A stretch of 61,687 bases of DNA from Holophagaceae bacterium (GTDB lineage Bacteria; Acidobacteriota; Holophagae; Holophagales; Holophagaceae). The translations under genes were made by a program, and so were the position numbers. The DNA is taken from contig JANXPB010000131.1 of the NCBI GenBank assembly GCA_025357545.1, positions 1 to 61,687 on the forward strand, written 5' to 3'. A model generated the notes under the pieces. It saw nothing but the letters and a program-made list of their open reading frames with translations. It searched no databases and had not been told where the DNA came from. Position 1 is the stretch's first letter. Each line of letters begins with the position of its first letter. Shown one piece after another: positions 1 to 61,687 of the stretch.

Positions 1-290
1 GAAGTGAATCCCAAGAGCCTGGTGGGTCCAGCTGTCCCTCGTGACCCGGCGCTTATTTTTTGGGGCGGAGAGTGGGGGATTCGAACGGTAGCGGCGGCCC
101 GATAGCGGTTGGCGGAGGTCGCGGGAGCGACCGCAGCCGGAACCGCGGGGCCAGCCGATGCCGTGGAACGCAGCGCGCAGCGCGAAGTGAATCCCAAGAG
201 CCTGGTGGGTCCAGCTGTCCCTCGTGACCCAGCGCTTATTTTTTGGGGCGGAGAGCGGGGAATTCGTACGGCAGCGGCGGCCCGGTAGAT
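1..290. repeat. Tandem direct repeat, period 183 bp, at the left edge
   Basis: A block starting GAAGTGAATCCCAAGAGCC at position 1 recurs at 184. The two copies match with scattered differences for about 105 bases, giving a period of 183. The first copy, read on the minus strand, contains GTTCGAATCCCC and ACTCTCCGCC, which resemble the T-loop and acceptor end of a tRNA. The bases before the loop do not form a T-stem, and the second copy has lost the TTCGAA loop, so no tRNA gene is called. The array probably continues to the left of the window. Bases 1-312 hold no gene. Confidence 0.8.
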
Positions 291-312
291 CCGGCGGAGC
301 TACCTGGTTGAT

Positions 313-714
313 TCAAACCGTCAGCGAAGGCGCCGAATTCATAGCCTGGGACCGCTGACGACCACGCTCGGCCTTCATGAGGAGCAGCAGGGAGCGCACC
401 AGGTGCAGGGCCTGCTCCTCCAGGGTGGCGCATGCCGCTTCAGGCAGCATGCCAACCCGGCGCGCCAGGGTGAGCAGGTAGTGGCATTGGGCGGCGGCCG
501 AGGCCGCTTCCTCCAGTTCCATTAGAAAATCTTGGGCGGAAGGCTTGGCGCACCCGGCGCGGATGTGGAGGGGTGCGGCGAGGGCAGCGCCCCGCAACTG
601 TGCGCCAAAAATCAGGCGCTCCAGTTCCGGCAAGGTCGTCGTGGCGCGATGGATGTCTAAAGCCAGCGCATCGGCCAGCACATGGACTTTGAGGCTTTCG
701 GGTTCACGGATCAT
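313..714 (-). CDS. Four-helix bundle protein (S23/IVP-like family)
   Basis: This 133-residue, almost wholly helical protein has the pattern of the four-helix bundle family once called S23 or 23S intervening-sequence protein: an early KVHVLADALALDIHR helix, LPELERLIFGAQLRGAALA, a central FLMELEEAASAAAQCHYLLTLA helix, and a last helix ending in LLLLMKAE. The chosen ATG lies 2 bases after the radC stop with GGGAG just upstream, so it is probably translated with radC. Members occur inside 23S rRNA intervening sequences, beside diversity-generating retroelements, or alone. No reverse transcriptase or rRNA is visible here. Its biochemical role is unknown, and the pairing with radC suggests no specific function. 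Confidence 0.75.
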   Translation of the reverse strand: MIREPESLKVHVLADALALDIHRATTTLPELERLIFGAQLRGAALAAPLHIRAGCAKPSAQDFLMELEEAASAAAQCHYLLTLARRVGMLPEAACATLEEQALHLVRSLLLLMKAERGRQRSQAMNSAPSLTV

Positions 715-716
715 GG

Positions 717-1394
717 CTACTCCCGGTCCCAGCCCTCGGCGGCGCGGAAGCTGTGGAAGCTCTCGCACCCGAGGATCAGGTGGTCCGCCAGCGGCACCCC
801 CAGGCTTTCGCCTGCGGCCCGCAGCCGGCGCGTCAATTGGATGTCCTCGCGGCTGGGTGAAGGGTCGCCGCTGGGGTGGTTGTGGAAGGCCAGCGCGGTG
901 GTGGCACCGAAGCGGAGGGCTTCGCGGAAAAATTCCCGAGGGCTGACGAGGGTCGCGGTGCTGGTGCCTTGGCTGAGGATGCGTTCCGCCAGCAGGTCCC
1001 CCTTGGCATTGAGGGCCAGCAGTCCGAAGCGCTCCTCCGAGTAGCCCTGGCAGCGGGGCAACAGATATTCGCCCGCGGCCTTGGGGGAATTGATGCGTGG
1101 TTTGATGGTGGTGCGACGGGCTCGCCGGCAGAGCTCTTGGGCCGCCCAGAGCTGGCAGGCCTTGGCGGGGCCGATGCCCTCCTGGTCCATCCAGTCGTTC
1201 AGTCCCTGCTGCAACAGCCCCGAGAGCCCGCTGGTGCGGGTGAGGAGATCCTGGGCCAGCTCCACGGCACTCTTGCCGCGTTGACCATTGCCCCAGAGGA
1301 GCGCCAGGAGTTCAGCTTCGCTGAGGCCCTCGCCATGGCCCGCCAGCAGGCGTTCCCGTGGCCTTTGATCGGGAGAGAGATCGACCATTCGCAT
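717..1394 (-). CDS. radC: RadC family JAB/MPN-domain protein
   Basis: This 225-residue protein has an N-terminal helix-hairpin-helix-like region (about residues 1-95) and a C-terminal MPN/JAB domain. The metal-binding motif is intact: HNHPSGDPSPSREDI near residues 171-185, and the usual DHLILG strand follows. The start was placed at the ATG overlapping the pseudopilin stop (TGATG), because sequence further upstream in this frame is not RadC-like. Known members are often called DNA repair proteins, but their cellular function is unproven; the JAB fold is metal dependent and could cut a nucleic acid or isopeptide bond. It sits between a pseudopilin and the four-helix bundle gene. Confidence 0.9.
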   Translation of the reverse strand: MRMVDLSPDQRPRERLLAGHGEGLSEAELLALLWGNGQRGKSAVELAQDLLTRTSGLSGLLQQGLNDWMDQEGIGPAKACQLWAAQELCRRARRTTIKPRINSPKAAGEYLLPRCQGYSEERFGLLALNAKGDLLAERILSQGTSTATLVSPREFFREALRFGATTALAFHNHPSGDPSPSREDIQLTRRLRAAGESLGVPLADHLILGCESFHSFRAAEGWDRE

Positions 1395-1927
1395 CAGACT
1401 CTCCCCCAACGACGACGGGCTGCGTACCAGCGGAGCATGTGATGTTGGCCATGGCCGGAAAGGCGTAGGCAAAGCACGTCCTTGCCGTCCGTGAGGAACC
1501 AGGCTGTGGCTGTGACGGTGCGGCGAGGGGTCACGGTAATGGTGGGATGGGCCTCTCCTGTGGCATCGGCCGCGACGGGATCGTCCATGCCTGGCGGCAA
1601 GGGCACCAGTGCTGGCTTCCCCCATCGCACGCCTTCCGGAAGCCTGACTGGGAGCACATCAGAATCAGAGGATTGCACCCCGAGCGCGACCCGGACATTG
1701 CATCCTTGGGCCCGCGCTTGATGGAATGCCTGGATCAAGGCCGCGTCGAGTTCCTGTTGAAGCGCAGACAAACGTGGACTTGGCAGAATGAAGTTGGAAA
1801 CTCCGGCCCCCCCGAGTACACCAGCGATGCCGAGGCAGACGCAAAGTTCGGTGAGGGAAAAGCCGCATGAGCGCCGGCGCTGAGCCGGACCTGTTGGAAT
1901 GGATCGAAGAACCGCGCCGGTGCTCAT
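1394..1927 (-). CDS. GspH/FimT-like type IV pseudopilin
   Basis: A 177-residue protein with a prepilin peptidase site near residues 21-27 (C-G-FSLTE) followed by a hydrophobic helix of about 20 residues. The glycine before phenylalanine and the glutamate at +5 of the mature protein are both present. The C-terminal half is a beta-rich globular region of the GspH/FimT type. The ATG is 8 bases from the comEA-like stop with AGGGG upstream. Known members are minor pilins that prime type II secretion or type IV pili. Next to a ComEA-like gene this could be a DNA-uptake minor pilin, but no assembly machinery is in the window. Confidence 0.75.
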   Translation of the reverse strand: MSTGAVLRSIPTGPAQRRRSCGFSLTELCVCLGIAGVLGGAGVSNFILPSPRLSALQQELDAALIQAFHQARAQGCNVRVALGVQSSDSDVLPVRLPEGVRWGKPALVPLPPGMDDPVAADATGEAHPTITVTPRRTVTATAWFLTDGKDVLCLRLSGHGQHHMLRWYAARRRWGRV

Positions 1928-1935
1928 GGCCGCCC

Positions 1936-2334
1936 CTACTTTTTGGCCGCGGCTTTGGGCGCCGGGCTGTGCTTGGGGTGGGCCGCCTTGGGAGCCGGAT
2001 TCCGCACAGACGCGGGAGACATCGCCACGGCGCTGCCCACACTCAGGTAGGGCTGCAACTTCTGGAAGGACTTCTCGCCGATGCCCTTGACGTTCATCAG
2101 CTCCTCAGAGCGGCGAAACCCGCCATGCTCCTTGCGGAAGGTGATGATGCGCTCGGCGGTCTTCATGCCGATCTTGGGCAGCTGCATCAATTCGGTCACA
2201 GTGGCCGAATTCAGGTTGATGGGGTGCTGGGGGGCGTGGGATTTGGGTTTCGCAACCCTGGCCCCGGCGGCCGCCAACGGAAGGGCCAACGCAAAGGCGA
2301 GGGCGCGGGTGAGAGTGGTAAGGGTTTTGTTCAT
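1936..2334 (-). CDS. comEA: ComEA-like secreted helix-hairpin-helix DNA-binding protein
   Basis: A 132-residue protein. Residues 1-24 are a signal peptide (MNKTL..., hydrophobic core, ALAAAG-type cleavage). The ComEA motif follows at about 38-98: INLNSATVTELMQLPKIG, then IITFRKEHGGF and the second hairpin NVKGIGEKSF. The tail is rich in Lys, Ala and Pro, as in periplasmic nucleic-acid-binding proteins. ComEA proteins bind incoming double-stranded DNA in the periplasm during transformation. It heads a minus-strand run with a pseudopilin and radC, preceded by a very A+T-rich region that probably holds the promoter. Confidence 0.85.
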   Translation of the reverse strand: MNKTLTTLTRALAFALALPLAAAGARVAKPKSHAPQHPINLNSATVTELMQLPKIGMKTAERIITFRKEHGGFRRSEELMNVKGIGEKSFQKLQPYLSVGSAVAMSPASVRNPAPKAAHPKHSPAPKAAAKK

Positions 2335-2611
2335 GATTGCCTCCTTTCAAGGGCAATCTTGATAGATCCAGAGTTGTGCCAGTATTTAAATTGATTAATA
2401 TCAACAATTAAATTATTAAACATTATTATTTTGTAACTTAATAATTACAAATAATTTTATTATTTAGCCAAATTTAATTATTTAAATATTTAATATTTGT
2501 CATAATATTTTATATTAATATTTATTAATTACATATCATAAAAACTGAAAACCAAGCCTACGACGCCTCGGAAGAAGCCCGGGCGGTCCTTGTGGTGGAG
2601 GAGATCCACGT
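2335..2611 (-). promoter_or_regulatory. Very A+T-rich upstream region of the comEA-like operon
   Basis: Bases about 2368-2545 are almost entirely A and T, in a genome that is otherwise roughly two-thirds G+C. No open reading frame of note lies here. Several TATAAT-like words occur, so no single promoter can be picked. The position directly upstream of a competence-like operon makes promoter or silencer binding the likely use. A horizontally acquired or curved-DNA segment is also possible. Confidence 0.45.
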
Positions 2612-3253
2612 TCACAGAGCCCTGTGCACGGCCTCACCGAAGAATTCAGTGGTGTGGGCGCAATCGTTGAGGCGCACCACGTCCAGATGATCCACATCCC
2701 CGCCCTCCAACAGGTTGAGGGTGGTGGGGGCCTGGCGGAAGGCCCAGCACCGGGAGAGGGGCAGCCCCAAAATGCGGCAGAGCAGCACCCGGTTCACGGC
2801 GTCGTGGGCCACAAGGAGCAGCGTGTCCTCGGCCGCCAATCCGTCACAGGCCTTTACGAACGCGGGCCAGGCCCGGTTCAGGACCATCTGGAGAGATTCG
2901 CCTTTCGGCATGAGCACCGTATGCGGGGAATCCCGCCAGGCCGCGAGGGTCGCGCCATCCACTTCGCGGATCTCCGAAGCCAGCAATCCTTCCCAGGTGC
3001 CATGGGCGATCTCCATGAGCCCTGCGTCGGTCGTCAGCATCCCGGAACGCGCTCCCAGCCCCAACTCGGCCGTGCGCCGGGCCCGGGAAAGCGGCGAGGC
3101 GAGGGCCCTTTGGATGGGTACATTTTTTAGCCGTTCGCCCAAAGCGCGACCTTGGGCCTCCCCCACATCCGAGAGAGGGATATCCATCTGCCCCTGGTAG
3201 CGCCCTTGGGCATTCCAGGGAGTTTCACCGTGGCGGGCGAGGAGGATACGCAT
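2612..3253 (-). CDS. Histidine phosphatase family protein (phosphoglycerate mutase-like)
   Basis: A 213-residue protein of the branch-1 histidine phosphatase superfamily. The phosphohistidine motif LARHGETPWN is at residues 5-14, the second arginine lies in SPLSRARRTAE near 54-64, a catalytic glutamate in LMEIAHGTWEG near 80-90, and the second histidine in LLVAHDAVNR near 146-155. Length and motifs fit PhoE/CobC/GpmB-type enzymes. Substrate cannot be told: a cofactor-dependent mutase, a sugar-phosphate phosphatase or a cobalamin phosphatase are all possible. It lies downstream of serA on the same strand (51-base gap), which is compatible with a phosphoserine phosphatase role, as known for some members. 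That role is inference. Confidence 0.82.
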   Translation of the reverse strand: MRILLARHGETPWNAQGRYQGQMDIPLSDVGEAQGRALGERLKNVPIQRALASPLSRARRTAELGLGARSGMLTTDAGLMEIAHGTWEGLLASEIREVDGATLAAWRDSPHTVLMPKGESLQMVLNRAWPAFVKACDGLAAEDTLLLVAHDAVNRVLLCRILGLPLSRCWAFRQAPTTLNLLEGGDVDHLDVVRLNDCAHTTEFFGEAVHRAL

Positions 3254-3304
3254 GGGTGGAGTCCTTCAATAGGCATTAGGCGTGGACTTGGACCTGAAGT
3301 TTTC

Positions 3305-4867
3305 TCACACCATCTCCAGATTCAAAATCCCCGGGATGCCCCGCAGGGAAGTGACCTGTTTGGCGGGGACTGAGCGGTCCACGGTGATGGCGGCCAGGGC
3401 CTGGCCGTCGCCGGTGGCGCCCAGCGAGAAGTTGATTATGTTGATGCCCGCGGCGCCCAGGTGCGATCCCACGAGACCGATGATGCCGGGCCGGTCCTCG
3501 TTGCGCATGAGGATGAAATGGCCGCGGGGGTCGAATTCCAGCTCGACGCCATCCATGCGCACCACGCGAGGGCCGCGATGCAGCGTGGCTTCCATTTCCC
3601 GGGGGCTGCCGTCGGCTTCCACGCGCACCCTGAGCAGGCGGTCGAAGCCATCGCCATCGCCACCCAGGGTCTCGCTCACTTCGAGACCGCGCAGAGCCGC
3701 TTCCTGGAGTGCATTCACCGGCGTCACCCGGCCCGACGCGGTGCCCAGCAGGGCCGCCACCAGCATCCGGGTGAGGGGTTTGGGGTCCAGCTTGTCCACG
3801 CGCCCGGAATAGGTGAGGTGCAGTTTGGTCGGCGCGGGGACCAGCCGTGAGCAGAGCTTGCCCAAAGCACTCATCAGGGGCATCCAGGGGCCCATCTCCA
3901 GCGCGGCCTCGGCGGAGAGGGGCGGCAGGTTCACGCAGCCGGCCACGGCGCCGGTCTGGATGAAATCGAGGATTTGCCGCGCGAGGATGGTGCTCACGGC
4001 CTTCTGCGCTTCGGACGTGGAGGCGCCGAGGTGCGGCGTGAGGATGAGCTTGGCATGGCTGCGCAGCGGCGAATCCGCCGGCAGCGGTTCCTGCACGAAG
4101 GTGTCCAGGGCCGCGCCGGCGAGATGGCCTGAATCCAGGAGCTTCACCAATGCCTTTTCATCCACCAGCCCGCCCCGGGCGGCGTTGATCAGGTAGGCGC
4201 CCTTCTTCATCTTCTTGAGTTTCTTCTCATCCAGCAGGTTGGTGGTTTCCGCCGTGCGCGGGATGTGCAGGGTGACGATGTCGCACCAGGCCAGCAGCGC
4301 ATCGAGGTCCATCATGGGTACATTCATTCGGCCCGCCACGGCGGCCGGCAGGAAGGGGTCGAAGGCGGCCACTTCCATGCCGATGCCCCGGGCCTTGCGC
4401 GCCATGGTGGCCCCGATGCGGCCGAGCCCGATTACCGCGAGGCGCTTGCCCTCAAGCTCGAAGCCCGTGAGGCCGGCCTTGGGCCATTCGCCGGATTTCA
4501 TCTCGGCGTCCGCCTTCGGCGTGTGCCGGGCCAGGGCGAAGAGCAGCGCCATGGCCTGTTCCGCCGCCGCCAAGGTGTTGCCGTCCGGCGCGTTCATCAC
4601 CGCGATGCCGCGGTCCGTGGCGGCCTCCACATCGATGGTGTCGACGCCAGCGCCGGCGCGCCCGATGACCCTCAGGGCGTTGGCGCCTTGGAGGGCCTCC
4701 AACGGAACCTTGGTGGCGCTGCGCACCAACAGCACATCCACATCCTTCAGGGCCTTTGCAAGGGCCGCCGGATCCTTGATGGGGTCCGAAGTGATGACCT
4801 CCCAGCCCGCGCTGCGGAAGGTCTGAAGGCCGTCTTCATGAATGCCGTCGCAGGCAAGAACTCGCAT
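3305..4867 (-). CDS. serA: D-3-phosphoglycerate dehydrogenase
   Basis: The 520-residue length is that of the long SerA type. The Rossmann motif VIGLGRIGATMA is at about 145-156, the catalytic arginine in INAARGGLVDE near 228-238, and the catalytic histidine in TPHLGAST near 277-284. The intervening (ASB) domain follows, then a C-terminal ACT domain (HFILMRNEDRPGIIGLVGSHLG) near 448-469 that in the family senses serine. It oxidises 3-phosphoglycerate to phosphohydroxypyruvate, the first step of serine synthesis. The ATG with GGAG six bases upstream was preferred to a TTG four codons earlier. It follows the class V aminotransferase gene, separated by an inverted word-repeat element. Confidence 0.95.
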   Translation of the reverse strand: MRVLACDGIHEDGLQTFRSAGWEVITSDPIKDPAALAKALKDVDVLLVRSATKVPLEALQGANALRVIGRAGAGVDTIDVEAATDRGIAVMNAPDGNTLAAAEQAMALLFALARHTPKADAEMKSGEWPKAGLTGFELEGKRLAVIGLGRIGATMARKARGIGMEVAAFDPFLPAAVAGRMNVPMMDLDALLAWCDIVTLHIPRTAETTNLLDEKKLKKMKKGAYLINAARGGLVDEKALVKLLDSGHLAGAALDTFVQEPLPADSPLRSHAKLILTPHLGASTSEAQKAVSTILARQILDFIQTGAVAGCVNLPPLSAEAALEMGPWMPLMSALGKLCSRLVPAPTKLHLTYSGRVDKLDPKPLTRMLVAALLGTASGRVTPVNALQEAALRGLEVSETLGGDGDGFDRLLRVRVEADGSPREMEATLHRGPRVVRMDGVELEFDPRGHFILMRNEDRPGIIGLVGSHLGAAGINIINFSLGATGDGQALAAITVDRSVPAKQVTSLRGIPGILNLEMV

Positions 4868-4886
4868 GGGGAACTCCAATGTATTT

Positions 4887-5038
4887 GAAACCGCGAATGA
4901 CGCGAATCAACGCGAAATTAAAAGGGGATATTTCAGAAAAGAACAGTTGGCCCTCAAGGCCGTCGACCTGGAGATGAACCTGCTTCTGGCGCCGAACGAA
5001 GGATTTTCATTCGTGTTGATTCGCGTCATTAGCGGTTA
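4887..5038. repeat. Inverted word-repeat element A (CGAAT/ACGCGAAT words)
   Basis: The left arm (4888-4918) reads AACCGCGAATGACGCGAATC and onward. The right arm (5005-5037) is nearly its reverse complement, with only three or four differences over about 30 bases. About 85 bases lie between. The element fills the gap between the class V aminotransferase gene and serA. The arms are built from the repeated word CGAAT with spacers, the same architecture as the elements in the ilv/leu block but a different word. Confidence 0.8.
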
Positions 5039-6181
5039 CTTCAGTTGGCCCGCAAGGAGGCTCTGAGCCGCGCCGCAGCCGCCCCTGGCGATCTTTACGC
5101 CGAAGGCCTTGAAGGCCATTTCAAGGGTGCTGATGACCATGAGGGTGTCGAGGCTGTCCACGTAGCCCAGGTGCGCCACACGGATCATGTGGTCCTCGAG
5201 CTCCCCCTGGCCATTGGCGAGCGACAGCCCCGCCTTGTCCCTCAGCGCTTTCAGGATGGCGCTCGAACCCGCCACCGTGACCCCCGTCAGCGCGTTGCCG
5301 GGCGCCTTGGCGAAACAGGGCAGGTCCCATTCACACAGCGCCGCGCGAAAGGCCGTGGCCTGAAGCTCCGCATTGGCGATGAGCATCTCCACGCCACCGA
5401 TGCCGTCGAGCCAGGAACAGGCAGCATCCAGCGCCGCCACCAGGCCGATGGCGGGCGTCCAGGCGGTGCCGTTGTCCTGGTGGGCTTTCAGTTCCGTGCG
5501 GAGATCAAAGTAGAAGCGCGGCAGGTGGGGTTCATGCAATTGCGCCAGGTAACGGGGGCTTATGGCGATGAAGGCGAGGCCGGGTTGCAGCCCCAGGGCT
5601 TTCTGGGAACCGCAGACCAAGGCATCGATTCCGTCCTCCATGCGGATGTCGTGGACGCCCACGCCGGTGATGCCATCCACCAGGATCAGGCAGTCTGATT
5701 GAGCCTCGCGCACCACCGCTGCCAGGGCCTTCACCGGGTGGCGCACGCCGGTGCTGCTCTCGTGTTCCTGGATGCAGAAGGCCGCGAGCCTGGGCGCGTT
5801 TTTCAGAGCGTCCCGCAACTGCTGTTCGGTGAAAGTCTCGCCGTAGGGCGACTGGACCTCCACGACCGTCAGGCCATAGGCCTTGGCGATCTTCAAAAAT
5901 CGTTCGCCGAATTTCCCGGCGTGGGCCACCAGCACCGTGTCGCCGGGCTTGGCGGCATTCACCAGCGAGGCCTCCAGCGCGGCGGTGCCGCTGCCCGAAA
6001 GGATCACCACTTCTTCGCCTTCCTTCAGTCGGTAGAACCGGCGGAGACCCTTCAGGGCGCTGCAGAACAGCGCCCTGAAGGCTGGGGTCCGATGGTGGAC
6101 CGTGGCCATGGATTGGGCGGAAAGACCCTCCGGCAAGAGCGGAGTGGGGCCGGGGGTCAGAAGGCGGGGCTTCGCGAGCAT
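5036..6181 (-). CDS. Class V PLP aminotransferase (serine-pyruvate / alanine-glyoxylate type)
   Basis: This 381-residue fold-type I class V enzyme has the N-terminal LLTPGPTPLLPEG motif (residues 7-19), HHRTPAFRALF near 30, GSGTAALEASL near 62-72, the cofactor-binding aspartate in ILVDGITGVG, and the Schiff-base lysine in CGSQKALGLQPG near 190. The start has CAGGAG seven bases upstream. Relatives transaminate serine, alanine or phosphoserine. The pair with serA matches the known serA-class V arrangement in Thermotoga and other deep lineages, where the enzyme is thought to serve as the phosphohydroxypyruvate or serine transaminase. No serC is in the window, so this is the likely second step of serine synthesis here; that is inference. 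Confidence 0.85.
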   Translation of the reverse strand: MLAKPRLLTPGPTPLLPEGLSAQSMATVHHRTPAFRALFCSALKGLRRFYRLKEGEEVVILSGSGTAALEASLVNAAKPGDTVLVAHAGKFGERFLKIAKAYGLTVVEVQSPYGETFTEQQLRDALKNAPRLAAFCIQEHESSTGVRHPVKALAAVVREAQSDCLILVDGITGVGVHDIRMEDGIDALVCGSQKALGLQPGLAFIAISPRYLAQLHEPHLPRFYFDLRTELKAHQDNGTAWTPAIGLVAALDAACSWLDGIGGVEMLIANAELQATAFRAALCEWDLPCFAKAPGNALTGVTVAGSSAILKALRDKAGLSLANGQGELEDHMIRVAHLGYVDSLDTLMVISTLEMAFKAFGVKIARGGCGAAQSLLAGQLK

Positions 6182-6319
6182 GGGCTCTCCTGACTGAACC
6201 ACAAGGCTGCCGCCAGATGGTTCCCAGTGCAAGCGGTGCCAAAAAATATTCTTCCCGCTAAGCTGGATTGTTTGGCCGCTCACAAGTGCGAGGTCCGCGC
6301 GTTCCATCCCGGGTGGCGG

Positions 6320-7069
6320 TCAGCGTTTCGGTTTCCCCGGCTGTGTGGGCCTATCCGAACGGGTGGCGTGGTCTGTGATGAGGGCCACGTTCATCAGCAG
6401 TTCCGCCACGGGCAGATCGATGATGCGGTCCATGCGGCAGGCCTCCACGAATTCGATTTCGGGGCGGTCCCAGGTGAGGATTTCATAGGCCGCGACGATG
6501 CCTTCATGCTCGCGGTAGGCGGCGCTCACAACCTCGCCCTGGTGCAGGTACATCATGCCCACCCGGCCTTCGCTCTTGACCGTCAAGGTGCAGGTTTTCT
6601 GTTCCCAACTGAGCAATTGCAACAGGCTGCCCAGACTGATCCCCTTGACCAGGCCCTCGGCCTTCCGTTGGGCCGCTGCACGGATCTCTTCCATCAGCGT
6701 GGAGAGCCGGGGCGGTTTGGACAGGACGCGCAGGGCCCCGAGTTGCAGCGCATCCTGGCCAGCCTGGGTTTCGGACATGGCGGAGACCACCAGCACCGGA
6801 ATGGACGGGTACTTCGCCGTGAGCTTGGTGATGAGCGTGAAGCCATCCATCACCGGCATGCTGAGGTCCGTCACCACCACGTCCACGTTGTTGGCCTTCA
6901 GCGCATCCAGGGCCTGCTGCCCATTCTCCGCCAGCAGGAACTTGAACTCGTGCAGGCCGCGCAGTCCGGCGCTATAGAAGCGCAGCGTACTGACTTCATC
7001 CTCCACGAACAGGACATTTTTCAAGGGGGCCGCGGCGGGTTCGTGGGAAGGACTGCGAGGAAGGGCCAT
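6320..7069 (-). CDS. Response regulator with C-terminal PATAN (DUF4388) domain
   Basis: A 249-residue protein with a receiver domain at about 17-132: acidic pair at residues 23-24 (VEDE), phospho-acceptor Asp68 (VTDLSMP), and the conserved lysine in VLSKPP near 118. The region 140-225 looks like a PATAN/DUF4388 domain (GISLGSLLQLLSWEQKTCTL, then GMMYLHQGEVVSA), found in delta-proteobacterial and acidobacterial regulators and thought to mediate protein-protein contacts. There is no DNA-binding domain and no kinase gene adjacent. It follows the aminotransferase-serA group upstream on the same strand, but no functional link is evident. Confidence 0.85.
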   Translation of the reverse strand: MALPRSPSHEPAAAPLKNVLFVEDEVSTLRFYSAGLRGLHEFKFLLAENGQQALDALKANNVDVVVTDLSMPVMDGFTLITKLTAKYPSIPVLVVSAMSETQAGQDALQLGALRVLSKPPRLSTLMEEIRAAAQRKAEGLVKGISLGSLLQLLSWEQKTCTLTVKSEGRVGMMYLHQGEVVSAAYREHEGIVAAYEILTWDRPEIEFVEACRMDRIIDLPVAELLMNVALITDHATRSDRPTQPGKPKR

Positions 7070-7144
7070 GATGGAACAGGTTAGCGCAATCCCGGCCTAT
7101 GGAAGAAAGCGGCATTCGCGGGTCCAAGACGGCCCTTTCCCTTC

Positions 7145-8407
7145 CTATCCCTTTTCTTTCCCTTTAGGGATCTTCCGGGCTGGCTTGGGCTCTCTGGCCA
7201 GAACTGCTTCCGCGGCGCGGCGGTCCTCGGGATGCTCCGTCATCCACTGCTCCGCCCAGGGGGCCACCTGGCCATCGACGTAGCGCATTTCCTTGCGCTT
7301 CTGGGCCACCAGCGACTCGATGACGGCCCGATGGATGTCCTCTGGCTTGGCAGGGATATGGCCCTCGAAGATGGGCAGGGCGAAATAGTTCCGCAGCGTC
7401 TGTTCCGCGGGCTTGCCCCAGACCGCGTAGGTGCGGTCCTGGGGCCCGCCCACGGGCTTATGCATGAGGTGCTCGCCGTACAGGTAGTAGAAGACCGCCT
7501 CGCCGTCGGACCAATTCCTGACCACGCCGAAGGCGCCTTTCAGCAACTCGTTTTGCAGGGCCAGGTCCAGGGGCTTGCCTGTCCGGAAATCCCAGGGGCC
7601 CACGTGGGCATGGGCGACGGAGGGATAGCCGAGTTCCGTGATCATCACGGGCCTGTTGAACCGCGCCTGGAGGGTGCGGGCCTTGTTCACGATCCACCAC
7701 CATTCGTCGCGGATCTGTTCGGGCCTCGGATATTCGTCGTACTTGGCGATGGGGTCGTAGGTGTTGATGCCGATCACATCCAGGCAGCCGCCGAAGGTAA
7801 AGCTGTCGTGGCTATCGAAATTCACGCTGTAGACGATCTTGCCGTGGAAGCCCTTGCGGACTTCGGCCACCAGCGCGCACCAGCGCTCGGGAAAGGCCTG
7901 GGTGCTGGCCATCTCCGTGCCCACGCTGTACCACTCCACTCCGCCTTCCTGCGCCAGCGCCGCCAGGTGGACGTTGAAGGCGGTGTACTGCTGCCACCAG
8001 GTGTCCCAGTCCGAGGGGCGGATGTTCCCGCGCCACCACTTCTCTTTGTCCGCCTCATTCCGCAGGTTGATGGTGGGGAAAAACAGCATACGCAGGCCGC
8101 GCCCTCGGGCCTGCCGGAAGGTGCGCAGCAGGGCCGCATCGGTGGGGCTGCTGGTGGGGTGGCGCACCACTTCGTTGGAATCGTGGCGCTCCATGCGGTA
8201 GATGGCTTGCAGGCTCACGCAGGTGGCTCCCGTGGCCGCGATGCGGTCCAGCTCCTCCCGATAGTCGTAGTCAGGAAGCCCGGCATAGAGGCCCAGCACC
8301 ATGCCTCTCGGCTGCGGTGTCAAACGCCGACGTTCCCGGAGGCGCGTGAACAGCAGCGCGGCGGGAAGGGCGAGGACCGCCGACCAGGCCAGCGCCTTTT
8401 TCAGCAT
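7145..8407 (-). CDS. Membrane-anchored TIM-barrel glycosidase-like protein (GH113-like)
   Basis: A 420-residue protein with an N-terminal hydrophobic anchor or signal (LAWSAVLALPAALLF, residues 5-20) followed by a (beta/alpha)8-like catalytic domain. Two candidate catalytic glutamates are clear: VEWYSVGTEMAS in mid-protein and VMITELGYPS further on, the pattern of GH113-type mannanase-like enzymes. WWWIVNKA and AVFYYLYGEHL are also family-like. The C-terminal 60 residues are charged and lysine-rich. A start 25 codons upstream (8482) is possible but translates a short repeat and overlaps the CorC gene. The substrate is unknown; a periplasmic polysaccharide function is inference. Confidence 0.6.
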   Translation of the reverse strand: MLKKALAWSAVLALPAALLFTRLRERRRLTPQPRGMVLGLYAGLPDYDYREELDRIAATGATCVSLQAIYRMERHDSNEVVRHPTSSPTDAALLRTFRQARGRGLRMLFFPTINLRNEADKEKWWRGNIRPSDWDTWWQQYTAFNVHLAALAQEGGVEWYSVGTEMASTQAFPERWCALVAEVRKGFHGKIVYSVNFDSHDSFTFGGCLDVIGINTYDPIAKYDEYPRPEQIRDEWWWIVNKARTLQARFNRPVMITELGYPSVAHAHVGPWDFRTGKPLDLALQNELLKGAFGVVRNWSDGEAVFYYLYGEHLMHKPVGGPQDRTYAVWGKPAEQTLRNYFALPIFEGHIPAKPEDIHRAVIESLVAQKRKEMRYVDGQVAPWAEQWMTEHPEDRRAAEAVLAREPKPARKIPKGKEKG

Positions 8408-8420
8408 CAGGCCGCGGGTT

Positions 8421-8480
8421 CCATCACGCGGCTTCGCCGGCTGCCACGACGCGGCTGCGCCCCCATCACGCGGCTGCGCC
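8421..8480. repeat. Three imperfect 18-20 bp direct repeats
   Basis: Units beginning CCATCACGCGGCTTCGCC (8421), CCACGACGCGGCTGCGCC (8444) and CCATCACGCGGCTGCGCC (8463) lie between the CorC/HlyC gene end and the glycosidase-like gene start. They differ at one to three positions. They make the true start of the downstream gene ambiguous because the repeat is open in that frame. Confidence 0.75.
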
Positions 8481-9731
8481 ATTGGTGCGCTCGACCTTCA
8501 CCTGGAGGATGCGGGGGCCTTCCATGCGCATCACCGTCAGCAGAGCGCCCTCAGCCTGGACCCGGTCCCCTTCGTGGGGCACCCGGCCCAGGCGCGACAT
8601 CACCAGCCCGGCCACGGTGTCGAAGCCATCGCGCGCCCAGGAAAGGTCCATGCGCTGCTCCAGATCCTCCACGTGGACATGGCCCGCCACCAGGAAGATG
8701 CCCGGCTGCTGCTCCACCATGTCCGCGGGGCCTTCATGCTCATCGCGGATCTCGCCGAAGACTTCCTCCAGCAGGTCCTCCACAGTGACCAGTCCGGAAA
8801 CGCCGCCGAACTCGTCCACCACGATGGCCATCTGGGCCCGCGCCCGTTGCAGTTCCCGCAACAGCTCCTCGATGGGCTTGCTCTCGGGTATGAAATAAGC
8901 TGGCTTCATGAGACTGCGCAGGTCCAGGTCTTCGGTTTCAGGATGCTGCAGCAGGTCCTTGAGCAGCAGGACGCCCACCACCTTGTCGATGCTGCCTTCG
9001 TGCAGCGGAATGCGCGAATGGCGGCTTTCCCGGAAGGCGGTCCAGGCCTCCCGGGCGGAGGCTTCGACCGATAGGGCCACGAGGCCCGTGCGGGGCATCA
9101 TCACCTCGCGGGCCACGGTGTTCCCGAAATTCACCACATTGCGGATGAGGGCGCTGTCCGTTTCTTCCAGGATGCCCTCGGCCTCGCCCTCCTCCAGAAA
9201 GGCCGTCACGGCATCCTCGGTGACGTCCTCGTCATCCTCCTCCCGGGCTTTCTCCTCTTCGCCCCGCTGACGCTCGAAAACCCGTGCCACGGGTGCCACC
9301 AGGGGAATCAGGATGGGGCGGAAGGGCGCGTAAAAGGGAAAGAGCCGCACGATCCAGGCCGCTGGATTGCGAGCCGTGAGCAGGGTCGGCAGGGCCAAGT
9401 CCAGGGCCCAGACATAGAGCAGCGCTGCGGTGGCGAGGGTCCAACCGCCGCCGGGCAGCACCCCATGGAAGGGCCAGATCAACACCAGCAACACAGCCAG
9501 CAGGGCCTGGCTCCAAAGTTCCAACCCCATGCCCAGCACGTGGGGCCGGGCCAGCAAGCCCGCCAGCAGGGGATCCGCGATGGATTCCTCCTCCAGCAGG
9601 CGCCGCCGCTGGACCGAGGAAAGCGAATGGAAGGCCGCCAGCAGCGTGGCCATGACTCCCCGGTAGATGAGGATCGCGGCCACGGCCAGGCCCAGCCAGA
9701 GGTGGATGTTGCTGCTGCTTGGGTCAGTCAC
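8466..9731 (-). CDS. CorC/HlyC family CBS-domain membrane protein
   Basis: A 421-residue protein. Residues 1-150 hold three or four membrane helices (LWLGLAVAAILIYRGVMATLLAAF; LLAVLLVLIWPF; TLATAALLYVWAL), followed by an acidic linker. Two CBS motifs follow: REVMMPRTGLVALSV near 207-221, then the second with IVVDEFGGVSGLVTVEDLLEE near 301-321. The C-terminal CorC_HlyC domain (about 345-415) ends in RILQVKVE. Members act in magnesium/cobalt efflux or membrane ion homeostasis. The membrane part is more degenerate than a standard CNNM domain. The start codon is GTG. Confidence 0.85.
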   Translation of the reverse strand: MTDPSSSNIHLWLGLAVAAILIYRGVMATLLAAFHSLSSVQRRRLLEEESIADPLLAGLLARPHVLGMGLELWSQALLAVLLVLIWPFHGVLPGGGWTLATAALLYVWALDLALPTLLTARNPAAWIVRLFPFYAPFRPILIPLVAPVARVFERQRGEEEKAREEDDEDVTEDAVTAFLEEGEAEGILEETDSALIRNVVNFGNTVAREVMMPRTGLVALSVEASAREAWTAFRESRHSRIPLHEGSIDKVVGVLLLKDLLQHPETEDLDLRSLMKPAYFIPESKPIEELLRELQRARAQMAIVVDEFGGVSGLVTVEDLLEEVFGEIRDEHEGPADMVEQQPGIFLVAGHVHVEDLEQRMDLSWARDGFDTVAGLVMSRLGRVPHEGDRVQAEGALLTVMRMEGPRILQVKVERTNGAAA

Positions 9732-9759
9732 CGGATCAGGTTATCAGGGCTCTCGCCTG

Positions 9760-9790
9760 GTTTGAGGAGCGAGGAGCGAGGTTTGAGGAA
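9760..9790. repeat. Tandem short-word stretch (GAGGAGC words)
   Basis: The sequence TTTGAGGAGCGAGGAGCGAG followed by GTTTGAGGAAAG is a run of 7-10 base words. It sits in the gap between the acyltransferase-like gene and the CorC/HlyC gene. It resembles four other word runs in intergenic gaps of this window. Confidence 0.6.
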
Positions 9791-9848
9791 AGTAGGTCCG
9801 CGCCGTTGGCGCGATCAGCAACGGGCCTCATAACCTCGTGTCCTAGCC

Positions 9849-11309
9849 CTACTCGCTCCGCCGTTGGATCTGTTCCCGGATCTTGGTGCGGGCCTCGTCG
9901 CTCAAATTCACCTGGCGCCGTTCGGCTTCGCGGAAATACTCAGCCGGGTCGCGGGTGAGGCCGTCGGCCGTGGGAGGCAGCTGTTTCCGGGTGCGCGCGG
10001 CATTCAAAAACACGTAGGGCTCCCGCGCCAGCTCAGGGCTGCGGAGGTAGTAGCGGAAAGTCCACCAGCCCCCCGCCAGGAACCAGAGGGCGAGGGCCGA
10101 GACGCCCAGGTGCTGCAATTGCCGCATCCTCTCCGGGGTCCGCCGGACCCCCTGCCACCAAAGGGCCACGGCAATGTTGGCGCCGATGATGAGGGCGGTG
10201 AGCAGCAGGGTCACCGGCCATCCCTGGGTGTTCCAGTCCAAGCCGGTAAAGTTCAGGACCGGCTGGGAAAGCAGCAGGCCGAAGATGAGATTGAGGTGCA
10301 GCAGGTACAGCAGCAGGGATTCCTTGCTCGCAGCGGCGATCCAGTTTTCACCCGCCCATTGACGGCGATGCCCCTCGATGAAACCCAGGCCGGCACCGCC
10401 CATGCAGATCCAGCCCAGACGGTCCGCCACGCTGGGCAAGGTCGTGTTGTGCAGGTGCTGCAGTTCCTCCCACGTCCACTGGCCGTTCAACAGCCAGGCC
10501 TTGGTGGCGGGGTCCTGGACCCAGGTGCCCTTCCAGAGCCACGCCTCCTTCGCATGGCTGCCCCAGAGCCAGAGGCCGCAGCCCGCGACGAAGAGGGCCA
10601 GCAGGAAGCGCCCTTCGCTCCAGGCGGCCTTGCCCTCCGCGGCCGTTTCCTGCCGGGCCCAGCGGTACATGCCGCCCAGGAAAGCGCCAAAGCTCACGAA
10701 AGCGAACCAGGGAAAGAGCGGGAAGAGGGCCTGCATGCCGCGGTCCACGTTGCCATTGAAGAGGCCCCGCACCGGAAGCCAGAGGCCGTCCGCCATGCCC
10801 TTCGCCCAGAGGTAGGGGGACACCAGGGGGATGTAGATGGCGAGCCCCAGGGCCACCAGCGTAAAGACCCGTGGCCGCCGCAGGGCCCGCGCCAGGCCCT
10901 GCAGCACCAGCAGTGAGTAGACGATGCACTGCATCACGTCGATCTTGAAGAGCTCGCGCCACTTCTGGGGCGTGGCGAGCACCGTCCATTCCGCCAGGGT
11001 GAGGCCCGGCGCGTGCAGCGCGTAGGCGCAGGCCAGGATGAAAAGGTAGCGTTTGAAGCTGTCCCAGAAGGGCCGCAGCGTGCCATCGGCGCGGAAAGTC
11101 GAAAGCACCAGGCTGAAGCCCGCGCATAAGAGGAAACTGGGCGCCACCAGGCCGTTCAGGTAGTTGAGCCAATCGGGGCGCAGGCCCAGCCGCAGCCACA
11201 CGTTCACGGCGTGGACTTCCATCATCACCAGCACCGCCCAGCCCCGCAGCTGGTCCACCCAGTCGCAGCGCTTGGATGGCGCCAGGTCTTCCCACAGGGC
11301 TTGGCTCAT
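9849..11309 (-). CDS. Polytopic membrane protein, acyltransferase-3/DUF5009-like
   Basis: This 486-residue protein has about ten hydrophobic segments. The N-terminal RCDWVDQLRGWAVLVMMEVHAVN motif resembles the start of heparan-alpha-glucosaminide acetyltransferase-like and acyltransferase-3 proteins (D-x-LRG plus a following His). FLLCAGFSLVLS and SKESLLLYLLHLNLIFG near the C-terminal half fit the same group. The final 60 residues are a soluble, charged tail. The start with GGAAACCAA upstream was preferred to an upstream in-frame codon. It likely transfers an acyl group to an envelope glycan or lipid, but the substrate is unknown. Confidence 0.65.
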   Translation of the reverse strand: MSQALWEDLAPSKRCDWVDQLRGWAVLVMMEVHAVNVWLRLGLRPDWLNYLNGLVAPSFLLCAGFSLVLSTFRADGTLRPFWDSFKRYLFILACAYALHAPGLTLAEWTVLATPQKWRELFKIDVMQCIVYSLLVLQGLARALRRPRVFTLVALGLAIYIPLVSPYLWAKGMADGLWLPVRGLFNGNVDRGMQALFPLFPWFAFVSFGAFLGGMYRWARQETAAEGKAAWSEGRFLLALFVAGCGLWLWGSHAKEAWLWKGTWVQDPATKAWLLNGQWTWEELQHLHNTTLPSVADRLGWICMGGAGLGFIEGHRRQWAGENWIAAASKESLLLYLLHLNLIFGLLLSQPVLNFTGLDWNTQGWPVTLLLTALIIGANIAVALWWQGVRRTPERMRQLQHLGVSALALWFLAGGWWTFRYYLRSPELAREPYVFLNAARTRKQLPPTADGLTRDPAEYFREAERRQVNLSDEARTKIREQIQRRSE

Positions 11310-11495
11310 TTGGTTTCCAGGAATAGACCAGCCTGACTGAATCCACCCTAGGGCGCAAAGCGGGGGCCCGACCCCCGGGCCCATGAACCGCTCCCCTGCC
11401 CTCCCTTTACCTCGTGAGGCTTGGGAAGTCGACCGTCCCCTGATACCCTTTGCGGATTGTCAGCCCCCCATACCGCAGTTACTGGAGGTTCCTTC

Positions 11496-13064
11496 ATGTC
11501 GGGACTTTTCGCTAAGAAAGACTTGGCCAGGCTCATCGCCGACGCCAATGATCCCAATGCCGCCGAAGGTGGCCACGCGGGGACGCTCAAGCGCACCCTG
11601 GGCGCCTTCAATCTCACGACACTGGGCATCGGCGCCATCATCGGCGCGGGCATCTTTTCGCTGACAGGCACCGCGGCGGCCTATTACGCCGGCCCCGGGA
11701 TCGTGTACAGCTTCGTCATCGGCGGCATCCTGTGCGCGCTGGCTGGCGTCTGCTACGCGGAGATGGCGGCCATGGTGCCGGTATCAGGCTCCGCCTACGC
11801 CTACAGCTACGCCACCATGGGTGAATTCATCGCCTGGATCATCGGCTGGGACCTGATCCTGGAATACGCCTTCGGCGCCGTCACGGTCTCCGTGTCCTGG
11901 TCCGGCTACCTCCTGTCCATGCTCCAGAAGACCCTGGGCATCCACCTGTCCGACGGAATGCTGCGCTTCACCGAGGGCCCTTGGGGCAACCTCGTGACGC
12001 TGTCGGACGGAACCCAGGTGCATGGGCTCTGGAACATCCCCGCCACCTTCGTGGCGCTGCTGGTGGCGTCCATCCTGTACCGGGGCATGAAGGAATCCGC
12101 CTTCGTGAACAACCTCATCGTCATCGTGAAAGTTTCCATTGTGCTGCTCTTCATCGCCCTGGGCTGGGCGGTGGTGGATCATGCCAACTGGATCGGCAAC
12201 CCTGCGGTCACCGGCTTCTCAAGCCTGGTGCCCCCGGTGGGGCCCAGCATCCGGGCGGGCCAGAACATCATCAGCTACGGCTGGCCCGGCGTCCTCACCG
12301 GGGCGGGCGTGGTGTTCTTCGCCTACATCGGCTTCGACGCGGTCTCCACCACGGCTCAGGAGTGCAAGAACCCCACCCGGGACCTGCCCATCGGCATCCT
12401 GGGCTCCCTGGTGATCTGCACGATCCTTTACATCCTCATGGCCCTGGTGCTGACGGGCGTGGTGCCCTACAAGCAGTTGGGCGTATCGGATCCCGTGGCG
12501 GTGGGCATCGACAAGATCGTGGCCCTGCGCCACTGGAGCGCCGCTTCGGCCAAGTCCTTCACCTTCCTGGTGAAGCTGGGCGCATTGAGCGGCCTGACCT
12601 CCGTGATCCTAGTGATGATGATGGGCCAGACCCGCATCTTCTACGCCATGAGCAAGGATGGCCTGCTGCCCTGGTTCGGCACCGCCCATAAGACTTTCGG
12701 AACTCCCCACCGCGCCACCGTCGTCACAGGCCTCTTCGTCGCAGTCTGCGGAGGTCTGATGCCCATGAGCCTGGTGGGTGAGCTGGTGTCCATCGGTACC
12801 CTGCTGGCCTTCGTGCTGGTGTGCATCGGTGTACCCATCCTGCGCATCAACAATCCCGATGTCGCGCGGCCCTTCAAGGTCCCCGGCGGCACCCTCGGCG
12901 CGATCCTCATCGGTGGTGCTGGCGCGGCCGCCTGCCTCTGGGTGATGACTGGCCTTCCCAAGGACACCTGGCTGCGGCTCATCATCTGGCTGATCATCGG
13001 TTTCGTGATCTATTTCGGTTACGGGAAGAAACACAGCAAGCTCAATAATGGCGCCACCGCATGA
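11496..13064 (+). CDS. APC superfamily amino-acid permease
   Basis: A 522-residue transporter with about 12-14 membrane helices. The helix-1 motif of the APC/CAT family, LGIGAIIGAGIFSLTG, is at about 47-62, and the helix-6 region reads VVFFAYIGFDAVSTTAQE near 273-290, followed by NPTRDLPIGI. These match YfnA/CAT-type cationic or neutral amino-acid permeases. The start has GGAGG seven bases upstream. The comF gene overlaps its last four bases. An intrinsic terminator lies 20 bases past the stop. The exact substrate cannot be told from sequence. Confidence 0.88.
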   Translation: MSGLFAKKDLARLIADANDPNAAEGGHAGTLKRTLGAFNLTTLGIGAIIGAGIFSLTGTAAAYYAGPGIVYSFVIGGILCALAGVCYAEMAAMVPVSGSAYAYSYATMGEFIAWIIGWDLILEYAFGAVTVSVSWSGYLLSMLQKTLGIHLSDGMLRFTEGPWGNLVTLSDGTQVHGLWNIPATFVALLVASILYRGMKESAFVNNLIVIVKVSIVLLFIALGWAVVDHANWIGNPAVTGFSSLVPPVGPSIRAGQNIISYGWPGVLTGAGVVFFAYIGFDAVSTTAQECKNPTRDLPIGILGSLVICTILYILMALVLTGVVPYKQLGVSDPVAVGIDKIVALRHWSAASAKSFTFLVKLGALSGLTSVILVMMMGQTRIFYAMSKDGLLPWFGTAHKTFGTPHRATVVTGLFVAVCGGLMPMSLVGELVSIGTLLAFVLVCIGVPILRINNPDVARPFKVPGGTLGAILIGGAGAAACLWVMTGLPKDTWLRLIIWLIIGFVIYFGYGKKHSKLNNGATA

Positions 13065-13792
13065 CCTTGCGGTTCCTGCCGCCGGAAAAGCTCCCCTTCC
13101 CGGGAGCTTTTTTGCGCCTGCGGAGCGAAGGAACGCTCTGCCGCGGCTGCCTGGGCCAGCTCGATGACCGCGCCGAAGCGGGTCTCTGCGGCCGCTGCTG
13201 GCAGGGCCTGGCTCCTCTGCCCGAGGGCCGTTGCAAGCGCTGCGCCCTGACCCATGGCGAGGACCGCGAATGCCCCGAACCCGTGGCCTGGACCCGCGGC
13301 GATGCGCTCTGGGACTACCACGGCGGCCGGCCCGCCCTGGGAGCCATGTTGATGCCTGGCATCAAGGCTGGCGAGTGGGGCTGGCGGGCGGCCTTGCTGG
13401 GCCGCGCCTGCCAAAGGGACTTGCAAGGATTCGCGGCAGACGTGGACTTGGTCACCGCGGTGCCCGCTCATCCCTGGCGCCGTTGGGCGCGCGGTTTTGA
13501 TCTGGCGGAGGACTTGGCCCGGCTCACCGCCGCATCCTGCGGAACGTCATTCACCTCGCTCCTGCGGAAAACCCTTCGGAGCCCCCGCCAGACCGGGCGC
13601 CCTGAGAGTCAGCGCAGACGCTTGCCCCAGAAGGCCTTCGCCCTTCGGACCGGGTCGGAGGTCGAAGGGAAGTTGATCCTGGTGGTGGACGATGTGTGGA
13701 CCACGGGCACCACGTTGCTGCGCTGCGCTCAACTCCTCACGAAGGCTGGAGCGGCGGAGGTCCGGGTGTTGACGTTATTCCGGGCCCTCTAA
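13061..13792 (+). CDS. comF: ComF family phosphoribosyltransferase-like protein
   Basis: Up to 243 residues. The N-terminal zinc-ribbon-like region has cysteine pairs LCRGC, LCGRC and RCKRC (about residues 26-60). The PRTase domain shows AVPAHPWRRWARGFDLAEDLAR near 144-165, the TGRPESQRR region, and the PRPP loop ILVVDDVWTTGTTLLRCA near 206-223. ComF proteins support DNA uptake, and GntX is a relative. The ATG at 13061 overlaps the permease stop, but the hairpin terminator at 13086-13113 would fall inside the frame. A TTG at 13112, six bases after GGAG, gives a 226-residue protein and is a credible real start. Confidence 0.88.
   Translation: MTLRFLPPEKLPFPGAFLRLRSEGTLCRGCLGQLDDRAEAGLCGRCWQGLAPLPEGRCKRCALTHGEDRECPEPVAWTRGDALWDYHGGRPALGAMLMPGIKAGEWGWRAALLGRACQRDLQGFAADVDLVTAVPAHPWRRWARGFDLAEDLARLTAASCGTSFTSLLRKTLRSPRQTGRPESQRRRLPQKAFALRTGSEVEGKLILVVDDVWTTGTTLLRCAQLLTKAGAAEVRVLTLFRAL
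13086..13113 (+). terminator. Intrinsic terminator of the permease, inside the comF frame
   Basis: A ten-base perfect stem, AAAAGCTCCC (13086-13095) with GGGAGCTTTT (13102-13111), closes a six-base loop and runs straight into six T residues. It is placed right after the permease stop. If comF started at 13061, its transcript would have to cross it. Confidence 0.8.
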
Positions 13793-14149
13793 AATAACGA
13801 AGGCCATGGCCACGTCGCCGTCATGGCTGATGGAGGCATGAAGCCGCGTGATGCCACGTTCATGCAACAGCCCCGTGAGCGCGCCTTCGGACCAGAGTCG
13901 ACCGTTCACATAGCGCAGCTCCTTCCATGACCAGCCCGAGAGCCCCAGCCCCAGGGCCTTTCCGAAGGCTTCCCGCAGGGCCCAGCGCCCCGCCAGTCGC
14001 TCCGCCAGTCGCCCCCGGTTGCCCTGCAACAGGTAGCTGCCTTCATCCAGATGAAGGAATTTGGACGCACACTTTTCGGGGCCGAAGCGTTCCACCAGAT
14101 GCTGCCACCGGGAAGGCGGACACAGGTCTGTGCCGAGGCCGAGGATCAT
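13775..14149 (-). CDS. acpS: Holo-[acyl-carrier-protein] synthase
   Basis: The 124 residues match AcpS length. The magnesium-binding aspartate is in ILGLGTDLCP (residues 2-11), and the second motif is ERLAGRWALREAFGKALG near 50-67 with the catalytic W/F-x-x-KEAxxKA variant. The C-terminal HASISHDGDVAMAFVI strand is typical. It transfers phosphopantetheine from CoA to acyl carrier protein in the cytoplasm. It is convergent with comF, and their 3-prime ends overlap by 18 bases. Confidence 0.92.
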   Translation of the reverse strand: MILGLGTDLCPPSRWQHLVERFGPEKCASKFLHLDEGSYLLQGNRGRLAERLAGRWALREAFGKALGLGLSGWSWKELRYVNGRLWSEGALTGLLHERGITRLHASISHDGDVAMAFVILEGPE

Positions 14150-14160
14150 CGGAACCTTGG

Positions 14161-14200
14161 GGGCTGTGGGCTGTGGGCGGTGGGATTAGGTTGAGGCGGG
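14161..14200. repeat. Tandem short-word stretch (CTGTGGG words)
   Basis: GGGCTGTGGGCTGTGGGCGG and the following TGGGATTAGG are 7-8 base words repeated with variation. They lie between the acpS start and the GNAT gene end. A similar string occurs at 21513-21530 and at 29195-29222. Confidence 0.6.
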
Positions 14201-14270
14201 TTGGAAGACCCCCGCGCCACAGGCGTGGTCCTTTCACGCCCGTGGCCCAACGAGCAGAGCCCACCGCCCA

Positions 14271-14762
14271 TCACAACTCCCTCGCGAACCAGCGGTCGCA
14301 GCCGCCATGGCCCGTGGCGCCCATGGGGGCGCAGAGCTTCTGGAACCCGACTTTTGCATAGAGGCGCATGGCGGCGTCCATGCCCGTCAGCGTCTCCAGG
14401 TAGCAGGTGACGTAGCCCAGCTCCTTGGCCACGACGAGGCAATGGCGCAGGAGTTGCTCGCCCAGGCCGGTGCCCCGGGCTGCGGCCAGGAAGTACATCT
14501 TGCGCAGTTCGCAGACGCCCGGCTCGCCGCCATCCAACTGGGCGATGCCGCCCCCGCCGAGGACGCGGCCCCCGGGCGATTCCACGACGAAGTAGGCGGC
14601 GCCCGGAACGGAATAGGCGGCGCACATGGCGTCCACTTCCGGATCATGGATGGCGAAGCCGGGCCCATCGGCGCCAAATTCAGGCATCACTGCGCGGATG
14701 ATGGCGGCCACGGCCGGGTCGTCCTCGGGGCGGATGGGGCGGAAGGTCAGCTCGGCGGGCAT
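14271..14762 (-). CDS. GNAT family N-acetyltransferase
   Basis: A 163-residue protein with the GNAT core. LRKMYFLAAARGTGLGEQLLRHC near 86-108 contains the acetyl-CoA loop (R-G-T-G-L-G); TCYLETLTGMDAAMRLYAKVGF near 119-140 is the motif B region. The Shine-Dalgarno is weak (AGG). The substrate is unknown; the layout resembles small-molecule or amino-acid acetyltransferases of the YjgM type. Downstream of the amidase and aminotransferase genes on the same strand, it may be read with them. Confidence 0.85.
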   Translation of the reverse strand: MPAELTFRPIRPEDDPAVAAIIRAVMPEFGADGPGFAIHDPEVDAMCAAYSVPGAAYFVVESPGGRVLGGGGIAQLDGGEPGVCELRKMYFLAAARGTGLGEQLLRHCLVVAKELGYVTCYLETLTGMDAAMRLYAKVGFQKLCAPMGATGHGGCDRWFAREL

Positions 14763-14831
14763 GGCCTAATTGAAACCACAGATGGGCCTCCGTGGACAAT
14801 GACAATCCCAGGACCTGCCGAGGGCACAAGG

Positions 14832-15608
14832 TCAGAAGTCGAGCCCTTCGGCCCTCAACCCGAGCACCGGGAAAGCCGCCCGTTGCGCGCGCACCGCGGC
14901 CGCCTCGATCTCCGCGAAGATGACCGCTTCACCCCCAGCTGTGTCCGCAAGGACGCTGCCATCGGGACCGACGACCATGGAGCCGCCGCAGAATTGCGTG
15001 CCGTCTTCGGCCGGACCCACTCGATTGGCCAGCACTAGGTAGGCCTGGTTCTCCAGGGCCCGGGCCCGGGCCAGGAGACGCAGGGCCTCGCCACGGGGAT
15101 GGGGCCATTCGGACACCACGAGGAACAGTTCCGCGCCCTCCGCCGCATCCCGCCGGTACAGCTCCGGAAAGCGTAGGTCGAAGCAGATGCTCAAGGCCGT
15201 TTCCACGCCGCCGAGGGCCAGACGTACGCGCCGGGTCCCCGCGGCCAGATGCAGGTGTTCCTGCATAGGCCGGAAGAGGTGGCCCTTGTCGTACAGCACC
15301 GGATCGGATCCATCGGGCGAAAACACCCAGAGGCGGTTCACCAACTGTCCTTCGCCATTGAGGCTGATCATGCTCCCGGCGATGGCGGCGCGCTGGTTGG
15401 AGGCCAGCTCTTGCAATTGGGTGCAGAGGCTCGGGGTGGTCTCCTCTGCCACAGCCCGCCAGCAATCGTGGGCGTAGCCGGTGGTCCACAGCTCCGGCAG
15501 CACGTAGAGCTCCGCGCCGGGATGCGCCAGCATCAACGCCGTGGCGTGCTGGCAATTCGCCACCGGCTCCCCGTCGACGATCTGCATCTGCACCACCGCC
15601 ACGCGCAT
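14832..15608 (-). CDS. Carbon-nitrogen hydrolase, omega-amidase-like
   Basis: A 258-residue nitrilase-superfamily enzyme with the catalytic triad visible: Glu in LYVLPELWTTGYA (near residue 39), Lys in PVLYDKGHLFRP (near 108), and Cys in LSICFDLRFPELYR (near 141). This matches the YafV/Nit2-type omega-amidase group that hydrolyses 2-oxoglutaramate or 2-oxosuccinamate. It starts one base after the stop of an aminotransferase gene, and that coupling fits an omega-amidase clearing the keto-acid amides made by glutamine or methionine transamination. Confidence 0.82.
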   Translation of the reverse strand: MRVAVVQMQIVDGEPVANCQHATALMLAHPGAELYVLPELWTTGYAHDCWRAVAEETTPSLCTQLQELASNQRAAIAGSMISLNGEGQLVNRLWVFSPDGSDPVLYDKGHLFRPMQEHLHLAAGTRRVRLALGGVETALSICFDLRFPELYRRDAAEGAELFLVVSEWPHPRGEALRLLARARALENQAYLVLANRVGPAEDGTQFCGGSMVVGPDGSVLADTAGGEAVIFAEIEAAAVRAQRAAFPVLGLRAEGLDF

Positions 15609-15609
15609 G

Positions 15610-16821
15610 TCAGCGCAGTCCTTCCACCGCTGGAACTCCTGTCAGTGCCTGCCGCAGCGCCAATGCGCCATGGCGCACCATCCCGGTGTCGCAGCTGAAG
15701 GCGAAGCGGATGGCATCGTGGCAGGTCTCGCCGAAGGCGTCCCCCGGCGCGCTGCCGATGCCCTGCTGGGCCAGCCATTCCGACAGCTCGTCGGCGTTGG
15801 CGAGGCCCAGGCGGGCATAGAGGCTGGGGTCCAATTGCGCCCAGAGGCAGAAGCCGCCCTTGGGGGCGAAGGGGCGCAGGCCCTCGATGCCCTGGAGCGC
15901 CTCCAGCAGCAGCGACCGCCGCAGCGCGTACTCCGCCTGCATCTCCGCCAGCTGGTCCTGGGGCCCCTCCAGGGCCGCCAGGGCGGCCCACTGGGCCACG
16001 CTGTTGACGCCATTGATGGTGCAGCGCAGCAACTTCGGTATGCGCCCTTGGAGCGTTGGGCTGGTGGTGACGATGCAGCCCACCCTGAGGCCGCTCATGG
16101 CGTAGGACTTGGAGAAGGAGTAGACGCTGATGATCTGCTCCAGGTAGTGCGGTGCCAGCGAGGCGATGGAGTGGTGGTGGTTGGGCGCGTAGAGTACGTC
16201 CTCGTAGGCCTCATCGCTGATGATCCAGAGGCCGCGTTCCTCGGCGATGGCGGCGATCTCCAGCAAGGTCTCCTTCGAAAGCACGGCCCCGGTGGGGTTG
16301 TGGGGCGTGTTCAAGAAGATGGCCTTGGTGCGGGGCGTAAGGCGCGCGCGGATGTCGGCGAGGTCGTACTCGAAGCCCTGCTCGAATTTCAGCGGCACGC
16401 CCACCGGCACGCCGCCCGCGAGCTTGATGTTCTCCACCACCTCGGTCCACATGGGGTCCGGCACGATGACCTCATCCCCCTCCGCCAGCAGGCAGGAGAA
16501 GGTGACGAAGAGCGCGTGCATGGCGCCGTTGGTGACGAAGACATCGTTCTCCGTGACCGCGGCGATTCCATTCTTCCGCCGCAGCTTGTCCCGCAGGGCG
16601 ACCCGCAGCTGGGGGATGCCGTCATTGGGGATGTAGTGCGTCTTTCCGGCGGCGGCGGCGGCCTGCAGGGCCTGGAGCACGTGCGGAGCGAGGGAGAAGC
16701 TGGGGTCGCCGGATTCGAGCCGGTACACGGTCTGGCCAGCGGCCTGCGCTTTCATTAACTGTTCGCGGATGACGACGATCTTGCCTAGAGAAATGTTGTC
16801 CAGCGACTCGGAGAGTGCCAC
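15610..16821 (-). CDS. Class I/II PLP aminotransferase
   Basis: This 403-residue aspartate-aminotransferase-fold enzyme shows the N-terminal YRLESGDPSFSLAPHV, the substrate/PLP motif NTPHNPTGAVL near 170-180, SDEAYEDVLY near 201, the Schiff-base lysine in VYSFSKSYAMSGLRVG near 231-246, and the C-terminal arginine in DAIRFAFS. It starts at GTG with AAGGA six bases before. The amidase gene follows after a single base, which suggests a transaminase working with an omega-amidase, as in methionine salvage (MtnE/YbdL-like). The amino donor and acceptor cannot be settled from sequence. Confidence 0.85.
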   Translation of the reverse strand: MALSESLDNISLGKIVVIREQLMKAQAAGQTVYRLESGDPSFSLAPHVLQALQAAAAAGKTHYIPNDGIPQLRVALRDKLRRKNGIAAVTENDVFVTNGAMHALFVTFSCLLAEGDEVIVPDPMWTEVVENIKLAGGVPVGVPLKFEQGFEYDLADIRARLTPRTKAIFLNTPHNPTGAVLSKETLLEIAAIAEERGLWIISDEAYEDVLYAPNHHHSIASLAPHYLEQIISVYSFSKSYAMSGLRVGCIVTTSPTLQGRIPKLLRCTINGVNSVAQWAALAALEGPQDQLAEMQAEYALRRSLLLEALQGIEGLRPFAPKGGFCLWAQLDPSLYARLGLANADELSEWLAQQGIGSAPGDAFGETCHDAIRFAFSCDTGMVRHGALALRQALTGVPAVEGLR

Positions 16822-16919
16822 AGGAATCCTTGTGAGTTGAGGTTCTTGAGATATCGGCCGATCTTCATCGGTCCGTTTCCAGGAGCTCGCTGATGCAAAT
16901 TATGCACAGCTTGGAAGCT

Positions 16920-17876
16920 TCATTCACAAGCAGGAATCCCATCGGTATTGCCGCCGCACAAAACTACGCCCAGCGGTTCCTGATCGGGTGGCACCCAGGC
17001 CCCGGACATGAGCGCCGCCAAGGCCGTGGCCCCTCCAGGCTCCACCACGAGGCGCGCCGATTCCCACAGCCACCGCTGAGCCGACAGGATGGCGAATTCC
17101 TCCACCAGCACACTGGGGCCGACGCGACCCTGAAGGATCGACCACGGTAAACAACCCAGGCTTGGGGGCCCTAAGCTGGTGCTGGCGCAGCCTTCGGATT
17201 TCACCCCAACGGGATGGCCCGCCGCTTGAGCTTCAAAGAGGCCCGGACACCCGAATGGTTCCGCGGGGACGACCGAGGCCACACCTTCAAGCGCGATGGC
17301 ACAACCCGCGGCCAATCCGCCTCCACCCACCGCCATGAGCCAACGGCGGACCTCCGGAGCCTGCACCCCCAGTTCCAAACCCAGCGTCCCTTGCCCCGCG
17401 ATGACATCGCCCTGGTCATAGGGATGGATCAAGGGAAGGCCCGAAACTCTCGCCCTTTCCTCGGCGGCTAGAAATGCCTCTTTGGGTGAAGCGCCTTCCA
17501 ATCGGACATCGGCGCCCAGACCTTTCATACCCGCCACCTTGAGACGCGCCGCCGAAGTGGGGACAAAGATGGTGGCGTGTTTGCCCAAGGTGGCTGCGGC
17601 GTGGGCCACCGCGAGACCGTGGTTGCCACCGGAGCACGCGAGCACTTTTTCGGCCCTGCTTTGCAGCAGCGCATTGAAGGCGCCGCGCACCTTGAAGACC
17701 CCGGTGACCTGGAGCAATTCCAGCTTGAAGCACACCTCTCGAAAGCCCAGGGGCGTGGGCACGGAGAGTCGCATCACGGGGGTGCGGCGCACATGGGGGC
17801 GCAGCCTTTCCCGCGCCCGGTGCAGGTCGTCCAGACTCAGTGTCGCGGTTGATACATCGGATTCCAGGGCGCCCAT
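16920..17876 (-). CDS. Threonine/serine dehydratase-like PLP enzyme, no ACT domain
   Basis: A 318-residue fold-type II PLP enzyme with the lysine motif FKVRGAFNAL near 63-72, the phosphate/substrate loop ACSGGNHGLAVAHAA near 80-94, and the glycine loop MAVGGGGLAAG near 170-180. It stops at the catalytic domain, so the regulatory ACT-like domain of biosynthetic IlvA is absent. It therefore looks like TdcB, serine racemase or another unregulated dehydratase. GGAAGGTGA lies just before the chosen ATG; an in-frame start 18 codons earlier is less likely. As the last gene of the ilv block it could supply 2-oxobutyrate for isoleucine, but feedback control would then have to lie elsewhere. Confidence 0.75.
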   Translation of the reverse strand: MGALESDVSTATLSLDDLHRARERLRPHVRRTPVMRLSVPTPLGFREVCFKLELLQVTGVFKVRGAFNALLQSRAEKVLACSGGNHGLAVAHAAATLGKHATIFVPTSAARLKVAGMKGLGADVRLEGASPKEAFLAAEERARVSGLPLIHPYDQGDVIAGQGTLGLELGVQAPEVRRWLMAVGGGGLAAGCAIALEGVASVVPAEPFGCPGLFEAQAAGHPVGVKSEGCASTSLGPPSLGCLPWSILQGRVGPSVLVEEFAILSAQRWLWESARLVVEPGGATALAALMSGAWVPPDQEPLGVVLCGGNTDGIPACE

Positions 17877-18148
17877 GGGCTCACCTTCCATTTTGTTGAA
17901 CACAACGACCTTTGAATTTGATTTCCCCATTCAGGAAGTTGAATTTGCCTACCCCTGTAGCCATGCGGGCCAGGGGAAATTGATCCGTGTTCATCGGTGG
18001 TTCCAGGAGTTCTGAATGTTCAGCCGCTTTTGCCGTTGGGACTTCGGTCGTAGGGTGGTGACCTGCGCTGCCGACTGATGCACGGTTTGCAAACGGTGCA
18101 TTTTGGCCAGGGTGCTGCGGGGCTCTGAAACCACCAATTTTTGTCTCT

Positions 18149-18211
18149 GTCCCCGCCAATCCCCGTGTGTCACCGGCAAATAGCTTTTTTCAGCCGGGGA
18201 TGAACGGGGAC
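18149..18211. repeat. Small inverted word repeat (CCGGGGATGAACGGGGAC)
   Basis: GTCCCCGCCAATCCCCGT (18149-18166) and CCGGGGATGAACGGGGAC (18194-18211) are near-perfect inverted copies with a 27-base loop. The whole gap 17877-18536 carries no gene. Near 17982-18005 it also holds GATCCGTGTTCATCGGTGG, a single word-repeat arm, and further word arrays follow at 18279-18450. Confidence 0.65.
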
Positions 18212-18278
18212 AAAAAAATGAAAAACCAAAGCCATTTCAACCACGGGTGGACTCCGATAAGGAAAGGGGATTTTGCTT

Positions 18279-18450
18279 TTCCCCGCTTTTCCCTGCTTTT
18301 CTCTGCTTCCCTCGGCGCCTTCGCTACCCTCCGCGTGGTGTGGTTTTCCTTATCCGTGTGAATCCGTGTAATCCATGGCCCGAACAAAACCCGTGGCGAT
18401 TCCAAAATCGAAAAGGCCAGCCACGCATGACACGGATTCCCACGGATTCA
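18279..18450. repeat. Composite word-repeat element B (TCCGCG and GAATCCGTG words)
   Basis: From 18279 the sequence is a run of related words (CTTTTCCCTGCTTTTCTCTG, then CCCTCGGCGCCTTCG and CTACCCTCCGCGTGG). It is followed at 18351-18374 by TATCCGTGTGAATCCGTGTA. The same GAATCCGTG words recur inverted at 18430-18450 (CACGGATTCCCACGGATTC). The CACGCGGAGGGTAGCG string, read in reverse here, is also the left arm of element D at 19636. The element lies between ilvE and the dehydratase gene. Confidence 0.7.
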
Positions 18451-18536
18451 AAAGGACATCTGGGATTGAGTTTTTTCTACCTTCCTTGGCCCACGATTTA
18501 GTCTTGGCTTGCGGGCAGTCAAAATTAGTTTGTCGC

Positions 18537-19439
18537 TCATGCCTTCACCGTCACTTTGCCCGCCCGTTTTTGAATCAGCGGCGTGAGCCAACCGCGCTCG
18601 GTTTCGGCCCTGCCCCTCACCACGCGGGCATAGAGGTCCTGCACTTCCCGCGTGACGGGGCCGCCAGTCCAGCTGCGTTCATCCAGGGCGCTGACGGCAC
18701 TCACTTCAGCGCTGGTGCCCGTGAGAAAGACTTCGTCCGCGGCTTTCAATTCTTCCAATCCCACGGGCCGCGAGTCAGCCCCCGTGAGCGCCATGATCGT
18801 ATCGCGGGTGATCCCCGGGAGCGCGTCGCCATGCTGTACGGCCGTGAGGCGGCCCTGCTGCACCAGAAAGACATTTTCGCCGGTGCACTCCACCACCTGA
18901 CTGGTGGCATCCACAAACAAGGCCTCCTCGAAGCCCGCCCGGGTGGCTTCGAGCTTGGCCAGGACTGAATTCACGTAGCCGCCGCAAAGTTTCAAAGGCG
19001 GCAATGCCGCTGATGGATTCCGGCGGAAAGAGCTGGTGCGAAGGCGCACGCCATGGACTTCTCCGGCCTCGCCCAAATGATTGCGCCAGGGCAGCGCCGC
19101 CACCAGCTGGCGCACGTTCAGCCCCGCCACGTCGAGGCCCAGGCCGCCGGTCTCATAAAAAACCAGCGGCCTGAGGTAGGCCTCCTTCAAGCCACTGGCC
19201 GCAAGGACGTCCAGACACCCGCGATGGAGCGCCACCAAATCCACCTCCATGGCCAAGGCCGCCGCCCCACGCTCCAAGCGGTCCAGGTGGTCCTGGAGCC
19301 GGAAGAGGGCGGGGCCCTGTGGCGTGTCGTAGGCGCGGACGCCCTCGAAGACCCCGGTGCCGTAGTGGAGCCCGTGGGCCAGGGGCGAGATGGACGCCGA
19401 GCCCGCTACCACTAGGCGGTCATCCAACCAGATTTGCAT
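18537..19439 (-). CDS. ilvE: Branched-chain amino-acid aminotransferase
   Basis: A 300-residue fold-type IV PLP enzyme. Landmarks are SPLAHGLHYGTGVFEGVRAY (residues 19-38, containing the class IV YG-GVFEGxRxY pattern), AYLRPLVFYE near 86-95, the Schiff-base lysine in LPPLKLCGGYVNSVLAK near 146-162, the PLP glutamate in VECTGENVFLV, and FLTGTSAEVSAV near 243-254. It carries out the last, reversible transamination of valine, leucine and isoleucine synthesis. GGAG lies nine bases before the ATG. It is downstream of ilvC but separated from it by 438 bases filled with repeat elements. Confidence 0.92.
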   Translation of the reverse strand: MQIWLDDRLVVAGSASISPLAHGLHYGTGVFEGVRAYDTPQGPALFRLQDHLDRLERGAAALAMEVDLVALHRGCLDVLAASGLKEAYLRPLVFYETGGLGLDVAGLNVRQLVAALPWRNHLGEAGEVHGVRLRTSSFRRNPSAALPPLKLCGGYVNSVLAKLEATRAGFEEALFVDATSQVVECTGENVFLVQQGRLTAVQHGDALPGITRDTIMALTGADSRPVGLEELKAADEVFLTGTSAEVSAVSALDERSWTGGPVTREVQDLYARVVRGRAETERGWLTPLIQKRAGKVTVKA

Positions 19440-19486
19440 GATGGCTCCGAAGGAAAGGCTACGGGCTTTGGGCCTTAGGCCGTGGG

Positions 19487-19549
19487 CCGCGAAGCTGGCG
19501 CATGACGGATGCTTTCGCGTTTCTTATTCGCGCTATTCGTGGTTTAAAA
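19487..19549. repeat. Repeat C: GC-rich core plus TTCGCG-word tail
   Basis: The core GCTGGCGCATGACGGATG (19494-19511, with CCGCGAA just before it) is followed by CTTTCGCGTTTCTTATTCGC and GCTATTCGTGGTTT, a tail of CGAAT-type words. The same 26-base core is found exactly, inverted, at 27592-27617, where its tail is made of ACCAAGA words instead. A diverged copy is at 23645-23670. Confidence 0.75.
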
Positions 19550-19628
19550 AACTTTTGGTTCTTCACAGATTTGCGGGAGCTGTCGTGTGGCCATGCGGTT
19601 TCAGGGGGAAACAACACCGTAGCGCCCC

Positions 19629-19834
19629 AAAAAGCACCACGCGGAGGGTAGCGGAGGAATCAGTGGGCAGGATCGATCTGCATTTCGTCATTTTTGGGAT
19701 CGCCGTGGGCCGCGATTCCAGCAATAGCATCCACATGCCCGGGCTCACCAGCGGCACCTAAGCGGGCTTTCGAGCAAGAAATCCAGGATCTTTTCTCCGC
19801 GACCCTCCGCTTCCCTCCGCGTAGTTGGCTTTTC
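19629..19834. repeat. Inverted word-repeat element D (GCGGAGGG words)
   Basis: The left arm (19629-19659) contains ACGCGGAGGGTAGCGGAGG. The right arm (19803-19834) is its inverted copy (CCTCCGCTTCCCTCCGCGTA). About 145 bases with no gene lie between. Together with repeat C it fills the ilvC-ilvE gap 19440-19877, where no coding sequence was recognised. Confidence 0.75.
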
Positions 19835-19877
19835 ACTCAATTCCGTGAAGAACCAAACTTTTGAACGCAACTTGGTA

Positions 19878-20906
19878 TCAGGCGCCAGCCACTGGTGTGG
19901 CGTTCGATACTTCGACGGGGTCCAGGAAGGGCATCTTGGCCCGCAGTCCGCGCCCCACCTGTTCCAGGAGCTGGTCCTGTCCGGCGGCCCGCTGGGCCTC
20001 GAACCAGGGCCGCCCTTTTTTGTTCTCTTCGATCCAGGCCTGGGCGTAGCGGCCGTCCTGGATCTCCCCTAGGATGCGGCGCATCTCGTCCCGCGTTGCC
20101 TGGGTCACCAGGCGCGGGCCTCCGGTATAGTCGCCGTATTCTGCCGTGTCGCTGATGGAGTAGCGCATGTAGCTGAGGCCGCCGCGGTACATGAGGTCCA
20201 CGATGAGCTTGAGTTCATGCAGGCATTCGAAATAGGCGATCTCCGGCTGGTAGCCCGCTTCCACCAGAGTCTCGAAGCCCGCCTTCACCAGTTCACTCAT
20301 GCCGCCGCAGAGGACCGCCTTCTCACCAAAGAGGTCGGTTTCGGTTTCTTCCTTGAACGTCGTTTCCAGCACGCCCGCGCGGGTGAGCCCCAGGGCTTTG
20401 GCATAGCTCAGCGCCAGGGCCCTGGCGTGTCCGCTGAAGTCCTGATGCACCGCCACCAGGGCCGGCGTGCCGCTGCCTTCCACGAAGAGCTCCCGCACCC
20501 TGTGGCCGGGACTCTTGGGAGCCACCATGCTCACGTCCACATGCCCAGGCACATCAATGCAGCCGTAGCGGATGTTGAAGCCGTGGGCGAACATCAGTGT
20601 CTTGCCCTTGGCCAGGTGCGGCACCACGTGGGTGTTGAACAGTTCCGCCTGAGCCGTGTCCGGGGCCAGCACCATCACCACCTCCGCCCAGGCGCAGGCT
20701 TCGGAAAGGCCCAGCACCTGCAGTCCTTCGGCTTCGGCCATGGCTTTGGAACGGCTGCCCGCCAATAGGCCCACCCGCACGTCCACGCCGCTGTCCCGCA
20801 GGTTCAAGGCATGGGCATGGCCCTGCGATCCGTAGCCCAGGATAGCCACGCGTTTCGAGCAGATGAGCGCCAGGTCGGCGTCGCGATCATAGAAAAGGGT
20901 GGCCAT
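19878..20906 (-). CDS. ilvC: Ketol-acid reductoisomerase, class I
   Basis: The 342 residues match a class I (short) enzyme. The NADPH motif [21 protein letters not shown] is at about 20-40, with GLLAGSRSK setting the cofactor specificity loop. [15 protein letters not shown] is near 128-142. The metal-binding residues lie in [18 protein letters not shown] near 186-203, with the second set in [14 protein letters not shown] near 222-235. It converts acetolactate or acetohydroxybutyrate to the dihydroxy acids. GAGGAG precedes the ATG. Only 51 bases separate it from ilvN. Confidence 0.96.
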
Positions 20907-20957
20907 AAGGGCTCCTCGAGAAAGGGGTGGGGTGGAAGTGATGGCATCAGTCAGAGA

Positions 20958-21497
20958 TCAAACCGACATCGCCAGGGGCGGATAATCTACCTCGGGCCGT
21001 TTGAGCGGCACGACGGTGGGCAGCGTGCCGCGGGCCATCGCCAGGGCCCCGGTGCGGCTGAGTTCCATCAACCCGTAGGGGCGCAGAGCATCGGCCAGGG
21101 CTGAGATTTTTTCAGCACTGCCGCTGCATTCCAGCACCACGGAATCCTCCGCCACGTCGACCACCTGGGCCCGGAAGGCCTGGCCCACCAGCAGCACCTG
21201 GCCCCTTGTGGTAGCCGGGGCGGAGACTCGCAGCAGTGCCAGGTAGCGCACCACCGATGGACGCTCCGAGAGGATTTCCACCCGCAGCACATTCAGCAGC
21301 TTTTCCAGATGGGCGGCCACGCGGCGGGCCCCGGTCTCATCGCTCTCCACCACCATGGTCATGCGCGACGTGCCGGAGGTTTCGGCAGGCCCGACGGTGA
21401 GGGAATGGATGTTGAACGCCCGCCGTCGCACCAGGGAAGTCACGCGGTTCAGGACGCCGGGTTCATCGTCAGTGGTGGCTACGAGGATATGGGCCAT
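20958..21497 (-). CDS. ilvN: Acetolactate synthase small (regulatory) subunit
   Basis: A 179-residue protein with an N-terminal ACT domain (residues 1-75). DEPGVLNRVTSLVRRRAFNI is the typical valine-binding strand and helix, followed by the LTVGPAETSGTSRMT stretch and LEKLLNVLRVE. The C-terminal ALS_ss_C domain (about 82-160) ends with LMELSRTGALAMARG. It confers valine feedback on IlvB. It is read directly after ilvB, with a word-repeat stretch in the 78-base gap. Confidence 0.94.
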   Translation of the reverse strand: MAHILVATTDDEPGVLNRVTSLVRRRAFNIHSLTVGPAETSGTSRMTMVVESDETGARRVAAHLEKLLNVLRVEILSERPSVVRYLALLRVSAPATTRGQVLLVGQAFRAQVVDVAEDSVVLECSGSAEKISALADALRPYGLMELSRTGALAMARGTLPTVVPLKRPEVDYPPLAMSV

Positions 21498-21510
21498 AAG
21501 GGCTCCGTGG

Positions 21511-21574
21511 AATGGCAGTGGGCAGTGGGATTCGGATTCAGGACTCGGTATTCAGGACTCGGGACTCAGGACTC
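21511..21574. repeat. Tandem short-word stretch (CAGGACTCGG words)
   Basis: After GGCAGTGGGCAGTGGGATTC the sequence repeats the word ATTCAGGACTCGG with variation up to the ilvB stop. It fills nearly the entire ilvB-ilvN gap. Confidence 0.65.
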
Positions 21575-21575
21575 A

Positions 21576-23300
21576 TTAAATGTCCGCACCGGTTTCGGCG
21601 AGGACTGAAGGCGTTGCGGGAATCGGCCGGCGGATCATGGCATCCAGCGCGGCCCCCGCCGGCACCATGGGGAAGACCGTGTCCTCCTGCTCCACCCGGA
21701 AATCGATGAGGAAGGGGCCTTCACAGGCCCGCGCGGTTTCGATGGCCCGCACGGCCGCTTCACGGGTGCTGACGCTCAGTCCTTCGATGCCGAAAGCCGC
21801 CGCCAGCTTCACGAAATCCGGGCTGAGGATGGGTGTGCTTGAGTAGCGCCGCTCGTAGAAGAACTCCTGCCACTGGCGCACCATGCCCAGGTAGCCGTTG
21901 TTGATGATGGCGATGTTCACCTTCAGGCCTTCCTGGACCAGCGTCATCAGTTCCGGCATGGTCATTTGGAACCCGCCGTCCCCGGCCACCACCCAGACCT
22001 CTTTGTCGGGCCGAGCGATTTTGGCACCCAGGGCCGCGGGCAGCGCGAAACCCATGGTGCCCAGGCCTCCGCTGGTGATGAGGCTGCGAGGCTCCTCGTG
22101 GTGGTAGTACTGGGCCTCCCACATCTGGTGCTGGCCCACATCCGTGACGACGATCGCGGTGCCCTCCGTGAGCCGCCAGAGGTCGTGGATGACGTGGGCC
22201 GCGAAGAGCCGGCCTTCATCAGGCATGGATTGGATGTCCCGCACGGCGGCAGCCCCCTTCAGGGCTTCGATCCGGCCCAGCCACTCCCGGTGGTCGTGGA
22301 AATCCAACTCCGGAAGCAACTTATCCAGGAAGGCCCGCAGGTCCCCGGCCACCCCCAGATCCACAGGCACGTTCTTCCCTAGTTCCGCGGGATCGATGTC
22401 GATGTGGATCTTCTTGGCATGTTGGGCGTAGGTGGCCAAGGTGCCCGTCACGCGATCATCGAAGCGCATCCCGAAGGCCAGCAGCAGATCCGCTTCCTGG
22501 ATGGCCTGGTTTACCCAGGCCTCCCCATGCATGCCCATCATGCCTAGGTTCAGCGGGTGCTGGGCCGGGACAGCGCCGATGCCGAGCAAGGTCGTGGCCA
22601 TGGGGGTCCGGGTGCGCGCCGCAAAGGCCAACACCTGTTCTTTTGCGCCGCTCAACTCGATGCCATGGCCCGCGAGGATGAGGGGCCTTGCCGCACCCCG
22701 GATGAGGTCCAGGGCCGCTGTCACCTGTTCTTCGGTGAAAGCCGGAAGGCTGCACCGCAGGTGGCGGGTGGGTTCCGCGCCCTCCCAATCCAATTCCGTT
22801 TTCGCTTGCTGCGCGTCCTTGGTGATATCCACCAGCACGGGGCCGGGGCGGCCCTGCCGCGCCACCGCGAAAGCTTCCCGCAGGACCGGGGCGATGTCCT
22901 CCGCGCGGGTGACCAGGTAGTTGTGCTTGGTGACCGGCAGCGTGACGCCCGTGACATCGACCTCCTGGAACGCGTCGGTGCCCAGCAAGCGCGAGCCCAC
23001 CTGCCCGGTGATGGCCACCATGGGAATGGAATCCATCAGCGCGTTGGCGAGACCCGTCACCAGGTTCGTGGCGCCGGGCCCCGAGGTGGCGATGACCACG
23101 CCAACCCGTCCCGAAGCCCGGGCATAGCCGTCTGCCATATGGGCAGCCCCCTGCTCGTGGCGCACCAGCACGTGGCGGATCGGATAATCCAGCAGGGCGT
23201 CGTAGGCCGGCAGGATGGCGCCTCCGGGGTAGCCGAAGACCGTGTCCACGCCCAGGCGCACCAGGCATTCCCAAAGGATCTGGGCACCGCTCAACTGCAT
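21576..23300 (-). CDS. ilvB: Acetolactate synthase large (catalytic) subunit
   Basis: A 574-residue ThDP enzyme. It shows VFGYPGGAILPAYDAL near 21-36, the catalytic glutamate in VRHEQGAAHMADGYARASG near 47-65, SGPGATNLVTGLANA near 73-87, a FAD-binding middle domain, and the ThDP/Mg motif VVAGDGGFQM with the later NNGYLGMVRQWQE near 465. The ATG with GGAG six bases upstream was chosen; the frame is open for 50 further codons into repeat sequence but has no conserved residues there. It condenses pyruvate, or pyruvate with 2-oxobutyrate, at the head of valine, leucine and isoleucine synthesis. Confidence 0.95.
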   Translation of the reverse strand: MQLSGAQILWECLVRLGVDTVFGYPGGAILPAYDALLDYPIRHVLVRHEQGAAHMADGYARASGRVGVVIATSGPGATNLVTGLANALMDSIPMVAITGQVGSRLLGTDAFQEVDVTGVTLPVTKHNYLVTRAEDIAPVLREAFAVARQGRPGPVLVDITKDAQQAKTELDWEGAEPTRHLRCSLPAFTEEQVTAALDLIRGAARPLILAGHGIELSGAKEQVLAFAARTRTPMATTLLGIGAVPAQHPLNLGMMGMHGEAWVNQAIQEADLLLAFGMRFDDRVTGTLATYAQHAKKIHIDIDPAELGKNVPVDLGVAGDLRAFLDKLLPELDFHDHREWLGRIEALKGAAAVRDIQSMPDEGRLFAAHVIHDLWRLTEGTAIVVTDVGQHQMWEAQYYHHEEPRSLITSGGLGTMGFALPAALGAKIARPDKEVWVVAGDGGFQMTMPELMTLVQEGLKVNIAIINNGYLGMVRQWQEFFYERRYSSTPILSPDFVKLAAAFGIEGLSVSTREAAVRAIETARACEGPFLIDFRVEQEDTVFPMVPAGAALDAMIRRPIPATPSVLAETGADI

Positions 23301-23350
23301 GGGAACTCCGGATGGATGCGCAGACAGAACTTTCCTGAAGCCCGCGTATT

Positions 23351-23392
23351 CGAGGTGATGAGGGGTGAGGTTGTGAGCTGTGAGGAGTTGAG
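23351..23392. repeat. Tandem short-word stretch (GGTGAGG/TGTGAGG words)
   Basis: CGAGGTGATGAGGGGTGAGG followed by TTGTGAGCTGTGAGGAG is a run of 7-8 base words upstream of ilvB. It adjoins element E. No gene is seen in the 441-base gap 23301-23741. Confidence 0.6.
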
Positions 23393-23458
23393 CTTTATTC
23401 AAAAGAATGAAAAAACCACGCAGACTCATCGCGGGCCGGAAGGCAGCCAAGGAACTGG

Positions 23459-23718
23459 TTCACCACCAAGAACACCAAGCCGCATCACCAATGGCTTTGT
23501 CTCAAATCGCTTCGCAAGGCGCGACGCGGATCACATTAGGAGCCCTTAGTGAATCGCCTGTGCTTCTCTGGCGGTTCAGTTAGGGCCCTTTTTTCCCTTG
23601 GGCACCAAGGCGTGAGGCCGTCGCCGGGCCGCCTGCGTTTCATCCGCGCAGCTGGCACATGATGAATGTCTTGGCTTTTCTTGGTGTCCTTGGTGTCTTG
23701 GTGGTTCATCTTTTTGAC
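23459..23718. repeat. Inverted word-repeat element E (CCACCAAGA words) with GC-rich core
   Basis: The left arm (23459-23479) reads TTCACCACCAAGAACACCAAG. The right arm (23671-23709) is TTGGCTTTTCTTGGTGTCCT and onward, the same words inverted. Next to the right arm lies the core CAGCTGGCACATGATGAATG (23649-23668), a diverged copy of the core at 19494 and 27592. About 75 bases inside the element align with element F in reverse orientation, including the GACGGCCTCACGC string. The element occupies the ilvD-ilvB gap. Confidence 0.75.
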
Positions 23719-23741
23719 CTCGTATTGGTATAAGGAAGAAG

Positions 23742-25526
23742 TCAGGCGAAGGCCAAGGAGGCCCCTTCCGATGCGGAGGTCGCGGATTTGGCGTAGCGGG
23801 ACATGACGCCCCTAGGGACGTGGGTAGGACGGGGTGACCAAGCGGTCCGACGCCGGGCCAGTTCCTCGGAAGCCACTTCAAGATTTAGTTGCCGCGCCGC
23901 CACGTCGAAGGTGATCAGGTCACCCTCCCGGACCAGGGCGATGGGCCCGCCTACGGCGGCTTCGGGCGACACATGGCCTGCCATGAACCCATGGGTCGCG
24001 CCGGAAAAGCGGCCATCCGTCAGCAGGGCCACGGATTCCCCGAGGCCCGCGCCGTGCAGGGCCGCCGTCACCGCCAACATCTCCCGCATGCCCGGGCCGC
24101 CGCGGGGGCCTTCATACCGGATCACCAGCACATCGCCATCTTTGACATGGCCCGCCCGCACATATTCAAAGGCCGCTTCCTCCCGGTCGAAAACCCGCGC
24201 AGGGCCACGATGGTAGCGGCGCCCATGGCCCGCCAGCTTCACCACGGAACCTTCCGGGGCGAGGCTGCCTTTCAGGATCGCCAACCCGCCCGTGGACTGG
24301 ACAGGATGGTCCCAATCCCGCACCACGCATTGTCCGGGGCGCTCCACCACATCGGCAAGGGACTCCCCCAGGCTTATGCCATCGACCGTCAAGGGGCTCG
24401 GGTCCAACAAGCCCTTGTCCAGAAGGCGTTTGGCGACGAGGCCCACGCCCCCGGCCCGGTGCAGGTCCGCCGCCACGAAACGGCCGCCGGGCTTGAGGTC
24501 CGCCAGGATGGGGGTGCGTTCGTTAACGCGGTCGAAGGTCTCGAGATCCAGGTCCACGCCAGCTTCCTTGGCCAGGGCCAGCAGATGGAGCACCGCATTG
24601 GTGGAGCCGCCCGTGGCGGCCACGCAGGCAATGGCATTTTCAAAGGCGGCGCGGTTCAGGATGTGGCTGGGACGGAGATCTCTGCACACCAGCTCCATGA
24701 CCTTGCGGCCCGCGGCCTCCGCCACGTCCTTCCGCTCCTGTTCCTCGGCCGGGGCCCCGGCGCTGCCCAAGGGCGAGAGGCCCAGCACCTCGAAGGCGGT
24801 GGCCATGGTGTTGGCCGTGAACTGCCCCCCGCAGGCCCCGGCACCAGGGCAGGCATTGTCTTCCAGATCACGGTAGCGCGCGGGCGCCATGCCCACCTGA
24901 CCCACGGCCTCGAAGACATCCTGGATGGTGACGTCGCGCCCCTCCACGCAACCGGGTGCCGTGGGCCCTCCATAGAGCACCAGACCTGGCAGGTCCAAGC
25001 GCACCAAGGCCATGGCCACGCCGGGGTGGGTCTTGTCGCAGCCCGCCAGGCAGACCAAGCCATCGAATGGGTAGGCGCGGCCTACCAACTCTATTGAATC
25101 TGCTATTAAATCTCTGCTTATTAAAGATGTAAACATTCCTTCAGTACCCATGGTTATACCATCTGATACTGAAACTGTATTAAATTCCATGGGTGTGCCG
25201 CCGGCCTTCCGGATGCCTAATTTCACATATTCGGCGAGTTCACGAAGGTGGAGGTTGCAGGGCCCGATTTCGGTCCACGTATTCGCCACGGCGATGATTG
25301 GCTTGGCCAAGTCCTCGTCATTGAAGCCAGCGGCCTTCAACATGGCCCGGGCCGGTGCGCGGCGGTGGCCTTCCACCAGGGGTCGGCTGCGGAGGGGCGG
25401 AAACCGGCCACCGGAATCGGCGTGATGGCCATCGGCCTGGGCCTTGTAGCCGCTCTGGCCCATGGACCAGCCGGTGGTATCGGCGGTGATGTCGGTGCTG
25501 TTCTGGGAATGCGGCGGGGTATCCAT
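23742..25526 (-). CDS. ilvD: Dihydroxy-acid dehydratase
   Basis: A 594-residue IlvD/Edd-family enzyme. Iron-sulphur cysteines are in [13 protein letters not shown] and in [35 protein letters not shown] and [16 protein letters not shown] are family signatures. It dehydrates the dihydroxy acids to the 2-oxo acids of valine and isoleucine. Residues 1-60 form a poorly conserved extension. GAGG lies before the ATG. Codons from about 25191 down to 25083 ([12 protein letters not shown] through ADSIELVG) use ATA, TTA, AGA and TCA heavily and are about one third G+C, unlike the rest of the gene, although the protein sequence stays normal. The gene is led by an attenuator. Confidence 0.95.
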
Positions 25527-25560
25527 GGAATCCTCGAAGGTTCGGGATGCCGCGGAGCCC

Positions 25561-25600
25561 AAAAAAAAGCCCCGCGACCGGAGTGAGGGGCGGGGTGGGG
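25561..25600 (-). terminator. Attenuator terminator of the ilv operon
   Basis: On the minus strand CCCCGC (25595-25590) and GCGGGG (25575-25570) form a stem with a 14-base loop, followed by C and eight T residues (25568-25561). The stem-loop lies 44 bases before the ilvD ATG. The segment 25600-25589 (CCCCACCCCGCC), which includes the 5-prime stem arm, can instead pair with GGCGAGGTGGGG at 25646-25635 in the leader, with 11 of 12 bases matched. That gives mutually exclusive antiterminator and terminator forms. Confidence 0.85.
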
Positions 25601-25625
25601 AGCTGATCGGATGTGTTCGTTCCGT

Positions 25626-25757
25626 CTAGGGGTCCCCCACCTCGCCGCTAATAATTACGACGACCAGTACCACCTCGCTAATGACGGAGCCGCTCTGCAG
25701 GCCGAATCGGCCCGAGAGGGACAGCGCATGCCGCGAGTAGGTGGTGGGGAACTTCAT
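25626..25757 (-). CDS. ilv operon leader peptide (attenuator control peptide)
   Basis: This 43-codon frame reads MKFPTTYSRH through EVVLVVVIISGEVGDP and ends at TAG. The codons GTG GTA CTG GTC GTC GTA ATT ATT (25673-25650) are an uninterrupted run of valine, leucine and isoleucine, the three products of the downstream pathway. The run lies just upstream of the antiterminator strand, so a ribosome short of charged Val/Leu/Ile tRNA would stall there and let the antiterminator form. A ribosome reaching the stop would cover it and allow termination. No clear Shine-Dalgarno is seen, and if the proposed promoter is right the peptide may be translated from a nearly leaderless RNA. This is too short for routine gene calling. 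Confidence 0.85.
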   Translation of the reverse strand: MKFPTTYSRHALSLSGRFGLQSGSVISEVVLVVVIISGEVGDP

Positions 25758-25763
25758 GCCGTC

Positions 25764-25827
25764 AAGCTTAACCCCGGGTCATCACATGTCAAGTTCAAAT
25801 CATAAAATAAACACATAATTCATTTTT
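25764..25827 (-). promoter_or_regulatory. Probable promoter of the ilv leader
   Basis: On the minus strand TTGACA is at 25793-25788. TTAAGC (25771-25766) follows at 16 bases, or AAGCTT (25769-25764) at 18, both weak -10 candidates. Transcription would then begin within about ten bases of the leader ATG at 25757. An alternative -10, TATGAT at 25804-25799, would give a leader of about 35 bases but lacks a good -35. The A+T-rich stretch 25795-25827 directly follows leuB, with no terminator visible after leuB. Confidence 0.5.
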
Positions 25828-26949
25828 TCACTCCGTGAGGGCCACCAACCCACGACTGGCGCCGCTCCAGGCCAATTCCGAGAAGCGGCGGCGGATGCGG
25901 CTCCCCAGATCGGTGGTGCCCACCGGAAGCCGGGCTTCCCGCAGGTCCGGGGTTCCATAGCCCTCCGCCAGCACGCTCCGAGTGGCCTCTTCTAGCAGCC
26001 TCGCTTCGGTGTCCAGACGGAGGGTATGCCGCAGCAGCAGCGCCGCTGAAAGGATGGCTCCCACCGGATTGGCAATGCCGCGGCCTGCGATGTCCGGCGC
26101 GGAGCCATGCACGGGTTCGAAGAGATCCACGGAACCGCCCAGGCTGGCCGAAGGAAGCAGTCCCAAAGATCCCGGCAGCACCGCGGCCTCGTCGCTCAGG
26201 ATGTCGCCAAAGAGGTTCTCCGTCAGCAGCACATCGAAGCTCGCGGGGCGCATCACCAGGGCCATGGCGCAGCTGTCCACGTACTGGTGGTCCAGAGCCA
26301 CATCCGGAAAATCCTTGGCGACGCGCTCCACCACCGCGCGCCAGAGCTGCGAGCTCTCCAATACGTTGGCCTTGTCCACGGACGTGACCTTGCGGCGGCG
26401 GTCCCGGGCCAGCTCGAAGGCCATCCGCGCCACGCGCTCCACTTCTGTATCGGTATAGGCCAACGTGTTGAAGCCGCGGCTCGCGTCGAGGCCCCTGGGT
26501 TCGCCGAAATAGAGCCCTCCCGCCAGTTCCCGAACGATGAGCAGGTCCGTGCCCCGCACGATGGACGGCTTCAACGGCGAAGCGTCCAGTAGCCCCTCCT
26601 CCACCCGCACCGGCCTCAGATTGGCGAACACGCCCAACCCTTTGCGCAACGCCAACAACCCGGATTCCGGCCGCAGATGCGCAGGCAGTGCATCGTGCTT
26701 CGGCGAACCCACGGCTCCCAGCAGCACCGCGCGGCTGGCGAGGCAGGCGTCCAGTGTTGCGTCGGGTAGAGGCACGCCTTCCACATCCAGGGCCGCGCCT
26801 CCGATGGCATGGCAGGTGAAATCAAAGTCGTGGAAAAACTCCTGTGCCACGGTCTCCAGGCAAGCCACAGCTTCAGCGGTGACTTCCGGCCCCACGCCAT
26901 CTCCTGGAAGCACGGCGATGCGGGTGGGCGAAAGAGCTGGCGCGCTCAT
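25828..26949 (-). CDS. leuB: 3-isopropylmalate dehydrogenase
   Basis: The 373 residues match Leu[14 protein letters not shown] (residues 11-23) is the N-terminal motif. [19 protein letters not shown] near 97-115 holds the substrate arginines, and [17 protein letters not shown] near 137-153 follows. [16 protein letters not shown] contains the catalytic lysine, [13 protein letters not shown] and [23 protein letters not shown] hold the metal aspartates, and [13 protein letters not shown] is the NAD-binding signature. It oxidises and decarboxylates 3-isopropylmalate in leucine synthesis. Its ATG overlaps the leuD stop by four bases (ATGA). Confidence 0.96.
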
Positions 26950-27470
26950 GAAGCCACTTCCTGGGAGCGCTTGGCTAGAACAAAGGGCAGCAGGCCACCG
27001 GCGGCCAGCAGCTCCTTCGCAAAATCCGTGAGGGGCACAAAGCGGGAGTCACAACCGCGGGTGTGGTTGCGCAAGAGACCCTGCTCCAGATCCACCTCCA
27101 GGTCGTCGCCGCTGGCGGCCAACTCCGCAGCGCCGACGCATTCGATGGCCAGAAAGCCATTGTTGAGGGCGTTGCGGAAAAAAATCCGGGAAAAACTCTG
27201 GGCGATGACAACCTTCACACCGGCGCCGCGCAGGGCCCATACGGCGTGTTCCCGTGAAGACCCGCAGCCGAAATCCTCCCCGGCCACCAGGATGTCGCCA
27301 GGTTTCACCCGCCCCACGAAGCCATCGTCGATGTCCTCCATGGCGTGGCGCGCCAGCTCGGCCTCGTCATGGACGTTGAGATGCCGGGCGGGAATGATCT
27401 CGTCGGTGTTGATGTGGGGCCGGCCGTAGACATGGGCCTTGCCGCGCAGGAGGGTCTGGATGTCAGGCAT
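26946..27470 (-). CDS. leuD: 3-isopropylmalate dehydratase small subunit
   Basis: A 174-residue protein of the short, archaeal-like LeuD/HacB type, with [13 protein letters not shown] near 20-32, [23 protein letters not shown] near 58-80 (the swivelling-domain signature), and [21 protein letters not shown] near 91-111. The real start is the ATG with AAGGATC upstream; the frame continues 42 codons into a repeat element but has no conserved residues there. It forms the isomerase with LeuC. It overlaps leuB by four bases and is separated from leuC by element F. Confidence 0.94.
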
Positions 27471-27542
27471 GGTGGGATCCTTCGGAGGTGCGTGCGGTTG
27501 AGCCTGGGTGTGGATGCATATACCCAGCCGCATAATAAAAAT

Positions 27543-27790
27543 TTGAACCACCAAGACACCAAGAGCGCCAAGAACACCGAGAAAAGCCAAAGGCATCCGT
27601 CATGCGCCAGCTTCGCGGACGAAATTCATGCGGCTCGACGACGGCCTCACGCTTCGAGCGATCCGCGCCGGGCCGCCTGAACTTCCGGGCTTTCAGCACG
27701 CAGGCGCGACGCGCCTCGTGAAGCGGTTGTTGGCCGGAGCCAATGATGATGAAACTTGGTGTTCTCGTGTCTTGGTGGTTCATCTTTTCA
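27543..27790. repeat. Inverted word-repeat element F (ACCAAGACACCAAGA words) with GC-rich core
   Basis: The left arm (27543-27590) begins TTGAACCACCAAGACACCAA and continues with AGAGCGCCAAGAACACC. The right arm (27752-27790) is the inverted set, TTGGTGTTCTCGTGTCTTGG. Next to the left arm lies the core CATCCGTCATGCGCCAGC (27594-27611), the exact inverse of the core at 19494. The element fills the 369-base leuC-leuD gap, where no gene is seen. Confidence 0.8.
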
Positions 27791-27839
27791 CCTGGCTGGT
27801 ATTTGGAAAGATCATACGTGATGGCAACTGCCCCTGAGG

Positions 27840-29171
27840 TTAGACGCCCCAGAGGTAGTCGTCGGTGCCCGTGGGCGCCAAAACGGGGCGGTCGAGGCGC
27901 GGCAGGTAGTCCCGGGGATCGGCGATGACCCCGGCGATGGCCGTCGCGGCGGCGGTGGCGGGGCTCGCCAGGAAGACTTCGCTCTTCGTGGAGCCCATGC
28001 GGCCGATGAAATTGCGGTTCGTGGTGGAAAGGCATTTTTCGTCGGGCCCCAGCACGCCCATGTGGCCGCCTAGGCAGGCGCCACAGGTGGCCGTGGACAC
28101 CACGCAGCCCGCGTCCGCGAAGATCGCGAGCAGCCCTTCCCGCATGGCCTGTTTCCAGACCTCCGTGGTGGCGGGCACCACAATGGCGCGGGTCCCGGCG
28201 GCCACCTTGTTTCCCGCCAGGATGGAGGCCGCCACGCGCAGATCCTCGATGCGGCCATTGGTGCAGGACCCGATGTACACCTGATCCATTCTCACCGGGC
28301 CCACCTCGCCGATGCAGCGGCCGTTGGAGGGCAGGTGCGGCAGAGCCACCATGGGCTCCAGGTCCGACACCTGGATGCGGTGGCGGGAGGCGTAGTGCGC
28401 CTCGCCATCGGATTCGAAAATGCGGAAGGCGTCCTGGGTCCGCGCCTTCACGTAGTCCTGGGCCACGTGGTCCGCGGCCATGATGCCGCTCTTGCCGCCG
28501 GCTTCGATGGCCATGTTCGTGATGGTGAAGCGGGCCTCCATGGAGAGGCTGGGCAGCGCGCTGCCTCCGTACTCCATGGCCATGTAGCGGGCGCCATCCA
28601 CGCCGATCCGCGCAATGATGCTGAGGATGATGTCCTTGGAGTAGACGCCGAAGGGCAGTGCGCCTTCTAAATCGAAGCGCATGGTTTCGGGCACCTTGAA
28701 CCAAAGTTCCCCCGTGGCCAGGGCCGCCGCGAGGTCCGTGGAGCCGATCCCCGTGGCGAAAGTGCCCAGGGCTCCCATGGTGGTGGTGTGGCTGTCCCCG
28801 CAGACGATGGTCTGGCCCGGTAGCACGTGCCCCTGCTCCGGCGCCAAGGCGTGGCAGATGCCGTGGTTGCCCACCTCGTAGTAGCGCTGGATGCCCTGCT
28901 CCTCGCGCCACTTCCGCAGCTGGGAGGCCAGTTCCGCGCTGCGGATGTCCTTGTTGGGCACGAAGTGGTCCGGCGTCACAAGGATCTTTGAAGGATCGAA
29001 GACCTTGTGGATGCCCAGTTTCCTGAGCATGGCCACCGCCGGGGGCGTGGTGACTTCATGGCAGATGATGAGGTCCAGCGATGCATTGATGATCTCGCCC
29101 GGCACCACGTGCTCGCGGCCGCAGTGATCCGCAAGGATTTTTTCGGTGATGGTCATGGGGGGTTGGGTCAT
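27840..29171 (-). CDS. leuC: 3-isopropylmalate dehydratase large subunit
   Basis: A 443-residue aconitase-superfamily protein of the shorter LeuC2/HacA-like type. The Fe-S cysteines are in [15 protein letters not shown] and in [39 protein letters not shown] is a strong family signature near 122-145. It isomerises 2-isopropylmalate to 3-isopropylmalate with LeuD. AGGAAC lies before the ATG. The gap from leuA is 79 bases and partly made of word repeats. Confidence 0.94.
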
Positions 29172-29194
29172 GAAAGTTCCTGGTGAAGCGGGGA

Positions 29195-29222
29195 TGGGCT
29201 GCAGGCTGTGGGCTATGGGCTA
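29195..29222. repeat. Tandem short-word stretch (CTGTGGGCTATGGG words)
   Basis: The sequence ATGGGCTGCAGGCTGTGGGC followed by TATGGGCTATCAGG repeats a 7-8 base word. It lies in the leuA-leuC gap. Confidence 0.55.
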
Positions 29223-29249
29223 TCAGGCCCAGGACCCAGAACCACATCT

Positions 29250-30794
29250 TCAGGCGCTGGCCGCGGATTGGAGCGCCCGGCTCCCTCTGGCGTAGAGCAG
29301 TTTGTTGACGGCGTTCAGGTAGGCCCGGGCCGAGGCATCCACGATGTCCGTGCTGGCGGCCTTGCCCGAGGCGGCCGAACCGCCGAAATCCACGTGCACG
29401 AAGACCTCGCCCACAGCGTCGGCGCCCATGGTGATGGAGCGCACGGCGTAGTCCAACAGGGTTCCCCGCAAGCCCGTGAGCTTATCGATGGCGGTGCACA
29501 CCGCGTTCACCGGACCATCGCCGGGGGCCGTTTCCGTGGACTCGACCTCCCCGTCCCACAACGTCACCAACGCCGTGGAGGTCGCGGACGTCCCAGCGGT
29601 GGCCTGCACCGCCCGCAGCTTCCAGACCTCGGGAATCTGCGCGAGGCCATCCTGCACGATGGCCAGCAGATCCTCTTCGAAGATCTCTTTCTTCTGATCC
29701 GCCAGCTTGATGAAGATCTTGTAAGCCTTTTCCAACTCGGCTTTCGACAGGGTGAAGCCCATCTCCTTGAACCGCTGGTCCAGGGCATGGCGGCCGGAAT
29801 GCTTGCCCAGCACCAGGCTTTGCGTCCTCGCCCCCACGGATTCCGGCGTCATGATCTCGTAGGTGCGGCGGTGCTGGAGCACGCCGTGCTGGTGGATGCC
29901 CGCCTCGTGGGCGAAGGCGTTGCGACCCACGATGGCCTTGTTGGGCTGCACGTGGACGCCCGTGATGTTGGACAACAGCTGGCTGCTGCGGGTGATCTGC
30001 TCGGGCACCACTCCGGTCCCGAAAGGCAGGCGGTCGCCGCGCACTTGGAGGGCCATGACCACTTCTTCCAGGGAGGCATTGCCCGCCCGCTCGCCGATGC
30101 CGTTGATGGTGCATTCCACCTGCCGCGCACCGGCCTCCACCGCCGCCAGGGAGTTGGCCACGGCCAGGCCCAGATCGTCGTGGCAGTGGACGCTGAGCAC
30201 GGCCTTCGAAAGATCCGGCACGCGCGCCAGCAAGGTGCGGATGAGCTGGCTGAATTCGCTCGGGATGGCGTAGCCCACCGTGTCCGGGATGTTCACCACG
30301 GTGGCGCCCGCTTCGATGACGGCCGCCACCACCTGGCAGAGATAATCCACATCCGTGCGGGTGGCATCCTCGGCGGAGAACTCCACATCGGCGGTCAGGG
30401 ATTTGGCCATGCGCACGCCCGCCACGGCCATCTCCAGGGCCTCGGCCCGGGTTTTGTTCAGCTTGTGGTGGAGGTGGATGTCCGAGGTGGCCAGGAAGGT
30501 GTGGAGGCGGGGCCGCGCCGCCCCCCGCAGGGCCTCCCAGGCCCGGGTGATGTCCTGGGGCAAGGCCCGGCAGAGGCCGGCGATGATGGGCCTGCGGCAA
30601 GCCCGGGCCACCGCCTGCACCGCCGCGAAATCATCCTCTGAGGCGACGGGGAAGCCCGCCTCGATGATGTCCACGCCCAGCAAGTCCAGCTGCCTGGCCA
30701 TACGCACTTTTTCATCCACGTTCATGCTGCAGCCCGGCGACTGCTCCCCGTCCCGCAGGGTCGTATCGAAGATCGACACCCTCGCCTGGCCCAT
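29250..30794 (-). CDS. leuA: 2-isopropylmalate synthase
   Basis: A 514-residue enzyme with the DRE-TIM barrel first: [19 protein letters not shown] (residues 6-24) has the metal and substrate arginine and aspartate. [22 protein letters not shown] near 202-223 has the metal histidines, and [20 protein letters not shown] follows. The C-terminal LeuA allosteric domain (about 385-505) includes [12 protein letters not shown]-like sequence. It condenses acetyl-CoA with 2-oxoisovalerate. The ATG with GAGGTG upstream was chosen over one 15 codons earlier. It is the first gene of leuACDB and diverges from the LysR gene. Confidence 0.95.
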
Positions 30795-30889
30795 GAAGCA
30801 CCTCGCCCAAAACCCAAGGCTAGTGTCGGCATCGTACAAAATATAATTTATTATTTTTACAATTTCATTAATTTATTTTATTATTCTCT
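30795..30889. promoter_or_regulatory. Divergent A+T-rich promoter region between leuA and the LysR gene
   Basis: Of the 95 bases between the two start codons, about 54 (30836-30889) are nearly pure A+T. Several T-N11-A type dyads are possible (for example around AATTTCATTAATTT), as expected for a LysR-family binding site, but none stands out. The LysR ATG comes directly out of this A+T tract with no Shine-Dalgarno, so its mRNA may be leaderless. Confidence 0.5.
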
Positions 30890-31801
30890 ATGGACCTCGG
30901 CCAATTGGAAGCTTTCCTCCACGTGGCCCGCGAGAAGAGCTTCTCCCGGGCGGCGGACAAACTCTTCCGGACCCAGCCCGCCCTGAGCATCGCCATCAAA
31001 AAGCTCGAGGAAGAGCTGGGCGAGGCCCTCTTCGATCGCAGCACTAAGGGCGGGTCGCTCACCGAAGCCGGCCATACCCTGCTCTCCTACGCCCAGCGCA
31101 TGTTGAACCTGAGGGAAGAAGCCCTGGAAGCCGTGGGCGAGTACCGTCGGATGCTCGGCGGTCGGCTCGTCATTGGCGCCAATGAGAGCACCTCCCTGTA
31201 CCTGCTGCCTCCCCTGCTGCTGCGCTACCGCTCCGCCTTTCCGCAGATCAAGATCCAGGTGGAGCGCCACCTTTCGGAACGACTGCCCGGCGAGGTGCTG
31301 GAGCGCAACCTGGACTTCGGTTTCCTGTCCTTCGATCCGCCCCAATCCGGCCTGGAGTCCCTGGCGGTGCACACGGATGAACTCGTCCTGGTGGTGCCGC
31401 CGGGCCATCCCTTCGCGCGCCGCGACCACGTGACCATCCGCGAGTTGGGCAAGGTCACCTTCGTGGCCCACAACGCGCGGACACCAGCCCGGACCCGGAT
31501 CTTCGAGCTCTTCGCCAAGCACCGCACGCCCCTGAACATCGCCATCGAGTTGGCCACCCTGGAGACCATCAAGGACTTCGTGCGCCTGGGGGAGGGCCTG
31601 GCGATCCTGCCGCGGCTCTCGGTGCAAGACGCCCTAGGCGCAGGCACTTTGATCGAAGTCCCGGTGAAGGGCATGCGCATCGAGAAGACGCTCCGCATGG
31701 TGTACCGCCGCGAGGACACGCTCTCCCACGCGGCCAAAGCCTTTCTGTCGCTCGTGCGGGACGAGAGCGAATCGCTGGCCCTCAACCCAACGCGTCCATG
31801 A
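30890..31801 (+). CDS. LysR family transcriptional regulator, divergent from leuA
   Basis: A 303-residue LysR protein. The winged helix-turn-helix is at residues 1-65 ([42 protein letters not shown]), and the linker helix and two-lobed effector domain follow from about 90. Divergent placement against leuA is the usual arrangement for a LysR protein and its target, so it probably controls leuACDB, as LeuO or IlvY-type regulators do elsewhere. The effector could be 2-isopropylmalate or a 2-oxo acid; nothing in the sequence settles this. Confidence 0.88.
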
Positions 31802-31804
31802 TCC

Positions 31805-34294
31805 CTACTCCGGCCAGTAATGCTTGGGATAGCGCCGCGACAACCCCGGCCGGATCTCCTTGTACACCCGCTCCCAAAACCCCTTGAGGTCTGTGGTCAC
31901 CTGCACGGCCCGCATGTTGGGGGCGAGCAGATGCAGCACCAGGGGCACCGCGCCGCCGGCGATGGTGGGGCATTTCTTGAGGCCCCAGAATTCCTGTAGC
32001 CGCGCTTCGATCCAGGGGGACTCGCCGTCGTAGTGGATCTTGGCGGGGCGGCCCTTGGGCAGCTGCACCGTGTCGGGCGCCCAGGCCTCCAGCAGTTGCG
32101 CCGCCGCTTCGCCCAGCATCGATTTCAAGGACCAGGCCCAGTCGATGGCCTTCAGGTCCTTCAACGACACGGCCCCTGCGCAGGCTTGGGCGAGCAGCCG
32201 GTGGCGGAAGTGCTCGCGGTCCGGCAGACCCAGGTCGTCCCGGTGCTTGGCCAGGAAGGCGGCGCGATCCAGCAGCCGGTCCACCTTCTCCTGGTCTTCG
32301 CCCAGGCCCTTCCGCAGCAGCGCCTCCGCCAACACATCCGCGACGCCTGGCTGATCAGCTTGCGCGGGACCCCGGCTTTCATCGATGCACAAATCCTCGA
32401 ACCAGAGCCGGGAGATGCGCTCCACACGATCCTTGGCCGCGTTGAACAGCAGTTCTTCGGTGTCCTTGATCCGGTCAGGAAAGGCCTCCAGCAGCCAATC
32501 CGCCTCGCACAAGGAAGCGAGCCGCACCTTGGTTTCACTCCCCGCGCCCCGTTTGATCTGGTCGGCTTCCAGGGCCAGCAGCAAATCCGACTTCACCCGG
32601 CTGCGGGGATCCAGGGTCGCCCCGCCGCCGCCCATGAACGCCACGGTGATTCCGCCGCCGCGCCGGGCCAGGCGATCCGGATAGGCCCACAGCAGAGCCT
32701 TGAGCAGAAGGGTCTCGGCCTCAGCGGGCTCTTCCTGAACCCGGACCTCCCGCAGCAGGCTCCTGGTGGCCTGGTGGGCGCGGTGCACCGCAGCGCCGTC
32801 CAGGCCTGCGGCTCGGCAGGCACCGGCACTGAAGTTGGCCGCCTCGGCCTCATGGTATTGATCCAGGCGCAGCAACAGATCCGACGGCACCGGCCTTCCT
32901 GAGCTAGGCTGCGCGCGGTCCAGGGTCTGGCGCGCTTCCAAGTCCCCCGACTCCAGCAAAGCCGCTGCCAACCGCGCCAGGCGCGGGATTCCGGACGCGT
33001 CGCCAGCCACCACCAGCCGCCCCAGCCTCGGATGCACTGGCTCTTTGAGCATGGCCCGGCCCACGGACGTGAGCGCACCGGCGGCGTCCAGGGCGCCCAG
33101 CCAGCGCAACAGCTTTTCCGCCGCCTCCAGGGCGGCTTCGGGCGGCGCTTCGAACCAGGCCAGTTCGGAGGGCGAAGCAATGCCGAGGCCATGGAGGGAT
33201 AGCAGCGACTCGGCGAGATCCGCCCGCTGCAGCTCCGGCGTATCGAAGGCCGGACGGGCATTGAGGTCGCTTTCGGTGAACAACCGCACACAGATGCCCG
33301 GTCCCGTGCGGCCGGCGCGGCCGGCGCGCTGGATGCACCGGGCCTGGCTGATGCGCGTCGTTCGCAGGCTCGGCAGGCCGCTCCAGGGCGAGTGCTGAGC
33401 CTCGCGGCCCAGTCCTGAATCCACCACCGCGCCGATGCCATCCAGGGTGACGGAGCTCTCCGCCACGTTGGTGCTCAGGATGATTTTGAATGGATCGGAT
33501 GGCGCGATGGCCTGGGATTGCGCGTCGGCGCTCAGTTCGCCGTGCAATGGGAAGATGCGCAACCCGAGACGCTGGACGACCCCCTCGCAGCTCTTGAGGC
33601 AGGCGCGGATCTCCGCAGCCCCGGGCAGGAAGACCAGGATGTGGCCCTTCAAACCCTCCACGTAGAGCCGCTCCACGGCCTCCGCCACCAGCATCTGCAC
33701 AGGCCGGTCGTCCGGGCGCGCCTGATGGCTCAGCTCCACCGGGTAGGCGCGCCCCTGGCTGCGATGGATGGGCGCCTCCAGGAACGAAGCCACCGGCCCT
33801 GCGTCCAGGGTGGCCGACATGACCAGCAGGCGCAGGTCCGGGCGGGCGGCCTGCTGGAGCCGCCGCAGCAGCGAGATGGCCAGGTCGGTGTGGAGGTGCC
33901 GCTCGTGGAATTCATCCAGCACCACCGCGGCGATGCCGTTCAGATGCGGATCGGATTGCAGCCGCCGCAGCAGCAGGCCCTCAGTGACAAAGCGGATGCG
34001 CGTCGCCTTCGACACTTTCTGTTCAAAGCGCACGGCGTAGCCGATCCGCTCACCGAGGGGCTCCCCAAGTTCGTCGGCCACGCGCATGGCTGCCAGCCGG
34101 GCGGCCAATCTGCGGGGCTCCAGCACCCAGCATTCGCCATCGGCCAGCAGCCCGCTGTCCAGCAGGGCCCGGGGCACGCGGGTGGTCTTGCCCGCGCCGG
34201 GATCCGCCGTGAGCAGCAAGTTCGGGTTCCGCTGAAGCGAGGCCAGGATCTCCGGCAACAGCGGGTCGATGGGGAGGGGCGGGAGCGCCGGCAT
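31805..34294 (-). CDS. hrpB: HrpB-type DEAH-box ATP-dependent helicase
   Basis: An 829-residue DExH helicase. Walker A is in LLTADPGAGKTTRVPRALL near 22-40, the DEAH-equivalent box is VVLDEFHERH near 122-131, motif III is LLVMSATLDAG, motif V is ILSTNVAESSVTLDG, and motif VI is RCIQRAGRAGRTGPG. The C-terminal HrpB-specific domain ends in SRRYPKHYWPE, a strong HrpB signature. The ATG overlaps the lpxD stop (TGATG). HrpB substrates are not well defined; RNA is likely. Confidence 0.93.
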   Translation of the reverse strand: MPALPPLPIDPLLPEILASLQRNPNLLLTADPGAGKTTRVPRALLDSGLLADGECWVLEPRRLAARLAAMRVADELGEPLGERIGYAVRFEQKVSKATRIRFVTEGLLLRRLQSDPHLNGIAAVVLDEFHERHLHTDLAISLLRRLQQAARPDLRLLVMSATLDAGPVASFLEAPIHRSQGRAYPVELSHQARPDDRPVQMLVAEAVERLYVEGLKGHILVFLPGAAEIRACLKSCEGVVQRLGLRIFPLHGELSADAQSQAIAPSDPFKIILSTNVAESSVTLDGIGAVVDSGLGREAQHSPWSGLPSLRTTRISQARCIQRAGRAGRTGPGICVRLFTESDLNARPAFDTPELQRADLAESLLSLHGLGIASPSELAWFEAPPEAALEAAEKLLRWLGALDAAGALTSVGRAMLKEPVHPRLGRLVVAGDASGIPRLARLAAALLESGDLEARQTLDRAQPSSGRPVPSDLLLRLDQYHEAEAANFSAGACRAAGLDGAAVHRAHQATRSLLREVRVQEEPAEAETLLLKALLWAYPDRLARRGGGITVAFMGGGGATLDPRSRVKSDLLLALEADQIKRGAGSETKVRLASLCEADWLLEAFPDRIKDTEELLFNAAKDRVERISRLWFEDLCIDESRGPAQADQPGVADVLAEALLRKGLGEDQEKVDRLLDRAAFLAKHRDDLGLPDREHFRHRLLAQACAGAVSLKDLKAIDWAWSLKSMLGEAAAQLLEAWAPDTVQLPKGRPAKIHYDGESPWIEARLQEFWGLKKCPTIAGGAVPLVLHLLAPNMRAVQVTTDLKGFWERVYKEIRPGLSRRYPKHYWPE

Positions 34295-35289
34295 CAACTG
34301 CGCGAGAGCTTCTTCAGCGTCTTGGGCAGCCGGTTCAGGGCCGCCTGGGCCTCCACCCATTCTTTGTGCGGCCGCGCCGGGTAGCCCGTGACGAAGCTGC
34401 CTTCGGGCAGGCTCTTGGCCACCACGCTGCCGCCGCCCACGATGCTGCGGGCGCCGATCTCGATGTGGCCCACCACGCCGACTTTCCCCGCCAGGGTCAC
34501 GTAGTCGCCGATCTTCGCGGAGCCGCTGATGCCCGTCATGCTCACGATGAGGCAGTGCTCGCCGATCTGCACGTTGTGGGCGACCTGGCACTGGTTGTCC
34601 ACCTTGGTGCCGGCGCCGATGCGGGTGGGCCCCAGCACGCCCCGGTCCACGGTGACACAGGCGCCGATTTCCACTTCATCGCCCACCTCCACCCAACCCA
34701 CCTGGGGGATTTTTTCGTGCCGGCCATCCACCAGCACGTAGCCATAGCCGTCGCTGCCCAGCACGCTGTTGGCGTGGATGCGCACGTTCCGTCCAAGTTT
34801 GGTGTGCCGGTAAAGCACCACGCCGGAGAAGAGTTCGCAGCCGGTCCCGAGCACGCAGTCAGCTCCGATGTGGACGCCGGGATGCAGCACACAGCCCTCA
34901 CCGATGCGGGTGCCCGCGCCGATGGTGACGCCCGGGGCAATGCGGGTACGGGCGTGGATTGCGGCCGAGGGTTGGATGGGCGTCTGCTCCCAGACAGGCA
35001 AAGGCTCCGGATGCAGCCAGCCGATGCATTGGGCGAAGGCCCAGTAGGGGTTCTCCACCACCAGCACTGGCCGATCACCCAGGTCCGTCTTGGGGTCCAC
35101 CAGGATGAGGCCCGCTTCGGCTGCCAGGGCTTTGGCGGCGTATTTTTGATTGGCCAGGAAGCTCAAGGCCCCCGCCCCCGCTTCATCCAGGGGCCGCACT
35201 TCGTTAAGCGGGCGTTCCGGGGGACAATGGAGCAGCGTGCCCTTCAGCCGCTGCGCCAATTCCTGGGCCGTGATGCTTCCTTCGCGCAT
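34294..35289 (-). CDS. lpxD: UDP-3-O-acylglucosamine N-acyltransferase
   Basis: A 331-residue LpxD with an N-terminal uridine-binding domain (LSFLANQKYAAKAL near 43-56) and a left-handed parallel beta-helix of hexapeptide repeats from about 100 (for example IGAGTRIGEGCVLHPGVHIGA). VLGSDGYGYV near 170 and the catalytic histidine region VDNQCQVAHNVQIGEHC are present. It adds the second acyl chain in lipid A synthesis, so the cell has a lipid A type outer membrane. No other lpx gene is near. It is translationally coupled to hrpB. Confidence 0.92.
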   Translation of the reverse strand: MREGSITAQELAQRLKGTLLHCPPERPLNEVRPLDEAGAGALSFLANQKYAAKALAAEAGLILVDPKTDLGDRPVLVVENPYWAFAQCIGWLHPEPLPVWEQTPIQPSAAIHARTRIAPGVTIGAGTRIGEGCVLHPGVHIGADCVLGTGCELFSGVVLYRHTKLGRNVRIHANSVLGSDGYGYVLVDGRHEKIPQVGWVEVGDEVEIGACVTVDRGVLGPTRIGAGTKVDNQCQVAHNVQIGEHCLIVSMTGISGSAKIGDYVTLAGKVGVVGHIEIGARSIVGGGSVVAKSLPEGSFVTGYPARPHKEWVEAQAALNRLPKTLKKLSRS

Positions 35290-35358
35290 GGTCTCCCCCG
35301 CATCGAGCCTGCCACGCTCCGCGGCCTGCCGCCAATTCCAGATTGCCTTCACCGACCC

Positions 35359-35850
35359 ATGACTGCACCCGCCCCGACCCCAGATGCCCCCATCCATAAC
35401 CTCGAAGGCAACGCTGCGCCCGCCGAGCGCCGGTGGATGCTCATCTCCCTGGGCCTGCTCACAGCCTTCCTGCTCTACTCGGTCTGGACGGTCCAGCGCC
35501 TCACCGCGCACGGCAAACTCGCCTCCGCGTCGGCGGTGGACCATGGGCCTCTGCCCGAGGCCGTCCAAAAGCAGGTGCTGGAACTGGTGGCGCCCCATCT
35601 GGAGCATGCCCAGCTGCTGGAACTGCATACGGGCCGGGTGCGGGAATTCCGCATCACCGGGACACCTAGGGAGCTGCTGTCGCAGGAATTCTATGGGGCC
35701 TTCCGCCCCCTGGTGGTGACCCGGCTCATGCCCCTCCTGCGGCCCTACGGCGAGATCATCAGTTTCGAGATCAAGTCTCTGGATCTGCCTCCGGCACGGC
35801 TCCGTGAGATTCCGGAAGCAGGCGCCACCGACTCCAAGAAGGAATCCTGA
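35359..35850 (+). CDS. Small single-pass membrane protein of unknown function upstream of lgt
   Basis: A 163-residue protein with a membrane helix near residues 26-46 (WMLISLGLLTAFLLYSVWTV) and a soluble domain of about 110 residues with LVAPHLEHAQLLELHTGRV and LVVTRLMPLLRPYGEIISFEI. It is not recognised as a named family. It ends in TGATG overlapping the lgt start, so it is probably co-translated with lgt. The frame is open much further upstream, but only as the opposite strand of lpxD. Confidence 0.7.
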   Translation: MTAPAPTPDAPIHNLEGNAAPAERRWMLISLGLLTAFLLYSVWTVQRLTAHGKLASASAVDHGPLPEAVQKQVLELVAPHLEHAQLLELHTGRVREFRITGTPRELLSQEFYGAFRPLVVTRLMPLLRPYGEIISFEIKSLDLPPARLREIPEAGATDSKKES

Positions 35851-36674
35851 TGCATCCCTATCTTTTTCACATCGGCAGCTTCGGCATTGGCACCTACGGC
35901 CTGATGATGGCGCTGGCCTTCTTCGCGGCGCTGGCCCTGGCCCGGCGCCAGGGCGATCTGGACGGCCTCTCCCACGACGCCGTCACGGACATGGCCATTT
36001 CGGTGCTCATCGCCGGCGTGGTGGGCTCCAAGGCCCTCATGATCATCGTCGGCCTGCTCACGCCCGTGGGGGGCGAGGGACACATGGCCTTCGCCGATAT
36101 TTTCACGGTGGGCATGCTCAGGGCCGGCGGCGCCATTCATGGTGGCATCCTCGCCGCGGCCATCGTCTTCTTCTGGAAGATGCGCCCCAAGGCGGGGCTG
36201 CCCCTGCGCAAGACCGGCGACGCGCTGGTGCCAGCGGTGGCGCTGGGCCAGGCCATCGGCCGCCTCGGCTGTTTCATGGCGGGCTGCTGCTATGGCACCA
36301 GCTGCGACCTGCCCTGGGCCGTGACCTTCACCAGCACCGACGCCCACGAACTCTCCGGAACGCCGCTCTTCGAGCACATCCATCCCGTGCAGCTCTACCA
36401 TTTCGGCACCAACTTGCTCATATGCGGAATCCTGCTCCTGGCCCGACGGAAACGGAAATTCGAAGGACAGATCTTTTCGCTCTACTTCATCCTTGAAGGG
36501 CTCGGCCGCATCATCGTGGAGATCTGGCGGGGCGATCTGGACCGCGGCGCCTGGCTCGGCCTGGCCTGGCTCTCCACGGGGCGCCTCACGGCCCTGGGCT
36601 TCATCGCCATCGGCCTTCTGATCTGGGCCTTCTCGTGGAACCGTCCCCCCTACACCCAACCGAAAGCAGCCTGA
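35850..36674 (+). CDS. lgt: Prolipoprotein diacylglyceryl transferase
   Basis: A 274-residue polytopic inner-membrane protein with about seven helices. The Lgt signature GQAIGRLGCFMAGCCYGTSC is near 131-150, with its essential arginine; HPVQLYHFGTNLLI follows near 185. It attaches diacylglyceryl to the lipobox cysteine of prolipoproteins, the first step of lipoprotein maturation. Lipoprotein candidates exist in this window (37670 and 56808). It overlaps the genes on both sides through TGATG. Confidence 0.95.
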   Translation: MHPYLFHIGSFGIGTYGLMMALAFFAALALARRQGDLDGLSHDAVTDMAISVLIAGVVGSKALMIIVGLLTPVGGEGHMAFADIFTVGMLRAGGAIHGGILAAAIVFFWKMRPKAGLPLRKTGDALVPAVALGQAIGRLGCFMAGCCYGTSCDLPWAVTFTSTDAHELSGTPLFEHIHPVQLYHFGTNLLICGILLLARRKRKFEGQIFSLYFILEGLGRIIVEIWRGDLDRGAWLGLAWLSTGRLTALGFIAIGLLIWAFSWNRPPYTQPKAA

Positions 36675-37666
36675 TGCGCATCCAACTCGACGCCAGCCAT
36701 CCGCGGCTCGACCGCTTCCTCTCGGAAAGCCTTCCCCAAGTACCCCGCAACAAATGGGATGACTGGATCCGCGAAGGCCGGGTGACCCTTAATGGCGCGG
36801 TGCCCTCCAAGGGCGGCGTGAAGCTGAAAATCGGGGATGTGATCGAGACCGAACTGCCGGACATGACGCCCCCGGCCCGGCACCTGGTCGCGGAAACCAT
36901 CGACCTGCCCACGCTCTTCGAGGACGCCCAGCTCTGGATCGTGGACAAGCCTTCGGGCCTGGTGGCGCACCCCGGCCCCGGCCATTCTGGCGGCACCGTG
37001 GTGAACGCCCTGTTGGGGCGCCTGAAGGCCGCGGCCACGACCCTGGCTGTGGACTCCACCCAAGACAGCGATGAAACCGAGGAAGAGGAAGCCCCCCGCG
37101 GCTGGCCGGGGCTCGTGCACCGCCTGGACCGCTACACCTCGGGCTGCCTCTGCCTGACCAAAACTGCGGAAGCCCAAGCCTCCCTGCAGGCGCAGTTCCG
37201 GGAACGCGGCGTGGAGAAGCGATACCTGGCCATGGTCCGCCATTCGCCGAAACTGCCCCAGCTGGGTTCGCTGCTCATTGACGCACCCATCGCCCGTCAC
37301 CGCGTCGACCGCATGCGCATGACCATAGCCGCGTCGGGGCGGCCTTCCCTGACGCGCATCCGCATCGTGTCCCGCACGCCCAGCGTGGCGCTGGTGGAGT
37401 GCGAACTGCTGACGGGCCGCACCCACCAGATCCGGGCCCACCTCCAGCACCTGCGGGCCCCGCTGCTGGGTGATGGCCTCTACGGCGGCCCCATGCGCTG
37501 GCAGGACACGGACAAGCAGCCCCTCGAGCTGCCCCACCCCTTCCTCCATGCCTGGAAGCTGGCGGTGGACCACCCCATCAGCGGCGGGCGCATCAGCGTG
37601 GAAGCGCCCATCCCCGAGGAGTTTCGCGAGATCGCCGCGCGGCTGGGATTGGCCTTGCCGGAGTGA
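36674..37666 (+). CDS. RluA family pseudouridine synthase (RluD-like)
   Basis: A 330-residue protein. An S4-like RNA-binding domain (about 1-62) includes RLDRFLSESLPQVPRNKWDDWIREGRV. The catalytic motif LVHRLDRYTSGCLCL near 148-162 has the essential aspartate, and ECELLTGRTHQIRAHL near 245-260 is the RluA signature. A short acidic insert (DSDETEEEEAP) precedes the catalytic motif. RluD-type enzymes modify 23S rRNA, but specificity within the family is not clear from sequence. The start overlaps the lgt stop. Confidence 0.92.
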   Translation: MRIQLDASHPRLDRFLSESLPQVPRNKWDDWIREGRVTLNGAVPSKGGVKLKIGDVIETELPDMTPPARHLVAETIDLPTLFEDAQLWIVDKPSGLVAHPGPGHSGGTVVNALLGRLKAAATTLAVDSTQDSDETEEEEAPRGWPGLVHRLDRYTSGCLCLTKTAEAQASLQAQFRERGVEKRYLAMVRHSPKLPQLGSLLIDAPIARHRVDRMRMTIAASGRPSLTRIRIVSRTPSVALVECELLTGRTHQIRAHLQHLRAPLLGDGLYGGPMRWQDTDKQPLELPHPFLHAWKLAVDHPISGGRISVEAPIPEEFREIAARLGLALPE

Positions 37667-37669
37667 AGC

Positions 37670-38248
37670 TTAATTCACCACGACGGTCACCGTCGCGGTG
37701 ACGGTGGGATCGGCGGCGCTGGTGGCGGTGAGTTTGTAGGTGCCGGGTTCCAGGGGTGCCGTGTAGGCTCCGCCGTCGGCAAAGGTCCCGGCCTCGGCCT
37801 TCCAGAGCACCTCGGTGCGGGCGAGGCCCTTGATCCTCACCGTGAAGGCCTGGGCTTGTCCCGGCCGCAGGTTGGCGGAAGCGGGCTCGGGCTTAAACAG
37901 CGGTAGCACGCGGAGCTCCCGCTGCACCTTGATGCTGGAGCCATCGGCCCGCTGGGCGCGGATCACCAGCTGGTAGGTGCCGGCGTGGTTGGGGGCGAGG
38001 TAGGTCGTGCTGAAGCCCTTGGTGCTGATGAGGCCGCCGCCGTTGTAGTCCGGCAGCAGCCATTCGGGCTCCCCCGCCAGATCTTCCTGGGGCACCACGC
38101 GCAAGGCCAAGCGTTCACCCACCTGCGCCACGGGGGGATCAGGCTCCAAGAGCAAAGCCTCGGGCGCGCTGCTGCCACAGCCCACCAGAAAAGCGGCGAG
38201 GGCCAGCGCAGGAAGCACCCGGGGAGAAAGCGTCAAGAAAGATCTCAC
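37670..38248 (-). CDS. Putative lipoprotein with two Ig-like beta domains
   Basis: A 192-residue protein with a lipoprotein signal: hydrophobic LPALALAAFLVGC with the lipobox cysteine near residue 24, followed by GSSAPEA. The rest looks like two short beta-sandwich repeats (about 32-115 and 120-192), each with a PxxxxxxxGE or PGQ start and an ending such as GTYKLTATSAADPTVTATVTVVV, typical of bacterial Ig-like or PKD-like modules. The final residues suggest surface or periplasmic display. No specific function can be given. Confidence 0.7.
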   Translation of the reverse strand: MRSFLTLSPRVLPALALAAFLVGCGSSAPEALLLEPDPPVAQVGERLALRVVPQEDLAGEPEWLLPDYNGGGLISTKGFSTTYLAPNHAGTYQLVIRAQRADGSSIKVQRELRVLPLFKPEPASANLRPGQAQAFTVRIKGLARTEVLWKAEAGTFADGGAYTAPLEPGTYKLTATSAADPTVTATVTVVVN

Positions 38249-38330
38249 GTCTGAATTATGCCAGCCCCACCCCTATGGTTCCATGATTTCGGGCATACTT
38301 CCTCCATCTCAATCCACCCATGAGGTCGCC

Positions 38331-38825
38331 ATGTCCTGGATGGTCATTTGCCTATCGCTGATGCCCCAGGCCGACAGCCCCTGGCTCGAGCGGCCGGAGA
38401 TCTACATTCCGGGCGCCATTGGGGGCCTGGCGGTCACGACCCTGCTGTGTCTATGGGTCATCAAGCTGCCCTCGGCCTTTCGCGCCCGGAAGGGTGGCGT
38501 GCTCGACCCGATCCAGCTGGAAGAACTGATGCCGGGGGTGAAGCCCGTGGTGGTGGACCTGCGCTCCAAAGCGGAGTTCATGGGGAAAAACGGCCACATC
38601 CGCAGCTCCATCAGCATCCCCCTGGGCGAGTTGAGCCGACGCCTGGGCGAGATTGAAAAAGAAGCCAAGGGAAGACCTATCGTTCTAGTGGACGAGACCG
38701 ACGAGCTGTCCCATCAGGCCAAGCCCATCCTCGAAGCCCAAGGCCACACCTGGCTTTACGTGCTCAAGGGCGGGCTGCGCGCCTGGCGTTCCCACAATCT
38801 CCCGGTCTACAAGCCGAATCACTGA
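38331..38825 (+). CDS. Membrane-anchored rhodanese-like protein lacking the catalytic cysteine
   Basis: A 164-residue protein. A membrane helix is at about 27-47 (IPGAIGGLAVTTLLCLWVI). The rhodanese fold follows: VVVDLRSKAEFMGKNGHIRSSISIPLGEL near 79-107. In active enzymes the loop after the next strand holds CxxGxR. Here it reads PIVLVDETDELSHQA, with no cysteine, so sulphur transfer is unlikely. GAGG precedes the chosen ATG. A scaffolding or binding role is inference. Confidence 0.75.
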   Translation: MSWMVICLSLMPQADSPWLERPEIYIPGAIGGLAVTTLLCLWVIKLPSAFRARKGGVLDPIQLEELMPGVKPVVVDLRSKAEFMGKNGHIRSSISIPLGELSRRLGEIEKEAKGRPIVLVDETDELSHQAKPILEAQGHTWLYVLKGGLRAWRSHNLPVYKPNH

Positions 38826-38856
38826 GGCCCTGGCCTTAACGTGGCGCATGGGCAGG

Positions 38857-39264
38857 TCAGCCCAGAAACCCCAACAACAGACTGCCCAGGCCCTGCGAGG
38901 CCTCTTCGCCTTGAGGCACCTGCCCGTTGGGTGTGAGGTGGTTGATGAATTCCGGCAGCAGGGCCCCCAGACCGCTGCGCACGGACGCGAGGGTCAGGCC
39001 CGACTGCTGGACGATGGCCTCCATCTGCTCGCCACCGAAAGCCTGCTGGACTTGGCTGGCATCCAGGGGGATGTTCTCCCCGGTGCCCACCCAGGAAGCC
39101 ACGTGCTCCCCCAGTCCGTTTTGCTGGAATTGGCCCAGGAGGCCCTGAAGCCCGCCGGGATGGTTTTGGATCATCCCGAGGACTGCGGTGAGGAGTCGCG
39201 CCTTCGCATCACCGCCCTGCTCGCTTCCGCCCATCATCTGGTCCGCGAGGTCCATCAAACCCAT
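38857..39264 (-). CDS. YidB/DUF937 family protein
   Basis: A 135-residue protein, rich in Gly and Gln. It matches the YidB group: MGLMDLADQMMG, LLTAVLGMIQNHPGGLQGLLGQFQQNGLG near 27-55, and the conserved SWVGTGENIPLDASQVQQAFG near 60-80. AGGAGA precedes the ATG. The family is widespread, cytoplasmic and of unknown function. No clear operon partner is seen. Confidence 0.85.
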   Translation of the reverse strand: MGLMDLADQMMGGSEQGGDAKARLLTAVLGMIQNHPGGLQGLLGQFQQNGLGEHVASWVGTGENIPLDASQVQQAFGGEQMEAIVQQSGLTLASVRSGLGALLPEFINHLTPNGQVPQGEEASQGLGSLLLGFLG

Positions 39265-39335
39265 GACGTTCTCCTTGGAATCAGTGTTCAGTATGATCTC
39301 GGACAATTCACCGGGGAACCCCTTCGGAGCCCGCC

Positions 39336-39959
39336 ATGGCCAGATCCATCTACTCAGTGCACCCCGCCGTGGCCTATACGCAGGCCATCATATCGAACCT
39401 TGCAGCCAAGACCGGCCGCACCCTGGAGGCCTGGCTGGCCCATAGCCGGAAGCTGGGTCCCAAAGACCTGAAGGCCCTCCAGGCCTGGCTGAAGCAGGAG
39501 GGCCTTGGAGCCACCCAAGCCTGGATCGTGGCGGAGCGCGCCCTGGTCCCGGATCCCAGCCATGCGTTCCTGGAAGACACGCCGGAGGGATACTTGGCGG
39601 CCGCCGAGGGCTACGTGGAAGCGATGTTCGCTGGCAAGAAAGCACCCTTGAAGCCACTCTACGAAGCGCTCCTCAACCTGGGCCTCGCTCTGGGGAAAGA
39701 CGTCAAAGCCAGCCCCTGCCAGACCATCGTCCCCCTCTACCGCCACCACGTGTTCGCGCAGATCAAGCCCACCACCCAGACCCGCATTGACTTGGGACTG
39801 GCGCTGGGGGACCTGCCCGGGAAGGGCCGCCTCATCGAAACCGGCGGCTTTGCCAAGAAGGACCGCATCACCCACCGCCTCGAAGTGAAATCCTCGAACG
39901 ACCTGGATGAGAAGTTGAAGGGTTGGCTGGCGCAGGCCTATGCGATGGACGGCACTTAG
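39336..39959 (+). CDS. DUF4287 and DUF5655 domain protein
   Basis: A 207-residue protein. Residues 10-62 are DUF4287-like (YTQAIISNLAAKTGRTLEAW, LKALQAWLKQEGLGATQAW). Residues about 85-205 are DUF5655-like (VEAMFAGKKAPLKPLYEALLN, FAQIKPTTQTRIDLGLALG). The combination is common in bacteria and sometimes annotated as a transporter-associated or unknown protein. No function is established. The last four bases overlap the convergent double-NTF2 gene. Confidence 0.8.
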   Translation: MARSIYSVHPAVAYTQAIISNLAAKTGRTLEAWLAHSRKLGPKDLKALQAWLKQEGLGATQAWIVAERALVPDPSHAFLEDTPEGYLAAAEGYVEAMFAGKKAPLKPLYEALLNLGLALGKDVKASPCQTIVPLYRHHVFAQIKPTTQTRIDLGLALGDLPGKGRLIETGGFAKKDRITHRLEVKSSNDLDEKLKGWLAQAYAMDGT

Positions 39960-40744
39960 GCCCTTGGCCTCCCAACGAAGGCCCCCGGATTCCAAAGCAC
40001 CGACAACCCATCGATACGGTCGCGGTCGTCAAAGCGGAACACCCACACGCCCTGGTCCGTGGAACCGGCTGCATCCTCCTTGTCCATGGTGAGGAGCACC
40101 GCCAACTGGTCCCGTCGGCCGAGCACCTGTAAAGGTATCAGGCGCCGGATGCCCACGGTGTCCCGGGCGCTCCGGAAGATGCCACGCACCGTGGCGGTGC
40201 CGGCGGAAGCGATGCGGCTGACGGAACCGTAGTAGGCCACCTCTGGCGAGAAGAGCGCCATGTGGGCCTCCTCATCCCCTGCGTTGAAGGTCTGGAAGTA
40301 GGCCTTCAGCACGGCCAGGATCTGGGCCTCCACCTGCGCCGGTGCAAGGTCCGCAGCGGCCTGAAACCGATGGCCCTGCAGGAGCATCGGCTGGGCATCC
40401 CACAATTCAGTGAGTCGCTCCACCCGACCTTTGGAATCGAAGTGGAAAAGCCAGATGCCCCCGTGTCCGGCCCTGGAGTTTTCATCAAAGTAGAGGTCCA
40501 CCAACACCGCCACTTCGGGACCCACGCCGAAAGTCTGATAGGGCTCCTGCCTGAGATCCGGATAGTGGGACCGCAGGGTGCGGTAGGCTCCCCGCAGGGC
40601 GTCGTGACCCCGGCCCTGGACGGCCGACAAGCTGCCCGAAAATAAAACCTCCGGCGCCAGACAGGCAGCGAAGGTTTCCTCGTCGCCGCAGCTCACGGCG
40701 CGGAAATAGGTATCGATGGTGGCTTGGAGGTGGGAGTCCAGCAT
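39956..40744 (-). CDS. Protein with two tandem NTF2/SnoaL-like domains
   Basis: A 262-residue protein made of two similar halves. The first (about 1-125) has TIDTYFRAVSCGDEETFAACLAPEV and ends WLFHFDSKGRVERLTELWD. The second (about 135-262) has LKAYFQTFNAGDEEAHMALFSPEV and ends WVFRFDDRDRIDGLSVLW. Both match the SnoaL/NTF2-like fold used in small-molecule isomerases and binding proteins. Internal duplication is clear. The ligand is unknown. The ATG with GGGG upstream was chosen over one 22 codons before. Confidence 0.7.
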   Translation of the reverse strand: MLDSHLQATIDTYFRAVSCGDEETFAACLAPEVLFSGSLSAVQGRGHDALRGAYRTLRSHYPDLRQEPYQTFGVGPEVAVLVDLYFDENSRAGHGGIWLFHFDSKGRVERLTELWDAQPMLLQGHRFQAAADLAPAQVEAQILAVLKAYFQTFNAGDEEAHMALFSPEVAYYGSVSRIASAGTATVRGIFRSARDTVGIRRLIPLQVLGRRDQLAVLLTMDKEDAAGSTDQGVWVFRFDDRDRIDGLSVLWNPGAFVGRPRA

Positions 40745-40838
40745 TGCGGAACCCCGGCGGCCTTGGTGCCTGGAAAGTACGCAAAAGCATGGTGCCTCAA
40801 ACCCCTCCAAGGAAGGTGCTCTTTAGGAAGGGCCGGGA

Positions 40839-41321
40839 TCACGGGACTCGGGCCACTTGTACCATCACCAGATCCAGGGCCTTGCCCAGGTCCTGGGGAT
40901 GCAGGCCCACCAGGAAGCCGCGGCTGCCTCCATTGAGGTAGATCCGGGGCAGGTCCAGGATGGTTGCCTCCATGAGCACGGGCATGGCCTTGAGCGTGCC
41001 CAGAGGTGAAGTCCCACCCACCAGGTACCCGCTGTGCCTTTGAGCAGTCTCCGGGGCGCAGGGCTGCACCAACCTGGCCCCGGTCTGGCGCGCCAGTTCC
41101 TTGGTGCTCACCTCCCGGTCGCCGTGCATAAGGATGATGAGCGGCGCGCCCTGCTCGTCTTCCATGACGAGAGTCTTGATGACGCAGTGCTCCGCCACCC
41201 CCAGAGCCTCGGCCGAAACCCGCGTGCCGCCGTGATCTTCGTAGCGATACAGGTGTTCAGTGAAGGGAATCCCCTGCTCCTTCAGCAGGCGGGTGGCATT
41301 GGTGGACGGAGCCTTGCTCAT
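40839..41321 (-). CDS. ybaK: YbaK/EbsC-type aminoacyl-tRNA deacylase
   Basis: The 160 residues match the YbaK branch of the INS/ProX/YbaK superfamily. The N-terminal NATRLLKEQGIPFTEHLYRY, the catalytic lysine in HCVIKTLVMED near 45-55, and the GGTSPLGTLKAMPVLME loop near 102-118 are typical. The enzyme frees tRNA-Pro mischarged with cysteine, or related editing substrates. It diverges from the dioxygenase gene; their shared 99-base gap contains a strong palindrome. Confidence 0.88.
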   Translation of the reverse strand: MSKAPSTNATRLLKEQGIPFTEHLYRYEDHGGTRVSAEALGVAEHCVIKTLVMEDEQGAPLIILMHGDREVSTKELARQTGARLVQPCAPETAQRHSGYLVGGTSPLGTLKAMPVLMEATILDLPRIYLNGGSRGFLVGLHPQDLGKALDLVMVQVARVP

Positions 41322-41357
41322 GGAATCACCATAGTGGGTTCCTGGCCGAAGTCGGAA

Positions 41358-41394
41358 TTTGCAAAATTAGATGTTTAAACATATATTTTGCAAG
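41358..41394. promoter_or_regulatory. Palindromic operator candidate between ybaK and the LigB-type gene
   Basis: The perfect 12-base palindrome ATGTTTAAACAT (41371-41382) is flanked by the outer arms TTGCAAAAT (41359-41367) and ATTTTGCAA (41385-41393). It sits in the only A+T-rich part of this divergent gap, 27 bases before the dioxygenase ATG. The form resembles MarR- or PadR-type operators. No such regulator gene is adjacent. Confidence 0.55.
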
Positions 41395-41420
41395 GGCCTT
41401 TGGCCCTGACTGGTGCACAC

Positions 41421-42203
41421 ATGCGTCAACCCTCCCTCTTCGTTTCCCATGGTTCCCCGATGCTGGCCCTGGACCGGGGCCCCTACAGCGCGGCCATGCA
41501 CGCCTTCGCCAAGGGCCTGCCGGCCCGGCCCAAGGCCATCCTCGCGGTGTCCGCCCACTGGCAGGCCCACCTTCCTTTGGGCATCACCACGGGCGAAAGC
41601 CCCGGCATCATCCACGATTTCGGCGGCTTCCCCGAAGCTCTCTACCGGTTGGACTATCCGGCCTCTGGCGACCCCTCCCTGGCCGGCGAGGTCGCCGACC
41701 TGCTGGCTCGCGCGGATTTCACTCCCGTCGCGGATCCCCACCGGGGCTTCGACCACGGCATCTGGACCGTGTTGCGCCATGCCTTCCCGAATGCGGACAT
41801 CCCGGTGGTGCAGGTCACGCTGCCCAGGGTCGACCCGGCACGTTTGGCGGCGCTGGGCCAGGCCCTGGCGCCACTCCGGGACCGGAATGTGCTCGTCTTC
41901 GGGAGCGGCGGCCTGGTCCACAACCTGCGCCGCGTGGACTGGGATGCGGAGGACGGCGCCGTCGACCCCTGGGCGCTGGAAGCCGAAGCGTGGTTCATGG
42001 AGCGGCTGGAGGGCGGCCGGCGGGAAGAGCTCTTCCGCCACCGAGAACTGTTGGCGCTGAGTTCCCTGGCCGCGCCCACCACCGAGCATCTGGATCCCCT
42101 GTTTGTGGCCCTCGGTGCCGCCGCCCCCGGAGAAGCGCTGACCACCGTCTTCGAGGGGTTCCAACTGGGGAGCCTCTCGCTGCGGAGCCTCGCTTGGGGA
42201 TGA
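41421..42203 (+). CDS. LigB-type extradiol dioxygenase (YgiD/DODA-like)
   Basis: A 260-residue class III extradiol dioxygenase of the YgiD group. Metal and catalytic histidines are seen in LFVSHGSPMLAL near 6-17, AVSAHWQ near 44-50, RGFDHGIWTVL near 107-117, and SGGLVHNLRRVDWD near 161. YgiD is a zinc-dependent 4,5-DOPA dioxygenase; bacterial relatives act on catechol-type compounds, and the substrate here is unknown. The ATG was chosen because the only earlier in-frame start is a TTG inside the palindrome region. Confidence 0.85.
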   Translation: MRQPSLFVSHGSPMLALDRGPYSAAMHAFAKGLPARPKAILAVSAHWQAHLPLGITTGESPGIIHDFGGFPEALYRLDYPASGDPSLAGEVADLLARADFTPVADPHRGFDHGIWTVLRHAFPNADIPVVQVTLPRVDPARLAALGQALAPLRDRNVLVFGSGGLVHNLRRVDWDAEDGAVDPWALEAEAWFMERLEGGRREELFRHRELLALSSLAAPTTEHLDPLFVALGAAAPGEALTTVFEGFQLGSLSLRSLAWG

Positions 42204-42254
42204 AGGCATGCTGCCCTCGTTGACCCCGCCGCGGTTGCGTCGTAGCGTGGTCCC

Positions 42255-42959
42255 GTGCCTTCCAACCTTTCCCCTACTGCCCTGGTCACCGGCGGTAACC
42301 GTGGCATTGGCCTGGAAGTGGCGCGCCAGTTGGCAATGCGGGGATGCAAGGTATTTCTCGGCGTGCGCCGCATCCCCGAAGGACAAAGGGCCATCGAAGA
42401 TCTGATCGGTCTGGGCCTCCACGCCGAGGTCCTGGAAATGGACGTCACCAACGAGGAATCCGTTCTCGCGGCCGCCCAGGGCCTCGCCTCAAGCACGGGG
42501 AGTCTGGACGTGCTCGTCAATAATGCAGCCATTCTCATCGACGAAGGCCGGACCATCCTGGACCTTGATTCCATGACTCTTCACCGCACCCTCGAAACCA
42601 ACGTGGCGGGCCCTCTGCGGTTGATCCAGGCCTGTCTGCCCCACCTGGGAAAGGGCGCCCGCATCATCAACATCAGCAGCGGGGGTGGGCAGCTCAGCTC
42701 GCCCTCGGATTGGTCGCCTGCCTACTGCATTTCCAAAACCGCGCTCAATGCCGTGACCGTTCAGATGGCCCTCGCCCTTAAATCCAGAGGCATCGTGGTG
42801 AATGCCGCCTGCCCCGGCTGGGTGCGCACGGACATGGGCGGGAGCGCTGCTCCTCGCTCAGCGCAGGAAGGCGCGGCGGGCATCGTGTGGCTGGCCCTCG
42901 ACGCGCCCGCCAGCCTCACCGGAGGCTTCTTCCGGGACGGAATTCCCATTCCATGGTGA
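42255..42959 (+). CDS. Short-chain dehydrogenase/reductase
   Basis: A 234-residue classical SDR. The NAD(P) motif TGGNRGIG (residues 12-19), NNAA near 89-92, catalytic serine in NISSGGGQ near 139, and the YxxxK pair in AYCISKTALNAV near 157 are all present. It starts at GTG with no convincing Shine-Dalgarno. Known close forms reduce carbonyls such as those of carbonyl reductase type. The substrate is not known. The AlkD-like gene follows after four bases. Confidence 0.85.
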   Translation: MPSNLSPTALVTGGNRGIGLEVARQLAMRGCKVFLGVRRIPEGQRAIEDLIGLGLHAEVLEMDVTNEESVLAAAQGLASSTGSLDVLVNNAAILIDEGRTILDLDSMTLHRTLETNVAGPLRLIQACLPHLGKGARIINISSGGGQLSSPSDWSPAYCISKTALNAVTVQMALALKSRGIVVNAACPGWVRTDMGGSAAPRSAQEGAAGIVWLALDAPASLTGGFFRDGIPIPW

Positions 42960-42962
42960 CCC

Positions 42963-43646
42963 ATGAACTCTGCTGAAATCCTCGCGTCCCTGCGGGCCTC
43001 GGGAAAGGTGGGCACCGCGAAGATCTTCCGGCGCCATGGCGCCACCGGCGAGGTCCTCGGCGTCCTCTACTCGGATATGACGAAGCTCCAGAAGCGCATC
43101 CGCTGCGACCACGCCATGGCCAAGGCCTTGTGGGCGAGCGGGGTGCATGAAGCGAAGGTGCTGGCCACCCTGGTCGCCGACCCCGCCAAAGCCACCCGCG
43201 TGGAGATCGATGGGTGGCTGAAGGCCTGCGACAGCTACCCCATGGTGGACGCCTTCACTACGTTCGTGGCCCGAACGCCCCATGCGGAAGCCTGCGTGAA
43301 GGCCTGGCTGGCATCCAAGCACGAGTGGACCAGCAGCGCCGCCTGGGGTCTGGTGAGCCGCGCGGCCCAGGAACCGAGCGCCCAGGCCGATGAGCTGTTC
43401 GAGGCTTTCCTCCACCGCATCGAACAGGACATCAACGCCGCCCCCAACCGCACCCGCCACTCCATGAATGGGGCCCTCATCGGCATCGGCTCGCGCAACG
43501 ACCAGCTCCGCGACCAGGCCTTGGCCTCGGCCCGGCGCATCGGCAAGGTGGAGGTCGACCACGGTGCCACGGACTGCGAAACGCCCGATGCCACGGCGTA
43601 CATCCTTAAAATCTGGGCCCGTCGGGCGAAGCAGGCCAAGGGCTAG
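42963..43646 (+). CDS. AlkD-like DNA alkylation repair protein
   Basis: A 227-residue all-helical protein with the HEAT-like pattern of the COG4912 DNA alkylation repair group. GEVLGVLYSDMTKLQKRI near 30-47, AKALWASGVHEAKVLATLV near 54-72, and ALIGIGSRNDQLRDQALASARRIGKVEVDHG near 172-202 are typical. AlkD removes bulky or positively charged alkylated bases as a glycosylase. Whether this member is active is unknown. It is read with the SDR gene. Confidence 0.8.
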   Translation: MNSAEILASLRASGKVGTAKIFRRHGATGEVLGVLYSDMTKLQKRIRCDHAMAKALWASGVHEAKVLATLVADPAKATRVEIDGWLKACDSYPMVDAFTTFVARTPHAEACVKAWLASKHEWTSSAAWGLVSRAAQEPSAQADELFEAFLHRIEQDINAAPNRTRHSMNGALIGIGSRNDQLRDQALASARRIGKVEVDHGATDCETPDATAYILKIWARRAKQAKG

Positions 43647-43649
43647 GCC

Positions 43650-44021
43650 TCAGGCCCACCCCAGCTCCGCGAGGCGCGCCTCACCGATGCCGAAATGATG
43701 GGCCACCTCATGCAAGACTGTGGTGATCACCTGGTAGCGCAGCTGCTCCAGGTCATCGCAGTGGGCCAGCAGGGGGCCCTTGTAAAGGGTGATGCGGTCG
43801 GGAAAGGCGGCGGGATCGTGGGTGCGTTCGGTCAACGGGATTCCGATGTAAAGGCCGAACAGGATATGCCCCGACCGGAGCTGGACTGCGCGCGCTACCT
43901 CGGGCAGAGGCTCCTCCTCGATGACGACTTCAACGTTGTCCAGGTAGTCGCGGAACTCCATGGGAATCAGGGCCAGCGCCTCGGCCACCAACTCCTTGAA
44001 AACCTCATCCGGCACGTCCAT
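43650..44021 (-). CDS. Zincin-like metallopeptidase family protein (PF06262 type)
   Basis: A 123-residue protein. The zinc motif is TVLHEVAHHFGIGEARL near 100-116, that is HExxHxxG followed by E. The earlier ITLYKGPLL and VVIEEEPLPE are family features. This is a possible metal-dependent peptidase, though small members of the group have no proven activity. It is convergent with the AlkD-like gene, ending three bases apart. Confidence 0.85.
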   Translation of the reverse strand: MDVPDEVFKELVAEALALIPMEFRDYLDNVEVVIEEEPLPEVARAVQLRSGHILFGLYIGIPLTERTHDPAAFPDRITLYKGPLLAHCDDLEQLRYQVITTVLHEVAHHFGIGEARLAELGWA

Positions 44022-44121
44022 GGTTCAGCTCCGCTACCGCCCCCATTCTGCGCCCAAGCAGCGCAGGACCTTTGAACCGACGACAGGTGGTTGATTGCAA
44101 ATTTTTCAACCTGCGTGGACA

Positions 44122-46044
44122 TCATCCGCCGTCAGCCTTCGGACCCGCCTCCTCGGCGGTGGGCTCCTCCCCAAGGGCTTCCGCCTCGGGGTTCAATTTG
44201 TGCATCACCTTCCGGTAGTACTCCGGCCGGGTTTCGCGCACATGGTCGGCGGAAGTCTTGCCGGTGAGCCAGGCTTGGTCCATGGGATACACGTCCGGAT
44301 CGAAGATCACCAGGTACCAGTGCCACACCAGGATGGAAAGCGTCGCCAGGATGGCTTCGTACCAATGGGCGGTGGTGGCGGCGTCCGTCACCCATTTCGG
44401 GAAGACGCTCAGGCTCCAGTTGTTGGCCCAAAGCAGGAGTCCCGTCACGGCCATCACGATGGTGCCCCACATGAAGGCCCAGTACTCCATTTTCTCGGCA
44501 TAGCCGAACATGCCAAAGGTGGGCCGGGTTTTGATGAGGCCAAGGTTGAAGCGGAACATGTTGAAGATGTCCTTGGCGTCCTGCCAGCCGGGGAGCAGCT
44601 GCGGAAGGATGACCCGGTCACGCTTCACGAAGGCGACGTGGACCAGGTGGTAGACAGTTGCCACAGTTATGATGACGGCGGCGATGCGATGGAGGATGCC
44701 CCGCAGGGCCGGCGCGAAGTTGAAGCAAAGCTTGACCCAGCCGGCCTCGGGGAATTTCAGCGCGAAGCCCGTGACCACCAGCGAAATGAAGCTCAGCACC
44801 ACCATCCCGTGGGTGATCCTGAATTTCAAGTTCATGCGCGGGAATTGCTCGCCGGTGCCATGGGTGTGCTTGCCACGCCGCAGCTTGGCGAAGAAGTCCA
44901 GGCCGTTGTGCAGGAGCATGAAGCCGATGGTGAGGGGGATCAGCCACAGGTAGGTAAGGCGGATCCAGCGCACCGAGACGTGCTCCGTCATGGTGGCGGA
45001 CCCCAGGTGCACCCGCCCGATGGCGAAGCGCTGGTTGACGCCAGGATGGCAGCGCCCGCAGGTCTGGGTGAGATTCTTGGGATTGATGGTGGAGCGTGGA
45101 TCGCTGGAGGCCAGGATGTTGTGGATGCCGTGGCAGGAAGCACAGTTCGCGACGGTCTGGGAACCACCCCGGGAAGCCAGGCCATGGAAACTGTCCTGGA
45201 AACTCGGGAGCTTGTCCTGGGACAGGTTGTAGCGGGCCGCGAGGCGTTCGTCCGCGTGGCAGCGCCCGCAGGTGACGGTGGAGACCCGGGCGGGATTCAC
45301 CAGGGAGCCGGCTTCGGCGGGCGCGAGGATGTTGTGTTCGCCATGGCAGCTCGTGCAGTCCGGCGCGGCCTTCGAGCCGGCCTTCACCGCGAGGCCGTGC
45401 ACGCTCTGGGAATAGGCCTCCAGCACGTCCGAGTGGCATTTCCCGCAGGTCTGCGCCACCACCTTGTGGCCGGTCCGGGACTTGTCATCCTTTCCCGAAA
45501 GGATGCGATGACTGCCGTGGCAGTCGAAACAGGAAGCCGCATTGTTGTCCCCGCGGGCCACCGCGCGGCCATGGACGCTCAGGCGGTAGGCCTCCACGGG
45601 CTTGGCAAAGGGGATCTTGTGGCGGGCCAGGAAATCGGGATTGGAATGGCAGGCGCCGCAGGTGTCGGCCATGTTCTGCTTGGCGATCTTGGAGGCTGGA
45701 TCGCTGCCGGGAAGGATCTCGTGGGGCGCACCGTGGCAGGAGGTGCAGCTGGCCCCATCGGGCATGCCGCTCTTCCTGGCATTGCCATGGACGCTTTTTG
45801 CGTATTCCTTGGATTCTTCCGCATGGCAGGCGGCGCAGCTCACCTTGGGCGGCTTGTCCGCATGGGGCAGCGTTCCGATGGTGGCGTGGCAGTCCCGGCA
45901 GCCGAGGCTGCCATGGATGCTCTTCTCGAAACGCGGAAGATCCACCTCGTGGCACGCGGCGCACTCCTGGCCCTTCGCGGGCGGGGCGGCGGGCGACGCC
46001 GTCGACAGCAGCAGGGAAAGCATTCCAGCCAGGGCGAAGGACAT
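44122..46044 (-). CDS. CbcL-like fusion: 11-haem cytochrome c with membrane cytochrome b domain
   Basis: A 640-residue protein. A signal peptide (1-19) precedes a periplasmic region (about 25-345) with eleven CxxCH sites (CAACH, CRDCH, CAACH, CTSCH, CGACH, CFDCH, CGKCH, CTSCH, CGRCH, CASCH, CGRCH). The C-terminal part (about 355-575) has at least four membrane helices and histidines of a di-haem b domain (RITHGMVVLSFISLVVTG; ILHRIAAVIITVATVYHLVHVAF; VWHWYLVIF). This is the layout of Geobacter CbcL, a quinol-oxidising inner-membrane cytochrome fusion needed for metal reduction at low potential, which has nine c-type haems. The name is by architecture; homology level is not tested. GAGG lies before the ATG. 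Confidence 0.85.
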   Translation of the reverse strand: MSFALAGMLSLLLSTASPAAPPAKGQECAACHEVDLPRFEKSIHGSLGCRDCHATIGTLPHADKPPKVSCAACHAEESKEYAKSVHGNARKSGMPDGASCTSCHGAPHEILPGSDPASKIAKQNMADTCGACHSNPDFLARHKIPFAKPVEAYRLSVHGRAVARGDNNAASCFDCHGSHRILSGKDDKSRTGHKVVAQTCGKCHSDVLEAYSQSVHGLAVKAGSKAAPDCTSCHGEHNILAPAEAGSLVNPARVSTVTCGRCHADERLAARYNLSQDKLPSFQDSFHGLASRGGSQTVANCASCHGIHNILASSDPRSTINPKNLTQTCGRCHPGVNQRFAIGRVHLGSATMTEHVSVRWIRLTYLWLIPLTIGFMLLHNGLDFFAKLRRGKHTHGTGEQFPRMNLKFRITHGMVVLSFISLVVTGFALKFPEAGWVKLCFNFAPALRGILHRIAAVIITVATVYHLVHVAFVKRDRVILPQLLPGWQDAKDIFNMFRFNLGLIKTRPTFGMFGYAEKMEYWAFMWGTIVMAVTGLLLWANNWSLSVFPKWVTDAATTAHWYEAILATLSILVWHWYLVIFDPDVYPMDQAWLTGKTSADHVRETRPEYYRKVMHKLNPEAEALGEEPTAEEAGPKADGG

Positions 46045-46298
46045 GGGCGCCTCGAGGATGGGCCGCCGTGCGAAGCCGCAGTGCCCTTGGGTTTCATTTT
46101 GCTTTCAGGCAAACCGCATTCCGTCACATTGGCGTGCCACCGGGGCACTTGTGATCTAGATCCGTTCCATTCCGGGCGGCCGGATGCAGGCCGCATGGCA
46201 TAGGTCACAACTGCCCCAACCCCCTGGAAATGCGGCGATTCCCGCGAGGGAAGACCCTATGCTGATCCGTGTTGAAACATGAACCCAGGGGGACCTGA

Positions 46299-47717
46299 AT
46301 GATGAAGAACCTGTTCGCGAAGATCTCGCGGAATCCCGTGAGCCTCCTGGGCGTGGTGGTCACCACGGTCAGCGCCATCATCTTCCTGACGCTATTCGCC
46401 ATCGAGCTGGTGGGCTTCAGCGGCGGACCCTACGTGGGAATCATGGCCTTCCTGATCGTCCCCGCGTTCTTCGTGGGCGGCCTGCTCCTCATCCCGTTCG
46501 GGATCTGGCGCGCCCGGCGGAAGGCGAAACAGGCCGCAGAGCGCGGCGAAGAAGCCGCGCCCGAGGCCTTCCCGGTCATCGATTTGAACGTCGTGAAGGT
46601 CCGCAAGACCCTGCTCTTCTTCGCAGCCCTCTCCATAGTCAACGTGATCATCGTCTCCACCGCCACCTATAAGGGTGTCGAGGTGATGGGCACGACCAAA
46701 TTTTGCGGCACCGCGTGCCACAGCGTCATGGCGCCCGAGTACACCACCTACCAGCGCTCTCCCCACGCCCGGGTGAAGTGCGTGGAATGCCACATCGGCT
46801 CGGGCGCGAGCTGGTTCGTAAAATCAAAGCTCTCCGGCTCCTGGCAGCTGGTCTCGGTGCTGTTCAACCTCTATGAACGCCCCATCCCGACCCCCGTCCA
46901 CAACCTGCGCCCGGCCCGGGACACTTGCGAGCAGTGCCACTGGCCCACCAAGTTCGTGGGCGACCGCCTGAAGGTCATCACCAAGTTCGACGAAGACGAG
47001 AAGAACACCGAGAAGAAGACCGCCGTCCTGCTCCATGTGGGCGGCAGCATGGGTTCCACCTCCCGGGGCATCCACTGGCATGTGGACCGCGGCGTCCACG
47101 TGAGCTACGCCTCCGACGAGAAGCGCGAAACCATCGGCGACGTGGAACTGACCTTGCCCGACGGCACCCACCGGATCTACAAGGCCTCAACCGCCCCCGC
47201 CAAGCCCGCGAAGGCCATGCGGAACATGGACTGCATCGACTGCCACAACCGCCCTTCGCACATCTACCGGTTGCCGGATGAAGAGATCGACGCCGCTCTT
47301 TTTGACGGCCGCATCGACCGCAGTCTGCCCTTCATTCATCGGGAGGCCATGAAGGCCCTGAAGGCTCCTTACGCCACCCGCGAGGAGGCCCAGGAGAAGA
47401 TCCGTCTCGCCATCCAAGGCTTCTACTCGGCCACTTATCCCGACCTGGCGAAGACCAAGTCCCAGGCCATCGAAGCCGCGGTGAAAAGCTTGCAGGGCAT
47501 CTACACTTCCAACGTGTGGCCCAGCATGAAGATCGCCTGGGGCGCCTACCCGAGCTACCTCGGGCACACCACCGCGACCGGCTGCTTCCGCTGCCACGAC
47601 GACGAACACAAATCCGCCGAGGGGCGGAAGATCTCCCAGGACTGCTCGCTGTGCCATTCGGTGCTGGCGCAGGACGAGGCCGATCCGAAAATCCTGAAGG
47701 ACCTGCTGCAGCCCTGA
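46299..47717 (+). CDS. NapC/NirT-like multihaem cytochrome c with an unusual CX3CH site
   Basis: A 472-residue protein. Three membrane helices are at about 15-37, 46-70 and 104-122. The haem region then has Cys136-GTA-Cys-His141, which is CX3CH instead of CX2CH, and five standard sites (CVECH, CEQCH, CIDCH, CFRCH, CSLCH). The first two sites with HSVMAPEYTTYQRSPHARVK between them match the NapC/NrfH N-terminal pattern. NapC proteins oxidise menaquinol and pass electrons to periplasmic partners. It is convergent with the small cytochrome gene, with a hairpin terminator between them. Confidence 0.85.
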   Translation: MMKNLFAKISRNPVSLLGVVVTTVSAIIFLTLFAIELVGFSGGPYVGIMAFLIVPAFFVGGLLLIPFGIWRARRKAKQAAERGEEAAPEAFPVIDLNVVKVRKTLLFFAALSIVNVIIVSTATYKGVEVMGTTKFCGTACHSVMAPEYTTYQRSPHARVKCVECHIGSGASWFVKSKLSGSWQLVSVLFNLYERPIPTPVHNLRPARDTCEQCHWPTKFVGDRLKVITKFDEDEKNTEKKTAVLLHVGGSMGSTSRGIHWHVDRGVHVSYASDEKRETIGDVELTLPDGTHRIYKASTAPAKPAKAMRNMDCIDCHNRPSHIYRLPDEEIDAALFDGRIDRSLPFIHREAMKALKAPYATREEAQEKIRLAIQGFYSATYPDLAKTKSQAIEAAVKSLQGIYTSNVWPSMKIAWGAYPSYLGHTTATGCFRCHDDEHKSAEGRKISQDCSLCHSVLAQDEADPKILKDLLQP

Positions 47718-47743
47718 ACGGGCCAACCCTTCGGGCAAAACAA

Positions 47744-47770
47744 AGCGGCGCGGAGTTGATCCGCGCCGCT
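47744..47770. terminator. Bidirectional hairpin terminator between convergent cytochrome genes
   Basis: A perfect 11-base stem, AGCGGCGCGGA (47744-47754) and TCCGCGCCGCT (47760-47770), closes a five-base loop. Downstream is GTTGTTCT on the plus strand, and on the minus strand TTTGTTTTGCCC. It separates the NapC-like gene from the monohaem cytochrome gene and can serve both. Confidence 0.8.
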
Positions 47771-47792
47771 GTTGTTCTAGGGTTCGAAGGGG

Positions 47793-48044
47793 CTATTTCT
47801 TGTAGTCCTTGAGCCAGTTCAGATCGACCTTGTCGGCCTTGTTCTTTGCTTTGCAGTCCATCAGGAACTTGCCCATGTCGGTGAGGTTCTTGGCGTCGTT
47901 CTTTTCGCCCGCATGGCAAGACTTGCAGTTCTCGACATTCTTGAAGCCCAGCTTCTGGGCTTCTTTGACCCAGGTCAGTTTCGCGGAGGCCGGCAGCGCG
48001 CACATGAATGCCGCAGCGGCCAGTAACAGGGTGGTACGACGCAT
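47793..48044 (-). CDS. Small secreted monohaem cytochrome c
   Basis: An 83-residue precursor. A signal peptide (1-21, cleavage after ALPASA) leaves a mature protein of about 62 residues with one CKSCH haem site near residue 40 and many lysines. There is a methionine candidate for the distal ligand (LTDMGKFLM). Size and charge suggest a soluble periplasmic electron shuttle between the membrane cytochromes on either side. It is not a triple-haem PpcA-type protein. Confidence 0.8.
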   Translation of the reverse strand: MRRTTLLLAAAAFMCALPASAKLTWVKEAQKLGFKNVENCKSCHAGEKNDAKNLTDMGKFLMDCKAKNKADKVDLNWLKDYKK

Positions 48045-48484
48045 GGCGTCTCCTGAGTGGAATGACCCTTGGGGAGTCCCAGGGCCAGGGTTTGGGAACT
48101 GTGCTTGGTGGAACCGGCGCGTGCGGGAACGGGAGCCTCAGCAGCAGGAATATCCGCGCGGAATGCCGACTGTACCCATCCCGGTCTTCGGTGCCTGCAC
48201 CGGGTGGAGGGACGCATGCAGCATGGCGCCGTCGTCCTGAGATTCCTGCGACCCAGATCACAACTCGGCTGTTCGGCAAAGGCTGCGATGCCTTGTAAAT
48301 CTGTCGATCAGCCCATGAATCTGCGGAGCACCGCAGGGAAATCCGCGTGGTCGTGACCAAGCTCACACTTTCGGCCTCCAGGGGTCCAATTCAGTTCTTT
48401 CCGTTGACTCCGTCGAAGAGTGAGTAGAACTTTCCTTAAAACATCCTTACAAAGCCCCCGGATGTTATTTATGTAGGAGCGTCC
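48045..48484. other. Gene-free divergent region in the electron-transfer locus
   Basis: This 440-base gap lies between the monohaem cytochrome (minus) and the Fe-S subunit (plus). No coding sequence was recognised. TTGACT at 48404-48409 followed by AGAACT at 48426-48431 (16 bases) is a weak promoter candidate for the Fe-S gene. A run of T and A from 48430 to 48475 precedes its AGGAG. No convincing sigma-54 site was found. Confidence 0.4.
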
Positions 48485-49261
48485 GTGACCGTAGGGCTCC
48501 TTTTTGACGCGACACGTTGCATCGGCTGCGGTGCCTGCGCTTCGGCGTGCAAGGAGCAGAACAAGCTCCCAGGCCCCGTGGAGGAGGAAACCAGCGCCTA
48601 TACCTGGACCACGGTCAAGCCCGTGGGCGACATCTACTCGCGGCGGCTCTGCATGCACTGCCTGGTGCCGACCTGCGCCTCCGTCTGCCCCGTGGGCGCG
48701 CTGCACAAGACGCCTGAAGGCCCCGTGATCTACGCCGAGGACAAATGCATGGGTTGCCGCTACTGCATGATGGCCTGTCCCTTCGACGTGCCTAAGTACC
48801 AGTGGGACAAGGCGGTGCCCATCATTGGCAAATGCATCATGTGCACCAGCCGAGTGAAGAAGGGCGAGCCCACCGCCTGCGCGGCCGCATGCCCTGCTGA
48901 AGCGACGATCTTCGGCAGCCGCGCCGATCTCATCCGTGAAGCCAAGGATCGCCTCCGGAAGAATCCCACGGGCTATGTGGACCACCTGTACGGGCTGACG
49001 GAAGCGGGCGGTACATCCGTGCTGATGCTGTCCAACCAGCTCTTCGAAAAGCTTGGCCTGAAGGCGAACCTCCCCAGCGAGCCGCCCGCCATGCGGACGT
49101 GGCAGGTGCTCTCGAACATCCCCGACTTCGTGGCCGTCTGGGGCGTCTTCCTCTACGGCGTCCACTGGATCACGGCACGCCGGGAGGTGGTCGCCGCCTA
49201 TGAGCCACCACGGCAGGGCCCGGACATCCAGGACGATTCGCACATGGGGAGGCCCTCATGA
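48485..49261 (+). CDS. HybA/NrfC-type four-cluster ferredoxin protein without Tat signal
   Basis: A 258-residue protein with four 4Fe-4S cysteine sets: CIGCGACASAC (12-22), CMHCLVPTCASVC, CMGCRYCMMAC, and CIMC with CAAAC. A C-terminal membrane helix is seen near 225-243 (WGVFLYGVHWITA). HybA-like proteins carry a Tat signal for the periplasm; here the protein begins MTVGLLFDATRCIG, so the signal is absent and the Fe-S domain probably stays cytoplasmic. The GTG start has AGGAG seven bases upstream, which argues against a missed N-terminal extension. The HybB gene overlaps its stop (ATGA). Confidence 0.9.
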   Translation: MTVGLLFDATRCIGCGACASACKEQNKLPGPVEEETSAYTWTTVKPVGDIYSRRLCMHCLVPTCASVCPVGALHKTPEGPVIYAEDKCMGCRYCMMACPFDVPKYQWDKAVPIIGKCIMCTSRVKKGEPTACAAACPAEATIFGSRADLIREAKDRLRKNPTGYVDHLYGLTEAGGTSVLMLSNQLFEKLGLKANLPSEPPAMRTWQVLSNIPDFVAVWGVFLYGVHWITARREVVAAYEPPRQGPDIQDDSHMGRPS

Positions 49262-50421
49262 ATACTACCGTCGCGCTCCCCTCGAAACGCTTCCATTTCG
49301 GGTTCTGGACCACCGTGTTCGGCTTGGTCTTCGTGCCCTTCTGCTTTGTCACGGTGCTGCGCTTCTACAAGGGCCTTGGCGCCGTCACACACCTGAGCGA
49401 CAAGTTCCCCTGGGGGCTCTGGATCGGATTCGACCTGCTGTGCGGCGTCGGCCTGGCCGCCGGCGCCTTCACGCTGACGGCGGTGGTGCATCTCTTCAAT
49501 CTCAAGAAATTCGAACCCATCGTGCGGCCCACGATCCTCACGGGATTCCTGGGCTACATCTTCGTGATCACGGCCCTCATGTTCGACCTGGGCCAGCCCT
49601 GGCGCATCTGGCACGCCATCGTCTACTGGAATCCCCACTCGGTCATGTTCGAAGTGGCCTGGTGCGTGATGCTCTACACCACCGTACTCGCGGTGGAATT
49701 CGCGCCGGTGGTGCTGGAGCGCTTCGGCTTCCACACGCCCATCAAGATCATCCATGCGGTGATCACGCCGTTGGTCATCCTTGGCGTGCTGCTCTCCACG
49801 CTGCACCAGTCCTCCCTGGGCACGCTCTACCTCATCGTGCCCTCCAAACTGCACCCGCTTTGGTACTCGCAGCTGCTGCCGCTCTTCTTCTACATCTCGG
49901 CCATCGGCGCGGGCATCGGCATGGTGATCCTGGAATCCTACCTGAGCCAGCGGGCCTTCGGCCGCCACCTGGAGATGGACCTGCTGGAGCCCCTGGCCCG
50001 CGCCATGGTCGTGGCGCTGGGCATCTACGGCCTGATGCGCCTCCAGTCCATCCACCGGAACGGCGCCTTCGGGGCCATCACGGACTTCACCTACGAGGGC
50101 CGCATGTTCCTGGTGGAATTCGTGCTCGGCGTGGTGCTGCCCGTGGCCCTGCTCTCCTTCCGCCGCCTGCGGACCAATCCCCGGTGGCTGGTGACCGGAG
50201 CCTTCCTGGCGGTGCTGGGTTTCGTGGTGAACCGGCTCAACGTCAGCATCACCGGCATGGAGGGCGCGGCCGGTATCCGCTACGTGCCAGCGCTGGCGGA
50301 GATCATCGTGTCCGTCGGCCTGGTGGGCATCGGCATGGCGGCCTTCGCGCTGGCGGTGAGGTACCTGAAGATCTTCCCCGAGCGCAGCCCGCTCGGCGAG
50401 GGCGGGGCAGAAGGGGGTTGA
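49258..50421 (+). CDS. HybB/NrfD-type quinone-reactive membrane protein
   Basis: A 387-residue protein with about ten membrane helices. It matches HybB: KFPWGLWIGFDLLCGVGLAAGAF near 49-71 and FDLGQPWRIWHAIVYWNPHSVMFEVAWCVMLY near 114-145 are strong signatures. NrfD-family proteins exchange electrons between quinone and an Fe-S partner and may move protons. It overlaps the Fe-S gene by four bases and ends four bases before the sensor kinase gene, so the four plus-strand genes are one operon. Confidence 0.92.
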   Translation: MNTTVALPSKRFHFGFWTTVFGLVFVPFCFVTVLRFYKGLGAVTHLSDKFPWGLWIGFDLLCGVGLAAGAFTLTAVVHLFNLKKFEPIVRPTILTGFLGYIFVITALMFDLGQPWRIWHAIVYWNPHSVMFEVAWCVMLYTTVLAVEFAPVVLERFGFHTPIKIIHAVITPLVILGVLLSTLHQSSLGTLYLIVPSKLHPLWYSQLLPLFFYISAIGAGIGMVILESYLSQRAFGRHLEMDLLEPLARAMVVALGIYGLMRLQSIHRNGAFGAITDFTYEGRMFLVEFVLGVVLPVALLSFRRLRTNPRWLVTGAFLAVLGFVVNRLNVSITGMEGAAGIRYVPALAEIIVSVGLVGIGMAAFALAVRYLKIFPERSPLGEGGAEGG

Positions 50422-50425
50422 CCGG

Positions 50426-51952
50426 ATGCGGACGCGCATCGGCACCAGGCTGATCTTGGGCGCCGGACTCGTGACGGCGACCGTCATCGGCCTCATGACC
50501 GCGTCCATCCTGCGCACCCACGCAGCCCAGCTCGTCTCCGAGCGCACCCGCAGCGCCAACCAGCTCAGCGAGACCATCAAGAGCAGCACGCACTTCGACA
50601 TGCTCGAGAACCGCCGCGAAAACCTGCACCGGCAGATTCGAGCCATTGGCAGCCTGCAGGGCGAGGGCATCCGCAAGGTCCGCCTCTTCAACAAGGAGGG
50701 GCAGATCATGTTCTCCTCGGACAAGGGGGAAATCGGCACGACCCTCGATACGCACGGCGAAGCCTGCTACGCCTGCCATGCCGAAGGCCAACCCCTGGAG
50801 AAGCTGGGCATCCAGGCCCGCGCGCGCATCTTCCCCGGCCCGGACGGCCAGCGGGTGCTGGGCATCATCAACCCCATCCCCAACGAGGCCTCCTGCTCCA
50901 CCGCGGAGTGCCACGCCCACAGTCCCTCCCAGCGGATCCTCGGCGTCCTGGACGTCAATGTCTCCATGGCGGAGGCCGACGCGGAAATCGCCCGCAGCCG
51001 CGTGCTGATGGGGGCCCTGGCGTTGCTGGCCTTCCTGGCCAGCAGCCTGATCCTCTGGTGGCTCAACCGGCAGCTCGTGCTCAAACCCGTCACCGCGCTG
51101 CTGGCGGGCACCCGGCGCGTGGCGGAGGGCGACCTCACCACCACCATCCCCATCACGGCACAGAACGAGCTCGGCGACCTGGCCACCGCCTTCAACCAGA
51201 TGACCCACCGCATGGCGGAGACCCAGCTCCAGCTCGCCCAGGCGGACAAGCTCGCCTCGGTGGGGCGCCTGGCCGCGGGCATCGCCCATGAGATCAACAA
51301 CCCCCTCACGGGGGTCCTCAGCTACGCCTCGCTGCTGAAGAAGCGCTTCGAGGCGGACTCGGCCGTGAGCGACGACCTGGACATCATCATCCGCGAGACC
51401 ATCCGCTGCCGGGGCATCATCCGCGGCCTGCTGGACTTCGCGCGGCCCACGCCGCCCTCCCGCAAGCCCACGGACCTGAACGAGGTGGTGCGCCATGCGG
51501 TGGCGGTGGTGATGAAACAACTCCAGATGAGCCACGTGAACCTCGCCCTGGAGCTGGCGGAAGACCTGCCCTTCGCCTACGCCGACGCCAACCAGATCCA
51601 GCAGGTGATAGTCAACCTGCTGCTGAACGCCGCGGACGCCATCGGCCCTGACGGGGGCGAAATCCGCCTGGGTTCCCGCGCCCTCCCGGAGCGCATCGAA
51701 CTGAGCATCGAAGACAACGGCCGAGGCATACCAGCGGACAACCTGCCCCAGCTGTTCGAGCCTTTCTTTTCAACCAAGGGCACGCGCGGCACGGGTCTGG
51801 GCCTCGCCGTGACCTGGGGCATCATCGAGAGCCACGCCGGCAGCATCGACGTCCAGAGCGAGCCGGAGCACGGCGCGCGCTTCACCATCAGCCTTCCCTT
51901 GAGGCCCCCACCCGCCTCGGCGCAGGCCGCAACCGAAACCCCATCTGCCTAG
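50426..51952 (+). CDS. Sensor histidine kinase with periplasmic haem-binding sensor domain
   Basis: A 508-residue kinase. Membrane helices are at about 8-28 and 194-213. The periplasmic part between has a CYACH site (114-118) and a second C-STAE-CH site (157-163), a CX4CH spacing. HAMP follows (about 214-266), then the H-box LAAGIAHEINNPLTG with His288, N-box NLLLNAADAI, G1 DNGRGI and G2 GTGLGLAV. The kinase core is NtrB/ZraS-like. A covalently bound haem on the sensor suggests redox or gas sensing in the periplasm. It lies just after the quinone module and before the receiver-GcvH gene. Confidence 0.9.
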   Translation: MRTRIGTRLILGAGLVTATVIGLMTASILRTHAAQLVSERTRSANQLSETIKSSTHFDMLENRRENLHRQIRAIGSLQGEGIRKVRLFNKEGQIMFSSDKGEIGTTLDTHGEACYACHAEGQPLEKLGIQARARIFPGPDGQRVLGIINPIPNEASCSTAECHAHSPSQRILGVLDVNVSMAEADAEIARSRVLMGALALLAFLASSLILWWLNRQLVLKPVTALLAGTRRVAEGDLTTTIPITAQNELGDLATAFNQMTHRMAETQLQLAQADKLASVGRLAAGIAHEINNPLTGVLSYASLLKKRFEADSAVSDDLDIIIRETIRCRGIIRGLLDFARPTPPSRKPTDLNEVVRHAVAVVMKQLQMSHVNLALELAEDLPFAYADANQIQQVIVNLLLNAADAIGPDGGEIRLGSRALPERIELSIEDNGRGIPADNLPQLFEPFFSTKGTRGTGLGLAVTWGIIESHAGSIDVQSEPEHGARFTISLPLRPPPASAQAATETPSA

Positions 51953-51961
51953 GAGGCCACC

Positions 51962-53083
51962 ATGACCGCCCTTCTCATCCTAATAATGTTCGTCGCCTTC
52001 GCCGGCATCGATTTCCTGGTGCGCGACAGCGCGCGCCGTCTGAAGGTGAAACGCGAGCGGCAGGCCCGGGAGGCCGTGCTGAACCTGTCGGTGCGCCTGA
52101 ATTTCACCCACGAGGCCAAATCCCTGAAGCGCGTGGAAGTGGCCCACCCCAAGGCGCGCATCCTCGCCGTGGACGACGAGCCCGTGGTGCTCGATTCCTT
52201 CCGGCGCATCCTGGTGCTGGAAGGCTATAACGTCGACACCGTGGAAACCGGCCCGGAAGCCCTCGGGCTCGTGCAGCGCCACGACTACGATTTCGTGTTC
52301 ACCGACATGAAGATGCCGGACATGAGCGGCGTCGAACTCGTGAAGGCCGTGAAGCATCTGCGCCCCGACGTGGACGTGGTCGTCATCACCGGCTACGGGA
52401 CCATCGAGACCGCCGTCGAGACGCTGCAGCACGGCGCCGCTGAGTACGTGCAGAAGCCTTTCACCGCCGACGAGCTGGCGGAGTTCGCCCGGAAGCTGCT
52501 GATCAAGCGCGAAGCCAGGCTCGAAGCCCAGCGCCTGCCGGCCGTGCGCGTCGTCAGCCCGGCCACCGCCGAAACCATTCCCGCCAATGAATACTGCGTT
52601 CCTGGGGGCGCCTTCATCGCGCCGGGCCACACCTGGGCCCGCATCGAGCCCAACGGCCAGGTCCGGATCGGCGTCGACGACTTCGCCCGGAAAGCGCTGG
52701 GGCCCATCAATGAAGTGGTCACTCCCAGCCACGGACAGACGGTCAAGCGGGGCGACACGCTCTTCACGTTGAAGCATGGCTCCGAATTCGTGCACTTCGC
52801 GGCGCCCCTCAGCGGCCGCGTGACCTCCGAGAACAGCGGCCTTCAGTCCGACGCGACCCCGGTCATCACCAGCCCCTACGACCGTGGGTGGATCTGCATG
52901 CTGCAGCCGAGCGACCTCACGCGGGAGCTGCCCGGCCTGCGCATTGGCAAGCCCGTGGTGGCCTGGTACCAGGACGAGATCAAGCGCCTGCGGGAGACTC
53001 AGGCGCCCCAATCCCCGGACCTGGGACACCTGGACATGGCCGCCTTCGAACAGCAGTTCCTCGAACCCGCCGCGAAGGCCTGA
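51962..53083 (+). CDS. Membrane-tethered receiver domain fused to a GcvH-like domain
   Basis: A 373-residue protein. Residues 1-20 form a hydrophobic helix (LLILIMFVAFAGIDFLV). The receiver domain is at about 65-185: acidic D71/D72, phospho-acceptor Asp115 (FTDMKMP), conserved Lys165 (VQKPF). Residues about 209-318 look like glycine-cleavage H protein: GHTWARIEPNGQVRIGVDDF, GQTVKRGDTLFTL, APLSGRV, and SPYDRGW. The position of the lipoyl lysine is Ser274, so lipoylation is not expected. There is no DNA-binding domain. AGGAGG precedes the start. As the partner of the haem kinase, it probably acts on a protein at the membrane. This is inference. Confidence 0.85.
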   Translation: MTALLILIMFVAFAGIDFLVRDSARRLKVKRERQAREAVLNLSVRLNFTHEAKSLKRVEVAHPKARILAVDDEPVVLDSFRRILVLEGYNVDTVETGPEALGLVQRHDYDFVFTDMKMPDMSGVELVKAVKHLRPDVDVVVITGYGTIETAVETLQHGAAEYVQKPFTADELAEFARKLLIKREARLEAQRLPAVRVVSPATAETIPANEYCVPGGAFIAPGHTWARIEPNGQVRIGVDDFARKALGPINEVVTPSHGQTVKRGDTLFTLKHGSEFVHFAAPLSGRVTSENSGLQSDATPVITSPYDRGWICMLQPSDLTRELPGLRIGKPVVAWYQDEIKRLRETQAPQSPDLGHLDMAAFEQQFLEPAAKA

Positions 53084-53087
53084 ATCT

Positions 53088-53873
53088 TCACCCGAGGGCG
53101 CGGAAACGCGTGCCTCGGGACACTTCCAGCCCGAACTGGCGGTCCAGCACCTCAATCATTTCCTCGTCGTCCAGCTCGCGGGTCTCCTGAAGACGCCCGC
53201 GGCTGATTGTATAGGTGCGGTTGCGCAGCACGTAGCGCGCCTCCGGAGTCGGCAGCTGGGCGGTCAGGGTGGCGATGAAGCGGGATTGAGGATGGGTGCT
53301 GGTGTACCAGTTGCCCATCTCGAAATCGACGGCTTCCCCGCCTTCGGGGGCGAAGGCATAGAGGTCGAACCAGCCCTCCGCCCGGAGGCTCTGGAGCACC
53401 CGGAGCGGCCCTTCAGGAATGACGCGGTAGGTCTCCAGGAATTGGGCATGGTGATTACCATCCAAAGGCACCGGGTGGAGGAGGCCCTCACCACCGAAGC
53501 CCACGTCGCACAGGTGTTCGGCGCCTCCGGCCTGGACCAGCAGCAGCATGTGCGTGCGCGGCAGCACCCCTGCGGCGCCCAGGCGGACCCGCGCTTCGCA
53601 TGGCTTCAATTCGAAGCCGAGGGCCTTCAGCGCGGTCATGAACAGCGTGTTCTGCTCGAAGCAGTAGCCCCCGCGCTTGCGGTACACAAGCTTTTCCTGG
53701 ATAGAGGCCAAGTCCAACCGGATGGGCAGGCCCATCTGGATGTCGAGGTTCTCGAAGGGGATGGTGGAGGCATGCGCCAGATGGAGACCCCGCAGCGTCG
53801 CGGCCGTGGCTTCCAGGGCGCCCAGGTATCCGATTCGCCCGAGATAGGCCTTGAGGTCGAAGCCGCCTTCCAT
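53088..53873 (-). CDS. Arylamine N-acetyltransferase
   Basis: A 261-residue NAT with the Cys-His-Asp triad visible: KRGGYCFEQNTLFM near 65-78, RTHMLLLV near 105-112, and LCDVGFGGEG near 120-129. IPFENLDIQMG near 38-48 is the N-terminal signature. It transfers acetyl from acetyl-CoA to arylamines or hydrazines. The start is one base from the stop of the VOC gene with GGAG upstream, which suggests coupling. Confidence 0.9.
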   Translation of the reverse strand: MEGGFDLKAYLGRIGYLGALEATAATLRGLHLAHASTIPFENLDIQMGLPIRLDLASIQEKLVYRKRGGYCFEQNTLFMTALKALGFELKPCEARVRLGAAGVLPRTHMLLLVQAGGAEHLCDVGFGGEGLLHPVPLDGNHHAQFLETYRVIPEGPLRVLQSLRAEGWFDLYAFAPEGGEAVDFEMGNWYTSTHPQSRFIATLTAQLPTPEARYVLRNRTYTISRGRLQETRELDDEEMIEVLDRQFGLEVSRGTRFRALG

Positions 53874-53874
53874 C

Positions 53875-54690
53875 TCAGGGCTCCCCGAAACCCGGCGCGG
53901 CCCCATCCACCAGCTGCACGTGGAGGTTTTGGAGCAGCGCGGCGTCGAGGGTCACGCCATCGAGTGTCTCGAGGGCAGGCATGCCGGCGTCGGATAAGAA
54001 CTCCGTGGCCTGGTCGAGGGAACGAACCCGCAGCACCATCGACGCCACTTCATCTTTCCCCCAAGGCACCAGCCGCAGGATCAGTTGGTCGCCGACGCGC
54101 CAGGCCGCCGCGTCGGCGGCAGGGACGTCCCTCAAGAAGCGCGACCACGCCGGGGCGGCCTCCTCCACATCGCGCACGCCCACATGGATTTCCTGAATTC
54201 CCTCGACCCCGAGCGCTCCGCCCGCCGCGGCCCTGAAGGCTTCCAGGTGCCCCGCTTGCCAGGCATCGTGGTCGAACTGGTATTCCGCCAGGAACACCAC
54301 CCCCGGCGGGTCGAGCAGGCCCTTCACCTCCAGATCCGTCCAATTCTCGGTGGCCTGCCCGCCGCCGAAGGGGACCCCCCACTCAGACAGCACACCGATG
54401 GCTTCTGAGACCGGCATGGTGGGTTCGAAGGCGAGGCCGCCCAGTCGCGCTTGACCTGTTTCGAAATCCCAACCATCGCGGTGGCCGAAGCGCAATTCCT
54501 TGAACCGGCAGAATTCCAGGTTCACGTTGCCCGCGCACACGCCGCCGCTCCAGAGGCCGCCGTAGTCGCCGAATTCCCAGGCCACCGGCAGGCCGAACCC
54601 TTCGCTGAAGAGCCGGTACAGGGCCGTCGGATCCTCTGCCTCGATCATCACGTGGTCGAGGTTCCGCACCACCGGGTACAACTGGCTCAT
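53875..54690 (-). CDS. VOC/glyoxalase superfamily protein
   Basis: A 271-residue protein with two VOC-like modules. The first (about 8-140) begins VRNLDHVMIEAEDPTALYRLFSEGFGLPVAWEF, a typical start. The second (about 163-260) begins IQEIHVGVRDVEEAAPAWSRFLRD. Metal ligands cannot be assigned with confidence. The superfamily includes glyoxalases, dioxygenases and resistance proteins. Function is unknown. It is read ahead of the NAT gene. Confidence 0.75.
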   Translation of the reverse strand: MSQLYPVVRNLDHVMIEAEDPTALYRLFSEGFGLPVAWEFGDYGGLWSGGVCAGNVNLEFCRFKELRFGHRDGWDFETGQARLGGLAFEPTMPVSEAIGVLSEWGVPFGGGQATENWTDLEVKGLLDPPGVVFLAEYQFDHDAWQAGHLEAFRAAAGGALGVEGIQEIHVGVRDVEEAAPAWSRFLRDVPAADAAAWRVGDQLILRLVPWGKDEVASMVLRVRSLDQATEFLSDAGMPALETLDGVTLDAALLQNLHVQLVDGAAPGFGEP

Positions 54691-54721
54691 GAGGGTCTCC
54701 AGAGGAAGGAGAGGACGCAGA

Positions 54722-56662
54722 TCAATCTGCCAGGGTACTCAGATCGCCGGGATCCTGTCCCAGGGCCTCGGCCTTCAGGGCGCGGCGCACGATCTTGCCG
54801 CTCCGGGTCTTCGGCAGGCTGGCCCTCAGTTCGATCTCCGCAGGCATGGCGATGGGCCCCAGGTCCTCCCGCACATGGTCCTTCAGGCTCGCGATGAGCC
54901 CAGGGCCCGCCACCATGCCGGGCTTGAGTACGACGAAGGCCTTGATGCATTCGCCCTTGATGGGATCCGGGAGGCCCACCACGGCGCTCTCGGCCACGGA
55001 AGGGTGGCGCAGCAGGCTGCTCTCCACATCCGCGGTGCCGATGCGATGGCCGGCCACGTTGAGCACATCATCGGCGCGGCCCAGCACGGCGAAGTAGCCG
55101 TCGGCATCGCGCACCGCCACATCCCCCGCGGCGTAGCAGCCCGGGAAATCCCGCCAGTAGGCTTCGTAGCGCGAGGGGTCGTTCCAGACCGTGCGCAGCA
55201 TGTAGGGCAGCGGCGCCGAGATGACCAGCAAGCCGCCCTGGCCGTCGGGCGCCACGCTCCCGTCGGGGTTCAGGACGGCGGCGCGCACCCCGGGCATGGC
55301 CTTGCCCACCTTCCCGGGACGGGCCTCGAAGGTGGGCATGGTGCCCAGCACCGGTCCGGCGATTTCCGTCTGCCACCAGTTGTCCACCACCATGCCGCCG
55401 CTCTGGCCGACCAGGTGCTTCTGGGCCCAACGGTGGGCCTCGGGGTTCAATGGCTCTCCGGCGCAGGCCACCATCCGCAGGCGGGAAAGGTCGTACTTGT
55501 CCGGCACGGCGCCGCCGTAGCTCATCCACATGCGGATGGCCGTGGGGGCCGTGAACATCAGGTTGATGCCGAAGCGCTCGCAGAGTTCCCAGGCCACGTC
55601 GGGGCTGGGATGGTCCGGCGCGCCCTCCCGGCAGAACACCGTGGCGCCGATGCTGAGGGGCCCATACACGATGAAGCTGTGGCCCACAGCCCAGCCGATG
55701 TCCGAGGTGGACCAGTAGATGTCGCGGTCCTGGATCTGGTAGAAGGCCTTGGACAGGTAGGTCACGCCCACCAGGTACCCGCCCGTGGCGTGCACGACGC
55801 CCTTGGGGCGGCCCGTAGTGCCCGAGGTGTAGAGGATGTAGAGCGGGTGCTCCGCCTCCACCATCTCCGGCTCGCAGTGGATTTCCCCGGGCTCCTGGCT
55901 GTCGTAGAAATCCAGCTCCCGCTCCGAGGCGAAGCTGCAGGGCTCGTCGCCGGGGTGCGAGCCGCGGCGGTGCACCACCACGTGCTCCACAAAGGTGAGG
56001 TCGCGGACGGCTTCGTCCACGATGGGTTTCAAGGGCACCGCCTTGCCGCGGCGGTAGGTGAAGTCCGAGCAGACCACCACCTTGGCGCCGGCATCCTCGA
56101 TGCGGGCCATGAGCGCTCCGGTGCCGATGCCCGCGTAGACCACCGAATGGATGGCCCCGAGCCGGGCGCAGGCCAGCATCGCCACGATGCCTTCAGGGGT
56201 GATGGGCATGTAGATGATCACCCGGTCGCCCTTCACCACGCCCAGCCGCTTCAGGGTGTTGGCGAAGCGGTTCACTTCCCGGAAGAGGCGGTTGTAGGTG
56301 AGGGTGCGCTCCTCGCCATTTTCTCCCACCCAGATGATGGCGGCCTTGTTGCGGCGCCAGGTGGCCACGTGGCGGTCGATGCAGTTCACGGTGGCGTTCA
56401 GCAAGCCGCCTTCGAACCAGGCATGGTAGGGCGGGTCGAAGCGCAGCACCCGGTCCCAGGGCCTGTGCCAAGTGAGCGCCAAGGCCTTTTCCCCCCAGAA
56501 GACCTCGGGATCGGCGGTGGCCCGCCCGCATTCGGCGTCGTAGTCCACCGCCGCCTCTTCCATCAACCAAGGGGACGGCGGGATGGGCGCCTCGCCCCTT
56601 AGAAGGCTCTCCAGCTTGGCGGCCTGGGCGTTGTCCATCGGAAGATCGCGAGGCTCGGGCAC
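54722..56662 (-). CDS. Acetate/propionate-CoA ligase (AMP-forming)
   Basis: A 646-residue ANL-superfamily enzyme. The ATP loop is ILYTSGTTGRPKGVVHATGGYL, the adenine motif YGPL and the substrate-pocket stretch VVDNWWQTEIAGPV follow, and the hinge is YFAVLGRADDVLNVAGHRIGTADVES. The acetyl-lysine site is LPKTRSGKIVRRAL near the C-terminus. The tryptophan in NWWQTE is the residue that limits acyl size in acetyl-CoA synthetases, so acetate is likely, with propionate possible. A GTG with AGAGGGG upstream was chosen; an ATG eight codons later is the alternative. Confidence 0.88.
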   Translation of the reverse strand: MPEPRDLPMDNAQAAKLESLLRGEAPIPPSPWLMEEAAVDYDAECGRATADPEVFWGEKALALTWHRPWDRVLRFDPPYHAWFEGGLLNATVNCIDRHVATWRRNKAAIIWVGENGEERTLTYNRLFREVNRFANTLKRLGVVKGDRVIIYMPITPEGIVAMLACARLGAIHSVVYAGIGTGALMARIEDAGAKVVVCSDFTYRRGKAVPLKPIVDEAVRDLTFVEHVVVHRRGSHPGDEPCSFASERELDFYDSQEPGEIHCEPEMVEAEHPLYILYTSGTTGRPKGVVHATGGYLVGVTYLSKAFYQIQDRDIYWSTSDIGWAVGHSFIVYGPLSIGATVFCREGAPDHPSPDVAWELCERFGINLMFTAPTAIRMWMSYGGAVPDKYDLSRLRMVACAGEPLNPEAHRWAQKHLVGQSGGMVVDNWWQTEIAGPVLGTMPTFEARPGKVGKAMPGVRAAVLNPDGSVAPDGQGGLLVISAPLPYMLRTVWNDPSRYEAYWRDFPGCYAAGDVAVRDADGYFAVLGRADDVLNVAGHRIGTADVESSLLRHPSVAESAVVGLPDPIKGECIKAFVVLKPGMVAGPGLIASLKDHVREDLGPIAMPAEIELRASLPKTRSGKIVRRALKAEALGQDPGDLSTLAD

Positions 56663-56807
56663 GGGACCCCTCTTCGGCTTCCAAATCGGAATCCTGGAAT
56701 GCCCTTTGTACTCCAAAGCCTTGGCGGTTTACCAGGAAATCACCGGGGTATCACGGGCCCGATTCCTGCGTCCAGTGAACTGGAGACCTTCCCTCCGAGG
56801 TGTCCCG

Positions 56808-57902
56808 ATGTCCCCACGCCATGACCGTACCCTATCTGCCGTCGCCCTTATGATCCTGCCGATACTGATGCAGTGCGGCGGATCCAAAACCAGTCCGCTG
56901 GACCCCAATGCAGTCGCGTACTCCTTTGTCACGGTGGGTTGCAACCGGGTAGACAAGGGAGATTGGGCTCCTGGCAATGGGAATCCAAGTTCCGCCAATA
57001 GCGTGCAGCTGCTCCAGACCTACACCGACGCCTCCGCCATCGCTCCACCTCCCAACACTTTCTTCTTCACGGGCGACATGACCTTGGGTTATGTGAATGA
57101 TGACGGAACTGTGCTCAAGGGCCAGTTGGACGGCTGGGCCAACCTCTACAAGAACCATCAGCTGGCGGCCAAAACGGTCATGGTCCCCGTGCCTGGCAAT
57201 CACGAGGTGCTATACAAGGATTCGACGGGCACGGGCTTTGCGCCCGCCATGCACCCCATCTGGCGCACCTGGCTGGCCTCGAACAGTTTCGATAGGTACG
57301 CCGGAAACGGTCCCACCAGCGCTGCGCCCAATGTCGACAATCTCATGGATGACCAGAGCAAGTTCACTTACTCCTTCAATGTCGGGAATATCCACTTCGT
57401 CTGCGTGAATACGGATACCTGGACCAGCGCCTACACCATCGGCAGCCTGGCCATGAACTGGATTACCCAGGACATCCAGGCAGCCCAAGCCAATGCGGCT
57501 GTCGGGCACATCTTTGTATTCGGCCACAAGCCCATCCAGCAGGCAACGGGCTCTATCTCATCCGACGGCACCATTGCCGCGGCCTTCCAAACGCCGATGA
57601 CCACGCTGCTGCGGTCAAATAATAAGGTCAAGGCCTACTTCTGCGCACACGCCCACCAGTACGATGCCACCCCACTAGGCGGGGCTGGCGGTCCACTCCA
57701 GGTGGTTACTGGGAACGGCGGCAGCAAGCTGGAAACCTACTGGACTCCGGCCACCGGGACCTATTTTGGCTTCACCCTTGTACGGGTCTACCGAAGCGGC
57801 CGTGTGAGCTACACGCCCTTTTCCCGCCCGGTGCCCAGCCCCTCCTATTTGGGAGTCACCGTACCCGCCACCGCCCAAACGGAAGTGGACCTGGTGCGCT
57901 AA
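56808..57902 (+). CDS. Putative metallophosphoesterase lipoprotein
   Basis: A 364-residue protein with a lipoprotein signal (LSAVALMILPILMQC, cysteine near 22). The phosphoesterase motifs of the calcineurin-like superfamily are visible but loosely spaced: SFVTVGCNRVDKG, FFFTGDMTLGYVND, VPVPGNHEVLY (GNHE), VFGHKPIQ (GH) and YFCAHAHQYDA (H-x-H). It is likely periplasmic. Codon usage is less G+C-rich than its neighbours, suggesting later acquisition. GAGG precedes the ATG. Confidence 0.8.
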   Translation: MSPRHDRTLSAVALMILPILMQCGGSKTSPLDPNAVAYSFVTVGCNRVDKGDWAPGNGNPSSANSVQLLQTYTDASAIAPPPNTFFFTGDMTLGYVNDDGTVLKGQLDGWANLYKNHQLAAKTVMVPVPGNHEVLYKDSTGTGFAPAMHPIWRTWLASNSFDRYAGNGPTSAAPNVDNLMDDQSKFTYSFNVGNIHFVCVNTDTWTSAYTIGSLAMNWITQDIQAAQANAAVGHIFVFGHKPIQQATGSISSDGTIAAAFQTPMTTLLRSNNKVKAYFCAHAHQYDATPLGGAGGPLQVVTGNGGSKLETYWTPATGTYFGFTLVRVYRSGRVSYTPFSRPVPSPSYLGVTVPATAQTEVDLVR

Positions 57903-58384
57903 CGGGCCCTCCAGGCTTCGAGGTTCCGGCGGATCTGCCGGGCGTGGACTTCCAAGTGCTCGGCGTAGATCCGCAACCAGTCGTTGTCGGAGTAGGGCCC
58001 GCTGTCGGTGTGGCGCCCGACGCGGCCCCAGGCCTCTGCCGGCAAGCGCCTGAGCATGGTGACGGTGTGGGCCCGCACCGCCTCGATGGTGCGGAAGGCC
58101 AGCTCCACGTCCTGGCCATGGTAGTCAAAGCGGCGCGCCCATTCGTTTTCGTCGTAGCCAATGATGAGGGGCTCCTTTTCCGCCAGCAGGAGGCGGATGC
58201 GCGTGGCGCCGTAGGTTTCAGAGTCGGCGCAGTGGACGACGATCTCATGGCCCGACCACCGGCCCTCCCCCGGGCGCCACTGCCGTGCCTCAGCCGGAAC
58301 TTCCGACCAGGCGGCCCGCAGCAGCGACGGCCCCGAGCCATAGCGCTTGAGATAGGCATCCAGTTCCGACATCCCCAGGGCCAT
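57899..58384 (-). CDS. DinB family protein
   Basis: A 161-residue four-helix protein of the DinB/YfiT group. It begins with LDAYLKRYGSGPSLLRAAWSEVPAEA and has metal-ligand histidines in SGHEIVVHCADSE near 50-61 and in YAEHLEVHARQIRRNL near the end. GGAGG is seven bases before the chosen ATG. The superfamily includes bacillithiol and mycothiol transferases; no substrate is known here. It overlaps the phosphoesterase stop by four bases. Confidence 0.85.
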   Translation of the reverse strand: MALGMSELDAYLKRYGSGPSLLRAAWSEVPAEARQWRPGEGRWSGHEIVVHCADSETYGATRIRLLLAEKEPLIIGYDENEWARRFDYHGQDVELAFRTIEAVRAHTVTMLRRLPAEAWGRVGRHTDSGPYSDNDWLRIYAEHLEVHARQIRRNLEAWRAR

Positions 58385-58497
58385 GCCCCACCTCCGCTTT
58401 GATGGAAGCACAAGGGTATCGGCCCGCACCCCATGGTTGACAGGGTGAAAAGTCGCGCTCGATGGAATAGGATCGGAACCACCCTTCTGGAGGCACT

Positions 58498-58872
58498 GTG
58501 GGACGGCTGATTCTGGCGGTCATCATCGGGTATATCGTGCTCGCCCTCCTGGTCATGGCAATCACGCCGGTGGTCTCTAAAATTTTATTGGGCACCGCCA
58601 CGCCCAGCGAACCGACGTCCCTTACCGGCCTGTACCTGTCCACGAATCTGGCCAGCGGCTTCTTGGCGGCGCTGGCCGGGGGCTACGTGGCAGCACTGGT
58701 AGGCCGGGGGCAAACCGCCGCCAGGATCCTCAGCGGCTTGGTATTGCTCGCTGGAATCGTCTTCGGCCTCCTTGCCAAAACCGGTCCTCAGCCCCAGTGG
58801 TACCTCCTGGTGCTCCCAATCCTGGGCGGAGCGGGAGTCTTCCTGGGCGGCTGGTTGCGCGGCGGGCCGTGA
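58498..58872 (+). CDS. Small four-helix membrane protein of unknown function
   Basis: A 124-residue protein with hydrophobic segments at about 4-24, 50-68, 76-93 and 101-119. It starts at GTG with GGAGG upstream. It is not recognised as a named family. Glycine-rich helices suggest a small integral membrane component. No operon partner is evident. Confidence 0.7.
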   Translation: MGRLILAVIIGYIVLALLVMAITPVVSKILLGTATPSEPTSLTGLYLSTNLASGFLAALAGGYVAALVGRGQTAARILSGLVLLAGIVFGLLAKTGPQPQWYLLVLPILGGAGVFLGGWLRGGP

Positions 58873-59055
58873 TCATCAGGGGTTTCACGGCTTCCTCTCC
58901 ACGGAGGGACGGACCGACCGCCGCAGACAGACCCCTGGTCGAAGGGCAGCCGATTTTTGCGCTCCGCTTAAAGGCAGAATCGACGGGCTGGCCCCGCCCA
59001 CGCGTGTTAATTTGAAAAGTCTCTCACCTGCACACAAATTCCATAGGGAGTTCGG

Positions 59056-59313
59056 ATGTTCCACCTGATTTGGAAATTCATCCTTGGCCTGATCATCGGC
59101 TTCGCGGCGCGCTTCCTGCTGCCGGGCCACGACCCCATCGGCTTCTGGATGACCGGCCTCGTGGGCGTGATCGGTTCCTTCGGTGGACATTTCCTCGCCA
59201 GCGCCGTGGGCTTGGAATCCGGCGAGAAGCCCAGCGGCAGGTTCTTCAGTGCCCTCATCAGCATCGCGGGGGCGGTCCTGCTGCTGCTCGCGCTGCGCTA
59301 CTTCCGGCACTAG
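59056..59313 (+). CDS. GlsB/YeaQ/YmgE family small membrane protein
   Basis: An 85-residue protein with three membrane helices. LGLIIGFAARFLLPGHDPIGFWMTGLVGVIGSFGGHFLA (residues 10-48) matches the transglycosylase-associated family motif with GxxAR and G-x-x-GxxGxxxG. These are stress-related small membrane proteins of unclear biochemistry. GGGAG lies before the ATG. The DUF4126 gene follows after 15 bases. Confidence 0.85.
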   Translation: MFHLIWKFILGLIIGFAARFLLPGHDPIGFWMTGLVGVIGSFGGHFLASAVGLESGEKPSGRFFSALISIAGAVLLLLALRYFRH

Positions 59314-59328
59314 GCGGCAAGGCTCCCC

Positions 59329-60300
59329 ATGGCGCCGCTCGCCACCCTCGCGGGCATCCTCGGCCTCTCCGTGGTGTCGGGGATCAACCTGTATCTCGCG
59401 GTCGTGACGGTAGGGCTGGCCGAGCGCTACCACTGGATCTCAGGGCTTCCATCGGAATTGCATGTGCTGGCCCATCCGGCAGTGCTCATCGCCGCGGGTC
59501 TGCTTTTCCTGATCGAGTTCTTCGCGGACAAGGTCCCCTTCGTCACGGTTCTCTGGGACGGCATTCATACGTTTGTGAGGCCCGCCGGTGGCGCGCTACT
59601 GGCCCTGGGCGCCGCCGGCAACCTCCACCCCACCGTCCAGGTCATCGCGATGCTCGCCGGAGGCACCATCGCCCTGGGCACCCACGGCTCCAAGATGGGC
59701 TTCCGACTGCTGGCCCACACGGCACCGGAACCCACCACCCATGGCCTCATCAGCCTGGCGGAAGACGTGGGCGTGGTCGGACTGCTGGCCCTGGCCTACA
59801 GCCATCCCTACGTGGCGATCCCCGTGCTGGTGGCGCTGATCTTCTCCATCGCCCTGATGCTGCCCCTGCTCTTTCGCGTCCTGCATTTCCTGCTGGCGGG
59901 CTTCGCGGGCCGGATCATGTCCTGGGTCCGGAGTGCCGGGCGCTACGAGGTTTCCGAATGGGCGGAGCTGGCGATCCTCGAGCTGGATTCCCGGGGCACC
60001 CAGCAGGTGGTGCGGGCCTTCGCCCGCAAGGTGAAGGGCGCCCCCCGGTTGAAGGACGGCTTCCTGGCCCACTTGGGCGGCCGCTGGCACTTTCTGCACC
60101 GGGGCCTGCTCAAAACCAAGTCCATCGCCATGGATGAGGGCGGCATCGACCCCCTGCGGGTGACCAAGGGCCTGCTTTGGGATTCCCTGGTCTTCCTGCG
60201 GGGGGGCAAGGCCCAGGTTTTCTTCTTGCCTAAGGATTGGGCCAGGGCCTTCCATGGCGAGGGTGGAAAACCGTCCCGAAACCTTAAAGAGGTGTTCTGA
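59329..60300 (+). CDS. DUF4126 domain membrane protein
   Basis: A 323-residue protein. Residues 1-185 have the DUF4126 pattern of short membrane helices with GLSVVSGINLYLAVVTVGLAERY, IEFFADKVPFVTVLWDGIHTFVRP, and LISLAEDVGVVGLLAL. The C-terminal 130 residues are soluble and look like a separate conserved region (LAILELDSRGTQQVVRAFARKVKG; HFLHRGLLKTKSIAMDEGG). Function is unknown. It is read after the GlsB-like gene. Confidence 0.8.
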   Translation: MAPLATLAGILGLSVVSGINLYLAVVTVGLAERYHWISGLPSELHVLAHPAVLIAAGLLFLIEFFADKVPFVTVLWDGIHTFVRPAGGALLALGAAGNLHPTVQVIAMLAGGTIALGTHGSKMGFRLLAHTAPEPTTHGLISLAEDVGVVGLLALAYSHPYVAIPVLVALIFSIALMLPLLFRVLHFLLAGFAGRIMSWVRSAGRYEVSEWAELAILELDSRGTQQVVRAFARKVKGAPRLKDGFLAHLGGRWHFLHRGLLKTKSIAMDEGGIDPLRVTKGLLWDSLVFLRGGKAQVFFLPKDWARAFHGEGGKPSRNLKEVF

Positions 60301-60377
60301 AGCGGGCGTCAAAATTCATCCATCGTCTTGCGAGGCTTCCTGCTAGGTTGATGGGATGCTGCCCCCTAGGAGTTCGG

Positions 60378-61529
60378 ATGGCCTTCCGCCTTTTTAGCCC
60401 CACAGCCCTGATGCTCGCGAGCCTCTCCGGCTTGGCCCAGACCCCGATTCCAGCCCCGGCTCCCGCTCCTCAGGCGTCCGGCACGCCCAGCGGCCCAGGT
60501 GCCGGTCCACGTGCCAACACGCCCGCCGAGGCCGAGCCCAAGCCCTACGACAAGGTCATCACGGCGGAATTCAAGACCCAGTCGGGCCTGTTCAAGGTCC
60601 ACCAGCACAAGGGCAAACTCTATTTCGAAATCCCGAAGGCCGATCTTGGCAAGGAGCTGCTGCTGGTGGCCACCGCCGTGAATACGCCCGTGGGCGTGGA
60701 CCACGCGGGCAAGGAGATCAATGACGAAGTGATCCGCTGGGTGGTGCAGGAGAACAAGGTCTACCTCACCCAGGTTTCCCACGCGGTGGTGTCGGATCCT
60801 GCCAAGCCCATCGCCGCGGCGGTGACCAACTCCAACCAGGACGCGATCCTCATGAGCTTCCCCGTGGAGGCCTTCGCCAAGGATGGTTCGCCGGTCATCG
60901 AAGTCACCAAGCTCTTCACCAATGAAGTGGGCGATTTCACCGCTCGCACGCTTCTCAACGCCCAAACGCTGGACGCGGGGCGCAGTTTCGTGGATCGGGT
61001 GAAGGCCTTCCCCGGCAACGTGCAGGTGGATGCGGTGCAGACTTACACCATGAGCGCCCTGCCGCCGGGGACGCCGCCGGTCCCCGGGATGCCCAGCCTT
61101 CCACCTAAAAGCGGTTCGGTGAAGGTGGCCTATTCCTTCGTGGCGCTCCCCGACAAGCCCATGCTGCCGAGGCTCATGGATGACCGCGTAGGCTACTTCT
61201 CCGTGCGCAACGTGGACTACGGGCGGGACGAGCACGAGGCCAAACGGCGCAGCTATATCACCCGCTGGAAGCTGGAAAAGAAGGATCCCAATGCGGCCTT
61301 AAGCGAGCCTGTGAAACCCATCGTCTGGTACATCGACAGCGCCACGCCGACCCAGTGGGTGCCCTACATCAAGAAAGGCGTGGAGGCCTGGAACGTGGCC
61401 TTCGAAGCTGCGGGTTTCAAGAATGCGGTGCAGGCCCGCAGCTTCCCCACCAAGGAACAGGATCCGCAATTCGACTCGAGCGATGTGCGCTACTCCATCA
61501 TCCGCTGGGTGCCCTCGCCCATCGCTGCG
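60378..61529 (+). pseudogene. DUF5117-type zinc metalloprotease, 3-prime truncated by a transposase fragment
   Basis: The frame starts at ATG 60378 with AGGAG six bases before. It has a signal peptide (MAFRLFSPTALMLASLSGLAQ), a proline-rich linker, then a DUF5117-like start (YDKVITAEFKTQSGLFKVHQHKGKLYFEIPKADLGKELLLVAT). The central region is VGYFSVRNVDYG and WYIDSATPTQWVPYIKKGVEAWNVAFEAAGF. Conserved family sequence stops at VRYSIIRWVPSPIA, about codon 382. The expected HExxH zinc site, which comes later in the family, is missing. From about 61525 the same frame continues as transposase-like protein. The whole gene would normally be over 750 residues. The truncation may be a real insertion or recombination, or an assembly join. 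Confidence 0.7.
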
Positions 61530-61687
61530 ACCCTGCACGCGATTCACTACCACGAAGAGCGAAACCACCAAGGCCGAGGCAATGAGATTTTGTTCCCCAA
61601 CCTGCTTGCACAATCACCCAAACGAAATGGCAAGGTACGATGCCGTGAACGCCTTGGCGGACTTCTCAAGTATTACCACCAAGCCGC
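61526..61687 (+). mobile_element. 3-prime fragment of an integrase-core (rve) transposase gene
   Basis: The plus-strand frame reads LHAIHYHEERNHQGRGNEIL, then RCRERLGGLLKYYHQAA to the window end. HYHxERNHQGLGN and the GGLLKYYH ending are typical of the C-terminus of integrase-core transposases of the IS3/IS481-related kind. It is fused in frame with the truncated protease. Composition also changes here to lower G+C. No stop is reached before the edge, and no inverted terminal repeat is visible. Confidence 0.65.

Follow-up and report, generated by a model that had tools for sequence, protein, structure and literature searches.

Introduction

The enterobacterial ilvGMEDA and ilvBN operons are preceded by a leader with Ile, Val and Leu codons and by mutually exclusive antiterminator and terminator structures, and strand 1 of the enterobacterial ilv attenuator is the segment that contains the control codons. 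For the ilvBNC operon of Corynebacterium glutamicum, the start of the transcript has been placed 1 nt from the leader start codon (PMC11857589), and the leader mRNA has been described as one without a ribosome binding site, the start of which is shielded by an anti-antiterminator (PMC11857589, PMC10272879). Candidate branched-chain amino acid (BCAA) leader peptides have also been presented for the ilvB motif of Actinobacteria and for the ilvB-OMG and Leptospira ilvB motifs (PMC1262725, PMC10272879). In Streptomyces coelicolor ilvB, the control codons were reported to be without effect (PMC1262725), and a leader alone is therefore not proof.

Here a stretch of 61,687 nt from an uncultured Holophagaceae bacterium (contig JANXPB010000131.1, positions 1 to 61,687; hereafter the window) was analysed together with its relatives. 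The region in front of ilvD is, with high probability, a ribosome-mediated transcription attenuator that controls ilvD-ilvB-ilvN-ilvC.

Results

On the minus strand of the window the genes are ordered leuA-leuC-leuD-leuB and, after a gap of about 300 nt, ilvD-ilvB-ilvN-ilvC. The layout is leuACDB-[attenuator]-ilvDBNC, with the attenuator internal to the leu-ilv cluster. The initial annotation had described an operon led by ilvD; ilvD is indeed the first ilv gene, yet on this strand it is directly preceded by leuA-leuC-leuD-leuB. The features, with genes named by sequence recognition, are as follows.

26946-30839, minus strand: leuD, leuC and leuA, preceding leuB
25828..26949, minus strand: leuB, directly upstream of the attenuator
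25764..25792, minus strand: promoter-like site of the leader, TTGACA (25792-25787), 17 nt, AAGCTT (25769-25764), or TAAGCT after 16 nt
25757-25626, minus strand: leader peptide ORF of 43 codons, MKFPTTYSRHALSLSGRFGLQSGSVISEVVLVVVIISGEVGDP and stop, read from the sequence, with homologous leaders sharing a conserved tail in relatives
25743..25752, minus strand: strand 1 (putative anti-antiterminator) in leader codons 2-5, GUUCCCCACC, paired with strand 2 in minimum-energy folds of the leader RNA
25673-25650, minus strand: control codons 29-36, V V L V V V I I (GTG GTA CTG GTC GTC GTA ATT ATT)
25646-25635, minus strand: strand 2 (antiterminator strand), GGCGAGGTGGGG
25600-25589, minus strand: strand 3, CCCCACCCCGCC, which includes the terminator 5' arm
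25561..25595, minus strand: intrinsic terminator, CCCCGC (25595-25590), loop, GCGGGG (25575-25570), eight T (25568-25561)
23742..25526, minus strand: ilvD (dihydroxy-acid dehydratase), first gene past the attenuator
21576..23450, minus strand: ilvB (acetolactate synthase large subunit), with a true start probably internal to this ORF
20958..21497, minus strand: ilvN (acetolactate synthase small subunit)
19878..20906, minus strand: ilvC (ketol-acid reductoisomerase)

A gene recognised by its sequence as LysR-family-like (30890-31801, plus strand) is divergent from leuA and may provide additional promoter-level control of leu.

The initial annotation had claimed a 43-codon leader with eight consecutive Val/Leu/Ile codons directly before an antiterminator strand, a pairing of 11 of 12 positions between that strand and one containing the terminator 5' arm, and a terminator with eight T residues. 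All of this was found again in the sequence, at the same coordinates. Among the 879 small ORFs of the window (10-75 codons, both strands) the leader is the only one with eight I/L/V codons in a row, and such a small ORF occurred in one of 30 first-order Markov simulations of the window. Four of the eight control codons are rare synonyms: GTA and ATT, each present twice, account for 9 of the 273 Val codons and 12 of the 140 Ile codons, respectively, in the eight leu/ilv genes, for which the starts of ilvB and leuD are approximate. A translatable leader with a run of codons for the end products, as expected of a ribosome-mediated transcription attenuator, is present and is kept in relatives.

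The strand 2/strand 3 duplex of the window has an energy of -25.8 kcal/mol, which was equalled by two of 300 dinucleotide shuffles of the strand. The terminator scan of the window is by itself unremarkable (one found, 1.2 expected in shuffles). As in known attenuators, the intrinsic terminator lies between the leader and the first structural gene and the antiterminator uses its 5' arm, with duplex energies of some relatives falling within the shuffle range. The antiterminator register is shifted in the window, where GGUGGGG pairs with CCCCACC, and genus g6 is similar (GGGGCGG with CCGCCCC). A small hairpin, CGGA...TCCG, is located between the leader stop and strand 3 (25624-25608, minus strand) and likewise in locus L057, and genus g4 has CGG...CCG at this position; the hairpin may draw strands 2 and 3 together.

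The -10 match of the promoter-like site is weak in the window (2-3 of 6). Of 24 leaders from Holophagaceae and G143, 23 have a TTGAC that begins 34-38 nt upstream of the start codon, a count favoured by the choice of start among in-frame options in L086, G018a, G025a, G025b, G022 and G143; at that spacing it is absent from L062 and from all six leaders of family f3. In 17 of the same 24 leaders a -10 hexamer has A and T at its key positions, and the f3 leaders L065, L066 and L068 have GGAG six to nine bases upstream of the start. The RNA start was placed relative to TTGAC from the usual promoter spacing. Transcription from the leader's own promoter would in this way begin at the leader ATG or a few nt away from it, in the window at the ATG or 1 nt from it, so the leader mRNA is probably leaderless. 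In predicted folds of the window and of most genus g4 leaders, though not of all lineages, strand 2 is paired with the opening codons of the leader (strand 1), which in the window are situated about 70 nt upstream of the control run.

Orthologues of ilvD were sought in 93 genomes of the class, and 28 loci had readable upstream sequence (L095 and L101 were left out; L063 and L067 are at contig edges). A leader and a terminator precede ilvD in 27 of these 28 loci, which indicates that the arrangement is not a product of chance. Nineteen loci carry a leader with a BCAA run or a BCAA-rich end, eight carry only a second, sparser type, and one (G030) carries none. The eight loci with the second type alone all belong to genus g4, presumably Geothrix, and their leader ends like LVLRLTG. 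Two leader-plus-terminator units stand in series before ilvD in the g4 loci L061, L090, L092, L093, L099 and L100, where the second-type ...LVLRLTG leader comes first and is followed by the BCAA type with its own promoter-like site, and also in the f3 loci L065, L066, L068 and L083. In the f3 genomes L148 and L149 the operon is ilvD-ilvC-ilvB, without a leu gene ahead of it in the stretch read, so that the leader is tied to the ilvD-led operon and not to leuB. A scan for BCAA runs upstream of ilvD in 55 named loci returned only the sister genome L001, at a threshold too strict to pick up genuine leaders known from relatives.

Each of the 30 leaders analysed has a strand 2 that pairs with its strand 3. 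In a first set (n = 19), 15 leaders had a duplex energy that no more than 11 of 300 shuffles reached, the others being within the shuffle range (L064, 23; L062, 26; L083, 46; L065, 107 of 300 shuffles); in a second set (n = 11), the duplex energy was reached by at most seven of 300 in six leaders and by 18 to 31 in five. Strands swapped between lineages often pair equally well, because all are GC-rich. The initial annotation had made the conservation of leader codons and pairing in relatives decisive, and both are kept; the search for covariation that it proposed gave one event across families and none within the close family. Within the close family (10 distinct rows), none of the 12 antiterminator pairs has changed on both sides and the pairs are invariant, hence the pairing there rests on invariance. 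Across families, genus g13 of family f3 (L070 and L071) differs at the base shared by the two helices and at both of its partners, an antiterminator G-C having become U-A and a terminator C-G having become A-U. This is one event, seen in two of the eight sequences; as many changed pairs arose in 217 of 500 shuffles, and as high a covariation score in 17 of 500. As judged from these alignments, covariation appears weak.

To model ribosome positions, the RNA ahead of the ribosome was folded at each codon, taking as covered 13 nt from the first base of the A-site codon, a coverage assumed from general knowledge. The end of the control run and the last A-site position at which strand 2 is still free are no more than two codons apart in all 30 modelled leaders. 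As long as the 3' arm of the terminator has yet to be synthesised, a ribosome in the control run lets strand 3 be captured in every one of them, and the capture is lost within two codons of the end of the run. With this assumed footprint, the folding calculations have a stalled ribosome freeing strand 2 and a terminating ribosome covering it, as an attenuator demands. Control residues make up 174 of 240 positions in the eight codons up to the last strand-2-free position, 33 of 203 after it and 225 of 754 before it; leaders were partly found via BCAA richness, which biases these counts and, less so, the position of the control codons. At equilibrium, the terminator probability in the window is 0.0 with the ribosome at V29-V34, 0.5 at I35 and 0.99 from I36 to the stop. 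The model predicts for the window leader a stronger response to shortage of Val or Leu than of Ile, because a ribosome waiting at I36 would already cover strand 2. Most of the other 11 leaders simulated favour the terminator at equilibrium at nearly all ribosome positions, and the order of synthesis, with a kinetic advantage of the antiterminator, must therefore matter there.

A covariance model, R1, was built from 11 relatives with the window excluded, and it recovers the window at E=1e-12. Matches at E 0.01 or less, many of them weak, were obtained in 43 of the 93 class genomes. They include a new leader directly before ilvB in G036, further leaders in G009, G018b and G025b, and strong matches in genus g6: in G030 the gene downstream is ilvE-like (Aminotran_4), and in G033 a LysR-like start comes next, with an ilvA-like threonine dehydratase gene (PALP with Thr_dehydrat_C) behind it. 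The same leader and LysR-like start as in G033 are present in G018 and G025, and the three loci (L134, L136 and L139 in G018, G025 and G033, respectively) possibly represent an attenuator controlling a regulator, the LysR-like gene. A weaker match, L143 (G026:C222:8788-8880, minus strand), is a leader with a Thr run, STTTGITTTTTARVRRV, and a terminator; this leader (TTTGITTTTT) precedes genes for a GHMP kinase and threonine synthase (thrB/thrC-like), from which it follows that the control residue goes with the pathway.

Outside the class, three R1 matches in the phylum were read (G143, G149 and G219). G143, from another family of the phylum, has the leader RVLGLLVIDVLVLE before an ilvD-like start followed by ilvB, ilvC and leuA. 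In G149 and G219 the match is a terminator unaccompanied by a BCAA leader, and both were rejected. A second BCAA scan with a terminator criterion, which examined 55 of 57 named loci, yielded L001, L004 and L005. Upstream of ilvD (about 4700-5000), the acidobacterial loci L004, L005 and L006 contain the strand GGATGATGG and then a hairpin, one arm of which is complementary to this strand while the other repeats it fully or in part; in L004 and L005 a BCAA-containing short ORF is located upstream of this strand. Their sequence is unrelated to that of the window, the layout with a T-run is the same, and L004 and L006 are labelled acidobacterial gp1 and gp2. A scan that required strand 2, strand 3 and an identical repeat of strand 2 retrieved L004 and L006 (two of 55 loci; controls, 0 of 1100). 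The exact-second-copy scan found none in 26 loci of the class of the window, because second copies there are imperfect, and the exact L004-type pattern was absent from 297 sampled genomes of the phylum.

Discussion

Ribosome-mediated attenuation is supported, every computable prediction (control codons, strand competition and stall geometry) being borne out in the window and its relatives. The model is built on sequence elements, their conservation, energetics and geometry, and from these we infer transcription start, leader translation, termination and amino-acid response. The leader RNA would be made from the leader's own promoter, perhaps also by read-through from leu, and a ribosome closely following RNA polymerase would translate the leader peptide. 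A shortage of charged Val, Leu or Ile tRNA would stall this ribosome in the control run and leave strand 2 free to capture strand 3, so that no terminator forms and the polymerase enters ilvD. With charged tRNA plentiful, the ribosome would reach the stop codon and cover strand 2, allowing the terminator to form. In an untranslated leader, strand 1, consisting of the first codons, would pair with strand 2 and the terminator would likewise form.

A plain intergenic terminator ending the leu operon, with a leader ORF arisen by chance and an ilvD served by its own promoter, would fit a terminator placed between leuB and ilvD, and one such site equals the shuffle expectation. This is very unlikely, given that other genera and families retain the leader, its control run and the antiterminator strand, including loci with no leu gene ahead of them in the stretch read, and that a conserved promoter-like site is found upstream of the leader. 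The leader might also act mainly through translation, by re-initiation or coupling to ilvD, or as a trans-acting peptide, as has been claimed for peTrpL of S. meliloti (PMC7298713). We consider such action without termination highly improbable as well: the leader stop is about 100 nt upstream of the ilvD start, with the terminator between them, and the last leader residue varies (P, S, F) whereas the strand-2 nucleotides are constant.

The high degree of structure in the leader RNA (z -2.35) would suit another RNA regulator, be it a T-box, a riboswitch or a protein-binding attenuator, next to a coincidental ORF. No Rfam family, T-box and known leaders included, reached the gathering score in the window or in 10 homologous loci, and below threshold only microRNA matches with E up to 5 appeared. 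Furthermore, the reading frame and control codons persist even where leaders differ greatly in length, and before thr-like genes the control residue is Thr, which leaves this explanation hardly any credence beside ribosome-mediated attenuation.

The attenuator seems to be new as a conserved system in this class, as far as literature searches show. Searches on attenuation or leader peptides in Acidobacteria, Acidobacteriota, Geothrix and Holophaga found no description, and a 2010 survey by Lopatovskaya and colleagues could include acidobacterial cases. On balance, and with some hesitation, we favour the view that Holophagaceae possess a lineage-wide set of attenuators with leaderless leader mRNAs, in which the start codon would be the transcription start and the first codons the anti-antiterminator, covering BCAA (ilvD, ilvB, ilvE, ilvA) and thr genes; tandem attenuators with different leaders would occur in g4 and f3, the first in g4 gating read-through from leu to ilv. 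Translation initiation would then itself be part of the switch. Little is known about gene regulation in the large phylum Acidobacteriota, and these leaders would make transcription-translation coupling and initiation on leaderless mRNAs testable there with one simple reporter system.

The initial annotation had recognised here the logic of the enterobacterial ilv operons in an apparent acidobacterium, and its guess of the phylum was correct. As in ilvGMEDA and ilvBN, an Ile/Val/Leu leader is combined with mutually exclusive antiterminator and terminator; by contrast, ilvD leads here, the predicted mRNA leaves no space for a ribosome binding site, and strand 1 of the window consists of codons 2-5 instead of containing the control codons. 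The candidates from other phyla share a short BCAA-rich ORF before ilvB and, in Actinobacteria, a terminator (PMC1262725, PMC10272879), whereas the gene is ilvD here and no Rfam match was obtained. The locus is closer to the leaderless C. glutamicum ilvBNC attenuator than to the enterobacterial ones, because the predicted start is at the leader start codon and strand 1 is formed by the first codons of the leader. The classical mechanism is already known, and a leaderless leader with an anti-antiterminator at the start codon is known from C. glutamicum. There, ilvBNC (ilvB-II motif) likewise combines a BCAA-rich leader peptide with anti-antiterminator, antiterminator and terminator, and its anti-antiterminator is the leader start, as in the predicted folds of the window and most g4 leaders. 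The two regions have no common sequence by eye, in a comparison made without alignment. Start site and regulation, measured in C. glutamicum, are predicted here; the C. glutamicum leader has 15 codons, compared with 43 codons and an uninterrupted eight-codon run in the window, where the attenuator is placed before ilvD and after leuB.

Follow-up and report, generated by a model that had tools for sequence, protein, structure and literature searches.

A membrane-anchored response regulator with a non-lipoyl GcvH-like domain, genetically linked to a HybAB-type quinone module in Holophagaceae

Introduction

Most two-component outputs target DNA, second messengers or motility. A gene from a Holophagaceae bacterium raises the question of what a response regulator might control when its output domain is a glycine cleavage H-protein (GcvH) fold that lacks the lipoyl lysine. 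The gene occupies positions 51,962–53,083 (+) of a 61,687-nucleotide stretch of DNA (contig JANXPB010000131.1), referred to here as the window. Its 373-residue product, RR-GcvH, consists of a membrane helix, a receiver and a non-lipoyl GcvH-like domain. An earlier note on this DNA suggested that such a protein may gate electron flow directly, which is plausible as a hypothesis. A literature search that covered few subscription papers returned no description of receiver-GcvH fusions or of a non-lipoyl GcvH-like family, and the family is apparently undescribed so far.

Domain architecture and fold

RR-GcvH starts with a hydrophobic helix (residues 2–21; 51,965–52,024, +) followed by a strongly basic coil; the helix spans residues 2–41 in the full-length AlphaFold model. 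By the positive-inside rule, the basic stretch predicts a cytoplasmic location for the receiver and GcvH parts. The receiver (residues 67–174; 52,160–52,483, +) matches Pfam Response_reg (E = 7.3e-30) and keeps D71, D72, D115, T143 and K165, all of which are invariant in an alignment of 21 orthologues. Asp115 (52,304–52,306, +) is the predicted phosphorylation site. Pfam assigns residues 223–322 (52,628–52,927, +) to GCV_H (E = 7.1e-16; 58.7 bits, cut-off 22.2) and detects no HTH or other DNA-binding domain, and orthologues likewise have none. The receiver and the kinase make RR-GcvH a response regulator, yet it is not of the DNA-binding type. The membrane helix, the intact receiver with Asp115 and Lys165, and the missing DNA-binding domain had all been read from the sequence in the earlier note, and each reading is upheld.

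The GcvH assignment made in that note is confirmed by sequence profile and by structure. An AlphaFold2 model of the GcvH part, built with 66 homologues, has a mean pLDDT of 89.2 and a pTM of 0.85; the full-length model has a local confidence of 83.6 and a pTM of 0.51, with low confidence in domain placement. Every one of the 22 Foldseek matches in the PDB at E ≤ 1e-3 is a GcvH protein; 1onl leads the list with E = 1.4e-12 and a target-based TM-score of 0.89. GcvH also ranks first in searches with the family sequence profile (1onl, E = 3.4e-30). Other barrel-sandwich families (NqrA, biotin/lipoyl) were considered and rejected as weak matches, with Foldseek favouring GcvH by many orders of magnitude. 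Beyond the GcvH domain lies a C-terminal extension with a helix (residues 330–347) and a tail helix (359–372; together 52,949–53,077, +), which is common to members of the non-lipoyl family and absent from classical GcvH.

The GcvH part has a dN/dS of about 0.07 relative to its nearest relative, so RR-GcvH is a protein under purifying selection. This value and the occurrence of RR-GcvH in 23 of 37 genomes of the window's family rule out a chance or decayed reading frame. A PHROGs search with RR-GcvH gave matches to the receiver only, and a plasmid search gave ordinary receivers only.

A GcvH-like family that does not keep the lipoyl site

Ser274 (52,781–52,783, +) aligns with the lipoyl lysine in the ESVKTV motif of a separate canonical GcvH that the same organism encodes on another contig (L001). 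The residue sits at the tip of a freely drifting hairpin. Among 152 aligned homologues, the lipoyl column contains Gly (69), Ala (18), Ser (13), Glu (13), Asp (13), Lys (8) and others, so that lysine is absent from 144 of 152 members. The earlier note described replacement of the lipoyl lysine by Ser274, with Lys271 three residues away. The lysine is indeed absent, but its loss is a property of the family and not an event in RR-GcvH; Lys271 does lie three residues upstream of Ser274, but orthologues have R, Q, E or G in its place, and it was therefore rejected as a substitute lipoylation site. Two close orthologues (L006 and L025) carry lysine at position 274, which we read as probable chance at a variable hairpin position. 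The alignment indicates that the family to which RR-GcvH belongs has, taken together, no conserved lipoyl site.

Comparison with known proteins sets the family apart. The RR-GcvH output shares its fold (1onl) and clear sequence homology with GcvH (PF01597) but lacks the lipoyl lysine and has extra C-terminal helices, a receiver and an anchor. No gcvT or gcvP was noticed on reading the open reading frames around RR-GcvH, a reading made without model searches. The lipoate-binding proteins (LbpA) of the sHdr system are likewise GcvH-like proteins of redox metabolism, often present in two or more copies beside electron-transfer genes (PMC6067878). The lipoyl lysine is strictly conserved in LbpA (PMC6067878), whereas it is not conserved in the RR-GcvH family, and the same kind of reading around the operon revealed no hdr-like or LplA-like ligase genes. 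GcvH-L of Streptococcus pyogenes (PDB 5a35) has a diverged GcvH fold that matches the RR-GcvH domain (Foldseek E = 4e-6), although more weakly than classical GcvH does, and it is not a receiver fusion. RR-GcvH thus has the GcvH fold but fails on the conserved lysine that defines functional GcvH and LbpA.

The family was surveyed by searching 396 Acidobacteriota genomes and scanning GTDB genomes. It occurs in Acidobacteriota, Desulfobacterota, Nitrospirae, Zixibacteria and others, with three N-terminal forms: a membrane helix (type A), a Cys-rich segment (type B) and a receiver. Most members are free-standing and have a membrane helix or Cys-rich N-terminus, and tandem copies of GcvH-like genes occur at 16 loci. 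The type B segment follows the pattern CxWMxAGxVxYKxCDxxYxCExCxFD; its four-Cys motif (e.g., L103:11573-12325, L122:9608-10537 and L162:4564-5286) may bind metal, and Pfam finds no domain in the type B N-termini of the L122 and L085 proteins. Two loci encode a GcvH-like domain fused to a 2Fe-2S/4Fe-4S NuoG-like segment (L111:8269-9564 and L115:3414-4712); these fusions sit in a NuoE/NuoF-like cluster and adjoin a type B GcvH-like protein. GcvH-like proteins near a kinase, an NtrC-type regulator and an archaemetzincin-like (M54) peptidase occur at L122, L129, L126, L115 and L092. The small M54-like peptidase accompanies GcvH-like proteins in several phyla, with the Pfam M54 assignment confirmed in L092 only.

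Operon structure and linkage to HybA and HybB

RR-GcvH is the last of four genes in the window that overlap or lie less than 10 bp apart. The first encodes a HybA/HmcB-type 4Fe-4S ferredoxin with a C-terminal membrane helix and no Tat signal (48,485–49,261, +). It overlaps a gene for a HybB/NrfD-type quinone-interacting membrane subunit of Hmc/Hyb-like type (49,258–50,421, +), which ends 4 bp before a histidine kinase gene (50,426–51,952, +); RR-GcvH follows the kinase after 9 bp. HybA scores best against HmcB and HybA, and HybB against HmcC and HybB, all below curated cut-offs. The pairing of an NrfD-type membrane subunit with a 4Fe-4S ferredoxin is that of HybAB, HmcBC and QrcCD modules, but the conserved four-gene operon contains no hydrogenase or cytochrome subunit.

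The kinase has a periplasmic sensor with CYACH and, 43 residues on, a CX4CH motif, followed by HAMP, HisKA and HATPase domains. Both motifs are kept, with few exceptions, in HybAB-linked kinases of Acidobacteriota and Nitrospirae; the Desulfobacterota kinases seen have neither. Motifs of this type suggest that the sensor may bind haem covalently.

The linkage of the fusion to HybA/HybB and the haem-motif kinase, to which the earlier note had drawn attention, is conserved and far stronger than a single sequence could reveal. Almost every relative whose locus is complete has the four-gene operon, including the kinase–RR-GcvH pairing, a few of them with a different gene order. Across 37 genomes of the window's family, 21 have both RR-GcvH and HybB, two have RR-GcvH only (G006 and G010, both on short contigs), two have HybB only (G003, which is fragmentary, and G005, which is divergent) and 12 have neither (Fisher p ~4e-6, not corrected for kinship). 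The association extends to loci that lack a receiver fusion. HybB lies within 10 kb of at least 50 of 74 GcvH-like loci, among the matches listed, in Acidobacteriota outside the window's family, and many of these loci also have a haem-type kinase and an NtrC-type regulator. On a Nitrospirae contig the order is GcvH-HybA-HybB-GcvH-GcvH-NtrC-kinase, with three GcvH-like genes flanking HybAB. The GcvH-HybAB association is therefore independent of the receiver. Members of the same family in Desulfobacterota occur beside kinases, with no HybAB in the loci seen, so HybAB cannot be the family's only partner.

No Tat signal is present in HybA of the window or its family. Related clusters differ: several have a Tat-bearing HybA, and RR-GcvH is present in some of these (L080–L083). 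Given these differing signals and the basic residues that follow the C-terminal helix of HybA, HybA may face either side of the membrane. HybB proteins with a C-terminal trihaem c7-type extension occur at L085:7193-8797 (-), where Pfam identifies it, and at L105:12440-14089, which has three CXXCH motifs; such extensions suggest that electrons could be delivered directly to the periplasm.

CbcL-like and NapC-like multihaem cytochromes adjoin the operon in the window (44,122–47,717). The earlier note had given weight to the CbcL-like neighbour, and this part of its picture is not general: such cytochromes accompany RR-GcvH elsewhere only in G006 (both) and G002 (NapC). A general link to them was rejected, and this narrow distribution marks them as accessory. 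An 83-residue protein with a signal-peptide-like start and one CXXCH, evidently a small monohaem cytochrome c, is encoded at 47,793–48,044 (-). A copy with 82% identity occurs in G002 (L064), and none was found in the other neighbourhood loci searched.

Origin of the fusion

Fusions in which a receiver separates the membrane helix from the GcvH domain occur in at least four families besides the window's own. Scored with a position matrix of the type A helix, 19 of 20 RR-GcvH helices rank above all 128 unrelated control helices (the exception, L073, has a helix offset by one residue in the alignment), which indicates that the RR-GcvH anchor is homologous to the anchors of free-standing type A proteins. 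The C-terminal tail is also common to both. On the simplest history, the ancestor would have been a free-standing GcvH-like protein, already part of HybAB clusters, that acquired a receiver between its anchor and its GcvH domain.

Anchored-fusion receivers of the window's family and of f19, f28, f82 and f6 form one clade in a FastTree phylogeny read without support values, and this clade is separate from the NtrC-type regulators of unfused clusters. Derivation of the receiver from the cluster's own NtrC regulator is thus unsupported. Those regulators (NtrC-type in 3/3 tested) likewise stand beside a haem-motif kinase and HybAB but carry a sigma-54 activator domain and HTH_8, whereas the fused regulator has no DNA-binding domain. 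At two loci (L082:9027-9833 and L083:1779-2615), the kinase and anchored RR-GcvH genes are separated by a gene for an additional receiver-GcvH protein, which is soluble, and in L078 and L079 a short receiver adjoins the anchored protein. The soluble L082/L083 receivers group with these short receivers in the tree.

Proposed role and alternatives

We tentatively propose, at a little under an even chance, that RR-GcvH is an effector with a cofactor-free GcvH fold that is controlled by phosphorylation and works through protein contact with HybAB. RR-GcvH would be the output of a redox two-component system at the membrane rather than on DNA. The kinase sensor would read the periplasmic redox state through its covalently bound haem, and the kinase would phosphorylate Asp115 of the receiver encoded beside it. 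Phosphorylation would alter docking of the membrane-held GcvH-like domain on the quinone-linked HybA/HybB module, and this change would raise or lower electron flow through the module or its assembly. The strongest support for this mechanism is the association of GcvH-like proteins with HybAB both with and without a receiver. Its main uncertainty is topology: with RR-GcvH predicted to be cytoplasmic and HybA possibly on the other side, contact might have to be with HybB, which is possible whichever side HybA faces.

The receiver-less clusters are also what would be expected if RR-GcvH were mainly a structural or assembly subunit of HybAB, a constant GcvH scaffold whose receiver tunes stability or assembly but not turnover. 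Frequent tandem copies fit complex subunits of this kind, but such a scaffold leaves the full set of receiver catalytic residues beside a dedicated kinase unexplained, and we regard it as rather unlikely. RR-GcvH might instead relay or buffer phosphate for a regulator that controls transcription, with the GcvH domain serving only to localise it. The second receiver found between the kinase and RR-GcvH in some loci (L078, L079, L082 and L083) and the use of an NtrC-type DNA-binding regulator in unfused clusters agree with such a relay; it is nonetheless distinctly improbable because the operon has no second regulator in the window or in most relatives and the GcvH domain is itself strongly selected.

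Two further possibilities give the GcvH-like domain a different task. It could be a sensor input that controls the receiver on binding a small molecule or metabolite and is no effector itself. Barrel-sandwich folds accept a variety of partners and may have tasks beyond glycine cleavage, but the domain lies C-terminal to the receiver, the usual place of an output, and also occurs beside HybAB where receivers are absent, which makes a sensor very unlikely. Finally, the domain could still be lipoylated, on Lys271 or another lysine, and act as a redox swinging arm. The GcvH fold, the proximity of Lys271 to the hairpin and the lysine at position 274 in two orthologues would suit a swinging arm, but the predominance of Gly, Ala, Ser, Asp and Glu in the lipoyl column and the substitutions at Lys271 leave it barely credible.

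Implications

Members of this family are likely to be annotated as glycine cleavage H-proteins even though the usual lipoate site cannot be used. The docking mechanism proposed for RR-GcvH would, if true, provide a role for a large group of GcvH-like proteins, and a phosphorylation-controlled adaptor on a respiratory quinone module would connect redox sensing directly to control of electron flow. With only four genes, the operon lends itself to study in cultured relatives. It may be, with a probability approaching one half, that cofactor-free GcvH-fold proteins, a widespread family, are subunits or regulators of quinone-linked electron-transfer modules and that receiver insertion in several Acidobacteriota families led to post-translational gating of respiration. 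Cells may then switch a respiratory complex directly and not through gene expression.
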